From the NCBI GenBank assembly GCA_025330725.1, contig JAIWND010000022.1:248001-312000 (forward strand): 64,000 nt of DNA, read 5' to 3'. Made by a program: the position numbers and the translations under genes. Within the stretch, counting starts at the first letter, position 1. The number at the start of each line of letters is the position of its first letter. Below are positions 1 to 64,000 of this stretch, piece after piece. This DNA comes from Chlamydoabsidia padenii. Taxonomy: Eukaryota > Mucoromycota > Mucoromycetes > Mucorales > Cunninghamellaceae. The notes beneath the pieces were generated by a model, which searched no databases, was not told the DNA's origin, and was given only the letters and a program-made list of their open reading frames with translations.

Positions 1-563
1 ACCTTAGTGTCGGGATTTGAATCAAAGAACTGGTGATAGACCACTTGTGGGGAAATTTGGCATCCGACCGGGAAAGTATCACCCACAACCTAAAATTAGG
101 GATCAGAAAAAGGGAAAAAGGAAAAAAATGATACAAAAAGGTTTCTGTAACTTACTGTCCATTGGGGTTCACCGCAGACACCTAACCATTTACCAATGTC
201 ATGAATCAGGGCGGTCAAGATCATCCAGCGGGGTTGACCGTCTTTACGAGCGGCCTCGGCTGATTGAAGTGAATGCATGATTTGGGACATTTCCGTATCA
301 GGGTCAGATTCATCCACAAACTGATCCAATATTTCCAAAACCTGCCAAATACCCATGGGAGTGGTTCGATCAAGGCAATACTTTTCTTTTTGAGCCAAAA
401 CATGATCCAATGTTTGATGAATATGGTTCTGACGATAAAATTCAGCAATCCTTGGCTGCTTAGTATCAGCCTTTGTATAATCACGGAACTCCGACGCTTG
501 TTTCTTGGCCTTGGACCATGTTGTGGCTCCCATATCAGGGATCAGGTTCGTAAGGTTTCTCAT
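1..563 (-). CDS. myo-inositol oxygenase, partial (C-terminus beyond the window)
   Basis: Non-haem di-iron enzyme that cleaves myo-inositol to glucuronate in the cytosol. The minus strand reads exon 156-563, a 66-nt intron, then exon 1-89, which runs off the left edge. Family motifs are clear: NHIHQTLDHV, DPDTEMSQIMHSLQSAEAAR, the iron-ligand motif LIHDIGKWL, and GEPQW, which the intron separates from VVGDTFPVGC. The start is taken at the ATG at 563 (MRNLTNLIP). An upstream in-frame ATG at 656 would add a low-complexity hydrophobic leader atypical of the family. A short 5' exon upstream cannot be excluded. The identity is secure; the N-terminus is not. Confidence 0.9.
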
Positions 564-930
564 GGTTAAATAGTAAAGAATAAATAAAAAGTGAGCAAAA
601 GATAAATAAGATAATGGAAAGAGAGAAAAGGAGAAAAGGAGAATAAAAGAGACCACCTTAAATATTAACTCAGTTACTGTTTCACGGATGCTGATATTGA
701 GAATAGTGTGTCCCAGTGATAATTAGGTTGTGCTTTTTTCCTTTTTCATGACTCAAAACAAATTAGGGATGACTGGTTGGTTGGTTTTTTTGTTACAAGT
801 CTCTCCATCCACCTTTTAGTGTAAGGATTGCATGAAATCGCGGGATTTCAATAATTCCAAACCCGACGCTCAACTAAAATGTCCTTGAATTTTTTATTTT
901 CTTCTCTCTTTCTTTATCCTTTGCTCGAAG
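564..930. other. intergenic, divergent promoter region
   Basis: No gene is seen. The stretch holds T-rich tracts and one copy of the recurrent 12-mer (ATTGAAATCCCG on the minus strand, 841-852), followed by a CT-rich block at 895-925. It could serve the oxygenase gene (minus) and the disrupted unit that starts at 931 (plus). Confidence 0.5.
841..852 (-). promoter_or_regulatory. recurrent 12-mer ATTGAAATCCCG
   Basis: Exact match to WTTSAAATCCCG, 79 nt before the ATG at 931 and about 280 nt upstream of the oxygenase start. Confidence 0.55.
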
Positions 931-1635
931 ATGGGAAAAGTAAAACAGCCCAAAGGTAAGTAAATAGAGCTTTGGTGTAACCGAATAGGATGGAACTGAC
1001 CTCACTAATTCTTATTTGTTATTAGAGAACCTCTCCGACAACAATGATTATCATCTTGGCGGCGGCTTATCCTGATTATTCACAATGTACTATTCCACTT
1101 TATTAATCTGAAGTATTCTACTCTATCCTATTGGTGGGTTGTTATATTTAAATAGTAACAAGATAAAATAGAAACAAAACAAAAGCTAGTATAATCAAGA
1201 ACATGTCCTGAATTCAGCTTTTTGTTATAGGTGAACGAAATCAGGACCAACAAGTGTGGGAACAATATCAACCTCATGGGCCCTCCGACTTGGCATACAC
1301 AACACCCAATAACCTTTTCAGATTCCACCTGGAAAAAAAAAACTTCAACCACTTGATGATTAATCTATGCATTTTCAACTCCAGTAGGCCTGTTACTATG
1401 ATCTGGGACATGTGTATATGTAATATCAAGACTCTATACATTGATCAGCTCTTAGGTGCGACTACCATGTTAAATGTGATTCTTTGGGAACAAATGAAAA
1501 ATGGGCCTGGACTCTATCTCTGTGTCTCGATCACCAAGTGTATAGTTGAAAGGTAAGCATTATATATATGTCATGATATGTCATTAACTCTTCTCTCTCT
1601 TACTATTGTAGACACGGATTTCAACATTTTCTTTA
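931..1635 (+). pseudogene. disrupted multi-exon unit, product unknown
   Basis: An ATG at 931 follows a promoter-like CT block and lies 79 nt after a copy of the recurrent 12-mer. Exon 931-955 (MGKVKQPK) joins across a GTAAGT...TTATTAG intron to 1026, then stops after about 16 more codons. Further on, an open stretch 1231-1551 is bounded by a TTATAG acceptor and a GTAAGC donor. Its next exon, at 1611, stops at about 1635, just before an AATAAA at 1648. The open stretch reads as protein-like sequence (VWEQYQPHGPSDLAYTTPNN) that I do not recognise. Intron-like structure with a premature stop suggests a decayed gene. A mis-modelled real gene is the alternative. Confidence 0.35.
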
Positions 1636-2795
1636 GTGGGTGGTCCAATAAAGCAATACAACTTAATGATCCATTACCCAACGGATACACCAATCTCACC
1701 ATATCAACAATACAACACAGATCGGGTCTATAAGACGGAAATGAATGGACGTTACGACAATCAACATCTTCCACCTTAATGATCAACAATGAAATAATTT
1801 ATGGTGAGGATGCACTTTACGGTTTGACTGATTTCCGGATACTCTGGACTAGGAATGAAATGACTGGCACTTTTAACGACAATATCTTTATGTGGTGTAA
1901 TTTGGAGCACCATGTTTATTAGGGTATGGTATTGATCATCAGGTATATTATTGAATCAATGTAATACACATACATTTACAACAGTCTAGTACGATACTCA
2001 TCACTCTCTTTTTATGTAGGAATTTGGGTGATCGATCGTTCCTACTTGTCATGAAATCAACTTGGTGGTGAACCAACTCATACAATAGATAACTTTGCTT
2101 TTATACTTTTACTTTATTAATATCTTGTCTATCTAATAAAATGTTTTTACTTGAAATAAACTATCCACAATGCAAACTTTCCATACCGGGTCTTTAATAT
2201 TAAATTCCCGCCGTCTTCTCTCTCGTATCTCTGTAAAAATCACGATCGCATCCAATTCGATATGCAAAAGATCGAATTGAATATTCATCTCGGCACATGC
2301 ACCTTGCTATGGGCATATTAAGGTGGCGCTTGGGGAAAACGATGTCAAATGTGGCGTGACACACACGGGAGGGGGTCTTTTTGTATGTGAATGAACAATA
2401 ACAAGTGAACGTCCCAAACTAACTCTAAATGACAAGGAACATTCTTTCAGTAGAATACATTTTGCTGTTCCTACCTCCTTTTTATTTTTTGTCCTTTCAG
2501 CCCCTGTTTTTTTTTTTTTTTTTTCGGTCTCTTATAACCGCGCAGGCTTGTTTTCAAATCCAACTAGTTATTTTTTATGCATTTGTTCACGAGTAGAATA
2601 ACCCGATTTAAATCGAACTTGACAAGTGATTGACACACCTACATATTTTGAGTTAAACTAATAGAGAGCATGCTCTATTTATATATTTTTTATTAATAAA
2701 AGAAGAATAACAACTATACTATTATGAGGGGGTGAAACAAACAAAGAGGAGGAGGGGAGATTAATCAATAAACTATAGGGAGAGAGTGGGGAATA
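1636..2795. other. intergenic, no supported gene
   Basis: Short broken protein-like stretches occur in 1611-1790, but no open frame survives. A perfect 9-bp stem (CAATTCGAT / ATCGAATTG) with a 9-nt loop lies at 2253-2279. A T tract lies at 2507-2524. The end of this interval is the 3' flank of the bZIP gene. Confidence 0.5.
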
Positions 2796-4781
2796 TTATG
2801 ATACGGGTATATACATTTCCTTGGACCGTTTGTTGAATTGGTCGTCAAGTGGTAAGATGCCAGAGGAGGAGGAGGATTCAGGCTTGTCGTTATCATCATC
2901 TTCTTCATCATCTTCTTCTTCTTCGTCATCATCGTCATCATCATCATCATCATCGATTTCAGACAATCGACTTTTACCCGCATCGTCCGAGATATAACTG
3001 TGTAAAATAGCCATCTGGCCAAGGACATAGGTCGTCACCGTGCATTTGTCTTCAAAGTAAGCCACATAGGATGCCAACATCTCCTTGACACTGTCGTCTT
3101 TTCTTTTGTCGTCGCCATGATCATCACCATTGTTGTCGCTGCTGTTTTTGTTTTCATCATCCGTGACCTTCTTCTTCTTACCATCCGCCTTTTCTTGTCG
3201 ATTGTCTTCATTGTTGTTTTGAGGTGATGAGGAGGAGACAGGTTTCCGTCTTGTCAAGGGTTGCAACAGTTGCCATATTTTCAAAGCCCGCTTGTCATCG
3301 AATCCAGAATGACTAGGATACACACCCAATCGTTTCCCACCCTTACCATATAAGTGACATGTGGAATCAGTGCTGTTATTGGTGTTGCTGCCAGTGTTTT
3401 TGTTAGTGCTGTTGTTATTAGTATTTGCAAGATGGAGTGTCATCAATTCGTTAGGAGATAGGGTCATGGTGTGGCCAACAACGATCGACATCAATGCTGG
3501 GGCAAGTAAGGGGAACCTTTGGAAGGTATCTGTTACACTGATATTGTTGGTAATAGGAGGGGCTAAGGAATATTCGATGGCTTTCGATAACACCCGATTG
3601 ACATCCCATTCTGGCATCGTGGCATGAGATAGATACATGTTGTGTAGATTGAAGTCAGGTGGTAAGGGTACATTCCATGCTGATATCATTTCTGGTGGGT
3701 ATTGTTGTTGTTGTTGTTGTTGTTGCTGTATCAGTTGTAGCTGTTGCTGCTGTTGTTGAAGTTGAATTTGATACGAGTTGTATTGTTGTAGAGGATCTTG
3801 ATGTGCCTGAACCAATGTTGCAGGCTGTGTTTGTTGGGAAGGAAAGTCATGAAGAATGCCCATGTCAGGAGGTGATGCAGAAGAGCCCGAGGATAAAGCG
3901 TGCAGAGTGCCAGGAGAGGATTCAAATGAGGACAAGTTACTGGTCATGATATCACCATTGTTATTAGGAGGATAATGTTGTTGATATTGATAATTACAAG
4001 ATGGTATGCCGCTGATACTGCTATTGCTGCTTTTGTTGTTGTTGTTGTTGTTGTTGCATGTTTGTTGATAAGATTGTTGAAGAGTACCGTTAGTAGAAGA
4101 AGAATAATGTTGCTGCTGATGATGAGTTTTCTTCCCCACAGGATGAATACCTTCTTCATATAGTACCAGATCCAGCCGTAGTTGTTTATTTTCATCCTCC
4201 AACTTGTGCACCTTGTCCCGGAGAGTGGCCAATTCCACCTGTAATTTTTTGTTTTCCGATTTGCAAGTGTCCAGTTCTTCTTCCAATGTGGTCATGTATT
4301 CTAATAGAGTTAACATCAAAAAGCAATGCGATGTAACCCAGTGCCCATTAAAGGAATGTGACACAAATTGGAGAAAGGGAGAAGGATGTGAGTAGTGGGC
4401 ATGAGGATGAGGGGGTCTTTTTTTTTTTTTTTTTTAATCATATTTACCTTTTCTACGATTACGGAAATTCCGAGCAGAGATCTTGTTCCGTAGTTGACGG
4501 CGTTCTCTTGGAGACATGGTTTTCAATTGGTTTTCTGGCACCTGATCTGTCATCGTTGGTCTAAAGTCCAGTCGGCCGGAGAGGGGTTCGGCTCCATGAA
4601 GAGATGATGGTGATGATAAGGAAGATTTGGACTTTGGCTTTTTCGTTCGTTTTGTGTGTATCGAATGGTTGGTGGAGGTTGATTGATGACCGCTGTTTTG
4701 CTGTGATGATATCGATGGCGCCCGTTGTACTTTGTGTTGTTTAGGTTTCTCTTGTGCAAGGGTCTTGTTATTGAGTTTGTT

Positions 4782-4844
<63 letters not shown>

Positions 4845-5091
4845 TTGGTGATGCTCGTGTATCTGTTGTTGATATTGTTGTTGTGGTAGTTGATGAGCAA
4901 GTTCAGTTACATGGTCGTTTTTTTCTTGTTGATGTTCTTCTTCATAGAGTTGGAAGAGTTCGGCCTTGGTGACAATACTACTGGCGCCGCTACTATTGCT
5001 GCTGCAAGTGGTACCCATATGTTCAGGACTTTCAAATGGAATTGGATAAGAAGACATGACCATTTGTTGTTGTTGTTGCTGCTGCTGCTGC

Positions 5092-5122
<31 letters not shown>

Positions 5123-5285
5123 GAGCGGGGCAAACCGGCAATGATGTCTGTGGTGGTGAAATATCTTGAGGAGTTGTATAAATCAGTGAATAATTGTTGG
5201 AATAGGGGTGAGCAGTGTTGGTGTAAGGTGTAGCATCCAGCTGCAGAATCCAGTCAATCATAGAATCATTACGTTCGTTATCCAT
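2796..5285 (-). CDS. bZIP transcription factor, glutamine-rich
   Basis: Two exons, 4448-5285 and 2796-4300, are joined by a 147-nt intron (donor GTAAAT, acceptor ATTAG), giving about 780 aa. The intron cuts the bZIP domain exactly at the basic-region/zipper hinge. Exon 1 ends with RRQLRNKISARNFRNRRK and exon 2 starts with EYMTTLEEEL, followed by heptad leucines. The basic region carries the N-x3-AR-x2-R DNA-contact pattern. Long Gln tracts (CAG/CAA repeats) occur at about residues 60-75 and 140-165 and again after the zipper. An acidic Asp/Glu run lies near the C-terminus. The protein should be a nuclear DNA-binding regulator; its target pathway cannot be read from sequence. The start chosen is the ATG at 5285 (MDNERND), because the longer in-frame extension is low complexity. 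Confidence 0.9.
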
Positions 5286-5498
5286 GGGTGTGCAAATTTG
5301 AGGAAGAAAAAGTGAATAGAAAAGGAAGAAGAAGAAGAAAAGAAAAGAAGGGAGGGTGCACTCTTTTTTTAGAGGGTTTGAAAAAGGGGGTAAACCCAAT
5401 TAGGTAGCTGGATTTGAAATGTCGGATTGTCAAATTAAACCAAGTTGGTGCAACTTTTTTTTTTTTTTGTTTTCTCTTTTTCTTTCACTTCTTAAACC

Positions 5499-6858
5499 AT
5501 GTCTTCTAATGGCAGTTCTTCTACACAAAAGAGTGGATTCGCTATGAATCTGTCTGGATCTAATAAGAAACTACCACTAGGATCAAAACCAAGGACCTCC
5601 TTTATCGGCAACAGCACAAGAGTGGCCCTTGCGGACGATGACGATGATGACGACGATGACGAAGATAACTATCGTGGCACTAGACGGCAAGGTGGAAGAA
5701 TAGAATTGGTCGATGGGTTTGAAAACAACAAAGTAACAGAGTAAGTTTCCCTTAAAATAACAGGAAAAGAAAAGAAAAAGGAAACAGGTTTACCAGTTGA
5801 TTAATGTATCTCACTTCTTTTGTTACTCTTTAGATTGAATCCCAAGGAAGAAGTCAAACCATTATCTATAGCACCGTTGGCAAATGCAGACTGGCGGGCA
5901 TTGGCAAGACAAAAGAAGGAACTATATAAACCCACTCGGTCACAAGATCCCTCGTTATCCTCTTCGTCTACTGCGCAAAATCAAGAACCGGAAATCATTG
6001 GTCAAACAACTACTGCTTTTGGTTTACAAATACCGACAAGAAGGGAACCAAGTATTGTAGAACAGTCTATTGAAACCAGCACAACTATTACAACACAACC
6101 ATCACCAAACGAGCCTGTGGTCAGGTCACTAGAAGAACAAGCAATCCAAGCTATCATCCAAGGTAAAACATTACAAGAATATGAAGGGGGGGGAAAAAAA
6201 AAAGGGTACTAACTAACCAATCGATTTGATGAATAGAATCTACTGAAGGTGATGATGATGGACAAAAAGGACCTGTTTTAGTAATCCCAGCAAATGAAAC
6301 CGAATCGTTTAGAAACGACATCCAAACACGACCTGACGATACCACGATGGAAGATTATGAAAAGGTCCCTGTAGAAGAATTCGGTGCTGCTCTTTTACGT
6401 GGTTTGGGCTGGAATCAAGGTGAAGGTATTGGAAGAAATCGAAAGACAACAACGTATGTATCAAAAAAGAAACACACACACAACTACTTTTTATCAAAAG
6501 AAACAACTAACTCCCTCTCTCTTTTAGTCCTCCAGTGATGGCTCCTGTCAAACAACGTGATTCTCTTTTGGGCTTGGGTGCTAAACCTCAAGATGTAGAC
6601 AAGGACAATACCGACAAGAAGAAGAAACGACGGGATCGAAGGGAAGGGTACGAATACAAGGAATCAAGTCTCTTTAAGAAGATCTCGAAAAGGCGGATAG
6701 ATGATGATGACTCTTCAAGCAGTAGTCGGTCTTCCCATCATTATCGTAGTAGGCGGTCAAGAAGTCGATCAAGATCTCCTCGGCGACACTCAAGCAGCAG
6801 CAGCAGTAGACATAGTAGTAGTAGCAGAAGTAGACATAAAAGTAGTAGTTATAGATGA
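5499..6858 (+). CDS. SPP2: G-patch pre-mRNA splicing factor, SPP2/GPKOW-like
   Basis: Spliceosome activation factor whose G-patch binds the DEAH helicase Prp2 in yeast. Four exons (5499-5740, 5834-6162, 6237-6453, 6528-6858) join in frame to 372 aa. The diagnostic Spp2 G-patch is VEEFGAALLRGLGWNQGEGI at about residues 230-255. An N-terminal ADWRALARQKKELY segment precedes it. The C-terminus is an Arg/Ser-rich tail (RSRSRSRSPRR) typical of metazoan-like splicing proteins and longer than in budding yeast. An Asp run sits at about residue 46. A near-match to the recurrent 12-mer (GGATTTGAAAT) lies about 80 nt upstream of the ATG. Confidence 0.87.
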
Positions 6859-7150
6859 TGCATGTTTAAAATTAAAGTTTATTGTTTTATTGTTGTCGTT
6901 TTATCACTTATATTGTATGATATATTTAGTTTGAGGGTTAGGGGGGTAAGAGATGTAAACTAGTATGAATTGAAACAAGGTTTTTTATTGGATGTATGAC
7001 TAAAACCCAACGATGGCGCAATCAAGCGGTTTTCTTCTGTCAAGATTTGCATATAAATTTAAAAGTCCTCCGACAGCCATTTATTTCCTTTTCTTTCCCT
7101 TTTTCATCTTTTTTTTTTTTTTTTTTTTTTGGCGTCCACTTTATATACAT

Positions 7151-9929
7151 ATGACCGTGGAAAAAGAAATTTTTATCGACTATCAACATTTGACTTACAA
7201 AGAAGAAACACAACTTTTCTTCAAAAACTTGCCTCGGTATATTCAAGACTACTTGGTTGCTCTTTTACCTATTGCGTCATGGATCCGACGATACAATCTT
7301 GTGGTAAGCTTACAATAATAACGAAGAAAGTAATGCAACTAATGCATCTTCTTTTTTTTTTTTTATAACTACATAGTGGCTCATGAGGGATCTTATTGCC
7401 GGTATTACTGTCGGTATTGTTGTTGTCCCTCAATCAATGGCCTATGCTAAAATTGCCATGTTACCTCCTCAATATGGACTATAGTAAGTTGATTCTGTAC
7501 ATGAATAGCCCTTTAAACTAGCCGATGCTTTCTTTTCTTCCTTTATAATCGAACTACATAGTACTGCGTTTGTTGGTCTTTGTGTCTATTGTCTGTTTGC
7601 CACTTCAAAAGACATTTCCATCGGTCCGACGGGTAAAATACATTACATCCATGCATCACAGAAAAAAAAAACCAACTAACTTTATTTCTTGTCTACTATT
7701 TAGCCGTGATGTCTCTCTTGGTTGGACAAACTATTACAAGAGTCACTTCTGAAAGCTCCACCATCACAGGTCCCGAAATTGCTGTAGCCTTCTCCTTACT
7801 CACTGGTGGTATTGCCATGTTGCTTGGTCTTGTCCGTCTTGGTATTTTGGTTGATTTTATTCCAGGTACATGCAGTTATAACTAAAAAAAGCAAACATAT
7901 GACACGTGCATGAGCATGAACATGACCACCGAAGAAGAAGCTTAATTAACCTTAACGTATTTAATCTTATTTTAATCATCGTCATAGCTTGCTCCATTGC
8001 TGGTTTTATGACAGGTAATATAATCCAATTCAAAAAGATATGAAACATGATACTAACTTGATTATATAGGCTCTGCCATTACTATCACCATTGGCCAAGT
8101 AAGTCGATTCAAGATATTGAAACGCCGATATTCATGCAGTTTTTTTTTTTTTTTTTTTTTTTTTCTACAGTGGCCCAAACTATTTGGAATTAAAGGCATC
8201 AACACTCAAGACTCAACATATCTTATCTTTGGTAACTTTTTCAAACATCTACCAGGCACCCAGTTAGATGTAGCTTTTGGATTGACGGGGCTTTTGTTTT
8301 TATATGGTATTCGATATGGCTGCCAGTACTTGTCCAAACGGTATCCGAAATACAGCACTCATCTCTTCTTCTTTGGTATCATGCGTAATGGGATTCTGAT
8401 CATATTTGCCACCTTGATTGTCTTTTTGATGAACATTGGTAAATCCACCTCACCTGTCAGTATCCTCAAGGACATACCTGCGGGGTTCCAAGCCATGGCG
8501 GTAAGTAAATGGCATGCGTTTTTTTTTTAAGGGGGGGGAGGTCTAATCATTTTATCATTTGTATAGGTTCCTCGAGTGGATTCTGAATCTGTTGGTGCCA
8601 TTGCATCTTCTTTACCATCTGGCATCATCATCCTTATTCTTGAACATTGCGCCATCGCCAAGTCATTCGGCCGGATCAACAATTATACCGTCGACCCAAA
8701 TCAGGAAATCATTGCCATCGGGTTTACAAATATCTTGTCATCATTCTTTGGGTAGGTCAATCACCTTTTTCTTTTCTTCTTCTTCTTCTTTTACTAATCC
8801 TTCTCATCATCTTCCTAGTGCTTATCCTTCAACGGGGTCATTCTCTCGCAGTGCAATTAAGGCTCGATCAGGGGTAAAAACTCCGATCGCAGGAATCTTT
8901 TCGGGATGCGTGGTGGTCTTGGCTCTGTATGCACTCACTCCGGCATTTTATTATATTCCCGACGCAACACTTTCAGCAGTGGTGATTCATGCCGTCGCTG
9001 ATCTTGTCTCTGGTCCAAGTTACATCAAACGACTTGCCTCGGTTTCACTTTGGGAATTGTTTGTGTTTACGGTAACGGTGATCGTGACCTTCTTCACCTC
9101 AGTGGAATATGGCATCTATGCATCGGTGGCACTTTCCATCGTCATCCTCCTCTTCCGCATTGCTCGCCCCCGATTCTGTGGTCTTGGCCGTGTTCCTTTG
9201 GCATCACAAGAAAAGCAACAACGGTATCTCTATGTACCATTCAACCATCCTTCTCTGGGCAAACTTGTCGAACCATTACCGGAAGGCATTCTCATGTGTC
9301 GTATTGACGAATCCTTCACTTACCCCAACTCTGGCTATATTTCGGATCGAATCATCGCTTATGGCAAGGAACATACACGGCGGGCAGGTCAGGTGGTGAA
9401 AAAGGGCGATCGGGCATGGAACGACGATACGGATCCTGTCATTGAAGCGGCTCGTGAACAACTCCCGATATTACATGCTCTCATCCTTGACGTGGCCAGT
9501 GTCAATCGATTGGATTCTAGTGGATTGCAAGCGGTGGTCGATGCCTCGGCGGCCCTGAATAGGTATGCTGGTCATCATGTCGAAATCCATTTTGTCAACA
9601 TTGTCCATCCTGCCATTCGGCAAGCCCTGATTGTTGCCGGTTTCGGAACGGGGCCTGGTCATCAAAAGGCTCAAGAAATATTACCTGTTGTCCCGGCTTC
9701 GAAGGATGGTCCACAACCTCGGAATGAAGAAGGCGAATCAAGTGATGATGATGAAGAAAAGAAACAGGCTCACCATATTGAATCGGTCGACAATGCGTCC
9801 GCCACTACTTTACCTAACTCTATTCCTATACCCAAGGATGTTTACCCATTCTTCCACTGGAGTGCTGATGAAGCTGTCAATGCAGCCTCGCAATCCTTAT
9901 CTCTCCGGTCCACATCATCTGGTGAATGA
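7151..9929 (+). CDS. SulP/SLC26 sulfate transporter with STAS domain
   Basis: Plasma-membrane anion (probably sulfate) transporter. Nine exons join to 724 aa: 7151-7303, 7377-7483, 7562-7632, 7704-7865, 7988-8014, 8070-8098, 8171-8500, 8567-8751, 8819-9929. Two exons are only 27 and 29 nt. The SulP signature region is present in LIAGITVGIVVVPQSMAYA and in AYPSTGSFSRSAIKARSG. About a dozen hydrophobic segments are followed by a cytosolic STAS domain (LILDVASVNRLDSSGLQAVV, about residues 560-640) and an acidic C-terminal tail. Length and order fit fungal sulfate permeases. The start chosen is the ATG at 7151, after a T-rich leader. Substrate is inferred from family only. Confidence 0.92.
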
Positions 9930-10199
9930 TGCTTGTTACTATAGTTTAAATTTACTGACCATTTGTATTATACTTCTCTTCCCCTCTTTCTCTCTCTCTC
10001 TTTTTTTTTACATGTATAGTATCTTTTACCCTACCCCTCTATCCTCTTTATATGTGTTTGTTTGTGTCTATGACATTATGTATCTTGTCAAATAAACTGG
10101 AATCAACTTTTATAAGATTTGCATGAATTTGTGGGTCGGCGGGATTTGATTTGCATTTTTGTGCATGATCGGGATTTTAAAAATCATTTTTTAATAAAA
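9930..10199. other. 3' flank of the transporter gene
   Basis: No coding potential is seen. An AATAAA-like signal lies near 10092. Two diverged copies of the recurrent 12-mer (CGGGATTTGAT at 10140, CGGGATTTTAA at 10170) precede the short spliced unit that follows. Confidence 0.45.
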
Positions 10200-10400
10200 G
10201 TCAGGCCCCCCTCCCCTTTTGTTTCTCTTCCCGTTCTTCCATTGTCAACATCTATCAACAAGATCTTTGTATATCTAAAGACGGCAGGAACCAATGTAGT
10301 GTATAGGTAAAGAAAGAAAAAAAGGATACTTTTATGGAAGATCTCGTGCTAATGAATGTCTGTCTGTCTTACATCCTCCTATTTTGTCTTTCTTTTTTTG

Positions 10401-10438
<38 letters not shown>

Positions 10439-10930
10439 ATAGAAATAGGATGCGTCTCATCCAGGTAAGAAAGAGACATACCAAAAAAAAAATCCTGCAA
10501 GTTAATGATAATAACCAATCTTTTACTTTTTCTATGGCTCTCCTTGGATGATGCTATTTTTACTCGGACTAGACTGCCGGTGTGCATGACAGAATAGCGG
10601 GGGGAAAGTGATGATCTCATTCAAGCATAATATCCTTCCAAATTATCAAATAGGTAAGTAACTAAACCAATATGATTTGACATATATCTTTACTTCCCAT
10701 CTTTTCCTTTTATGTAATCTGGGCCTGCCTTCTAGTAGCTCTTCTATGGACAACTCTTTCCTGAAACTGTCTCCCTCCTCAACCACACCTGACCTGCAAT
10801 ATCAATGTATAGGTAAGATTAAAATACAAAAGGGGTATTCCGGAGTCGAACACTAAACTTTGACTTTCTTCCTTTAGGTGACCTTCTTCACTGGCATAGA
10901 TTTTTCACAAAGATTACAATAGACTAGTTT
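10200..10930 (+). ncRNA. candidate spliced transcript with only a short ORF
   Basis: Ordered canonical splice sites outline small exons: one ending at 10306 (donor GTAAAG), then 10443-10464 (22 nt), 10593-10653, 10736-10812, and one starting at 10878. Each is flanked by GTAAG-type donors and pyrimidine-rich TAG/CAG acceptors. The only continuous frame found across them starts at the ATG at 10450 and encodes about 34 residues (MRLIQ, NSGGKVMISF...). A CT-rich promoter-like block and two diverged promoter 12-mers precede it. It may be a long noncoding RNA, a micropeptide gene or a decayed gene. The evidence is splice-site order only, with no homology recognised. Confidence 0.3.
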
Positions 10931-11042
10931 AGATGTTTTTAAATTTGATGAATAAAAATGGTTATATAGTCACCTTGGTAGGACAAACCAAACGTCATGT
11001 GGGAAAAGCCATTCAACGTTTGATACGGGTTGGTGCGGGATG

Positions 11043-11054
11043 CGGGATTTGAAT
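11043..11054 (-). promoter_or_regulatory. recurrent 12-mer ATTCAAATCCCG
   Basis: Exact match, about 240 nt upstream of the trehalase start codon. Confidence 0.6.
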
Positions 11055-11296
11055 TTGGCATAATAGTAGGGGTGGGATTTTTTTTTTTTTTTTTTGAAGA
11101 GGTGAACGGAGAAGTGATCATGAAAGTGATACAACTTAATATTTTTTTCCCTACTGATCGTTTGTAGTTAGTATGGATTCAGAATCGGAGAAACGGTCGC
11201 GCATCTATACACACATATATAAAAAGACCAGATCAACTTGTTTTTTCCTCCTTTTTCCCCCTCTCTCACATTCTCTCTCTCCCCAATTAACAATAC

Positions 11297-13323
11297 ATGA
11301 TCAACCAGCTCATTTTCTTTGTTTCGATTGGAATAATCTTTCTAGTCCAAGTGAGTGCAGAATCACTCTATTGTGATTCTCCCATTTACTGTGAAAGTCC
11401 GGTATTGAAGACGATCCAATTGGCTAAACTCTTCAATGATTCAAAAACTTTTGTGGATATGGTAAAAATAAAAAATAAAAAAGGCGGGATTTGAAAATGA
11501 TAGGATTCATGCTGATTTATCTTTTCTTGCAGCCGACCACTAAACCAGTCGATCAAATTCTTCAAGCGTTTGACGCACTTGGCCCTAATCCCAATCAATC
11601 GAGTTTACTAGATTTTGTCCATGATCATTTCGCTGAAGCTGGGAGTGAAATGCAACCATACCCAGTGACGATCCACTCGCTTGACTGGTTAGAGAAGATC
11701 AAGGACATAAAGTACAAGGGATGGATTGACATCCTGCATCATGCTTGGGCTGATCTGACATTCAAATTCAACACCACCATGTTATGTGAAGGTTGTGTGT
11801 CAAGTACTTTACCCGTCCAACGACCTTTTGTGGTGCCAGGCGGTCGGTTCAGAGAATTCTACTATTGGGATAGTTATTTCGTGATCGAAGGTTTGCTACA
11901 AAGTGGGCTGCATTCTCTAGCTTTGGATATGATTGAAAACTTTTTTGATTTCGTTGACCGATATGGGTTCATGCGTAAGAGCTATTTAATATAAAAAGAA
12001 GGAAAACCGGGATTTTAAAATTAACTTCTCTTCCTCTTTTTATCTCCTCAACATGATACAGCTAATGGTGCTCGGATTTACTATCTGAATAGATCCCAAC
12101 CTCCTTTTTTAGCTGAAATGGTCCACCTGTATTATGAAAAAACCAAGGACATCAAGTTTTTACAAAAGGCTCTCCCGATACTGGACAAGGAATACATGTT
12201 TTGGCAAAAGAACACTAGTGTGACCATTCGACAAGGCAACAAGTCTTACAAGCTCAATCGATATAACGTCATCAACCACTCACCACGACCTGAATCCTAC
12301 CTTGAAGACTACAACACAGTATACAACGTATCATTAGACAAACAGCAACAAGATGATCTCTTTTCCGATTTGGCGACAGGTGCAGAAACAGGCTGGGACT
12401 ATTCCTCACGGTGGACCAAGATCAAGGAACTAGGGGACAACATTACTAGCAATGACATTCTTCGCAGTCTGGACACTCGACATGTTATTCCTGTGGATCT
12501 CAATTCTTTACTCTGGAGCATGGAAAACCATTTGGCAAACTGGCATGCCAAATTGGATCGTCGTGGTCGTGGTCGTCGTCTTGGGGCTTTTTATGAAAAA
12601 CAAGCCCAACAGCGTTTGGAAGCCATGGATACTCTACTTTGGAACCCAACACAAGCCTCTTTTTATGATTACAATCTGACCAGTCATGCCCAATCCAGGA
12701 ATGAATACACATCGGCATCTTTGTTTCCGTTTTGGCTCGGTGCTGTGCCTGCGCGTGCTCACCAACAACTCGATCGTGTATTTGACGCTACTCGTCAAGT
12801 ACTACAAAAATACCCGGGTATCCTGACCTCGACCGACCGTAACACAACGATGCAATGGGACTTGCCGAATGGTTGGCCGCCACTTCAATATGTTGCTATT
12901 CAAGCAATGCGTAATGTCGATCAATGGCTGAACAAGGCAAAGTATGGTGATCTGGCCAAGGTGCTGGCGGAACGTATGGCCGCTTCGGCTTTTTGCTCTT
13001 GGTACCTTACTGGTGGATCCATTCCGGGTGCACTGGCTAAAGCCAACAGTACAATGGCCGATAATGGTCACATGTTTGAAAAATTCGATGTCAGGTCATT
13101 ATCTGCCTCTGGTTTTGGTGGGGAATGTAAGTAACAAGGGGAAATGAGGATGATGATGATGGTATTAATACGGATTCCTCTTTTTTTTTTTTTTTGTGTG
13201 TGTGTAGATACGGTCCAAGTTGGCTTTGGCTGGACGAACGGTGTCGTCATGTGGATTATGAACCAGTATAATGACCTGGTTGCCCCTGATTGCTCCTCCA
13301 ATAACATTTACCCAATCACTTAA
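11297..13323 (+). CDS. secreted acid trehalase, glycoside hydrolase family 37
   Basis: Hydrolyses trehalose to two glucose. Four exons (11297-11461, 11533-11974, 12062-13126, 13208-13323) encode 595 aa. An N-terminal hydrophobic signal peptide (LIFFVSIGIIFLVQVSA) points to secretion or cell-wall/vacuole targeting. GH37 signature 1, PGGRFREFYYWDSY, sits at about residue 157. Signature 2, QWDLPNGWPP, sits at about residue 467. The closing GFGWTNGV segment is also present. Several N-x-S/T glycosylation sites are visible. There is no neutral-trehalase N-terminal regulatory extension, so it is of the acid/insect-like type. Its first two introns contain CGGGATTT-type 12-mer copies (11485-11496 exact; 12008 one change). 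Confidence 0.93.
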
Positions 13324-13573
13324 TGTACTAGATTGGATATTATTATACTTGTACTTTTTATTCTATTAGAGTAGTTGATTTGATGCATGAAATAAAAACC
13401 CTCTTTTGACTTTTATTTTAATTCCCGCCTGCTCCTATAAGCCACACCGTGACGCTAGGAGCCACTCTGTCTCTTTTTTTTTTTTTTTTTTTTTTTCTTC
13501 TGAAACTTTTTTTTTTTTTTTTAATCCTTCTTTATAACTTTTCCCCCACTTTTTAATACTTTTATATACAACA

Positions 13574-14734
13574 ATGGCTTACGAAGGACGTGGTGGAGGA
13601 CGTGGTGGTGCTGCTCGCGGCGGTGGTCGTGGTATGTATGATCTCATTTAAAACGAATCATGGATTGAAACTAACCTGTCATTTACCAACTCTTTATCAT
13701 TCTTACTCAGGTGGATTCGGTGGCGGTCGAGGTAGGTATCAAAACAAGGCAAAGAAAGAATGACTTTTGATTGATTACTTACTCTTTTTTTTATCTTTAT
13801 GATCTATAGGTGGTGGCCGTGGTGGATTTGGCGGTGACCGCGGTGGCCGTGGTGGTGCTCGTGGTGGTCGAGGTAAGATCAGAATCACAACATCAAGACC
13901 AAAGAAAAGGAAAAAAAAAAAAAAAGTCAGTGTATACTAACAATGTTAACTTTTATACAATGATAGGTGGCGGCCGAGGTGGATTCGGTGGCGATCGAGG
14001 TGGCCGAGGTGGTGCCCGTGGTAAGCTACAAAAGATGATGATGATGATGCCATATTAAAGTAGAGAGTACTAAACCTTCATTACCCCTTTGATGTATAGG
14101 CGGTCGAGGTGGTGCCCGCGGTGGACGAGGTGGTGCCCGTGGCGGACGAGGTGGTGCTGCCGGTGGTGCTCGTGGTGGATCCAAGGTGATCATCGAACCT
14201 CATCGTCATGAAGGTATCTTCATCGCTCGTGGCAAGGAAGATCTTTTGGTGACCAAGAACTTGGTACCCGGTGAATCTGTCTATGGTGAAAAGCGTATCT
14301 CTGTCGATGGTCCCGAAAACACCAAGATCGAATACCGTGTGTGGAATCCTTTCCGATCCAAGATTGCTGCTGCTGTTTTGGGTGGTGTCGATCATTTGCA
14401 CATTGCTCCTGGTAAGAAGGTCTTGTACTTGGGTGCTGCTTCCGGTACCTCTGTCTCTCACGTGGCTGATGTGGTGGGTCCTACTGGTGCTGTCTATGGT
14501 GTCGAATTCTCCCATCGTTCCGGTCGTGATTTGATCAACATGGCCAAGAAGCGTACCAATGTCGTGCCTATCATTGAAGATGCTCGTCACCCTCACAAAT
14601 ACCGTATGCTTGTCCCCATGGTTGATGTCATCTTTGCTGATGTTGCCCAACCTGATCAAGCTCGTATCATCAGTAAGTATATGCATATAGAGCATAGGCG
14701 GGGTTTACATGGAATCATGGTTGACTGACTCTCG

Positions 14735-14799
<65 letters not shown>

Positions 14800-15016
14800 A
14801 GCTCTCAACGCTCATCATTTCTTGAAGAACAATGGTCATATTGTCATCTCCATCAAGGCCTCATGTATTGATTCTACTGTGGATGCTGCTACTGTATTCG
14901 CTCGTGAAGTCAAGAAACTCCAAGAAGAACGTGTCAAGCCTCAAGAACAATTGACTCTGGAACCTTATGAAAGAGATCACGCTGTGGTGGTCGGTCGATA
15001 TGTCCGTAACAAGTAA
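13574..15016 (+). CDS. NOP1: fibrillarin, box C/D snoRNP 2'-O-methyltransferase
   Basis: Nucleolar rRNA 2'-O-methyltransferase of box C/D snoRNPs. Six exons (13574-13631, 13711-13731, 13810-13872, 13967-14020, 14100-14672, 14802-15016) give 327 aa. The N-terminal Gly/Arg-rich domain covers about 85 residues and is built from five exons, one only 21 nt. Its four introns all cut after the first base of a Gly codon. The methyltransferase core follows: [20 protein letters not shown] (SAM motif), then [30 protein letters not shown] and a C-terminal VVGRYVRNK. Codon use is strongly biased, as in highly expressed genes. The last intron contains a 60-nt T run. Confidence 0.96.
14736..14795 (+). repeat. 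60-nt poly-T tract inside the last fibrillarin intron
   Basis: An uninterrupted T run ends at the TTACTTAG acceptor and forms an extreme polypyrimidine tract. Its length may be unstable or partly a sequencing artefact. Confidence 0.85.
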
Positions 15017-15540
15017 AATCTATACATCCCCCATCCCTTTTTTTATATTGTCTTCGCATTCTAGTTTGTTGTTTTTATATTATTTGTCATTTTATCTTCA
15101 TTATCTCTCTTTTTTTATTACCTTTATGATTACACACACACACACATGAAAAAAAAAATCTTCGAACCTTTTCCCTTTAGACTACTTGCTTTATGTATAT
15201 AATTGGTGTTGGAAATAAAAGAATGATTTATAAAACAATTTGCTATAGTAGTATATGTGGGTTTTATTTATGTAGGTGACTGGAGTGATGTCTGACTTGA
15301 CTACAGATGTGCATGATTTTGACAAACGTTTAAACCCCGATTTCCATGGTCGTGTAGAGGTTCACAAGGATTTACAAGACATATACGCCTACTGATTAAA
15401 ACGATGCAATGACTACACAGAGTATCAAAGCATATTACCGGAGTGTAAATGTCAAGTGGATGCATGACGTTTATTTTATTACGAGAAAAGTAAAACACAA
15501 AGCTACATAATATACAATATATACAACTACAATAAAAAAT
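15017..15540. other. 3' flank of fibrillarin, no supported gene
   Basis: The stretch has T-rich sequence, a short CA repeat at about 15131-15145 and AATAAA at about 15215. No continuous coding frame is seen on either strand. Confidence 0.5.
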
Positions 15541-16560
15541 ATAAAAGACTATTCTAAAGCGTTTTTGAGACCAGGTGAGACCAGAGTGTTGTATTTGCTG
15601 GGCGGTTGATTGTTGATGGCGTTCATAGTCGCACAAGATTCTTCAATGTTACAAGAGATGTTAATATTAGCCATACCTACCGTGTTCTGTAGGCGATCGT
15701 ATGTCATTGACCACCCGTGACAAGTCAATGCTATCATTACCGTTGATTAACTAGTGAATAAGTCCCATTGATCAAATATAGTCTTTACCTTGTCTAATTG
15801 TATTGTCAATCGCCTTATTTAACAAAGAGTACCAAAGGCAAAGCATTTAGTACACAAAAAGAGATTATCATTTTCCTTTATCAGATTGTACTTGCCTTGG
15901 TATATTCCAGACCCTATTTGTGTGTCACTTCAAAGGAGACCCGCCTCGGTCGAGAGTAACTTGTAATCACAATAATCATCTCCATAGTATCAGTATTAGT
16001 ATGATTCTGTGCGTTTATTGTTTCGAATAGCTGCTATATGGGATCGGATAACTTGTTCCAATACTTTTTAATCCATGGTCAATGATGTTATCAAAGAAGG
16101 CAAGCTGGACCTTGATCCCTACAAAAAAACAAAGCAATTGGTTAGTATATCATATTATCATTCATTGGTGTTTTTCTTCTTCTTCTCCTTACCTTACTGT
16201 ATTTCGTATTACAGCCGCTTGAGAAGACACCAGAATTATAATCCACTACCTTGCGTGATATAAACCCAGGTAGCAGCGCTTAAACAAAAAGTATTCTTCA
16301 GTGGTGAGTCACTGAGGGTTTGCCAGGTTGAATTGCAAGTATTTTACCTTTAATGAGGAGGTGCTAAAGTCAAAGGTGCAAAGAGGGATTCGTATTGATC
16401 TGGTCATAGCAGTACTTGGCTGGTTTGCTGAATATATTTGCTAAAGTAGACTTCTGGAGTAAAAGGTGAGTAATCTTTTAATAGAGAAGCAGTTATCGTT
16501 CTTACCTTTGGTCAAAGATGGGTGTAAAAGACTATACGATTCGACAAGGATAAGCAATCG
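15541..16560 (-). pseudogene. decayed multi-exon gene, product unknown
   Basis: The minus strand shows separate protein-like exons with normal splice consensus but interrupted frames. The segment around 16370-16470 reads EVYFSKYIQQTSQVLL, then a stop, then DQYESLFAPLTLAPPH. A segment near 15800 reads LLNKAIDNTIRQ before a GTAAAG donor. One near 15740 reads INGNDSIDLSRVVNDI. The last open piece is 15549-15737. I do not recognise the family. In-frame stops between otherwise well-formed exons argue for a pseudogene. On the plus strand a 30-residue spliced ORF (16075-16140 plus 16215-16241) overlaps and is probably incidental. Confidence 0.35.
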
Positions 16561-16932
16561 TCAATAAGCGTGTGTTATAACTAGTTAAAGAAGAGGTGTT
16601 AATCAGTAAAGTTTGACATTCCATAATGTGGAAAAAAAAAGGAAAGAAAGAGGGAAATGTTTTAAAAGGAATACCATTCCAATGGCTCTATTTTCAAATC
16701 CCGAAACCTGCCCGATCTTGTGTGTCAATTTTCATTCTGCAACTTTTTTTTTTTTCAACAAAAGTCAGGGTAAAACAATCTTGAGGCTATACTGCTCCAT
16801 ACAGTGGCCTCGGTATATTGGCCATTATGTAAACTTTGTTGGAAATAGGCTAAGGGATGCACATGGTCACTTTTGTCATGAGCATCACTAGTCTATTAAG
16901 CCAGTAGAGCTCTGTAAGATTCAAGGTGAGGG
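16561..16932. other. intergenic, no supported gene
   Basis: No coding frame is supported. The stretch contains one exact copy of the recurrent 12-mer (TTTCAAATCCCG, 16692-16703) and a short T tract. Confidence 0.45.
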
Positions 16933-17024
16933 TCACCACACCCGAAAAATTGAAGGCCAGTTAGGCTGTCTTAAAATGTAACTGATATTTGTCTAACTGG
17001 CCTTAAAAATTCGGAATGTGGTGA
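16933..17024. repeat. 92-bp foldback (inverted repeat) element
   Basis: The arm at 16933-16965 starts TCACCACACCCGAAAAATTG. The reverse complement of 16992-17024 starts TCACCACATTCCGAATTTTT. Both continue into AAGGCCAGTTAG[G/A]C. The arms match over about 33 bp with a few differences and a central loop of about 26 nt. This is the form of a tiny MITE or a large hairpin. No clear target-site duplication is visible. Confidence 0.65.
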
Positions 17025-17942
17025 TTTTTTTTCTTTTCTTAAAGAGCGCCTTTTAAAGATTTCTCATTCTTCTTTATTTTACTTTATAACCTCACCTCTT
17101 TAATCCGGTAATGGAATAAGAACACCACGTACCAAAAAGTGAAGTCATTTACCTTGCAACATGTGTGTTTATTTTATACCATCAACAACAACAGCAGCAA
17201 CTCTGCTAGACTATTGAATCGACGACTAGTAAAGGATATGTCTATTGTCAATAGATTGTTTTAAAGTAGTAGCAAATGATACAGGGATGGTAAGAAAAAA
17301 GATAAAGTGCCCATCATTACACTCATCCTCTTCTCAAATAGTTATTCGACTTGTTTCCTGTGGATGGATTGGCGACGCTGCGACTGATATCACTGATGAA
17401 TATAGTCAAGGTCGAAATTGCAGCTAACGGAAGGTAAATGATCAACAAAGACAATTTCACTAGTCATAGTCAAACCGATGATTAACTGAACCTATCTTCA
17501 CCTTTTCCTCTTCCAATAGATATATAAACATAGTACCATTTGCAGTATTGGATTCTTTGACATGTAGTAGGTATCGTTTAGACTTGGTGGAACAGTAGTA
17601 ATCGATGATCACTCGGATCGACTGGATGGCGGGACACCAACACGATAACCTGTAGGATAGTCTCGGGCAATTCTAATGGATGGTATAGTGTGGCCGTCAA
17701 CAACCAGTGATGCGCATGAACCATCGATCAAGGTATAGAAATTATTTTAACCCCCTTCCCTTTAGTGTAGAATGGCCCCACTAGTTATATCTCGATTAAT
17801 ACTACTCTTGTCTAATAAAACATCAAGTCGTCTTGACAAAACCGTATGTCTTCCCTAGTGCTGGCGGGATTCGAATATAGGTTCTTCATTTTTTTTTTTC
17901 TCCTCACTCTCTTTTGCTTCTTTTCCCTCTGACAACAGCACC
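17025..17942. other. intergenic, upstream of the DUF1749 gene
   Basis: No supported gene is present. A promoter-like CT block lies at 17888-17935. A one-mismatch copy of the recurrent 12-mer (CGGGATTCGAAT, 17865-17876) lies 67 nt before the next start codon. Confidence 0.5.
17865..17876 (-). promoter_or_regulatory. recurrent 12-mer, one mismatch
   Basis: ATTCGAATCCCG on the minus strand, 67 nt before the DUF1749 start codon. Confidence 0.5.
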
Positions 17943-18853
17943 ATGGAATTCAATGGAAAACTCTTCACTTATCACAAAGAGTTACGACTAACAGCCTTCG
18001 AATCAGGTGTGGTGGGTAGCAACAAGACAGTAATCTTTATGGAAGGCTTGACAGATGGATACAATGGAGTACCTTATCTCAGCAAGTTGAACGACACGGT
18101 GACGAAACATGGCTACTCACTCATACAAATACACACCACTTCCTTTTACAATGGTTATGGTGCTTCTTCACTCTCGAATGATGCCAAGGAACTGGACTAC
18201 TTGATTGACTATTTGCGGCAACACAGAAATAGGACACAGATAGTGGTAATGGGTCACTCGACTGGTTGTCAAGATTGCTATTGGCACAACAAGTATGGAC
18301 GGAATAAAGTGGCAGGGTATATCTTGCAAGCACCTGCATCCGATCGTGAATACTATGTGGCAGAATGTCAAGACTCTGCTTGTCATATTCAATTGGCAGT
18401 GACTATGCGTGAACAAGGCCGTGGTTCGGACTGGATGCCTCGATTTATCAGTGATGTACCTGTCACTGCTGATCGCTTTTATTCTCTACATGCTTATGGG
18501 TAAGTCGTGGACAGTGTTATAGTGACTCTTACTAACTCGCTGTGTTTCTTTATTTTTATGATAGGGGTGACGATGATGTCTTTTCAACAGACTTGACGGA
18601 TGACGAACTGGATAAACTATACAAGGATGTTAATCAACCAATGATGGTGATACATGGACAACAGGACGAATTCTATAAATCTTCAATGGACCCAATGGTG
18701 ATGCTTCAACGACTTCAAAAATCATGCCCTGCTATTAAAAAGATTGCTGTGGTGCCTGGCGCTAATCACAAGATTTTTGATCCACAAGCTCAAACTATCT
18801 TGATGGACTTGGTTTCTTCTTTTTTGGATATGCTTAAAGTCCCCTTGGTGTAG
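17943..18853 (+). CDS. alpha/beta-hydrolase, DUF1749 (UPF0613) family
   Basis: Two exons (17943-18499, 18565-18853) give 281 aa. The fold signature is a nucleophile elbow, GHSTGCQD, at about residue 103, typical of the DUF1749 family. A late acidic loop region and a C-terminal histidine (PGANHKIFDP) could complete a Ser-Asp-His triad. The N-terminus lacks a signal peptide, so the protein is probably cytosolic. Some fungal members are annotated near siderophore metabolism, but nothing in this neighbourhood supports a substrate. The start is fixed by the first ATG after a CT-rich leader. Confidence 0.85.
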
Positions 18854-19455
18854 TATAGTCATTTAATATAGCTGTATCAAGTTGTTGTTTTTAAAAAATA
18901 AATCATGCTATTTGTCTTGCTTCTTATTGCAAGTAACTCTTTTATGACCGTTGTCTTGGTGCAGTTGATGATTCAATTGGTTGTTATAATGATTGTCCAT
19001 GACGATCAATACATGGGTCACCCTTCCTCCACAATAAACATACATAAATAAATCAAGACATCAGAGCTAATGCGAAAAAGTAAACATCATTGCCTCTTTA
19101 TTGATTCGCATAATAAAATAAAAAAAGTAGCAAATAGAGAAGTCCAATATATAGAACAATAACATCATCATGACAAAACCGATACATGCATTTTGCACGA
19201 TAAGAAAGAATTCAATTCCCACCCTAGTAGATCATGGTATTATCATGTATAATGTTTATTAAACGGATTTGATTATTATTACATTATGTACAGAATCTAT
19301 AAATTTATGTATGTGAGAGAGAGAGAGAGAGTGTGTGTGTGGGGGGGTAAATACATGCATGAATAAGTAAGACCACATGTCCACATTCAAAGTATCATCA
19401 AAAGTAGTTATATCGCAGGCACCTATTCACTGTTGAATCTAATAGGTAAGTGGTA

Positions 19456-19830
19456 CTAGTTATATACTATTAATCTTGGACATCTTCTTGTTTCGATCCT
19501 ATAAAACCAAACCATGTTAATAATTGATGATTCTCTTTTCCCCCTCCTACCCCTGAGGTTTACCGGGGTTAGCTTATGTCGAGTGATAATCAGGTATGGC
19601 TGGGTTAATCCTACTTGGTCGCATGCTACGTATTCATAAGGTTGATTTGTCCATGTGGTTTGCCACAAGTATATAACCTTGTAGTAGAGTAAATTCAGTA
19701 CCGATAATCGTTGTTTTGTTGCTTCTGGGAATATCTTGTTCCCATCTTTAACCAGTTGTATAATTGTTTTAATGAGTTCATCTTGTCGAGGTCGAATTGG
19801 TACTATCGTATGTCCAAAATGGTGATGCAT
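19456..19830 (-). CDS. hypothetical protein, doubtful
   Basis: An uninterrupted 124-codon frame runs from the ATG at 19830 (MHHHFGHTIVPIRPRQDELI). The middle part (LVKDGNKIFPEATKQRLSVL) looks protein-like. The C-terminal third is rich in Arg and looks less so. There is no signal peptide, recognised domain or promoter motif. It could be a lineage-specific gene, a gene remnant or chance. Confidence 0.3.
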   Translation of the reverse strand: MHHHFGHTIVPIRPRQDELIKTIIQLVKDGNKIFPEATKQRLSVLNLLYYKVIYLWQTTWTNQPYEYVACDQVGLTQPYLIITRHKLTPVNLRGRRGKRESSIINMVWFYRIETRRCPRLIVYN

Positions 19831-20330
19831 GTTGTGTTGCTTGGTTGGCTTTATCCATGGGTATGTATACAAAGATGTATGATCTATTTATTTATTTATT
19901 TATTTTATTTTTAAAAAAAAAAAGAAGGAAAGAAAAAGAGAACCGAAAAAAAGAGAAACTTTTTGGATGACATAATTTTCACACCCCGCTCATGGATCGT
20001 TTCTCGATCCGAGCAATGCATATCAGGATCATCATAATCACAAGCTCCCCTTTTTAATCGTACAGCTTTATTTTTCATTTCCTTTTATCGAAAAAATAAA
20101 ATGGTAAGGTCTCATAGAGGGGCTAAATTGAAGGAGACTAGATGATTATCACCTTTCAAGCATGCATTAAGATGATGATAAACGCCCTTTTGCCATCAAC
20201 TTTATATAAAAATACAACTAGTTCAAACCCATAGACTACAGCATGTGAGGTCAGGCGTGCAGGTAGATTGACATAGCCGATGGTCGTTATCCTGGGTTCT
20301 TTTATTCATGCCGCTTGTTTGGCTGCGTAG

Positions 20331-20342
20331 CGGGATTTCAAT
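20331..20342 (-). promoter_or_regulatory. recurrent 12-mer ATTGAAATCCCG
   Basis: Exact match, distal copy upstream of the P-type ATPase. Confidence 0.6.
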
Positions 20343-20543
20343 TATTCATCCTGTAAAAATGATTTTCCTCACATTCCATCTTTTTTTTTTTTTCTGTACT
20401 ACCCCCACCATTGATGAAATAGAAAAAGGCTAGTATTGTTGTTCATGTACCATAAACAAATAAACAAAAAACATCGACATACATGTCCTTGATGGTTTCG
20501 TGAATCTGAAGAACTCAAAAAAAAAAAAAATTGGGAGACTGGT

Positions 20544-20555
20544 TTTGAAATCCCG
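20544..20555 (+). promoter_or_regulatory. recurrent 12-mer TTTGAAATCCCG
   Basis: Exact match, 136 nt before the P-type ATPase start codon and in the opposite orientation to the distal copy. Confidence 0.65.
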
Positions 20556-20690
20556 ACAACCAATGATTTAAAAGAATACTTTCGCACACTTTTTTATTGC
20601 TTCTCTTTCCATTTCTTATCACCTTTTTTACTTCTTCTTCTTCCTGTTATCTTTGTATTATTACTTTTATAAACCTTTGTCTTGAAAAAC

Positions 20691-23600
20691 ATGTCCAAAC
20701 CTCCTCTGATTGTTTCTGAAGCAAATCATAACACTATTGATATCACTTCGATTGCGGACGGAAAATTATCCATTGAACAGCAGATCGAACTTCATGGTAA
20801 GAAAAAAAGCGTAATCACATTTGATCACTTTTATATAAACTAACTTTTGTTATAATACATAGTGCATGATCTATTTGATGTGAAGGATAACAAAATCATA
20901 TCGCTTGATGAAGTCCTTGAAGGGTTACGTTATGTGATGGATTATCGCATAAAAGGGGGCTATCATCCTCGACTTGATGCTGCATTGATGAATCGACTCT
21001 GTGAAGGACTCTTATTGAATACTGGACACACGGAAGGCCATTTACTTCGTAAGCGTACTACACCTGCTGCCGATACTGCTTTTTTCCTTTTTGGTGACTT
21101 TTTGGAAGAAGGTAAACTAACAGGAAACATTTTATCATTCTTATGCATTTATCATTCTTTATTATTATTATTATAGTGGATGAATTCCGCTCGGCTGTAA
21201 AAGAAAGGGATACATTTGACCTTCGACAACAACTCAAGATTCATCACCGGTGTCAACCTTCCAGCACCGACGAACAAAAACGAGGTGCGATTGCCATGAT
21301 CCAATTGATGTCCCAATTCAGTGACTGGCGTGATCTGATCAAGGAAAACGAACAAGGTGATATGGAAACGCTGTTGAAATCTCCTTTGGCGGCGGAAATC
21401 ACCAAACAAAAACATTCGAAAAGGCCTGCCTCATCCACTCCTCTTCTCCCTCCTCCTCCTCGTCTTTACTTTGATCGCTCGGTGGAAAAGATCTTGGGCA
21501 TGTATGCCCACACGGATCCTCAACAAGGCTTGCCTTCTCGTCTCGTCCCTTCTCTTCGTGAACATTACGGTGGTCTGAATAAACTCCCGGATCCACCAAA
21601 ACCAAGTGCCTTGAAAATCATCTGGACCCAATTGACTGACTTTATTGTCTTAATCTTATTGGCGGCGGCGGTGGTTCAGGCTGGACAACAGGAGTTTAAC
21701 AGTATGGCCGTGCTCTTGGTCGTCGTGGTACTGAATACTATTATTGGGGGTAGTCAAGAATGGAAAGCAAGTAAAACTCTAAATGCGCTGATGAATCTCT
21801 CAGTACCAATGGTAAGTATGCATAGTCATGGGTATGCAAATCGCGTAGTTGGGATCTCACTTTTTTTTTTTTTTGGAATTATGAAACTAGGCTCAAGTGA
21901 TTCGTGATGGTGAACAACAAATGTTGGATTCGGAAGAATTGGTTCCCGGTGACTTGGTGGTGCTTGAAGAAGGTGATGCAGTTCCTGCTGATCTGCGTTT
22001 GATCGAGGTGGCTCAATTGGAACTGGTTGAAGGTATCTTGACAGGTGAAAGTGTGCCTGTCCTGAAATGCACAGATGCTATCAAAGCAAAGGTAAACATT
22101 ATAATGATAACCCCCCCAAAAAAAACTAACCAACATATTTTTTTTTTCTCTTTATCTATCTAGTCAAGACGTATCCCACTGGGTGATTGCAAGGGTAATG
22201 CTTTCATGTCGACAACTGTGGCACGTGGACGTGCCAAGGCTATTGTAGTACGAACTGGAACTCAAACAGAGGTAGGATGGAAATATTAGAACCTTAGTAC
22301 AACAATGTGGTCATTGTCTCACGCTTTCGATTCTTCTTTTATTGTATTAATGTAGATCGGGAAAATTAGCTCCGCTATTCAAGCTGGGTCAAAAACCAAG
22401 ACTAAAACTCCTGTACAACGCAAACTCGACAAACTTGGAAAGTACTTGGTGTTGATTGCCATTCTGTTATGTGCTCTCGTGGTTATCATTGGGGTGGCAT
22501 GGAAAAAGGATGTTCGAACAACTGTGAATGTTGGTCTCAGGTAATAACAATAAAATTATCATCATCTGTCGATCATTTTGACTGAAACACTCCTTTTATT
22601 TTAGTTTGGCGGTATCAGTCATTCCAGAAGGTCTGGTGGCTGTCACTACAGTGACCATGGCTTTAGGTGTAAGAAGAATGGCAGCAAAGTAAGTGAAACA
22701 AACCGAGAAAGGAAAATGGTACCTAACCTGTTTACCATAGTAAATGTGTGGTCCGGACTTTGCCAGCAGTGGAATCATTGGGAAGCGTCACTGTGATTTG
22801 CTCAGACAAGGTAAAACAAAAAAGGGACTAGGCGGGGTTTGAAACTGCATGAATTTAAACTTTTTTTTTTTTTGTTATTTCCATCTAGACTGGTACTTTG
22901 ACTGAAGGAAAAATGGGAGTTGCTGAACTTTGGACTGGTGATGATACCCTTTATCGTTTTACCGAATCAACATCACTCAATCCCAACCACGGTGAGATCA
23001 TCCAGGAACCTGCCGAATTACGACGAAGAATGATCCATTTACACCGCCCAACGCCACCCTCCTCTTGTCTTTTGACACACTCACAACCAATGGAAAACAA
23101 ACCATCCATCGACTATGCTGCAATGCGACCTCATGCCATGGACACCAACCACCCTGAACAGTACCCTCCATCTCTCCGACATGCTCTCATGGTAGCGGCC
23201 CTGTGCAACAATTCTGCGGTGGTAATGGACGAAGACACCAAAGAGTATCTCCCGGTAGGTGATCCGACAGAAATTGCGCTAACGGTGGCATCTCAAAAAG
23301 GAAAACTAGGGCGCTCGGTATGGCAACAACAAGAAGGATTCAACAAGCTGCACGAACGCGCCTTTGACAGCGAACGGAAATTGATGAGTTCAATCTACCA
23401 ACAGCAAGCGACGGCGTGGGTGCTTTGCAAAGGGGCTCCCGAAGAACTGTTAGCGAAATGCTCGACATGCTTGAACGGCACCTCGTTTACTCCCATCACC
23501 GACGAGTTTATCGAACAAGTATTGAATCAAAGCTCGACCATGGCATCTCAAGGTTTACGGGTCTTGGGCTTGGCGTTTAAACAGGTGGCATGGACAGAGA

Positions 23601-23837
23601 ATGAAAAGGGCGGTATGGATGACGAGCGGTTGGCCGAAGACGCTTTTGGATTTGTCGCTCTCATCGGTCTGATGGATCCTCCGAAACAAGGTGTCAAGGA
23701 AGCTGTGGGGACTTGTCAAGAGGCGGGGATTCGGGTGATGATGATCACGGGTGATCATGTGGATACTGCAACGGCCATTGCTGAAAAACTCGGTATCTTT
23801 CAAAAAGATGTTCCTGGACTGGTAAGTGGGGAAGAAG

Positions 23838-23875
<38 letters not shown>

Positions 23876-24934
23876 ATTTACTCATCTCTTTTATTTATAT
23901 ATAGAATCGTGCTATTATCGGTCGTGAACTTGATCTGTTATCTGAAGATGCTTTGATTGAATTGGACCCTTTCCCCAATGTATTTGCTCGTGTTAGTCCT
24001 GATAACAAGTTGACTATTGTCAAGGCACTCCAGAAACGTGGTGAAGTGGTAGCAATGACTGGTGATGGTGTAAATGGTAATTGTTCTTTCCTGCTTTACC
24101 TTTTTTTTTTTTTTTCTGCAGCTCAGCTAATTGATTTTTTCTTTTACTATAGATGCCCCGGCTATCAAGAGCGCGGATATTGGGATCGCCATGGGAATAG
24201 CAGGCACAGAAATCACCAAACAAGCCGCGGATCTCGTCCTTCTCGATGACAACTTCTCCACCATAGTAGCAGCCGTCCACGAAGGCCGACATGTATTCGA
24301 CAATATTCTAAAATTCATCGTCTACCTCCTCAGTTGCAACGGTGCCGAAATCTTCTTGATGCTGATCTGTGCCATGGCGGATTTGGAAACCCCTCTGACG
24401 GTGATGATGATTCTGTGGGCGAACATTATCTCGGACATTCCCCCGTCGATGGCGATCGGTGTGGAGCCCAAGGAAGCAGATCTCATGAAACGACCGCCTC
24501 GTCCTCCTGGTCGGGGTGTGCTGACCAAAGTCAGTTGGTTGGTGATCTTTTGCCAATCCATGACAATTGCTTGTCTGACGATTGCTGCCTACTGTGTCTC
24601 GCTCTTTTACTTGCACCATCCTCTCGACGATGCGCGGTCTTTGGCGTTTACTTGTATCACCATGATGCAGTTGACCAATTCTTTTACGGCTCGGTCGGTG
24701 CAAGCCTCGATGTTTACCATGGGAATCATTGGTAATCGGTACCTTTTATTGGCATTCTTTATCTCGCTCGGATGTATGTTGCTGGGTATTTATTGTCCTG
24801 GGATCTCGACGTGGTTGGAACTCACCTCGGTGGACGGACCTGGTTGGGTCATGGTGATCATTTGTTGCACCATCATGCTTTCCCTTGTCGAATTTGAAAA
24901 GATGTTGATCCGGAAATTACATGGTACCGTGTAA
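20691..24934 (+). CDS. P-type cation ATPase (P2, Ca2+-ATPase-like) with EF-hand-like N-terminus
   Basis: Cation pump. Eleven exons (20691-20796, 20863-21111, 21177-21811, 21891-22091, 22164-22271, 22356-22540, 22605-22688, 22741-22810, 22889-23821, 23905-24076, 24153-24934) give 1174 aa. Core motifs are LTGES, the phosphorylation loop [13 protein letters not shown], the N-domain KGAPE, MITGDH and GDGVNDAP. Ion-site positions resemble SERCA: PEGL in TM4, NGAE in TM5, NIISD in TM6. The usual Pro after PEGL is Val. Residues about 40-60 contain [12 protein letters not shown], a good fit to a 12-residue EF-hand loop, and lie in an N-terminal extension of some 180 residues before the actuator domain. 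Substrate is inferred; Ca2+ or Mn2+ is most likely. Confidence 0.9.
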
Positions 24935-25136
24935 TTCACTATTATTAATTCATTTACCCCCCCCCCTCCCATTGTTTATAATACCATATTGTAGTTAGTC
25001 ATTATGCATTTTTTGTAGTGTAGTTTTAAAATCTAATGATATTCAATTCCCGACGGGGTTCCAAAAAAATAAAAATCCTCGTTTCCCCATTTTTTTTAAT
25101 TCAACCCACTCTTCTTCATCTAATTCACCTTCCACT

Positions 25137-25759
25137 ATGTCTACTTTTACAGGAAGACCTCTTGATTTTGTCTTTTTTATCTTTTTTATTACTCATATAC
25201 CTATTACTCTTTTACTGGATCTTCAGGCCATTTATCCTACATGGCTCGTCCCTTCTGTCCTCCTTCAAGCAAACGCATGGTATGTCAACCTCACTCACGA
25301 TCCCTTCATGGGCGCCACTTCACCTATCTATTGGTTCCAGTCTTTCGTCAGTCTGGAAGCAATATGTCAACTTCCCTTCTTTTTTGTGGCTAGTCATGGG
25401 CTTTATTATGGTAAGGCATTACTCTACCCCCTTTTCTCACACTAATCTACTTTCTCTCTCTCTCTCTCTTTCTTTTTTTAATACAGATCAATCGTTTATT
25501 CGTCTTCCAATGATAGGTAATATGAATTAAAAAAGAAAAAGATATTTGTACTGACTTTCTCTTGTTGTTAGTGTATGGCGCACATGTGGTGACGACGGTG
25601 GTACCTCTTTTGGGAGAACTGATTCTTAATCCTCTTCATGTAAATCGGGTTATGCTACTGGCTATCTATAGTCCGTACTTTTTGATCCCTCTTTTAATTT
25701 TGGTGGACTCTTACCGACGGGTCTCGTCTGCTCTGACTCCTAAAATCAAACCGAACTGA
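25137..25759 (+). CDS. EXPERA-domain membrane protein, TMEM97/sigma-2 receptor-like
   Basis: Three exons (25137-25410, 25487-25516, 25572-25759), the middle one 30 nt, give 163 aa. Four hydrophobic segments match the EXPERA fold: FVFFIFFITHIPITLLLDLQ, a PFFFVASHGLYY segment, the VYGAHVVTTVVPLL segment, and a last helix containing YSPYFLIPLLILVDSY. TMEM97 members act at the ER/lysosome in sterol handling. The C-terminal Lys residues (TPKIKPN) would suit ER retention. A variant of the recurrent 12-mer (TTCAATTCCCG) lies about 80 nt upstream. Confidence 0.85.
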
Positions 25760-25881
25760 CCCGATTCCACCCCTCTTTGTTTGTATTTGTACGTTTCAAA
25801 AATAAAAAAGATGTCTTTTACAAAATACTCTCATCATCTTCTTCTTCTTCTTCTTCTTCTTCTTTTTATATATTACTAGTG

Positions 25882-26801
25882 ATGAAATCTTACTACTATC
25901 TTGGTGGACTGACTGGTGTGGTTGGGGCTGGTGGTTATTACTTTATTCAACATCGACAGTGGCTCTTGACAGGTAATAAAGAAATCACTTGATATAAAAT
26001 AACTCTCTTTTGGTTTGTAGTGATTCAACAGTTTGCTTTGGATATGAAAAGTAATGTGTATGGTCCCTTCATTTTGTCGGGTATCATAGCGATTATGTCT
26101 ATTCCACCTATTCTTGGATTCACGTTTATGGTGATGATGACTGGCTTCGTTTATGGCTTTCCCATGGGACTTTTTCCGGCAGTATCAGGTAAAAGGATTA
26201 ATAAGCCAGTTATTGACAACAATACTCACTTTCTTTTTTTTTTTTTGTAGGTGCCTTTGTTGGGTCCATGCTTTGTTTTGGGTAAGCATGATGATCATGA
26301 TCATCCTACTGTACTAATCTAGTTTCATAATTATTCAGGTTGGTCCGCCAATTTCAATTTGATCGTTATATCCCGATGTCTACCTCACAAGAAAAGAAGT
26401 ATCAAGCTATGCAGGAAGCCATACAAGAAGGTGGTTGGAAGGTAATGAAAAAAAAAGGGGGGGGATGGAGGCCGGATTAACGTGTTTTTGTCTTCTTCTA
26501 GATGATGGTGCTTATACGTATCTGTCCTATCCCATGGCAATTCACCAACTTGTTTTTGGCCTTGATGCCATCAGTCACTACTCAAGATTATATACTAACC
26601 GGACTCATCGCCTCTTGGAAAGTAACGGTGGAAGTCTGGGCTGGGTCACAATTGGCTAATCTTTCGGATGCTAGCTTGCCACCATCGGCTAGGCGCTTGA
26701 CATTGGCCACTCTGGGGATTGGAATCGTGATCATGGCTGGTGTGATTCGGTCGATCTATCAAGTAACAATGCGTAAAATAAACAAGGTCAAAACAAATTA
26801 G
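25882..26801 (+). CDS. TVP38/TMEM64 (VTT-domain) membrane protein
   Basis: Five exons (25882-25972, 26021-26188, 26251-26281, 26339-26441, 26502-26801) give 230 aa. The VTT/SNARE-associated core is visible as PPILGFTFMVMMTGFVYGFP, then the G-x3-G segment SGAFVGSMLCFG, then LIRICPIPWQFTNLFLALMP. TVP38-type proteins are Golgi/ER membrane proteins, proposed scramblases or lipid-handling factors. Several hydrophobic helices are present and a short basic tail follows the last one. It lies 122 nt downstream of the TMEM97-like gene, same strand, and is convergent with the UXT-like gene. The start at 25882 is the first ATG of the open frame. Confidence 0.82.
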
Positions 26802-26922
26802 TTATAGATGTAGATATGATTATATGATTACACAGTAATAAAGGATTGGTTTTATTGATATTGTTTATTTCTAAATGATGTAAAGGTATATGTATATACA
26901 TGTTATGATAAAGTGTGTCTAT

Positions 26923-27631
26923 TTAATCTATTCTAGAAGTATCCAAAGCTTCGGCCATGGCTTCAAGGACCTATTCCAATAACACAATACAATAAATGGT
27001 TAGTTATGTTTGTTTGTAGTAAGAGTAAAGGAATATATTACCATTTTGATGTGTGCCCTGATTTTATCGGCTTCTTCAGTATACTTGTCCACCGAACTAT
27101 CATATAACGAAAGAGTGAGTGAGTGATAGTGTCAAGATGCTGGAATGACCAATCTTACCATTGTAAACGCTTTTCCTTTTTATCGATAAAACTAGTGGCT
27201 TCGTCTAGAGTGAATTGCACATGAAATCCAAAACCAACATTGACATAGATATAACTTGTATCCGGGCTAAATAGAAGAAAGATCGATTAGTAATTGTCTT
27301 TATGCAACTATTCTTGTGGTGACTTACATGTGAGCCTGAGCGTAAAACTGTGAGCCTAGATCCACCATGGTTTTCAGTTCTTTGTGTCCACCTTGTTGAA
27401 TCATTTCTATTTGACTTTTCAGTTTTTGACTTTTTTATTCAAAAGAGTTAATATGTGTGTGTGAGTGAAGAGATCCTATCAGGCTACTCACTATTCCGAA
27501 ATTGTGTTGTAAAGTTCGTCGCGAGAGTCCAGCACTGATTTCAAGTTGGGTTTCAGTTTAAGATTGATGAAGGTATCATATTTTTGTAACAAGTCGTTGA
27601 GATTGTTGTCTTTTGCTCTGGTGGTGGTCAT
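26923..27631 (-). CDS. UXT-like prefoldin-family subunit
   Basis: Five exons (27492-27631, 27328-27429, 27159-27266, 27042-27096, 26923-26970) join to 150 aa. The protein is an alpha-type prefoldin: an N-terminal coiled coil (LLQKYDTFINLKLKPNLKSV), the beta-hairpin region MVDLGSQFYAQAHIPDTSYI with VNVGFGFHVQFTLDEA, and a C-terminal coiled coil (SVDKYTEEADKIRAHIKMVL). The PDTS-I-V-GFG pattern is characteristic of UXT/prefoldin-like rather than canonical PFDN5. Such proteins work in the R2TP/prefoldin-like chaperone complex. No single exon exceeds 140 nt. Confidence 0.8.
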
Positions 27632-27884
27632 TGTGAAAGAGTGGAAAGAAAAAAAGAAAGGCAATCTTATCCGAGGATGAATGTTTTTATTTTTCCCTCA
27701 AGAGTTTTTTAATCCCCGACAATGGCACCACAGAAATGCAAAGCGACGTTTTGTATTTTCGTTCCTTCTCCCTTTTTCTTTCCTCCCTCCACCCTCAATT
27801 GTTTTATTTATACAATCTCGTCTATCAATACCTTATTAAACTCTACATCATCTTATATCAACATATACCTTTATTATTCCAACC

Positions 27885-30163
27885 ATGAACAACACAAATT
27901 CGCCTTGTGATGTTAACCAAGAAGAACTTGCCAAAGATCATCAGCCTATTACTACCACTTCACCTGCCATAAAAGACACCATTCAACAGCAACAACGTGA
28001 ACGAAGTGGTACTATTACACAAAGAAATATCAACTCGATACACTATTTGAATGATCAGGATAAACTTCATGACGCTATTCAAAAGTTTGACATTATGACA
28101 AAGGGCGACAACAAGGGAACAGCAGTACAACCTCAGTCTGATGATGATGAAGAAGACGATGATGATGATGATTCGGATTATGACACCACTGGACATTACG
28201 CTCTAAAAAGTAATCGATCAACAGTAACATCCATTAGCTCACTTTTGTCCAATGATACCAACTATGATATGTTATTGGCTAGATTGGGGTCACCACTCTC
28301 CTCTGGTATTGGGACACATACTTCTACAGGTACAACGAGTATATTTGACACGACGCCAACATCTGTCATCAACACTTCGTCATTTTATACCTCAACCTCA
28401 ACTTCGGCGCCAACCTCGACCACTTCATCCACTCTCTCTTCCTCATCCTCATCGTCCTCATCTTCATACACCACACAAGAGCAAGACATTGATTGGGGTA
28501 AGTTGACATACTACATAAATGTCATAATGAACCAACTCTAAAATTCTCTCCCCCTTCTTTATTAGAGTTTTGGTCACAGGTGATCTCTAATGTTGATCAA
28601 ACCATCAAGTCAAACAAACACTTTCTTCAACATATCCGCCAAGGCATCCCTTCTTCTCTTCGTGGTACGGTGTGGCCCATCTTATCAAAAACCAAGAATA
28701 TCATCAAGAGCAATAGCAACAATGTGAATGGAATAAATGGGTCATCGTTGGATAATGGTCACCAAGGATACTATGTGGAATTACTAAACAAGGACAACGT
28801 TTATGAAAAGGCCATCACACGGGATTTGGACTCTTTATTTGCCGTCGATCAGGGTATTGGTATTTTTACGACAGGTGCTAGTCGTTTCAGGGATTCACTT
28901 TTTCACCTGTTAAAAGCATATGCCAATTACGATGATCATGTGGGTTACTCTAAAGGATTCGCCTTTATCGCTCTTCCTCTACTATTACATGTAAGTGTAG
29001 TATACTATCGTTTTTTTATAAAAAAAAAAAAAAAACATAAAAGCTGGAACTAACTCTCTTTTTATATATATATATACCATCACTTGGGTATAGATGCCGG
29101 AAGAAGAAGCCTTTTGTGTCTTTGTGGAATTGATGAATGGAACTTATCAATGGAAGGTGTTATATGGCCCGCCTATGGATGGATTATCAAGAAATGTCTT
29201 TCAATTAGACGGATTGGTTATGGAACACTTACCCAAGTTACATCATCATTTTGGTGCGTTTGGCATTCACCCTAATGAATATGCTAAACCTTGGCTCACC
29301 ACTCTATTTGTCTCCGTTCTGACCTCATTGGATTGTATCTATGCTATCTACGACATCTTATTGGCGGAAGGAACCGACCTTTTATTTGGATTTGGACTCG
29401 CTCTTCTCAAGATCAATCAAGACAAACTATTGGCATTGAATGAACCGGATGAATTGATCAACTATTTGTTAGGGTCCAAGATGGGTGATGCTTATAAAGT
29501 AAGTTGGATTTAACTGATATGAAAAGGAAAATTGACTAGAGAAACGCCTATTTATTTATTTAGAATGGTCCTAAAAAGATGGTACAAGATGCATTGGAAT
29601 TTAAAATACAAAGGAAGCAATTGGTCAAACTTGCAAAAGAACATCAACAAGCACTCTCCTCCGCGACCTCTCGGAAAAGATCGGCTTCCATTCCTGCCTC
29701 ATCCTTCTTCTCCACAGCCCTCCATACTACCAATACCCATGATATCGAAGTCCTACACATGACTCGACAACAAAACAAGGCGTTAATGGAAAATGTTAAA
29801 CAGCGACAAACACAATTGGAACAGCTATCAAAACAACACGGACAATCAGCAACCGAATTGATAGATGCGAAAATGGAATTGGCACGTGCTAGACAATCGA
29901 ACGATGACTTGCGACAACAATCCTTTGTGTTGAAAAAGGCGTTGGATGCTTTACCTGCAAAGGTGGAAGATAGATTGAAGGAACATATACATGCTTTGGC
30001 TGGCAAGAACATGGGCTTGGTGGATCGAAACTCGGAACTAGAATACCAATTGGCAAATATGGAAGGACTATTAATGGATCTCAAGGCCAAGTTTGCACAA
30101 AGTGAAAACGAACGTGATGAACTGAACTTGCGCTTGTCTGAACTTCGGGAATTGGTGAACTAA
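27885..30163 (+). CDS. TBC-domain protein (Gyp5/EVI5-like), catalytic fingers absent
   Basis: Four exons (27885-28497, 28566-28990, 29094-29498, 29564-30163) give 680 aa. The N-terminus is Ser/Thr- and Asp-rich, apparently disordered. The TBC domain (about residues 220-440) starts with RQGIPSSLRGTVWPIL and continues to MPEEEAFCVFVELM and beyond. A long coiled coil (about residues 500-675) follows, as in Gyp5/EVI5 RabGAPs. The two GAP motifs are altered. The arginine finger I-x2-D-x2-R reads ITRDLDS. The glutamine finger Y-x-Q reads YSK. The protein is therefore probably not a canonical Rab GTPase activator. It may act as a Rab-binding or scaffolding protein. Confidence 0.87.
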
Positions 30164-30407
30164 ACGACAATGGTGGTGAGCGGCGACTGGTGTTACCTTA
30201 TGGGGGGTTTCATGCACTCTTTATTTTAAACCCCGATATCCTTTTTTTTCTCACTTCTTCCTTCCAGATCTATTCCTACCTCTTTCTTTCTGTTTATACT
30301 TTTTTTTTATTTTTTATTTTTTTATATATACCTTATCATAATAAACACACATTCCTACCTCTTTTTATTATATCTATTGATTGGCGACTAAACGAAACGA
30401 TATCGAC

Positions 30408-30575
30408 ATGAAAACGCAACAAGAAAATGGTAAAGGTAACAAAATCCCCCTTCTCTTTTTACTTGACCACTTTATACTTCCTCCCCCCCCTTCCCCTCGT
30501 TACCTTGTCTATTCATTTAAACATTTCTTAGATGAATACTTTATTGTTTGTAATCATCTTACATCAGATTGCTGG

Positions 30576-30607
<32 letters not shown>

Positions 30608-31552
30608 GGTTTTTTCCCACCCACTTGATATTTAGTCTTCTATTTATGTTATCCAAACAAACACACACAGACAAACTCATCACCAATTTGGTTATTGTAC
30701 TATTACTTAGGCTACCAACAAGAAATAAATGGAAACGTGACAAGCATGGAGGACAAGAAACAAGCTAACCATCATCATCGTCATTTTGCCAATGGAACAA
30801 TGGCGGACGGAACCCAGTTTATTACACGTGTCATCTCTCTCCCTCTTATCCAAGACAGCATCTCTACCACACAATCTCTGGCCAATCAATCCAAGTTGGG
30901 AAGATTCCTTCTGCATCAAACGCACTCCATGGTGGAAAAACTTGCGTATGTCATGCACAAAACACAAGAAACGCCAAGCTATCAACATTATTTTCGACAG
31001 GATGGTTATCTTCAACAGGCGATCCATCAGGTCGACGATTGGGCTTGCTCCTCCTTGGATATCATTGAAACAAAGCTACCCCTGATTCAACAACCTACTG
31101 CTACCATTGTCGACACTCTCATTGTACAGCCGCAACAACAAGTCAGGTCAAAAATCCATCATGCTCGTGAAACTGTGATCACTGAACCTTTATCAAAGGC
31201 AAACAACAGACTCAACCAGGATTTGGATCGATTGGAAGTTTGGATGAACAATAGGAATTTGATGGCGAAGGCGAATGATGTGAACAACAACTCTGCCCCT
31301 CAACGGGCTCTCTTCCTCGGTAGCTCGGTGGCTCAAAAGGCGATTGGATCCGGTATGAATCAAGCGAATCAACTCAAGCAACAAGGATTGGAATGGACGA
31401 ACTATCAAATCAATCACAAACCACTGTTATCTCAAAAGGTCGTGCCTTTGATCAAATCGATCAAATCTCATCTGGATGCTTCTCTTTCCAAATTCAACCA
31501 ATGGATGCATATGACGATGAAATCAACAATAACAACGGAATCTACTCTCTGA
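30408..31552 (+). CDS. perilipin-like lipid droplet protein (CAP20/MPL1 type)
   Basis: Exon 1 is 30408-30429 (MKTQQEN) and exon 2 is 30711-31552, giving 287 aa. The perilipin N-terminal pattern is seen as TRVISLPLIQDSISTTQSLA with the following LGRFLLHQTHSMVEKLA. The diagnostic SLDIIETKLPLIQQPT follows at about residue 125. The rest is amphipathic helices with no transmembrane span, as expected for droplet coating. The intron is long for this window (about 280 nt) and holds a TTG repeat, so the first exon is less sure. An intronless start at the ATG at 30747 would shorten the protein by about 20 residues. Confidence 0.75.
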
Positions 31553-32846
31553 CCACAAGTATAAAGTCTGGTCTTCTTTATTGCTTGGGCTGCCGCTCCT
31601 ACTGGTGGTTATTTTTAGTTTAACTCTCTTTTTAGTTGTTAGCGTATTCTCTTATCTCTCTCTCTCTTTTTTTTTTTTACCCTACTTTGATGTTTATCCC
31701 TCTTCTCTCTATTTAGCAAAATAAAAAATATACTTATACTATAATCACGTCTTTATAAAATCACAAGTTTGCATCTTGAAAAAATCATGCGCATCCCCAC
31801 TAGAGGTATTTAAACGCCGGTGCTGTACGATCTTTTGGAAATATCATGCCTACCCCCATTAATGAATATTCCAACACCGACATAATCTTCCGGTTTCCTT
31901 TTACGGGTGCAACCAAACAGGCCACAAATTTTTGTATGTGGGAAATAAAGTAAAACGTGGAAGATGAAATGCCATTCCATCGGTTCATTGCCCATATTGT
32001 ATTTATCCTTTCCGTCGAGACCATACACTTGTTTTACTTGTTAAAGGATCAAAGTAATGACATGGACGTCAGAGACAAATCATCGGGATGACCCTTGTTA
32101 TATCGTTGACATGTGCAAAAGAGAATAGAAAAAATGGGATGGAACGCTCGAGCCTTATCAGATATGATTTGATGTAAAAGGAACGGATTTATTTTTTCCA
32201 ACACAGCGAGAATTGGGATCGTCCTTCATTTTCAAATCCCTTTTTTTTTTTTTTTGACGCTGTTTCCGATAAACTTTTTCTCTCACGTGAAAGATTTTAA
32301 TAGAGTTGACATTCTACTTTGGTGGTGAACATGTGAAAAAAAAAAGAAGGAGCATATTCATGTTTTTCATTTTAAACCTCTTGGATAGTATCGACTACTT
32401 TTTATGGGAGCCATCAAGAAGAGCTATTTTCAACACGTTGTGAAAAAGATGGTTTTGTCATGCTATGAATCGACCCGATGCCTCTATGCCGTTTCAGCCA
32501 ATCAAATGATTCGAAGCGGCGTTTGAATAAAATATAAAATGGTCAGCTTACTTTTTTTCTTTTCTTCCCTTCTCTTTCCAACTCTTTCCCCTTTTTGTCT
32601 GTGCGTGCCTATATCATACGATTTGAACAATCAAATGACTAACTTTATCCATTCTTTGTAGGACCCGCCACCACGATTACCATATTACGAATTTGAAAGG
32701 TGATTTATATGATTCCACATAATAACACCTTCATTTATATATATATATATATATATATAACACCCTCTCCATTCACACTCTTCTTTTCCTTTTTCTTTTT
32801 AGGCCTTCTCTTTTTTTTTTCAACAAACGATTTATTATAACTTACT
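31553..32846. other. intergenic, with one gene fragment
   Basis: No complete gene is seen. A minus-strand protein-like piece lies at 31810-32028. TTTCAAATCCC (32230-32240) matches 11 bases of the recurrent 12-mer. A TA repeat lies at about 32738-32759. A possible 5'-UTR intron of the next gene runs from about 32701 (GTGATT) to about 32803 (TTTTTAG). Confidence 0.45.
31810..32028 (-). pseudogene. C-terminal gene fragment, product unknown
   Basis: The frame reads YGLDGKDKYNMGNEPMEWHF and ends PEDYVGVGIFINGGRHDISK with a stop at 31810. Composition is protein-like and a possible AAACAAG acceptor precedes it. No upstream exon with a start codon was found. It may be the last exon of a decayed gene or a real short gene whose 5' part I missed. 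Confidence 0.3.
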
Positions 32847-34232
32847 ATGAATATCCCTCTTACTTCACCGCCCACTTATCGACAAGCAAATCACCAATTC
32901 AATCCGACCTCGCATCAGTTGAAGTATGGCGAAGGTAAGAATGATATAATCCTATTAACTTGTAACTAATATATATTTTAATAATAGCAAAACCAGCATT
33001 ACACCATCATAGTTATGAGTGGGCTCATACTCCACCTGCTACACCAATGACACCAAACGATCGCATGCAACAACAATCTATGATGATGGCTCAGCTACCT
33101 CTTAATCAACAACATTCACTCCTTTTGACATCTCCCCCTTTTACCAACCTAGACACAAATCATACGGCACCATCTCCTATCAAAACTGAACATGGCTCTG
33201 CTCGTGAACTTTTGGCTCACTCTGATGATGACTGTGAATGGCATGTTTATGCAGATTCGTCTACTGGATTGGAATTACATTACCCCAAGGTAAAAAAAAA
33301 AAAAAAAAAGGAGGGGGAGGGAGGACTAAAAGTTAAATGAACTAATCTCTCTTTCATGTTATTTCAAATAGATTATCAATTATTCAACCAATGGCCATTG
33401 TGTTACATCCAATCATTCTCAAATTAGCAATAGCAACGAATGTCATCCTTTGGCGACAGTTTATGGCATGACAGATTACCAACACCAAAACATACCTGCT
33501 ACTACTACTTCGCCCGTCTTGTGTGACACCATTACTGCTACTGAAACCTCTCCTTTGGTCTCTTCATGCACTTCCTCTGTCATCGACGACACTTTCTTTT
33601 CAGATGGCGATCAAGATACATTGTCCACTGCCTCTTCTCTTTTTGGTCATCTCTCCAAGGCTCAATTAATTGAAAGGGTGGTGCGATTGGAACAAGAAAA
33701 AAGACGTACCACTTTGGCTTCGGAACAGACAGGTAACAAAGAGCTTAATTCGGTATAAACATATCCGACATGTGTCTTTTTTTTCTCATCCCATTTTATA
33801 TATATAGTAACTCGACAAGAACCAACAAAAAAGAAGCAGCCTTTTCAAGAAGACAGTAATACGGCTCAAGAACAAGATATTCATATCTGCCGATGGGTCA
33901 ATTGTCGAACTGAAACAGCTACTTTGGATGAACTCATCACTCATTTACGTGACACACATATTGGAAGTGGCAAGGTAATACAAGAAAACCTACAAACAGC
34001 ATCAATAACTAATCCCCCCCTCCCCATTTGTAGGCATCTTACCACTGTGAATGGATTGGATGTGCAAGGAATAGAAAACCTTTTATGAAACGACACAAAA
34101 TGCATAATCATCTTCGGTAAGAACAATACTTTTTTATTTTGCCCGATTGACATTCTCATCCTTTCCTTTTTTGTCCAACATAGAACACATACTGGTGAAC
34201 GACCCTTTATATGCACTGTCGCAGGTATGTAA

Positions 34233-34268
<36 letters not shown>

Positions 34269-34860
34269 CATACACAGTTTAATAACAGCATGAATCTTAT
34301 CTAGGTTGTGAAAAGCGTTTCTCTCGTCCTGACTCTTTGAACACGTAAGTAAAGAATCAAGACTATAAAGTCCCCCCTTCCAATTTTAGCACTAACCGAG
34401 ACTATGTTTGTTTGTATATAGTCACATTCGTACACACAGCAATATACGACCTTATTTATGCCGTGTGGAAGGATGCAGCAAAGCCTATTTTCATTCTCGG
34501 TCACTACGAAAACATGTCAAGGGTCATGAAGCAGCAGGCGATTATGTCCCTGCCCGACCCATCCAAAAGAAGAAAAATCGATCCGCCTTGACTTCTTCAA
34601 CACCTTCACCAGAACGCATCAACCAATCATCCATTGTCATTCCTTTATCTTCCAGCAACAGTCCTTTTACATCTTCAGCAACCTTCTCTTCTAACATTCA
34701 TTTATCACCACCTTCCTTTACTACCAGTTATTCTTCAACTACATTCACTTCTTCACCATCATCAACAACAACTTATGATTCTCATTCTGATACGGGGTCT
34801 TCTTTCCCTTCTTATGCCTATGCTCTCTCTCATGATTTATCTTACCAATCCATTATGTAG
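32847..34860 (+). CDS. C2H2 zinc-finger transcription factor, GLI/ZIC type
   Basis: Eight exons (32847-32934, 32988-33289, 33372-33732, 33808-33974, 34034-34116, 34184-34224, 34305-34344, 34422-34860) join to 506 aa. The zinc-finger block at about residues 275-400 has a degenerate first finger (CRWVNCRTETATLDELITHL). GLI/ZIC-like fingers follow: YHCEWIGC with RKPFMKRHKMHNHLRTHTGE, then [20 protein letters not shown], then CRVEGCSKAYFHSRSLRKHV. Four short exons cut the fingers. The flanks are Ser/Thr/Pro-rich and probably regulatory. The protein should bind DNA in the nucleus; the target is unknown. Confidence 0.9.
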
Positions 34861-35925
34861 ATCACTATGTCTTTTCCCCCGTTGATACCTTCTAGTTTAT
34901 ACTTATCATTAACCCCTCTTTATGTACTATTACTATTTACTCCCCTTCTCTTGTTACTTTGTAGAAAAATAAAATCATATCTCATCATTTGTATATCCTT
35001 CCATCTATTGGTCTTTTTTTTATTTATTTTATGCATGATACATTTGAATCGGCGATCAAATTGTGTCTCTTCCTACTGCCATATTGGTCTTTAGGAACAA
35101 AAAGAAAAAGAGGGGCTATGTATGTAAAACAGATGGCTTTATTAAAACAAACTGGATGTGGGGTTAAAATTATGTTATATACTAACGAGCTTCTGAAATC
35201 ACGCAACTTGAACTCTCGTCAGGCTTGAAAATGAGTACCGTGAAATCGCCTGAACACTCCATGACTCGCTCGGCAAGGCAAATCAACCCCGTCTACAGTA
35301 TCAGACACTATTTGATAACAATCCCTTCTATTACAGTATGATATATACTATTGTCAATGGTTATGTTTATTGATTTAACATTGATTGTATAAAATAGGGT
35401 TGGAAGGGGAGAGGGAATTCTATTCTGACTAAACTATGGGGATGTACCAAACCGCAATTAGTTCCACCATTAAACACCAGAAGAGAAGATCATCAAGAGT
35501 TCCACCGTGTATATCGTTACCCTTTGTGTAAAAAAGGACCTAGACACAGATTGACTTGATTTGTTTTGTCAAGTTATAAAGCCAGACGCAAGTCGAGTGA
35601 ATTCACTTTGCGTTAGTGTAAGTAATAGGAAGCCAATTGTTTCCTAGGTTAAAGATATCTGTAAGTCGTAGGTGTATCGTTCTGAATCGACATTGTTTCA
35701 ATAGTTAATTTGCCATGTTGTTGAAGGTTTAAAGAGTTGGAAAGAAAGAGGGAAGGGAAAATGCTTTGCAGAGTTGATAAAAGCAAAATTTCAAATCCCG
35801 GGAGGCTTATGTGTTTTCACCTAAAAAAGGTGATTCGCTCTGAACCCAGATTTTTGATAACTCTACTTTTTTTCTCCTCCAGATCTCTTTTTCTTCTTTT
35901 TTATTCAACTACTTTAATTACAACA
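34861..35925. other. intergenic, no supported gene
   Basis: The first part is the T-rich 3' flank of the zinc-finger gene, with AATAAA near 34970. The remainder has no continuous frame. TTTCAAATCCCG at 35789-35800 lies 126 nt before the SPB1 start codon, followed by a CT-rich leader. Confidence 0.5.
35789..35800 (+). promoter_or_regulatory. recurrent 12-mer TTTCAAATCCCG
   Basis: Exact match, 126 nt before the SPB1 start codon. Confidence 0.65.
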
Positions 35926-39220
<3,295 letters not shown>

Positions 39221-39786
39221 ATATAGATCAAATTATGTACATCCCCCTCCCCTCTTAGCATCATCACCTTCTCTTCCTCTTTTACATTTTGTTACCATTA
39301 GTTTTTTTTTTTTAGTCCACATACATTACATCCCATGTTATTTTTATCATACTTCAATAAAGAACTTCATTTTGACACATCAATTCCTGTCTTACCAAAG
39401 CTCTTGCATATATACAAGTTCGAGCACGTTTTTTTTTTTTTTTTTTCAAGCTGACCAATGACTTTTTTGCCGGGTTAAAATAAAGAACCCTTTTTACTTT
39501 TGTCTCCGATCGATCAACCAGTAATGGATTACCAAACATCCCACTTTTTTTTGGGGGTTCCGTTTTCTCCCCTCGTTTTCCCGCCTCCACAATCCCAATT
39601 GATACCGCTTTAGATTAGAGACGGAATTTTTCGAGGAAAAAAAAAAAAGACCTCTTCCCCCCCTGAGCGGAGATATCTCCATGATCTCTAATTTTTGGGG
39701 GGTCATGGTCGTCAGGGAGACTGGACTTGTCAAACCCATAGCAAAGTGGGGTGTGAGCATGTGCAACGAGAATGTGCTTCAATGCG

Positions 39787-39842
<56 letters not shown>

Positions 39843-39999
39843 ATGGGACCGATATTATCCGTACATATACATTCATTTATTATCATTTTTTTAAAAAAAA
39901 AAACCATGTGAGAATAAGAATTAGGATTGGGGGTGGGGGAATAAACAAATAAAGATTAAACTAGACTAGACCATTGAGAAGGATTTCTTCGGAAGAGAC
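39221..39999. other. convergent 3' region of SPB1 and ATG7
   Basis: No gene is supported. AATAAA lies near 39356 and several T tracts are present. The most prominent feature is the A run at 39791-39841. ORFs across this stretch are Lys/Phe homopolymer artefacts. Confidence 0.5.
39791..39841 (+). repeat. 51-nt poly-A tract
   Basis: Uninterrupted A run in the intergenic space between SPB1 and ATG7. No flanking coding sequence or target duplication suggests a retroposed copy, so it is most simply a homopolymer expansion. Confidence 0.85.
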
Positions 40000-42692
40000 T
40001 TAAAAGTCATCGTTGTTGTCATCGTCTTGTAACCAGTCTTGATCCATTAGGGCTTCGCTTTGTCTTTTCATTTCATCCAGTCCAGTGATTTGTTCCAATA
40101 CAAGAGAATCATCCGTCACCTTCTTGATAAACCCCGATGGATCCGCATTATAAGCATCCAACACCTTTTGATACAAAAGAAGTGGTGAGTAAATAATGCA
40201 TATAAGATATATATGTTATTACCTTTTTTGAACATGCCGTGCAGTTTTCATACCCTTGTCCTACAATCATCATATTGTTGAATTGGGCCAAGAAGCCTCG
40301 AATTTGATGAGGTACCAAACCCAGCATACTACCACCATTCGTTGTTGTTGAGGTATCAGCTTGAGCATAAATCCTATATTGTATGTATTTTAAGAGAGAG
40401 ACGGTTAATTGTATAAATTAAGAAGAATCACCTTTTTCATTATATAATGGATTTATCCGTTCTTACCCGTCCTTGTGTTGCAATAATGATACCATCAATT
40501 CCACAGCTAATGCGGCCGCGATAGCAGATAGACCTGGTCTTGTTACGGTGCATTGTTGATCCAGGGTACGATCCGTTAGTGACTATCACCACCACAAAAG
40601 AAAAAAAAAAGTGTGAGTACGCTAGATCCCCGTCCTTTTTTTTTTCCACACTAAAACTTACATCAGTTGGTGCTACAATGTCATTACAGAAATAACAACC
40701 CAAGGGGCTAGTGGTAGGACCATGTCGCATCACCAAATAAGTATCAAACCCAAGAGCAGCATTGATCACCCATTTGTTCATAGTCGCACCCAAGAGAGTA
40801 GGTAGCCACCGACTTTCCCGACTATCCGTCAATAAAAAGATCACATCATGCGATCCAATCAGTTCCGTCAATTGTTGCAAATCATCTTCAAAGGTTGTTG
40901 TTGTGGTAACAGGATGACCGGGCATAGGAATGGATAGATTGTAGCCTTTCGTTGTCATAGTGGGTAGGATGTCTAATAGATGTTTCGCCGCCGTTTCTGC
41001 TTTTGATGATCCACCATTTAAACAATCATCAAAACAATAGAGGGGTTGTCGTACTGGATTAGAGAAGGAGACCCGGCCATTGTCTATAAAGGTAATATGT
41101 CGTACACCCCATCCCTATCATAAGCATGAAAAAAAAAAGGATGTCAAACTTTTTTCAGTTCCCCTCCCCCAAATATACATGTGATTCAAAGATAGTGTAT
41201 TTTTGGTTACTTACTAATAAAGATCGAGCTACATAACAACCAAGAGTTCCAGCACCAAGTAGTAAACATTTCGTCTTTCTGATTTTATCCAAGTCCAAAC
41301 TAGGCATTACACGCCATCGCATCAACTTCAAGTTCAAATCCACCGAGGTATCAGCTAATCTATATAAACAAATAAATAAATAAATAAATAAAGGTTAATA
41401 TTTATACAATAATCATATGTAATGCAATATACTTTTTCTTTTTGATTACCTAGTTGGATCCATAAGTGGTCCCAGGTCTGCCATCCTAGGTCCTAGTTTA
41501 CCTTGCACGTTTCTTTCCCACCCCACCGATTTCACTAGATTCCCAATAATAACGTTAATCATAAAAGTTTGAATCACCTCTTTTCTTTGACTTTTTATAC
41601 ATACATACCATTGATCCCATCTTGTTGTAAAAATATTGCATCCAAAGGTAGTTCAGTATCGATAACAATAGAATCCATGGCATCCAATTGATTAGGTGAT
41701 TCTCGGTAACACACAATCCTAAACGAGCGAGATTTCAAATGATGATGCGCCCATGCCAACAGATTTCGTAATGGCCAACCAGGAATCAACGTGGAAGATG
41801 GATCTGTGAATCCCAAGGTGATGATAGATCTAGTTAGTGTAGTAGCAGATTTGGATAAGGGTAGGACTTGAAGATTGGATTCATCATTATTAGATTGGAT
41901 GATAAAAAAGCCCGGTTGATTAGTTTCATGGTATGATTTGGCCAAAGAGGTTATCTATATATATTGATAAGAATTAGCAAGTTCCTATCATTCCCTTCCC
42001 TCCCCACCCCCAATCCTTTCATCTTACCTGTTTTGTCGTATATACTTGATGGATAGGGTGATTGGATTTCAATGACCATGGTTTTGTTGGTATAATGGCA
42101 GGGAAGGCAAACCAATAATAAAACTTGTATTTTTTCAAATCCGCAAACGTAAGCATCAGGAATCGGGTCAGCTTGTTAGAGTCGCCTGATTGAATGGATT
42201 GCCATATCTATCGTTATAGTAAAAAGTGGTCTGGTTTATAAATATATATGAGTAATATCCATATCTTACCTCGTTTGCTGTTTCTTGAAAGAGTTGATTC
42301 TTGTCCATGGATTGGAATTGTTCAAAGGTATTGGTGTTAATTAAAATACCTGTTGATACTGAGGAGAAGGAAGGCCTACGTAAAGTAGTAATTAGGAAAA
42401 ATTAGTCACTTGTTGTTTTTTCTTTTTCTTTTTTTCTTCATTACCTTATTACATTTTGTTCTAAAGCTTGCCCAGGAATGCATAATTGAGGGGGCAAAAC
42501 AGTGTTGGTTGAATTAGTCCCTAATGTGTAGTAACCTTGGAGGGTCTGGGCCTGTTGTGAGAGTTGAATGATATCAAGTTTTTTATCCACTAAAGCATGC
42601 CAAAAGCTAGCATCAATAGCCGACTGGAATGGGGTAAATTGTAACAGGGTATTCGGGGAGTTAATAGTAGTAGATGTATTTGTGTTATTCAT
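40000..42692 (-). CDS. ATG7: Atg7, E1-like activating enzyme of autophagy
   Basis: E1-like enzyme that activates Atg12 and Atg8 in the cytosol. Ten exons (42445-42692, 42270-42375, 42028-42207, 41609-41954, 41450-41534, 41215-41359, 40662-41114, 40467-40582, 40223-40373, 40000-40164) join to 664 aa. The N-terminal Atg7 domain carries [20 protein letters not shown] and [17 protein letters not shown]. The nucleotide fold is [20 protein letters not shown] followed by [18 protein letters not shown]. The catalytic cysteine is in [10 protein letters not shown], then [19 protein letters not shown]. The C-terminus has [18 protein letters not shown] and an acidic tail. It is divergent from the CreA-like gene. 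Confidence 0.95.
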
Positions 42693-43578
42693 ATGATAAA
42701 AAAAAAAAGGTGTGTGTGGAGAGAAGAAAGAGACGGCCCCTTCTGCCACAAAATTCCCCCTCAATCCCCCAGAATTACTAATTTCAAACGCCGACTGTGA
42801 GTGTCTTTTACTTATCGTGCATCAACATCACTCCCCCCCCCAATGCTTTGAAACTTGATGAAATCAACAACCATCAGCATGTTTTTTTCCCAACCACCTT
42901 AATTCATTGTTTATATCATTAAAAAAGGGAGGGACAAGAAAAAGTGTCTACTTTCACATGCGCGGTAAATAAATGCAATGTATCTTTATCGACAATCAGT
43001 GATATGTATATATATATATATATATTAGTATCGGAAGCTTACTTTACAAGATGACAGATATCAAACAATTCCAAAGGAAAAGCACAGACATACCATGTGA
43101 TTCCTTGAGTGGATGTGTATCAAGACGACTCCGTGGCGTGATGGGCGGGATTTGAATTATCTTGATTCAGCATTATAAATCGAGAAAGTAAAAAAAAGGG
43201 GCCACTTTTTTTTTAGCTCAGAGAAAAACATGGGTTGATAAAAGGAGAACATCCCCCCAAAAAAGTTTCCTGCATGAGCGGAGTTTTGATCTGTCGGATT
43301 GATTACCCCACACACTTGCAAAAAAAGCTTTCAAATGATTCGACGAACCCAATAAAAACGTGCGAAAGAACAATTGAGGGGGGTGGGCGGATAAGAAAAA
43401 AAAAATTCTTTTAACATTATGAGCTCCATTGCTATCATAATCCGAATCTCCTACTTTCCTTTTTTATTGAGATGTGCTAAAACAAACTGACCCCCAACTT
43501 TTTTGATATATATAAGAGTACTTTTTTTTTTCTTTTTCTTCATCTCTTTCATTTCTCTTTTTCATTTCTCTCTCCACC
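42693..43578. promoter_or_regulatory. 886-bp bidirectional promoter region, ATG7 / CreA-like gene
   Basis: No ORF is supported. CGGGATTTGAAT (exact 12-mer, 43146-43157) lies in the middle. A diverged copy (TTTCAAACGCCG, about 42782-42793) lies about 90 nt upstream of the ATG7 start. A TA repeat is at about 43005-43024. A TATA-like ATATATAAG at about 43506 precedes the CT-rich leader of the zinc-finger gene. Confidence 0.55.
43146..43157 (-). promoter_or_regulatory. recurrent 12-mer ATTCAAATCCCG
   Basis: Exact match in the ATG7/CreA-like divergent promoter. Confidence 0.6.
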
Positions 43579-44295
43579 ATGGATTATCAAGCCGCTTCTA
43601 GTTTACTCTCATTATCTACACCTGTTCTGGCACCTCAACAAAAAAGAGCCATCTCAGCCATTGACAAGACCAGTGTACCAAGACCCTACAAGTGTCCCAT
43701 GTGCCCAAAGTCATTCTATCGGTTGGAACATCAAACTCGGCACATCCGAACTCATACGGGCGAAAAACCTCATCAATGTACCTTTGCGGGATGTGAAAAA
43801 CGATTTTCACGCTCCGATGAACTCACCCGACACATTCGAATCCATACCTCTCCTAGTAAAAAGCGTGATAGAAAGCAACAGCAACAACAACAACAACCTC
43901 TTTTACAACCTAAACGTATTCGTTTAACAACAAGTGAATCATCATCATCATCATCATCACCTAAATCAAGTCCACCCTCACCTGCTTTGTCGGCTGCCAG
44001 TGTAGAGTCGGATGTTGAATTTTTATTCACCCCTGAAACTTCTCCCACCTTATCCCCCCGTCGTATCCTGACACCTGTTGGATCACCAAGACAGAAATCC
44101 TCACCCATGACCAAACTGGCTCCTTTGGAATGCAAGCAATATGAATTTCAGAATATGAAGAAATCATCATCATCTGAACCAAGTCTTCTCGAACTCTTTG
44201 ATCGTCCTCCTCAAGCTCGGGTATTACCTCCTATCCATCACTCTACCAGTCAACCTTCCTTTGCTTTACCCTCCATTCATTCCATCCTTCAATAG
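43579..44295 (+). CDS. CreA/Mig1-like C2H2 carbon-repressor homologue
   Basis: Single-exon gene of 238 aa. Two zinc fingers at about residues 36-90 match the CreA/Mig1 class nearly residue for residue: [30 protein letters not shown], then the [19 protein letters not shown] finger. A Gln run, a Ser-rich block and SPP motifs follow. The [11 protein letters not shown] finger predicts binding to GC-box-like sites (SYGGRG) as in carbon catabolite repression. It is shorter than typical ascomycete CreA. Its role in glucose repression is inference. Confidence 0.88.
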
Positions 44296-44335
44296 TTTCT
44301 TATCCTACTTCTTTTGTATAGTTCTCTTTATATAG

Positions 44336-44373
44336 CATTCATTCATTCATTCATTCATTCATTCATTCATTCA
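44336..44373 (+). repeat. CATT/ATTC tetranucleotide microsatellite
   Basis: About nine tandem copies of ATTC lie just downstream of the CreA-like gene. Confidence 0.8.
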
Positions 44374-44964
44374 TTTTTTAATATCATTACTGTATAGATC
44401 CCTTTTACTCTTTATTTTTAATCCACTCCCCTCTCACTTTCCTTTTTCATTCATATGCTTATTTATATTGAAAATAAAAAAAGTGTATATAAATCATAAA
44501 TTTCATTTACTTGATGGATCCCGCCTTCTCCCGTCTCCACCCCCCACCCCGCATATGTCCTCCCCAATTCTATCAGCGGATATTCAATTTTATCGACCCT
44601 GCTTATCAAAAAGTTTTTTTCTCGCTGATGTTGATTACGATTAAGCTAAAATTGGTGTGGAGCAGAGATTGTATCATCTCCACTTTGTCTTGCTTTCCCA
44701 AAAGAAATTTCTATGCAGGCTTTAGTAAAGACAATCTTCCATATCTCCAGTTAAAAAGGATGAAGCATCGTTTTGTTGCCAGTTTGGGACTCATATCATT
44801 GAGACTCTTGTGATAAGGACCTTTCTGGTTTCTTCGGTATCTCCTGATTTGGTGATTGGGGATCGAGCAAGCTCTTTGTTTCTTGGCGGCGGCATATGAA
44901 AAAAATAATTGTGAAACCCCGACAGATCTGGCAGGAACCCAGGTGGGTTGACCAGGAAATCGCA

Positions 44965-44976
44965 TTTCAAATCCCG
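44965..44976 (+). promoter_or_regulatory. recurrent 12-mer TTTCAAATCCCG
   Basis: Exact match, 81 nt before the STS1 start codon. Confidence 0.65.
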
Positions 44977-45057
44977 ATGTGCTAATCATGGTTTCTTAAA
45001 AAAAAAAAAGTCTTGCCTCAGTGTCTCTCTCTCTTTACATTGTGAATATCACACAAC

Positions 45058-46109
45058 ATGATGGATTCAATAGAAAAAGGTAAACTATTGAGAAAAGAGC
45101 ATTACACTGATACTAACATTTTGTATGTACTGATTTGAGTAGGACGGAAACGACGATACTCAGAAGACGAAGAAATGGACGAGGCATCAACAGATCAACT
45201 TTTCGTGGCAAAGAATCAACAACCGCAGCAATCTTATCAGCATACTCAATACGACTGGAAGCGTAACAAAACTGGACTAGCCAAGAAAACAAAACTAGAA
45301 CGCAAACTAGGCAAGTTTTTCAGAACATATATTCTTACGGTGGACTAATGTTTAATTTGATGATCTATAGGTATGATGGATAAAGAAAAGCTACTACAAG
45401 TCCTTGCCTCCTTGATGGATAAACAACCCGAACTTAAACACGATATCATGACTTATATTCCAGCACCTACCATTCCCTCTGCTTTGGCGGTTTTAACCGA
45501 TTTGGAAAATAAGTTGCATGCCAGTTTTCCATACAACAAAAATGGGCCTCAACGTGATCAGTATACGTTCTCTCGTGTACGAGAATCACTTTTGGAACTG
45601 ATCGTAAGTATTAAAAAAAAAAAAGAGGTGGGTATCGAATTGTCTACTAACACATTACTTGTCACCTTTTTTTTTTTTCCTTTCAAAAGGATGCCATCAC
45701 TCAATACAGTCATTACTTTGTATCTGGTAACGTATTCCCCACCACCACGTTTACTTATTTAGATCAAGTCACCTACTTTGTACATCGACTGCCTGTATGG
45801 GATATGGATCAACACAATCAACATCGATTGGATTTATATAAAGACATGGCCTTGTTTTGGAAACAGGCGATTCAAACCGCTTCAGCTCAATCCTCACCCA
45901 TCATTTCGACATTCAATGCGGATACTATTAATTTATGGGCAACACACTTGGCTCACCATAACACTTTGGCTAATGGAATGCTAGGAGATGTGATTCTTGA
46001 ATTCAATCAATGCTTCTTGTCTACCTCGATTCCTCCACCTGCTTGTCATTCTTCACCTTCTTCGCCTGCTTGGATTCCCTCTCCTATTATTGGTTATACT
46101 GATCTTTGA
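45058..46109 (+). CDS. STS1: STS1/Cut8 nuclear proteasome tethering factor
   Basis: Anchors 26S proteasomes in the nucleus. Four exons (45058-45079, 45143-45310, 45371-45603, 45690-46109) give 280 aa. The basic N-terminus GRKRRYSEDEE suggests an NLS. The Cut8 core is DKEKLLQVLASLMDKQPELK with DIMTYIPAPTI, then NKLHASFPYN and RVRESLLELIDAITQYSHYF. The second intron uses a GC donor (G|GCAAGT at 45311) and a normal TAG acceptor at 45370. Reading through it meets a stop codon, so it must be removed. An exact promoter 12-mer lies 81 nt upstream. Confidence 0.87.
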
Positions 46110-46266
46110 ATAAATCGATCCGGTCAGCTTCATTCATCCACCCTATATATATCATTTACATATCATTTATTACACGCATTACTACATCACAATAAAATAA
46201 GACTTATTCCAATTTACTTGATTTTATCTTCTCAAGTCTGGTTTGATCCATTTAACAATGTCAGGA

Positions 46267-46278
46267 TTTCAAATCCCG
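46267..46278 (+). promoter_or_regulatory. recurrent 12-mer TTTCAAATCCCG
   Basis: Exact match, 88 nt before the CHL4-like start codon. Confidence 0.65.
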
Positions 46279-46366
46279 CTCTGTTATAAGTAACTTTTTT
46301 GTTGTTGTTACTTTTTACCTCTTTGTCTTTTCCATTGTTATACCACTTCTTAAATCTTCTTTGATC

Positions 46367-48269
46367 ATGGAAAACTATACTAAAGAAGATCTCAAACGAA
46401 GACCGTGGAATGATTCACAAAGGATCAATTGGGCAGTACTCACTTTATCTGTTCTAAAACACATTATACAATCTTGGCTGGATTCACCAATACTACGACC
46501 TGAAGATCCTAATGTTACCTGGGCCAATTATGAGGGTCTGTCAGTGTCCAAAATTAAGCAACGAATGATGGAAACTGACTGGGTAAGTTGTAAAATAAAG
46601 GGGAAGCAACAGGAGCTACATGTATACTAATCATTCTAACACTTGTTTTTTTTTTTTGTCTTGTTTTATGCTGGATAACTTTAGCCTGAAGGTCTGCTGT
46701 TGGTACAATACTCTGAACTGGAAGTACAAGGTAATAGGGAGGGGGAAAATCAGGAACAGGAACAGACTCACCTTATGGGAATTCACACTCATCTCTATTC
46801 ATTTTGGGTGATATACATAGGTCTCTTGAAATTAAAAAAAACACGCAACTGGAAAACATTGAAATTGATTGCTTCAGGTATAGTTTGATACAAGAAGGAA
46901 TGCTCCCCCTCTCTTTTTTTTTTAACTCATTCTCTCTCTCTCTCTCTTTATTTTTACCTTCATGTTATAGAAACTCGACCCTTGAACCTCTCCATAACTT
47001 TGACATCAGTACGGGAAAAACTACAAGATTACATGACCACGTATTGTAAATGTGTAAGTCCCACTGAACCTTCCCTCTTTTCCACTTTACTCACCAACTC
47101 TTTTCTTGGAAAACAATAAACTCTCAATAGCATGTTTATGGCTTCAAACCTGTGGATTCAAATACAACATGGTACCGTATCTTATTTATCGACAAAACCA
47201 AACACCAACCTGTACGCCCTATCCTCTTGGTCCATTACAAAGAAACCGAATTCTTTATCATGTCATGCCCACAAAAGAAATTGGAAGGCTATGTGGAACA
47301 AGGAGTGATAAACATCTTTGGTGCCGCCACTATCAAACAACAACTCTTAACAAGCACCAGTTTGGACACTCTGGGCAAATTGGTCACGAATCGCGCTTCG
47401 CTAGGTGTATTTGGTCAGTTTCGATACTTACAACGGGATCCTGCACTTAATCCTCTCAACTTTGGTCGATTAGCTGGGCCGAAATCTACCGAACAACCCA
47501 ACAACAATAATGACGATCAGCCAATTGAAGACACAAGCTATCATTACCCCAAATTCATCTATGTATCAACCAAAGAACAACAGCGACGTATTATACCCAT
47601 CCAGAAAGAAAAAATGGATCAACGTTACGACAATGTGGAACAGGTGTTTGGTAATTACCCTTTAGATGGTTTGGAATGTTTGGATTTAAAGGTAAAAGAA
47701 TGGACGGGAAGGAAGAGGCGATAATCTAACTTTTTTTTCCCCTATAGCTCCAACAATCGGTGGAACCAGTATTGTTAGATCATGGCATTCACATAGAAAT
47801 ACCAACAACAATTGCCCGACCTGCAAAAGCAATCGAACCTCTTAATCGACCTTCGAAAAAGGATGATCCCATCGATGCCTTCTTCCGCGACAACAACAAG
47901 GAATCGACTGCCAATGATGATGACGATGACATGCTCAACGAAAACGACAATAACAATGAAGAAGAAGAAGAAGAAGATGATGATGATGATGATGATGACA
48001 ACAATGATGACGACGACAATGGTGATGAAAAGGAGGATCCGTTTGAAAATGTTGGTGAATACAACCCGTATGCTTTCACGATTAATATAAAGTACGAAGG
48101 TGCGAATGTAATGGCTGGGCTCCGTGATTTAGCGTTGCATGGTTTTATGGATCCACCTTATCCCTCTTGGATGCAAGCATTGGTGGCGTCAGGGTCTTCT
48201 CAAGCTTACGTTACTGAAGATAATCTTTATTTAGATGTAGATACTTTACAAAAGAAATTGAAACAATAA
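46367..48269 (+). CDS. kinetochore protein of the CHL4/CENP-N/Mis15 family, probable
   Basis: Exons 46367-46582, 46685-46877, 46971-47053, 47131-47691 and 47748-48269 give 524 aa. A stop-free candidate intron at 46731-46820 (GTAATA...ACATAG, 90 nt) would reduce this to 494 aa. The N-terminus (INWAVLTLSVLKHIIQSWLD), an RNWKTLKLI segment and the WYRILF...PILLVHYKETEFFIMSC beta-region resemble Chl4/CENP-N. That family links the CCAN complex to centromeric nucleosomes. A long Asp/Glu run (about residues 400-430) precedes a conserved-looking C-terminus. The family call rests on pattern and predicted fold, so it is moderate. An exact 12-mer lies 88 nt upstream of the ATG. Confidence 0.62.
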
Positions 48270-49012
48270 AAATCTGTGCAATGTATTGCCTACAATGTCT
48301 TTTTTTTTGGGGGGTGGGATATGTGATGTTTGTGAAAAGTGATTAGATGGGTGGGGCACTGATGATACCTATTATCTTGTCGTGGTTAGAGTCTTGCGTG
48401 CTTGAAAATGGCTGAGTAACTGCAAAGCCTTGGTGAAAAGAAGTATAGTAAACTGTTGGCCTTAAATTTCAGACCAGCTTTCTTTATAATTTTCTAGGTA
48501 AATCCGTTGTGCTAGTGACAAACCATGCTTCAAAAAGTGACTGAAGTGATCGGGTGCCTGTGTCAACCAGGTGGCACCCATCTTCAAAATACCAAAAACA
48601 GATTCAAGTCCCGCTTGCTTAAAGCTTCTCGTAAATGTGTTCTTTATTCAGATTTGGAATCACCCGTTCAATTGACATACTTGACGAGAAACAATCAAAT
48701 CTTTAGATCCTTCAAATCAAGGAAATCGGGGATTGCAAATGCATGAAGCGGACTTTGGATATTTCAAATAGCGATTCCACTTTTTTAAATCAAAGGGTGT
48801 AAAGACCTCTTACAAAGACGAATTACATCCTGGTATGATTGGGACTAGTAACAGCTTTACCATTTTGTGTGCACAACTATGTACAAATAGCATCATTTTT
48901 TACTACAACCACCTACATGTCATCATTTTATTGATAAAAGGATAATCCCTAAAGATTACTACTAAAAAAAGGGGGTGTCAATTAAGATAAACTAATCTAA
49001 TCTAAACTAAAC
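48270..49012. other. convergent 3' region, no supported gene
   Basis: Lies between the 3' ends of the CHL4-like and alpha-tubulin genes. A short plus-strand frame (about 48525-48746) has no promoter, splice sites or recognisable motif and is left out. TTCAAGTCCCG at about 48602 is a weak match to the 12-mer. Confidence 0.45.
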
Positions 49013-50859
49013 CTAGTAATCTTCATTATCAATTTCAGAGTCACCAAGGGAGTCCGAGCCTACTTCTTCATAATCTTTTTCCAGAGCAGCCAAGTCTTCA
49101 CGAGCTTCTGAGAATTCACCTTCTTCCATACCTTCACCCACATACCAATGGACAAAGGCACGTTTAGCATACATCAAGTCGAATTTGTGATCCAGACGGT
49201 TCCAAGCTTCGGCGATGGCAGTGGTATTTGACAGCAGACAACTAAAAAAGAAAGAAAAAAGTTGAATGGGTTGAGATATATCATTTGGAGGTATACTTAC
49301 CACTAATAAAAGAAGGTATCCACAGCAGGAGAGTAGGAGATCTATTGTTAGTATTCAAAAAAAAAAAAAAAGTGGTCATGCCAAAACAAAACAACTTACC
49401 CTAGAAGATTAAAGATTAAACGGCGTGAGTTGGTTTGTCAGCATACAATGTCAAAAGGAAATAATCAATTACTTACGCTAATCATTCAAAGGCACCCACA
49501 GACATAAAAGAGAAGATGAGTAAAACCAGTACATATATATATATATATATATCAATCCCACGCACGCCTCTATTGTTTGATTACCTCTTTGGACCTTGGC
49601 AAGGTCGCCACCACTGACAGTAGTAGGAGCCTTGCAATTGATACCAACCTTGAAACCAGTAGGACACCTAAATAATAAGAACAATAAAAAGATTAGTATA
49701 TCAATATCCCGACGATCCGACCCTACTTACCAGTCCACAAATTGAATAGTACGCTTGGTCTTGATAGTCGAGATGGCCACGTTCGTATCCTTGGGCACGA
49801 CATCACCACGATACAACAAACAACAAGACATGTATTTACCATGACGAGGATCACACTTGACCATTTGATTATTAGGTTCAAAGCAAGCCGAGGTGATTTC
49901 CTGCACCGACAATTGTTCATGATACGCCTTGGCAGCCGAAATGATGGGAGCATAAGTGACCAAAGGGAAATGAATCCGAGGATAAGGCACCAAATTGGTT
50001 TGGAATTCATTCAGATCGACATTGAGTGAGCCATCAAAACGAAGAGAGGCAGTGATGGAAGAGACAACTTGAGCAATCAATCGGTTGAGGTTGGAGTAAG
50101 TAGGTCGTTCGATATCCAAGTTGCGACGACAGATATCGTAGATGGCTTCATTGTCGACCATGAATGATACATCAGAGTGCTCCAAAGTGGTATGAGTGGT
50201 CAAGATGGAATTGTAAGGTTCAACTACCGCCGTGGAGACTTGAGGAGCAGGGTAGACAGAGAATTCAAGCTTGGATTTCTTGCCATAGTCAACAGAGAGA
50301 CGTTCCAACAAGAGAGCACCAAACCCGGATCCAGTACCGCCACCAAAAGAATGGAAGACGAGGAAGCCTTGAAGACCAGTACAGTTATCGGCTAATTTGC
50401 GCACACGATCCAGGACGGAATCCACCAATTCTTTACCCACAGTGTAATGACCACGCGCATAATTGTTGGCAGCATCTTCCTTACCGGTAATAAGTTGCTC
50501 TATAAAAATAAAAGGGGTTACAGAGAAAAAGAGGGGGGGGTTAAAGGGTTAGTAAGGAGTCAAGTGTGTGAGTGAGAGGAGGGGATCTTACCAGGATGGA
50601 AGAGTTGACGATAAGCACCAGTTCGGACTTCATCAACAACAGTGGGTTCCAAATCCACCATGACAGTTCGAGGGACATGTTTACCAGCACTTGTTTCACT
50701 GAAGAAGGTATCAAAAGAGTTGTCGTCCTGTTTGATATCGTCGACACCACTTTGTTGACCGTCAGGTTGAATGCCGTGTTCCAAACAATAGAGTTCCCAA
50801 CAGGCGTTACCAATTTGCACACCAGCTTGACCGACGTGGATGGAGATGACTTCTCTCAT
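49013..50859 (-). CDS. TUB1: alpha-tubulin with three 1-2 nt microexons
   Basis: Microtubule subunit. Exons 50592-50859, 49731-50499 and 49585-49667 cover [20 protein letters not shown], the GTP loop GGGTGSG, and [17 protein letters not shown] to KVQR. The last exon, 49013-49241, starts (T)TGT CTG CTG ([13 protein letters not shown]) and ends with NEDY. Direct joining of 49585 to 49241 shifts the frame. Frame and the canonical 450-aa length are restored by microexons C (49477), G (49400) and TG (49301-49302). Each lies between a TAG acceptor and a GTAAGT donor. The junction becomes VQR-A-C-CLLSN, where relatives have VQR-A-V-C-x-LSN. See the finding. Confidence 0.95.
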
Positions 50860-51198
50860 TGTAGTAAGATATAAAAGATAAATAAAAGTAGGAGGTGGAA
50901 GGGGGTAGTGTAATTGTTCGATTCAAAAGTTAAGATAGAATAAAACAAAGAGAGAAGAAGATTAAAGTCAAGACCGCACATTTATTTCAATGAGAGCGGC
51001 GTTTCAAATTTATTTAAAGGAAGATTTTATAGTGGCTACAAATGGAATGGATGCAACTAGAAGAGGGGATATACACAACGTAGTAAAAAAAAAAAAAGAC
51101 AAGAGTCTATAAAAAGGGATGAGGGGGGAAGGTGAGGAAGGTTAAAAAAAAGGGGGTGGGCCAGGTTGTATAAAAAAAAAAAGGAGACAAATCGGCTC
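50860..51198. promoter_or_regulatory. alpha-tubulin promoter region
   Basis: Lies between the alpha-tubulin start and the 3' end of the homeobox gene. A diverged 12-mer (minus strand ATTTGAAACGCCG, about 50998-51010) is about 140 nt upstream of the start codon. No ORF is supported. Confidence 0.45.
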
Positions 51199-53172
51199 TT
51201 AGACCCCTTGGAAGAGCAACAAGGCTTGAGCGTCTTCATCACTATCTTGATTCAAAGAGAGCATTTGTTGATTATCTTGTTGTTGTAACGCCATCATGAC
51301 ATCAGCCGGAGTAACTTCACGAGAAGGAGTCGAGTTACTTAACATGGATTGACCATGAGGACCACGAGCCGTCTGGTACGATTGACCGGAATGCATGACT
51401 TGTTGTTGCTGTTGTTGTCCATAGTACTGTTGCTGTTGTACCATGTTATTGCAGAATAGGTCTTGTAAATGTTGATCTTGAGCCACCAGCCGCATCCATT
51501 CTGCGCGAAGCGCCAATGCAGGGCCATCGATAGAGTGAGTATATATTGATGTTGCTTGCTTGTCTTGAGTAAAATCACGACATTGAGTCCATTGTTCACC
51601 ATCCTCCATATAAAAAGAGATCGTCTCAGGTTGATGAACCGTTATCGTTAACCTTGCCCAGCCAAGTCGTTCCAATAAGGGGTCCAGTTGTATCCTTTCA
51701 ATAGAGTCCAATGTGATATGCATCTTGAATCGCTGTTGACCATCTTGAATCCGCCACACCATACATCGTAAGAAGGAATCGTAAAAGCATTCCAAGTCTT
51801 GAGGTTGTAGGCTCATTCGTTTCCATGTGCCGATTTGAAGTGTTTCTACAGAGATACGGTGGTAATTGTTGGATCTATCATCGTCTACAATGGTGGTGAA
51901 TTCATCCATTGACATTGGTGTACCAAGTCGTTCATCTAGTATAAATATCAAGGTCAGTAACTGGACATTAAAAAGGATTTGTGTATGTGTGAATTTACCT
52001 TGAACTAGAGACATTGACATTGGAACCAAACCAGATGACCAAGTAGCAGTAGTACCAGCAGCAGCAGCAGCAGTAGAATCGTAATTCGCAGACGTGGAAG
52101 AATCAAGTTGACCAAGTGACACCTCTTGAGAGTTTGGATCTTCTTCCGGAATCACACCACCGAGCATCATTGTCGAAGAAGAGGATGACCACATATTTAT
52201 TGGAGGTGGAGTTGCTTGAGGTGCTGGTGATGCTGAAGATGAATGATGGCGTCGATGATAATAACCAATCAGAGGTTCCGTTGATCCCGGACGACTAGTC
52301 GGAGGACGTTGATAAGGATTGTATGGATAATGACCAACCGAGTGTGATCTGACCCGTCCACCAGCAGTATCAGAGATAATGGCACTAACAGAAGAAGTGT
52401 GTTGATTCAAAGAGATAGGTGTAGATGTCGATGGATGAATAGATGATGGTGGAGGAGTAGATAAAGAAGACCATGACTTGACTTGAGTGGTGCTAGGCAT
52501 TGGCGGCGGCGGCGGCGGTGGTGGTGGTGTAGACTGTGATGAAGTCTTGGATGATCCCAATGTCAAGATGGACGAGCTACCATAAAATGCTTGTTGTTGT
52601 TGCTGCTTTTGTTGTTGCTGGTTATAATAGTAGTAGTAATAGTAATAGTACAAATCGGAACTGGCAATAGGTGTTCCATCAGGAGAAGTATGTTGTTGAT
52701 GTTGATTGGCAGATTGACAAGCCGCCGCCGCCGCTGTAGCAGCATAATATTGCATCCGCATCGTTTCGTCGTGGAGTAGAGAGGATCGTTTGGCCATATT
52801 CTTCACCTTGGCGCGTCGGTTTTGGAACCAGATTTGAATGGACCGTTCTGACATGCCAAGTTCACGAGATAGTTGTTCCCTTACACGATTGTTGGGTGAT
52901 GGATTCACACTGAAGGTTTTCTCCAAGACAGATAATTGTTCAGGTGTGGCGCGAGTCCGTTTCCTAGGTTGAGTAATGGTGTCATGGTCTTCCTGTTTAT
53001 GTTGCTGTTGTTTATCAGTCGAGAAAGGTGTGTGATGTACATAACTTGACGAGCGATCCACTATGGTTGTTATAGGTTTGGAAGTTGGTATATAATTGTT
53101 GAAGCCAGGATGCACCGTCATGCCTGCATGGTGGTGTGAGGATTGATAATGTTGATTCCTCTTGGGATCCAT
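51199..53172 (-). CDS. homeodomain transcription factor
   Basis: Exons 51999-53172 and 51199-51935 give 636 aa. The homeodomain (about residues 68-127) reads PRKRTRATPEQLSVLEKTFS through helix 3, IQIWFQNRRAKVKN. A low-complexity middle follows, with Gln, Tyr, Pro and Ser runs. The C-terminal half holds a folded-looking region (LECFYDSFLRCMVWRIQDGQ, LERLGWARLTITVHQPETI) seen in a class of fungal homeobox proteins. The 63-nt intron (GTAAAT...TACTAG) is a multiple of three without stops, so the unspliced frame also reads through (657 aa). A 1.6-kb upstream region with three exact promoter 12-mers suggests complex regulation. Confidence 0.9.
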   Translation of the reverse strand: MDPKRNQHYQSSHHHAGMTVHPGFNNYIPTSKPITTIVDRSSSYVHHTPFSTDKQQQHKQEDHDTITQPRKRTRATPEQLSVLEKTFSVNPSPNNRVREQLSRELGMSERSIQIWFQNRRAKVKNMAKRSSLLHDETMRMQYYAATAAAAACQSANQHQQHTSPDGTPIASSDLYYYYYYYYYNQQQQKQQQQQAFYGSSSILTLGSSKTSSQSTPPPPPPPPPMPSTTQVKSWSSLSTPPPSSIHPSTSTPISLNQHTSSVSAIISDTAGGRVRSHSVGHYPYNPYQRPPTSRPGSTEPLIGYYHRRHHSSSASPAPQATPPPINMWSSSSSTMMLGGVIPEEDPNSQEVSLGQLDSSTSANYDSTAAAAAGTTATWSSGLVPMSMSLVQGKFTHTQILFNVQLLTLIFILDERLGTPMSMDEFTTIVDDDRSNNYHRISVETLQIGTWKRMSLQPQDLECFYDSFLRCMVWRIQDGQQRFKMHITLDSIERIQLDPLLERLGWARLTITVHQPETISFYMEDGEQWTQCRDFTQDKQATSIYTHSIDGPALALRAEWMRLVAQDQHLQDLFCNNMVQQQQYYGQQQQQQVMHSGQSYQTARGPHGQSMLSNSTPSREVTPADVMMALQQQDNQQMLSLNQDSDEDAQALLLFQGV

Positions 53173-53567
53173 AGTGTAGTAGTGTATAGCTTAATAAAGG
53201 AAGGGAAGGGAATAAATAAAAAGAAAAGTGAGTCAATAAGAGATGGGCATAAAAAAGAAAGAAAGAAAGAGAGAAAGAGAGAGAGAGAAATAAAAAGGAA
53301 AAGAAAAAAAGAAAAAGAGTCGGGGTTAAAAAATAAAATTAAGGGGGGAGGATTTGGAAAATTGAAAGAGACTCGAGTTTTGTACAACGGGGATCCACTC
53401 GGCTCTTTTCTGTGTTCGATTACGTTCTTTTTCATACCAAGAGTAAGACCCACTCTTGGTTATACCTTGTTAATTGACAGTTTACCGAATCGAGTATTTA
53501 CCTTTGATCCTTCTTTTTTTGTTAGTAGATAGCAGATGGGAAAGAAGAAATCGCCCCCATAATCAAA

Positions 53568-53579
53568 TTTCAAATCCCG
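53568..53579 (+). promoter_or_regulatory. recurrent 12-mer TTTCAAATCCCG
   Basis: Exact match. It is the nearest of three copies upstream of the homeobox gene. Confidence 0.6.
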
Positions 53580-53892
53580 ACATGCTAACGCAAAAAATGT
53601 CACTTTGTCTACCAGATCTACATTGCATGAACAGACAATTCATTCATTTTAAAACGAAAAGGCAAGTTTACGTTGACACCTAGCATAATCAAGTCAATAT
53701 AAGTAACATACCGGGCCACGTTCCTTTACCAATGAAATCAATGGATCGTCTATTGGAATAAGGGGAGGCCAGGCCACACGTGGCTGGGAGTTTTTTGAGA
53801 TATCAAGTTACCAGAAACACGCCACTTTTGGGTATGTAGCACTTGACTATAAAAATAGTAAGAGCACATGGAAAAAGACATGTAAATGTAAA

Positions 53893-53904
53893 TTTCAAAT
53901 CCCG
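53893..53904 (+). promoter_or_regulatory. recurrent 12-mer TTTCAAATCCCG
   Basis: Exact match, second copy upstream of the homeobox gene. Confidence 0.6.
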
Positions 53905-54094
53905 AAAAATGACACTTTGTGGATGATCAATTGCCCTATCTTTCAACTACTTGCATACAATCATAGCCATATATTTGTTTAACATTACCCACTACTTGTA
54001 ACCTCCACAAATTGACTATTCAAGCTCATGTTTGACAGAAGTTCTTAATTGTAGCCGACGCGCTTGCTTTTTCAATATCGATTCCCACAATGCA

Positions 54095-54106
54095 TTTGAA
54101 ATCCCG
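54095..54106 (+). promoter_or_regulatory. recurrent 12-mer TTTGAAATCCCG
   Basis: Exact match with G at the centre, third copy upstream of the homeobox gene. Confidence 0.6.
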
Positions 54107-54772
54107 ACTTATTCAAATATGTTCCATCGGGATGGTACGCTTTGACGATTAAGACTATCCCACATTAACTTGATGGAATAGCCTAGAACATTGTTTATTA
54201 ATCTTGGCACCACTACCTCATTGTTTCAATTCATTTTAATAAAGTCCATGGATCCAATGATTGAATGTCAAACTCCGACATTATACTTTCAGGGGCAGGA
54301 AGCATATCACTCGATCGTACCTGTCACGGTTACATAGATCAGCAAACAGCAACATTACTTACTAGATCAATAAAATAAGAAAAGCAATGAGGTACGGTTT
54401 GTCATTCTTACGTACTCGCGTACGTGTAAATCATAGTTAAACTCAAAAAAAAAAAGAAGGAAAAAAAAAAAAAAAAAAAAAGAAACCCACCTTCACGTCC
54501 GTTGTAGAAGGATCAAACCAATCATCGATTCAGACAGGTCCAAGTTTGTCCAACCATTGTATAAATGAATAATATAGACTTTTAGATATTTTCCACGTAA
54601 CACATTTAATATAACACAATATAACACAAGAATGATTGCAAAAAGCATACATCCAATTGCATTGCTGGCGTAAGGTTTTTTATTATATTACCATTGTAAA
54701 GGAGGTAGGGAATAAAGGGGTATAACAACGTAAGCTATTTCTATTTCCATTTATATATGTATATAAAAAGTA

Positions 54773-56247
54773 TTAATCTAAACAATAATCGGGTGGTGGC
54801 TTTGAAGGGATTCGTTCCAGAGTCGTCATAACATGGTCACCCTGTAGAGAAGAAGAGTGTCCCATTTCCATCAGTTGGCAAAAGTCCATATAGCATTCAC
54901 ATAAGTAAGCATGATGTTGAGGCTCCTTCACTTGCTGATTGAATTCTTTTCCGTTCCGTTCCTTTTTGTTGCTACCAGGTGGTGACGGTGGAAGTGATAC
55001 GGTGGGCATGATCGTAGTGAATCGTGGTTTGACTGGACCTGTTTCAAAGTAAGAAGGTAGACTGCCATAATCTTCTTTTAAACGGCAGTCAAATACATGG
55101 ATAGGTGTGGTGATGGATATCTTTTCGTAACGTCGTTCATTGTCGGATCGATTAGTGTTGTTCCCACCTTGCTTGCCTTTTTTTAACTTTAGTAACACAT
55201 TTTGCCATGCTTGTGAAGTTGTTGCTGTGGATGGTGTAGGTACTGATGATCCAGTCGCTTCTGTCGTGTCATGTTGAGATATGTCGTACCCAAATTCCAT
55301 TATAGCCTTGTTGTTGTTGTTGTTGTTGTTGTTATTGCTGCTGCCATTAACTAAAGTCGTGGTGTTGAATGTCTTGTGCACTTGAGATTCCTCATTGTCG
55401 TCCAAATAAGAGAGAGTCAGTTGAATATCCAAGCGGTGGCGGAACAAGATGTCTTTAAAATGTGTCGTGTGATGAATGTTATTCCTACAAGTCGGTGTGG
55501 CAAAGATAATCCGATAAGCATAAGTGTCTGTCAAATCCAAGCCGAGGTTGTCTTGTTTGCTATTTGTGTTGTTGAATATCGATCCCATGTTGGCCACCAA
55601 AGTAGAGCTTGGAGATAGAGAAGAGTCGATCAAAGGAGTGGCAGCAAGATACTGTAAATCAAAGGTGTTGGAAGTAGTTCTCCAGGCACCCAAGGAAGGT
55701 ACAGCATACCGTCTTGATTCCGTCACAGTAGCTTCGATCGATTCCAGTCGCACATATTTTTGATGAGGTTGGATGGTAAACAAGATCGTAAAGAGATCTC
55801 CCGGAGAGAAGGCGGCCACATCCACCATGATGGTCGCGTCTGCAAAAGTCAAATGGCGTTCAAATGTATGTGAGAGGTCTTGTACCGCATGATTTAATAA
55901 AAGCGAGTTGGATAAAAAGCTTCGGAGCACCAGGACAGGTTTGGATAGACGCCATGGATTCAAGATCGATGCTTTGCTGCTTCGGCCCACTTGGAGTTCC
56001 ACCATATGTCGTACCCGGCCATATTCATCTTCAATAGTATCTACTAGTGACTATTTGCATATATAGATGAAAGAAGTAGTTAGTAAGTGGCAAGGAGTAA
56101 GTCTAAACTTACATTAGGTATGATAAAGGTGAATGGGAATGTGTGTACACCAGCTGGAAGTATCGTTTTTTCTTTCAAAAGCATCAAAGTTTGCTTGCCA
56201 ATAGGGTTTTCAAAAGTTGTTTTTGCAGCGCGAGCACCTATGCCTGA

Positions 56248-56278
<31 letters not shown>

Positions 56279-56506
56279 AATGAGTAAGGGAAGAATTGGA
56301 ATTAGATTACTGTGTATACCTTCAGGGAAATAAACAAAGCTTGTGGAGACAAGAGAGACAGAGATGCAGGATACTTTTTCAGGTTTGGAGAGAGACAGAG
56401 TAGCATGACTTGTAAATACATAAGAGGTATCTTCGCCCGGAGACCCTCGTAACACAATAGGTTTGAGAGGTCCAAAAGCAAGTCGATCGTTTGACAGTAA
56501 TCCCAT
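54773..56506 (-). CDS. alpha-arrestin (ART/ARRDC-like) trafficking adaptor
   Basis: Adaptor that recruits Rsp5/Nedd4-type ubiquitin ligases to membrane transporters. Three exons (56320-56506, 56113-56243, 54773-56050) give 531 aa. The arrestin N-lobe holds LPAGVHTFPFTFIIPN, the class hallmark, followed by VDTIEDEYGRVRHMVELQV. The C-lobe has SPGDLFTILFTI and TPIHVFDCRLKE. The C-terminus has a PY motif, PPPDY, just before the end, and an LPSYFE element, fitting ligase binding. An Asn run and an S/T-rich loop interrupt the C-lobe. An exact promoter 12-mer lies at 56693-56704. A truncated duplicate lies on the same strand at about 57566-58640. Confidence 0.85.
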
Positions 56507-56735
56507 GTTTCCCAGTAATGATTAGTTACAAGGTGAAGTCACACGTACACCAATAAAAGTATGCTTCTATTTATTTTTAACAAGTATAAAGCAAATGAAG
56601 AGTGAAGGATGGGCAAGTAATGATATATAATTGGTAGATGGGAGAAGAAGAAGCAAAAAGGAAGAATGAATGAATCCGTCAAATTATATATATTTCAAAT
56701 CCCGCCACCCCGCAAGGAGAGAGGGATCTTTTTAT
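55591..56735. repeat. duplicated segment, intact copy (5' arrestin plus promoter)
   Basis: Direct repeat with 57566-58640. The match starts at TGGCCACCAAAGTAGAGCTT and runs through exon 3 (5' part), both introns, exons 1-2 and the promoter, including the 12-mer and the following CGCCACCCCRCAA sequence. Differences are scattered substitutions plus a few indels. Confidence 0.9.
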
Positions 56736-57048
56736 TAGAAAGAGATGGATGTGTGTATATTGCTATTTTGATGATTTGGTCAAAGCAAAAACATGTTAAA
56801 AATGGAATAAAATTCAAGACAGAGCTTTCATAATGTAAAGCAGAGTTAAAGCCATTAAAGTCATATGTAAAGTAGTGCTAAAGGGAGTCACCGGAGTAGA
56901 AAGTCATGGCCACCACCATGTTTGCAGCTTGATTCAACGGAAGAGAAAGCCATCCATACCACCAAAAGATATCACGAGTAAAAAGCAGTGCCATCAATAA
57001 AAAAAAAAAAAAAAAGTAAGTATCCATGCAAGTATTGTTATAACTTAC
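56507..57048. other. arrestin promoter and intergenic space
   Basis: Contains the 12-mer at 56693-56704. A stretch at about 56748-56860 has a diverged relative at about 59752-59860. No ORF is supported. A poly-A-rich run lies at 57000-57015. Confidence 0.45.
56693..56704 (+). promoter_or_regulatory. recurrent 12-mer TTTCAAATCCCG
   Basis: Exact match, 187 nt upstream of the arrestin start codon. The pseudogene copy at 58603-58614 carries one substitution. Confidence 0.65.
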
Positions 57049-57541
57049 ATATGATTAAATATGTCCAGCACAATCATTGTCACAGATTCTTTAAAATCAA
57101 CTTTGGCTTCACATGCCTCCAGTTTCCTTTTCGTGATCAATTTGAAGTCCCTGATGATGCCCTCAGATACATAAGCCTAGTAAAATCAGTAGCGTGTATG
57201 TAATGTCCATTTTAATTATGCCTGTTATCTTGTTTTTGTTCATAGTTACCATTCGTAGATCAGATATAACCGATTCAACATCACCGTCTTGATATAAAAC
57301 AAAATTCTTTGCGCTTTGAACCGGATCGTCATCAACATCAGCATCTTCCAATCGGCTACAGTTATAAAAGATCAAAATGTTAGCATATGAAGTCATCAAC
57401 AGTACAAGATTTACCATTTAAAATGTTTCATTCCCAAGAATAGCCTCGTTTACCTGTATTTACAGCATGGTTGTTTGTCATATCAGCATCAGCTTTAGCT
57501 ATGAAGTCGTTGTAATGGTTGTAATGTGAGGATAAAGCCAT
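57049..57541 (-). CDS. candidate small multi-exon gene or remnant, unknown
   Basis: Open pieces with good splice sites: from the ATG at 57541 (MALSSHYNHYNDFIAKADAD) to a GTAAAC donor near 57454; 57250-57355 (RLEDADVDDDPVQSAKNFVL) ending at GTAACT; 57049-57176 (AYVSEGIIRDFKLITKRKLE) ending at GTAAGT. The last two join in phase. The first junction does not join cleanly, and no terminal exon was found. It lies exactly between the two arrestin copies. It could be a broken gene or one I have not modelled correctly. Confidence 0.3.
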
Positions 57542-57565
57542 TGTAGAATAGAATAAAATGCAGAA

Positions 57566-58640
57566 TGGCCACCAAAGTAGAGCTTCGAGATAGAGAAGAG
57601 TCGATCAAAGGAGTGGCAGCAAGATACTGTAAATCAAAGGTGTTGGAAGTAGTTCTCCAGGCACCCAAGGAAGGTATAGCATACCGTCTTGATTCCGTCA
57701 CAGTAGCTTCGATCGATTTCAGTCGCACATATTTTTGATGAGGTTGGATGGTAAACAAGATCGTAAAGAGATCTCCCGGTGAGAAGGCGGCCACATCCAC
57801 CATGATAATCACGACTGCAAAAGTCAAATGGCGTTCAAATGTATGTGAGAGGTCTTGTACCGCATGATTTAATAAGAGGGAGTTGGGTAAAAAGCTTCAG
57901 AGCACCAGGACAAGGTTTGGATAGACGCCATGGATTCAAGATCGATGCTATGCTGCTTCGGCCAACTTGGAGTTCCACCATATGTCGCACCCGGCCATAT
58001 TCATCTTCAATAGTATCTACTAGTGACTATTTGCATATATAGATGAAAGAAGTAGATAGTAAGTGGCAAGAAGTAAGTATAAACTTACATTAGGTATGAT
58101 AAAGGTGAATGGGAATGTGTGTACACCAGCTGGAAGTATCGTTTTTTCTTTCAAAAGCACCAAAGTTTGCTTGCCAATAGGGTTTTCAAAAGTTGTTTTT
58201 GCAGCGCGAGCACCTATGCCTGATAAGAAGAAGAAGAAGAAGAAGAATGAGTAAGGGAAGAATTGGAATTAGATTACTGTGTATACCTTCAGGGAAATAA
58301 ACAAAGCTTGTGGAGACAAGAGAGACAGAGATGCAGGATACTTTTTCAGATTTGGAGAGAGACAGAGTAGCATGACTTGAGATCTCCAAAAGCAAGTCGA
58401 GCGTTTGACAGTAATCCCATGTTTCCCAGTAATGATTAGTTACAAGGTGAAGTCAAACGTACACCAAAAGGAAGAAGGCGGTTTTTTATTACTTTTATTA
58501 AGTATAAAGTAAAAAAAAAAAAAAAAAAAAAAAGAGTGATGGTATATATAATTAAGGTGAGGGAAGTAAAAAAGAAAGAGGTAAAAGGGAAAATTGTAAC
58601 CATTTCAGATCCCGCCACCCCACAAAGAGGGATGTGTTTT
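57566..58640 (-). pseudogene. truncated, frameshifted arrestin duplicate
   Basis: Near-identical copy of the first part of the neighbouring arrestin gene and its promoter. It stops at 57566, so it lacks most of the C-lobe and the PY-motif tail. Defects visible against the intact copy: about 50 nt missing near 58380 in the first exon, and a one-base insertion near 57912 (ACAAGG for ACAGG) that shifts the frame. The intronic GAA microsatellite is also shorter. Its promoter 12-mer has one change (TTTCAGATCCCG, 58603-58614). The remaining open stretch of about 110 codons is a by-product. Confidence 0.88.
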
Positions 58641-58749
58641 TTTGTTATTGGTAGCTAAGTAAGAGTAAAGGATGTGAGAGAGGTATATAAATAAAGATGT
58701 GATATACCATACCTAAATAAGAGGAGGCGGGGGGAGGGTAATAAATCAT

Positions 58750-59616
58750 TTAATCTATAACATCAGCCTTTTGAGCAGCTTCTAGTTGTCCAACCCTATG
58801 TTCCATAGTTGATAAAATGTCATCCCAAGCAATAAAGATTTCAGATAATGTGTTGATCTATTGATATAGCAAGTTAAACAAGTTAAGGATTAATCATATC
58901 ATTAAATAGTGTGGATGATGATGTTATATCAACCAAGCAAGTTGTTAATGATGATAATCATAATAATTAATAGTAATAAAAAAGGATACAGTGCCATTGT
59001 AATTGTCCATAGCTTGAGAAATACGTGAAGTAAGATTAGCCAATAATCGTGCCTGTTCCCTATGAGCCAATTCCAAAGGGGTGAGTTGAGGTGCAAGTTT
59101 ATCTACAGCTGGTATAAAAACACCATGATGACAATGATGTTGTAAACGGTACGATGAGTATATACCAAAACCCCTGTTTTTTAGTTTTTATTACCTACCT
59201 TCAAATTCTGATCCATTCACAACATGTTCAAGTGATTTAATTTGCTTTACTTCTTTGGCAAGTCTTTCCAAGTCATCATAAGCAGTCAGGACAAGTTCTA
59301 ATTTCGTTTCAGGTTGTAAGAGTTCACGTTCCATGTCATAGGTGGAATTGACTGGGTTCAATAGCTTGGCATAAGGATCATCTACATCCAAATAAAAGAA
59401 GTGTTAACATGCATATCATATTAAAAAGTGGTTCGACTTACATTTTTTAGCAAAATCTTGTAGGTTCTTGTTATTTTTATACAACACATTCAAATCCTTG
59501 GTGAGTTGCCCACAACGTTGAGTCAGAGGTGTCGACCGAGATAGATGATCTAGTTGTTCAGCTGCAAGTATATATTCGAGGTGACGCAACCGAGTTTCAA
59601 ATCCATATTCATCCAT
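58750..59616 (-). CDS. dynactin p22/p24 (DCTN3-like) subunit
   Basis: Component of the dynactin shoulder, which couples dynein to cargo. Four exons (59442-59616, 59199-59381, 58990-59108, 58750-58857) give 194 aa, the usual size for this family. It is helical throughout: RLRHLEYILAAEQLDHL, ELVLTAYDDLERLAKEVKQI, then the C-terminal family-like segment INTLSEIFIAWDDILSTMEH. The last intron uses a GTATCC donor. Identification is by length, helix pattern and the C-terminal motif, so it is good but not certain. It sits between the arrestin duplicate and a diverged piece of that duplicate's flank. Confidence 0.72.
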
Positions 59617-59920
59617 GTGTTGTATATTTTAAAGTGATTAAAGTAAAAGAGAAGAGAGTTTTTTTTTGATTTTTTTTTTTTTTGATTTTTTGACCTTTTA
59701 AAACATTTTAAAGGCCGATTAACTTGACCCTCCTAATGTACCAGATGAGGAACAAGTGTATATTGCTATTACTGTATATTGATTTACCAAAAGTAAAGAC
59801 ACGTTGAAAATGAGGTAAAAATACGAGACAGAGGTTTTATTATGTAAAGCTGTATCAAATGTAACTACAGTAGGCTATGAGAAAAACGTTTTTGTTTGCC
59901 ATCGACATTGATAACGTTGT

Positions 59921-59980
59921 TCTGGATTTGAATTATGCTGATCTGGGTTTAAAGTATGCTATTCTGAATTTAAATAAACG
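59921..59980 (+). repeat. three diverged 21-bp tandem units
   Basis: The units start TCTGGATTTGAATTATGCTG (59921), TCTGGGTTTAAAGTATGCTA (59942) and TCTGAATTTAAATAAACG (59963). They share the CTGRRTTTRAA core, which itself resembles the promoter 12-mer in reverse. Confidence 0.5.
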
Positions 59981-60350
59981 CAGCTCTTGTATCATAGTAT
60001 TACAATGCTGTCATTTGATTGGAAAACATTGTCCCCTTCTTTCTTGATTCATCAACAAACATAATCCGAAAGGCTCTTGACATTTGGCTTTCCAAAAGAT
60101 TTCATTTATCCCATGCTGTTAAAAAAATTAAAGGTACAGTAATACTAGTGTTGAACCCCAGTTTTCCCCAATACAAAAACATTATTCTCATATCCTATAT
60201 ACGGTACTTTCTCCCTCTACCCATTGCATCTACGTATCCAAAAAAAAAAAAAAATAAGATGATCCCTTTTATACTCTTAGCTTAATTCTGTACCTGAAGT
60301 TTCCCTATTTGTTGTTGATAATGCTCAAAGCCACACCATAGGTAGACGTC

Positions 60351-60362
60351 TTTGAAATCCCG
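60351..60362 (+). promoter_or_regulatory. recurrent 12-mer TTTGAAATCCCG
   Basis: Exact match, but on the 3' side of the secreted-protein gene with no recognised gene starting nearby. Confidence 0.45.
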
Positions 60363-60529
60363 CATACCCTTATGCATGATTTTTCATGAAATTCATATCC
60401 CGACCCCGATGATTAACATCCTGTTTGTGCTTTGCTTCATTAAATAAGAAAATGTATGTTTTTATTTCTTTTACTTTGACATAAATAAACAAAACATAGG
60501 GAGCTATGTCCGGTTACCCACCACGCCGG

Positions 60530-60886
60530 TTACCATCCATCCTTCCTGTTACCAACCACTCCATTCGTATTCAATCTGCACATCATATAATCTCCTAAAT
60601 GATACATTGCTTGAAACCCAGGTAATCTTTGATAAACTTGGAATTTGTTTACTGCGCACTTTGGATCATCGTAATATCGGCAGTTGGTATTTTTAGGGAA
60701 ATAGCCAATTCTTCGTGACTTGGGTGTAGAAACACATTCACCATAGCGAACCATAATCCTTTTTCTATTGTCAGGTTGGTCTTCAGATATGTAATAGTCA
60801 TACCCTTTAGCGACATCTCGGGTAAGATTGGCCGAAACGGTAGATAGAGCAACAAGGGACAAGAGGTAAAAGTAAATCAATTGCAT
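60530..60886 (-). CDS. small secreted cysteine-containing protein, unknown function
   Basis: Single-exon frame from the ATG at 60886, 118 aa. A clear N-terminal signal peptide, MQLIYFYLLSLVALSTVSA, is followed by a mature part of about 99 residues with four cysteines (GECVS, NCRY, PKCAV, MMCRL), enough for two disulphides. The frame also carries an upstream in-frame ATG at 60901. A near-12-mer (TATGAAATCCCG, 61168-61179) lies about 280 nt upstream. I do not recognise the family. An extracellular role is inferred from the signal peptide only. Confidence 0.6.
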   Translation of the reverse strand: MQLIYFYLLSLVALSTVSANLTRDVAKGYDYYISEDQPDNRKRIMVRYGECVSTPKSRRIGYFPKNTNCRYYDDPKCAVNKFQVYQRLPGFQAMYHLGDYMMCRLNTNGVVGNRKDGW

Positions 60887-61489
60887 GATGTTAGTTAACA
60901 AGATAATGAAGATGATGATAATAGTAATAAAATAGCATTCTTGTCATTTGCTTTTTATAGTGATACCGTCGATAATGATCTACATACAACCACAGTATTA
61001 GGGAGTTCATTCTTTTCAATGTATTATGTATTTAATGATCGTTTGCATCGATCCTTTACTTTTCTATGAATAACCCATCCGTTCATGTACCTTCTTCATA
61101 CTACACATCCATGAAAAAGGAATGAATCGATGAAGTGCATTGGGGTCGGCATCTATCAAACCCAATTTATGAAATCCCGCCATCCTCATTTGGACATTCT
61201 CATTTCATTGTCACTTCAACATCATTGCTCTTGTTCCAATAATTTACGCTGTCAACAAAAATGATGAAAATAAAAAACCAAACTCATGTTAATATTTGTA
61301 TTTTGGCTACATGACCAATGACATGATTTCACAATCTTTGAAGTGGCATGAAACGGATGCTCGAAAAATTGAATCCCCGGTTACGCCCGAAAAGCCATCA
61401 TATTCTTCTTCTCTTCTCTCTTTTTCTTCCTTTTTCTTTTCTTTCCCCTTCTTTCTGCACTTTGACTCCCCCCTGCATCTCTCAAACAA
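60887..61489. other. intergenic upstream of the secreted-protein gene
   Basis: No ORF is supported. It contains the near-12-mer at 61168-61179 and a CT-rich promoter-like block at 61395-61470. Confidence 0.45.
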
Positions 61490-63400
61490 TGCATTGTAAG
61501 TCGATCTTGCAAATAATCTCAATGCCTCTTTTTTCATACTAACCTTTGTAGTGCTTACTTTGAACGTAACCGTTCCTGGAAATGGGAAGCAACATTACAG
61601 ATCAAGGTAAACGAGGGATAAAGGATCAACTGGTGATGGGAATGCGTAGTTGTAAAACGATACTTTAACTTGATACTTTTAATTTTTATCTTGTAGTGAC
61701 AATGTTGTATTGCTCCGTGTCATTCAATTAGTTGACTAAGATCACAAGAAAGGTAACACGCCCCCCCCAGCTTGTGTCAAGTAGGAAAAAAAAAAAGAGA
61801 ACACATGATAACTAGACTTCTTACTTTAGACCACATAGAAACAACAAAAGCAAAAGCAACAACACAACTTGAAAGGTAATATCACAAATGGAACTTACTT
61901 CAATGGATAGCAGAACTTATATTATTGGCTTTTTGTATAGATAACAACGTGGTGAATCAATGTATAAAGACCGGGCTGGATGATAATCTCATACAAGTAT
62001 ACAAGTTTCAATCCCATATCATGACTGGTTATGATTCCTCTATTGTCAGTGGACGAAGACAATCAACATCATCAAGAATTTGATTGGGGGTCTTATTAAA
62101 CAGATCAAGTTAGTTTGGACGCTCACTTCATACTGGTGAACATGGTGTCTTTGGCTTCTTCTCCTTCTGACCTAGCTATATAGGGCGGGCACTATTATGA
62201 TTCAGAAAGTGACTACATGGTTGGGAAACAGGTAAACAAAAGAAGTGAAGGCATATGTACATATAACACAAAAACTCTTCTCATGCCTTTTTTTTGGGGG
62301 GGGGAGGTGGAAATAGATTATTACAAAACATGAAGGAAACGCTGATCTAAAATCACAAAGAAGTTGTGTTACCCGATTAAATACATCTCTTTGACAAACT
62401 GACCTTGATGGTGAACGTATAAAGGCAAGTCGATTATGAAAAAGAAAAAGTAAAAACTCACACAAACTGACGGCCTCGTTTTGATAGATTGACAATGAAA
62501 TCGACTGTGGTCTATTACACATAGTGTGTCGGCTTTCATCGAGATGGAATATCCTCTTCTGGATCAACTGTCTTGACGAACATACTATAAGTCTTGAACA
62601 ATGGTAAGCTGTCCCCTCCCTTGATGTATTATGATGTATTTGACCATTTCCACCAATAATAATGGCGATTTACGTAAGTTGGCAATTGATCAGGGTAAGT
62701 AGGGGAGCACTCAATTTTTTTTTTTTTTAACATCCTTGTATAATGGGAATAGATGCGGAACATACACCCACATGGAATAGGGAGAAACTGATCAAACTCT
62801 ACTCACAAACTCAGATGGGATGATTATCCTGGCGCTTCTTCGACCCGGTGGTGATTATCTCTTTATAATGGAACAACACATAATGTCTTCATTGGTCATG
62901 ACAATCAACGTACATACCTATGGTGTAGAATAGATAGTTTATTATTTTGCTAGGATAGAAATAACCCCCCTTTTAAAATAAAAACCATGTTTGATCACGT
63001 CTTTGTTATTCTTCAAATCGATGAGACTTTCTCTTCTTTGCGAAAGCCTTTTTGTGAATTATCAATCTTAACCCTGACCTTGATGAAAGCTAACCACCTG
63101 CTCTCGGTACTATGCCTTCCCATCCATCAAGCACACCAATGTTCCTGATATTCAAGACCGGATGGTAACATGTGTGTCTTACTTTGGTAATCTATCATAC
63201 GAGGATGGTTATTTGGCTTGTTGATAATGATTGTGTGGTTAAGATGGAGAAAGCTCTTTAGCATCGTGCTCCCCTGTGGTTCGAGTACTACTTTTACATA
63301 TTTGGAAATAATACTATCGGTGGTGTCTTTGATGGTGATTACAAGCTGACAACATTTTACTCTTCATCGCTTGTCCATGGAAAAGACTGCATGAAGGTGC
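61490..63400 (+). pseudogene. decayed intron-containing region
   Basis: After a CT-rich block, an ATG at 61490 opens a 7-nt exon (donor GTAAGT) that joins TGCTTAC at 61552. Further splice-like junctions follow near 61611, 61697, 61760, 61828, 61876 and 61941. Exons carry short readable runs (LTLNVTVPGNGKQHY; NNVVNQCIKTGLDDNLIQVY at about 61946; FGNNTIGGVFDGDYKLTTFY at about 63300), but every frame meets stops. The last run is loosely reminiscent of Kelch/galactose-oxidase-like repeats, too weak to name. A degenerate gene or gene-family graveyard seems more likely than an active gene. Confidence 0.3.
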
Positions 63401-63571
63401 CGACGGCATTTTAAAAATCAAGTCGTCAAAAATGGTTGGATCATGTCGGCGTTTATAAAAAGGGGGTGTATCAATTGAAATCCCACGCTCTTTTCTTTTC
63501 CTTTCTTCTTCTTCTCCTCCTCCTCCTCCTCAAGTCCTATTAATTAAAAACCAAAGACACTGCTGATAGTA
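63401..63571. promoter_or_regulatory. promoter-like segment
   Basis: A TATA-like TTTATAAAAAG at 63451, ATTGAAATCCCA (one mismatch to the 12-mer, 63474-63485) and a CT-rich tract at 63487-63533 occur in the order seen before confirmed genes, ending 86 nt before an ATG at 63572. Confidence 0.4.
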
Positions 63572-63923
63572 ATGTCTCTCGGGGTTTTCAATAAAATGGG
63601 TGCGCGCAATTGCCATTTCGACAATGACCACGAATGGAGTAAAAGCCCATGTCTCTTTAACAACCAAAACGATGGCGAAGCTTCTTTGGCAATAAACAAA
63701 CAACTTGGGCACCATCAAATCGGACAAGAAGACACCACCTGAAATCAAGCCGTTTGCTGGACTCTTAACATCATCGGTAAGTACAAAACATGATATAACT
63801 ATTTATTTTTATTTTTTTGAAAAATTAATGATTTGTGTTTTAGACCAAAAGTGGAACATCCTTGGTAGCGCGAACAATAGGTATCAAGCGACAACCAATA
63901 GAAATGTCCACATAAAATCTTAT
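63572..63923 (+). CDS. hypothetical small gene, structure uncertain
   Basis: The ATG at 63572 opens 57 codons (MSLGVFNKMGARNCHFDNDH) to a stop near 63742. A different frame, from about 63705 (GTIKSDKKTPPEIKPFAGLL), runs to a GTAAGT donor at 63779. It continues after a TTTTAG acceptor at 63843 with TKSGTSLVARTIGIKRQPIE to a stop at about 63921. A proper promoter context favours a real gene, but I could not link the two parts. No family is recognised. Confidence 0.25.
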
Positions 63924-64000
63924 GGCAAACTTTATGGGGGTGCTTTAGTGTCCCTAATATGGTGGGCAAAGTAGGTGAATCCATTACAGGCCGTTTGAGC

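Follow-up and report, generated by a model that had tools for sequence, protein, structure and literature searches.

An alpha-tubulin gene of Chlamydoabsidia padenii (Mucorales, Cunninghamellaceae) appears, from its genomic sequence, to carry three chained exons of 1, 1 and 2 nt in its message. The gene lies in the window, that is, the whole 64,000-nt stretch of DNA that was analyzed (contig C15:248001-312000 within the 34.2-Mb assembly). The region concerned very probably consists of three coding exons of these lengths set among four small GT-AG introns of the ordinary kind. Chained exons of 1-2 nt would call into question the lower size bound for exon recognition.

All features of the gene are on the minus strand. 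Exon 1 (50592..50859, 268 nt, ATG at 50859), exon 2 (49731..50499, 769 nt) and exon 3 (49585..49667, 83 nt) are followed by the last exon (49013..49241, 229 nt including the stop). Exon 3 ends with CAA AGA G, in phase 1 of an Ala codon, the last exon starts with T TGT CTG CTG, and the 343-nt interval between them holds ATTAG-C-GTAAGT, TCTAG-G-GTAAGT and ATTAG-TG-GTAAGT. By sequence and enumeration, each microexon (C, 49477..49477; G, 49400..49400; TG, 49301..49302) is flanked by complete GT-AG introns, namely intron 1 (49478..49584, 107 nt, GTAATC..ATTAG), intron 2 (49401..49476, 76 nt, GTAAGT..TCTAG), intron 3 (49303..49399, 97 nt, GTAAGT..TTAG) and intron 4 (49242..49300, 59 nt, GTAAGT..TTTAG). 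A full TACTAAC is present in intron 3 only, ending 44 nt before the intron end. Use of all three microexons gives a CDS of 1,353 nt and 450 aa with a single terminal stop. The microexon positions proposed in the first-pass annotation proved exact on this strand, and its intron lengths, restored frame and 450 residues were reproduced by the reconstructed CDS. If the chain is spliced, the predicted cDNA of the window gene or its paralogue on contig C51 would read AGAGC(G/T)TGTTGT across codons 373-376, with the junctions AGAGCGTGTTGT (window gene) and AGAGCTTGTTGT (C51).

The microexons are required for the frame and for a conserved motif. Among the subsets tried in the window gene, the frame was restored by C, by G or by all three, and was broken when the 343 nt were removed as a single intron and when TG, C+TG, G+TG or C+G were used. 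The annotation had also noted that the two single-base subsets restore the frame, which they do, and had added that each needs a single intron of over 230 nt; from the coordinates this holds for C (235 nt) and fails for G (184 and 158 nt). Splicing paths were enumerated with at most 5 GT-AG introns of >=40 nt, and a right-length product with conserved flanks was required. One- or two-intron GT-AG paths gave no such product in C15 or C51. With up to five introns, right-length paths numbered 5 in C15 and 6 in C51, and VQRACCLLSNT was obtained from the chain only, in each gene.

A spliced-alignment script was given the protein of a third paralogue (C14) alone, with splice-site scoring and a varied intron penalty. 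Exons of ..83,1,1,2,226 nt were recovered in C15 and ..64,1,1,2,229 nt in C51, and no exon <27 nt was called in C14 or in the fourth gene, C29. With site scoring on, the chain was found in C15 and C51 at intron penalties of 10, 13 and 16. At a penalty of 20 a single 1-nt exon was picked in both genes, with one residue lost. With site scoring off (penalties 5 and 8), C15 was resolved as 2, 2 with poor sites (R-V-C-C), and C51 still as 1, 1, 2.

Motif statistics were calculated for the interval, the window and the genome. The interval holds three matches to YAG-N(1-2)-GTAAGT; among 20,000 dinucleotide shuffles of it, 31 had one match and none had more. Across the whole window, TAGNGTAAGT was observed 3 times against 0.23 expected, and YAGNNGTAAGT once against 0.53 expected, so that the 2-nt site taken by itself does not exceed chance. 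The third TAGNGTAAGT of the window, at 35614-35623 on the plus strand (TAGTGTAAGT), has no evident gene context in the surrounding stretch. The bare TAGNGTAAGT is not enriched genome-wide (380 matches vs. 587 for a reversed control), and the case therefore rests on clustering, frame and conservation. GTAAGT is the donor at 6/6 tubulin microexons; since 9/18 other tubulin donors are likewise GTAAGT, donor strength alone says little.

The genome search returned four alpha-tubulin genes (C14, C15, which is the window gene, C29 and C51). C14 is intronless at the chain site and reads GTA AAC CGT GCT TGT TGT TTA TTG (V N R A C C L L), hence R-A-C-C-L-L-S-N, in agreement with the prediction from the chain. 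The unusual A-C-C, which the annotation had remarked on as A-C before CLLSN in place of A-V-C, is thus the native sequence of the closest paralogue. The protein of C14 itself is in the database (P0082, 'tubulin alpha-3 chain [Chlamydoabsidia padenii]') and is one of the five among 227 retrieved proteins with RACC. C51 holds CATTAG-C-GTAAGT, TTATAG-T-GTAAGT, CTCTAG-TG-GTAAGT and TTACAG-TTGTTTG, giving GCT TGT TGT and again R-A-C-C. Its microexons 1 and 3 are C and TG as in the window gene, and the one difference, G to T in microexon 2, falls on the silent third base of Ala. TACTAAC is present in 4/4 C51 chain introns, 16-57 nt before the intron end. Divergence between the two genes is considerable, with agreement at 109/177 fourfold sites and 399/448 residues. 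Alignment of their corresponding chain introns gives scores no higher than shuffled sequence does (48, 39, 140 and 138 of 200 shuffles score as high or higher), yet all splice sites of the chain are kept. Ultra-small exons are thus conserved in a relative with diverged introns. The same 1, 1, 2 chain with a synonymous change in C51, together with the A-C-C of C14, strongly supports the three-microexon reading that the annotation had put forward.

The main competitor is that splicing includes a single 1-nt exon, either C or G, while the two remaining sites lie as decoys in a longer intron, leaving one residue missing. Such a reading restores the frame and was the alignment script's preference at the highest penalty in both genes. 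It is nevertheless very unlikely, as it deletes a residue at a place where none of 24 chosen fungal relatives has a one-residue deletion (23/24, chosen from 120 matches listed, carry R-A-X-C, and the other, P0083, is an aberrant model there), and it leaves the retention of all three sites in C51 despite intron divergence, and the A-C-C of C14, against it.

Recursive splicing is a generally known system for comparison with the chain of three microexons. Passages on it are found in PMC4674806, and stwintrons have been described in fungi (excerpts of PMC9024468 and PMC12403724). In the cases these excerpts describe, as in the chain, several introns act as one complex insertion and are probably removed in order. 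An explanation of the interval by a stwintron or by zero-nucleotide recursive splicing, in which removal of one intron creates the next donor, is exceedingly improbable, although sequential splicing is likely in the tubulin chain as well. No internal intron interrupts a splicing element of an external one, every donor and acceptor being complete before splicing, and 1 or 2 bases needed by the frame stand between each AG and GT, so that no AG-GT or AG-TAAGT junction without an exon base is required. The chain thus differs from the systems in those excerpts in having no split donor and no zero-length exon, and its intervening bases are predicted to enter the mRNA. A decaying gene copy, with the interval a frameshifted remnant and its splice-like sites incidental, has next to no probability: the annotation had raised a non-expressed copy with an intact paralogue elsewhere, and an uninterrupted paralogue does exist on C14, but protein constraint on the window copy is strong (450 aa intact, and 433/448 residues identical to C14, yet 149/205 fourfold sites the same), and coincidence would be needed to account for the C51 chain and for those in other conserved genes.

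Similar chains turned up elsewhere in the genome. In all, chains were found in eight genes (two tubulins, two VCX1 copies, one Rac and three Rho1). The gapped patterns that were run over the organism's own genome require strong donors and allow for only a few spacings, which makes eight a floor and not a census. Family names rest on conserved motifs and, for VCX1 and HSP104, also on matches to solved structures. The VCX1-type Ca2+/H+ exchanger is present as two near-identical copies ~400 kb apart (C12:1450943 and 1848810). Both read ATT GGG-A-A-T GCC GCT (G N A A E H), with two 1-nt exons completing the Asn codon and introns of 75, 99 and 72-73 nt, and this is the only right-length solution in either copy. 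Residues 4-147 of the 156-aa spliced fragment align gap-free to a vacuolar calcium ion transporter (4k1c, E 7.8e-57).

The remaining chains fall in P-loops. The Rac/Cdc42-type gene (C29:13132) reads GTT GG-AA-AA-ACT TGC (V G K T C) as its sole solution. In the Rho1-type paralogues on C56, C71 and C27 the reading is GGA A-A-(G/A/G)-ACT (G K T). Three exons contribute to their P-loop Lys codon, two of them 1-nt exons in a row, of which the second is the silent third base. The solution is unique in two of the paralogues, and in C27 a second path gives M in place of the P-loop Lys. Numbered on GGN AAR ACT, introns follow bases 2, 4 and 6 in Rac and bases 4, 5 and 6 in Rho1, so that two intron positions are shared. 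Between the Rho1 paralogues, 3/9 intron comparisons are still similar (0, 2 and 4 of 200 shuffles) and 6/9 are not (48 to 200 of 200). For this reason the conservation argument is weaker for Rho1, whose copies do not have the independence of the tubulins. Single ultra-small exons were also recorded. An HSP104/ClpB-type gene (C34:138862) has one 1-nt exon (T) as a unique solution, and a 26-residue fragment matches ClpB gap-free. A gene at C25:129884, which we take to be an MFS-type transporter from its motifs only, has one 2-nt exon (GG) with two solutions, of which only this one has good sites.

A strict donor-branch-acceptor-N-donor scan gave 3 forward matches against 1 for the control, and all 3 were chains (the C51 tubulin and the two C12 copies). 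For the other gapped scans, forward and reversed-control counts were 3/6, 17/98, 18/111, 9/12, 7/14, 2/30 and 18/37, the control being a rough one because reversed patterns differ in composition. As reversed matches exceed forward ones in every scan but the strict one, the patterns serve as a net for candidates and not as a measure of enrichment. In the 17-match scan (control 98), 7 sites were read in addition to two places already known, and in the 18-match scan with control 111, 5 sites were read. The 9-match and 7-match scans contained four and two chain sites, and their other ten matches were judged by eye. One site of the 2-match scan (control 30) was read. In the 18-match scan with control 37, four matches were recognized, among them C56, which was new and was fetched, and 14 were seen as matched strings only. 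Four loci (L043, L049, L051 and L066) were ordinary exon starts on reading, five others that were read (L035, L040, L055, L057 and L068) stand as candidates, and L070, L072-L079 and L082 were judged by eye and not taken as microexons. A search of the 64-kb window against Rfam gave no match at gathering scores.

A mechanism can be proposed for the tubulin chain. The microexons, with one flanking base on each side, would supply the Ala-Cys codons (GCG TGT) of alpha-tubulin. Exon definition is hardly applicable to 1 nt, and introns of 57-165 nt with full terminal signals fit intron definition; each tubulin intron of 59-107 nt would be recognized as its own unit, and stepwise removal is most likely. 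Neighboring introns would be removed in turn, since simultaneous occupation of a 3' and a 5' splice site with 1-2 nt between them is hardly feasible. The annotation had favored recursive or stepwise splicing in which each microexon regenerates a donor. Its stepwise part is likely to stand; strict regeneration does not apply, as each donor is already present before any splicing.

The first chain intron seems to be the oldest part of the arrangement. In C29, which reads A-V-C, a single 76-nt intron occupies that position in phase 1 of the Ala codon, so the first intron looks old and the three downstream look added. A chain common to two diverged paralogues is itself old, by common descent or by an old transfer between C15 and C51, which is possible. 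A recent gene conversion between them is unsupported at fourfold sites (5' part 92/147 the same, 3' part 17/30); their 3' proteins are identical at 77/78 residues. C14 is without all four introns at its 3' end, and by its sequence probably lost the chain together with introns through an mRNA-mediated route. The replacement of Val by Cys in tubulin may have followed from a requirement for TG, and not GT, ahead of a donor.

As protein length is unchanged, introns would have been gained without added codons, adjoining an existing intron. Reverse splicing near a junction is a model of intron gain. The chain could possibly have arisen in this way, or by base loss rescued by a cryptic exon, the latter being an idea of the Fusarium CYP621A authors (excerpts of PMC12940212). 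Tandem intron duplication finds no support as the origin in the C15 chain, where the introns are unlike one another (in pairwise comparison, 49 to 194 of 200 shuffles equal or exceed the observed score). With mononucleotide shuffles, some intron pairs scored above most shuffles in C51 (1-4 and 2-3, 1/200 each; 2-4, 5; 1-2, 6) and in VCX1 (2-3, 2/200; 1-3, 3), which shared T-rich tracts may explain.

Taken across genes, we lean slightly towards a lineage in which sub-codon exons of 1-2 nt, chained two or three at a time, form a genome-wide class located at strongly conserved codons in core genes (Rho/Rac P-loop Gly-Lys, VCX1 Asn of GNAAEH, tubulin Ala-Cys). Single codons would be built from three exons, arising from repeated intron gain beside an existing intron and read by a purely intron-defined, stepwise spliceosome. 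Such runs in eight genes of one small fungal genome, at error-intolerant codons, would show that the spliceosome sets no practical minimum on exon length and can do without exon definition. The chains would be a compact natural system in which to study the order of splicing and side-by-side intron gain.

Single-nucleotide exons are already known; among the open-access literature found, nuclear ones were confined to three gene families (APC11, VPS55 and CYP621A), and no run of exons of 1-2 nt was found. They are described in Arabidopsis APC11 (PMC4674806) and in plant APC11/VPS55 (PMC8831610). As far as the excerpts of these papers go, those genes resemble the chain in having a 1-nt coding exon between two GT-AG introns that was missed by annotation, GTRAGT donors (VPS55), intronless relatives, and stepwise removal that was proposed or supported. 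They have one such exon per gene, whereas here two or three are consecutive, in a fungus and in several unrelated genes. For microexons in plants, removal tends to begin with the downstream intron (PMC8831610, in excerpt). The one-nucleotide exon of Fusarium CYP621A is, according to its authors, the second of its kind and the first from a fungal gene, and was confirmed by RNA reads (PMC12940212, in excerpt). Like the chain, it comes from a fungus, contributes a single base to a codon within a conserved motif and was inferred from an intronless relative; unlike the chain, it is, in the part of the paper available, a single exon of one gene family in Ascomycota. Consecutive very small exons are described in excerpts on plants (adjacent microexons of 5 and 12 nt; PMC8831610, PMC11096116) and on human RPS24 (3, 18 and 22 bp, alternatively spliced; PMC11162997); these are larger (3-22 nt), and neither, as excerpted, is a run made up of 1-2 nt exons. 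A 1-bp mitochondrial exon is described in placozoan cox1 (excerpt of PMC5436844).

Gene models may be wrong at such motifs. In the alpha-tubulin record of Absidia glauca (P0083), 18 aberrant residues (CTYPVSSHRTHPPIISHS) replace the five of V-Q-R-A-C, at the same place and directly before C-L-L-S-N, as if the last chain intron had been read through. Judged from the protein alone, its codons read backwards would fit a 58-nt last intron that starts with GTAAG and ends with AG-T. Among the Rho1 matches listed, no entry was from Chlamydoabsidia or Absidia by name. As a counterpoint to the warning on gene models, the Mucorales rho1 records among the matches listed have intact P-loops, and GKT is present in all 120 Rho1 matches listed (116 GKTCLL, 4 GKTSLL).
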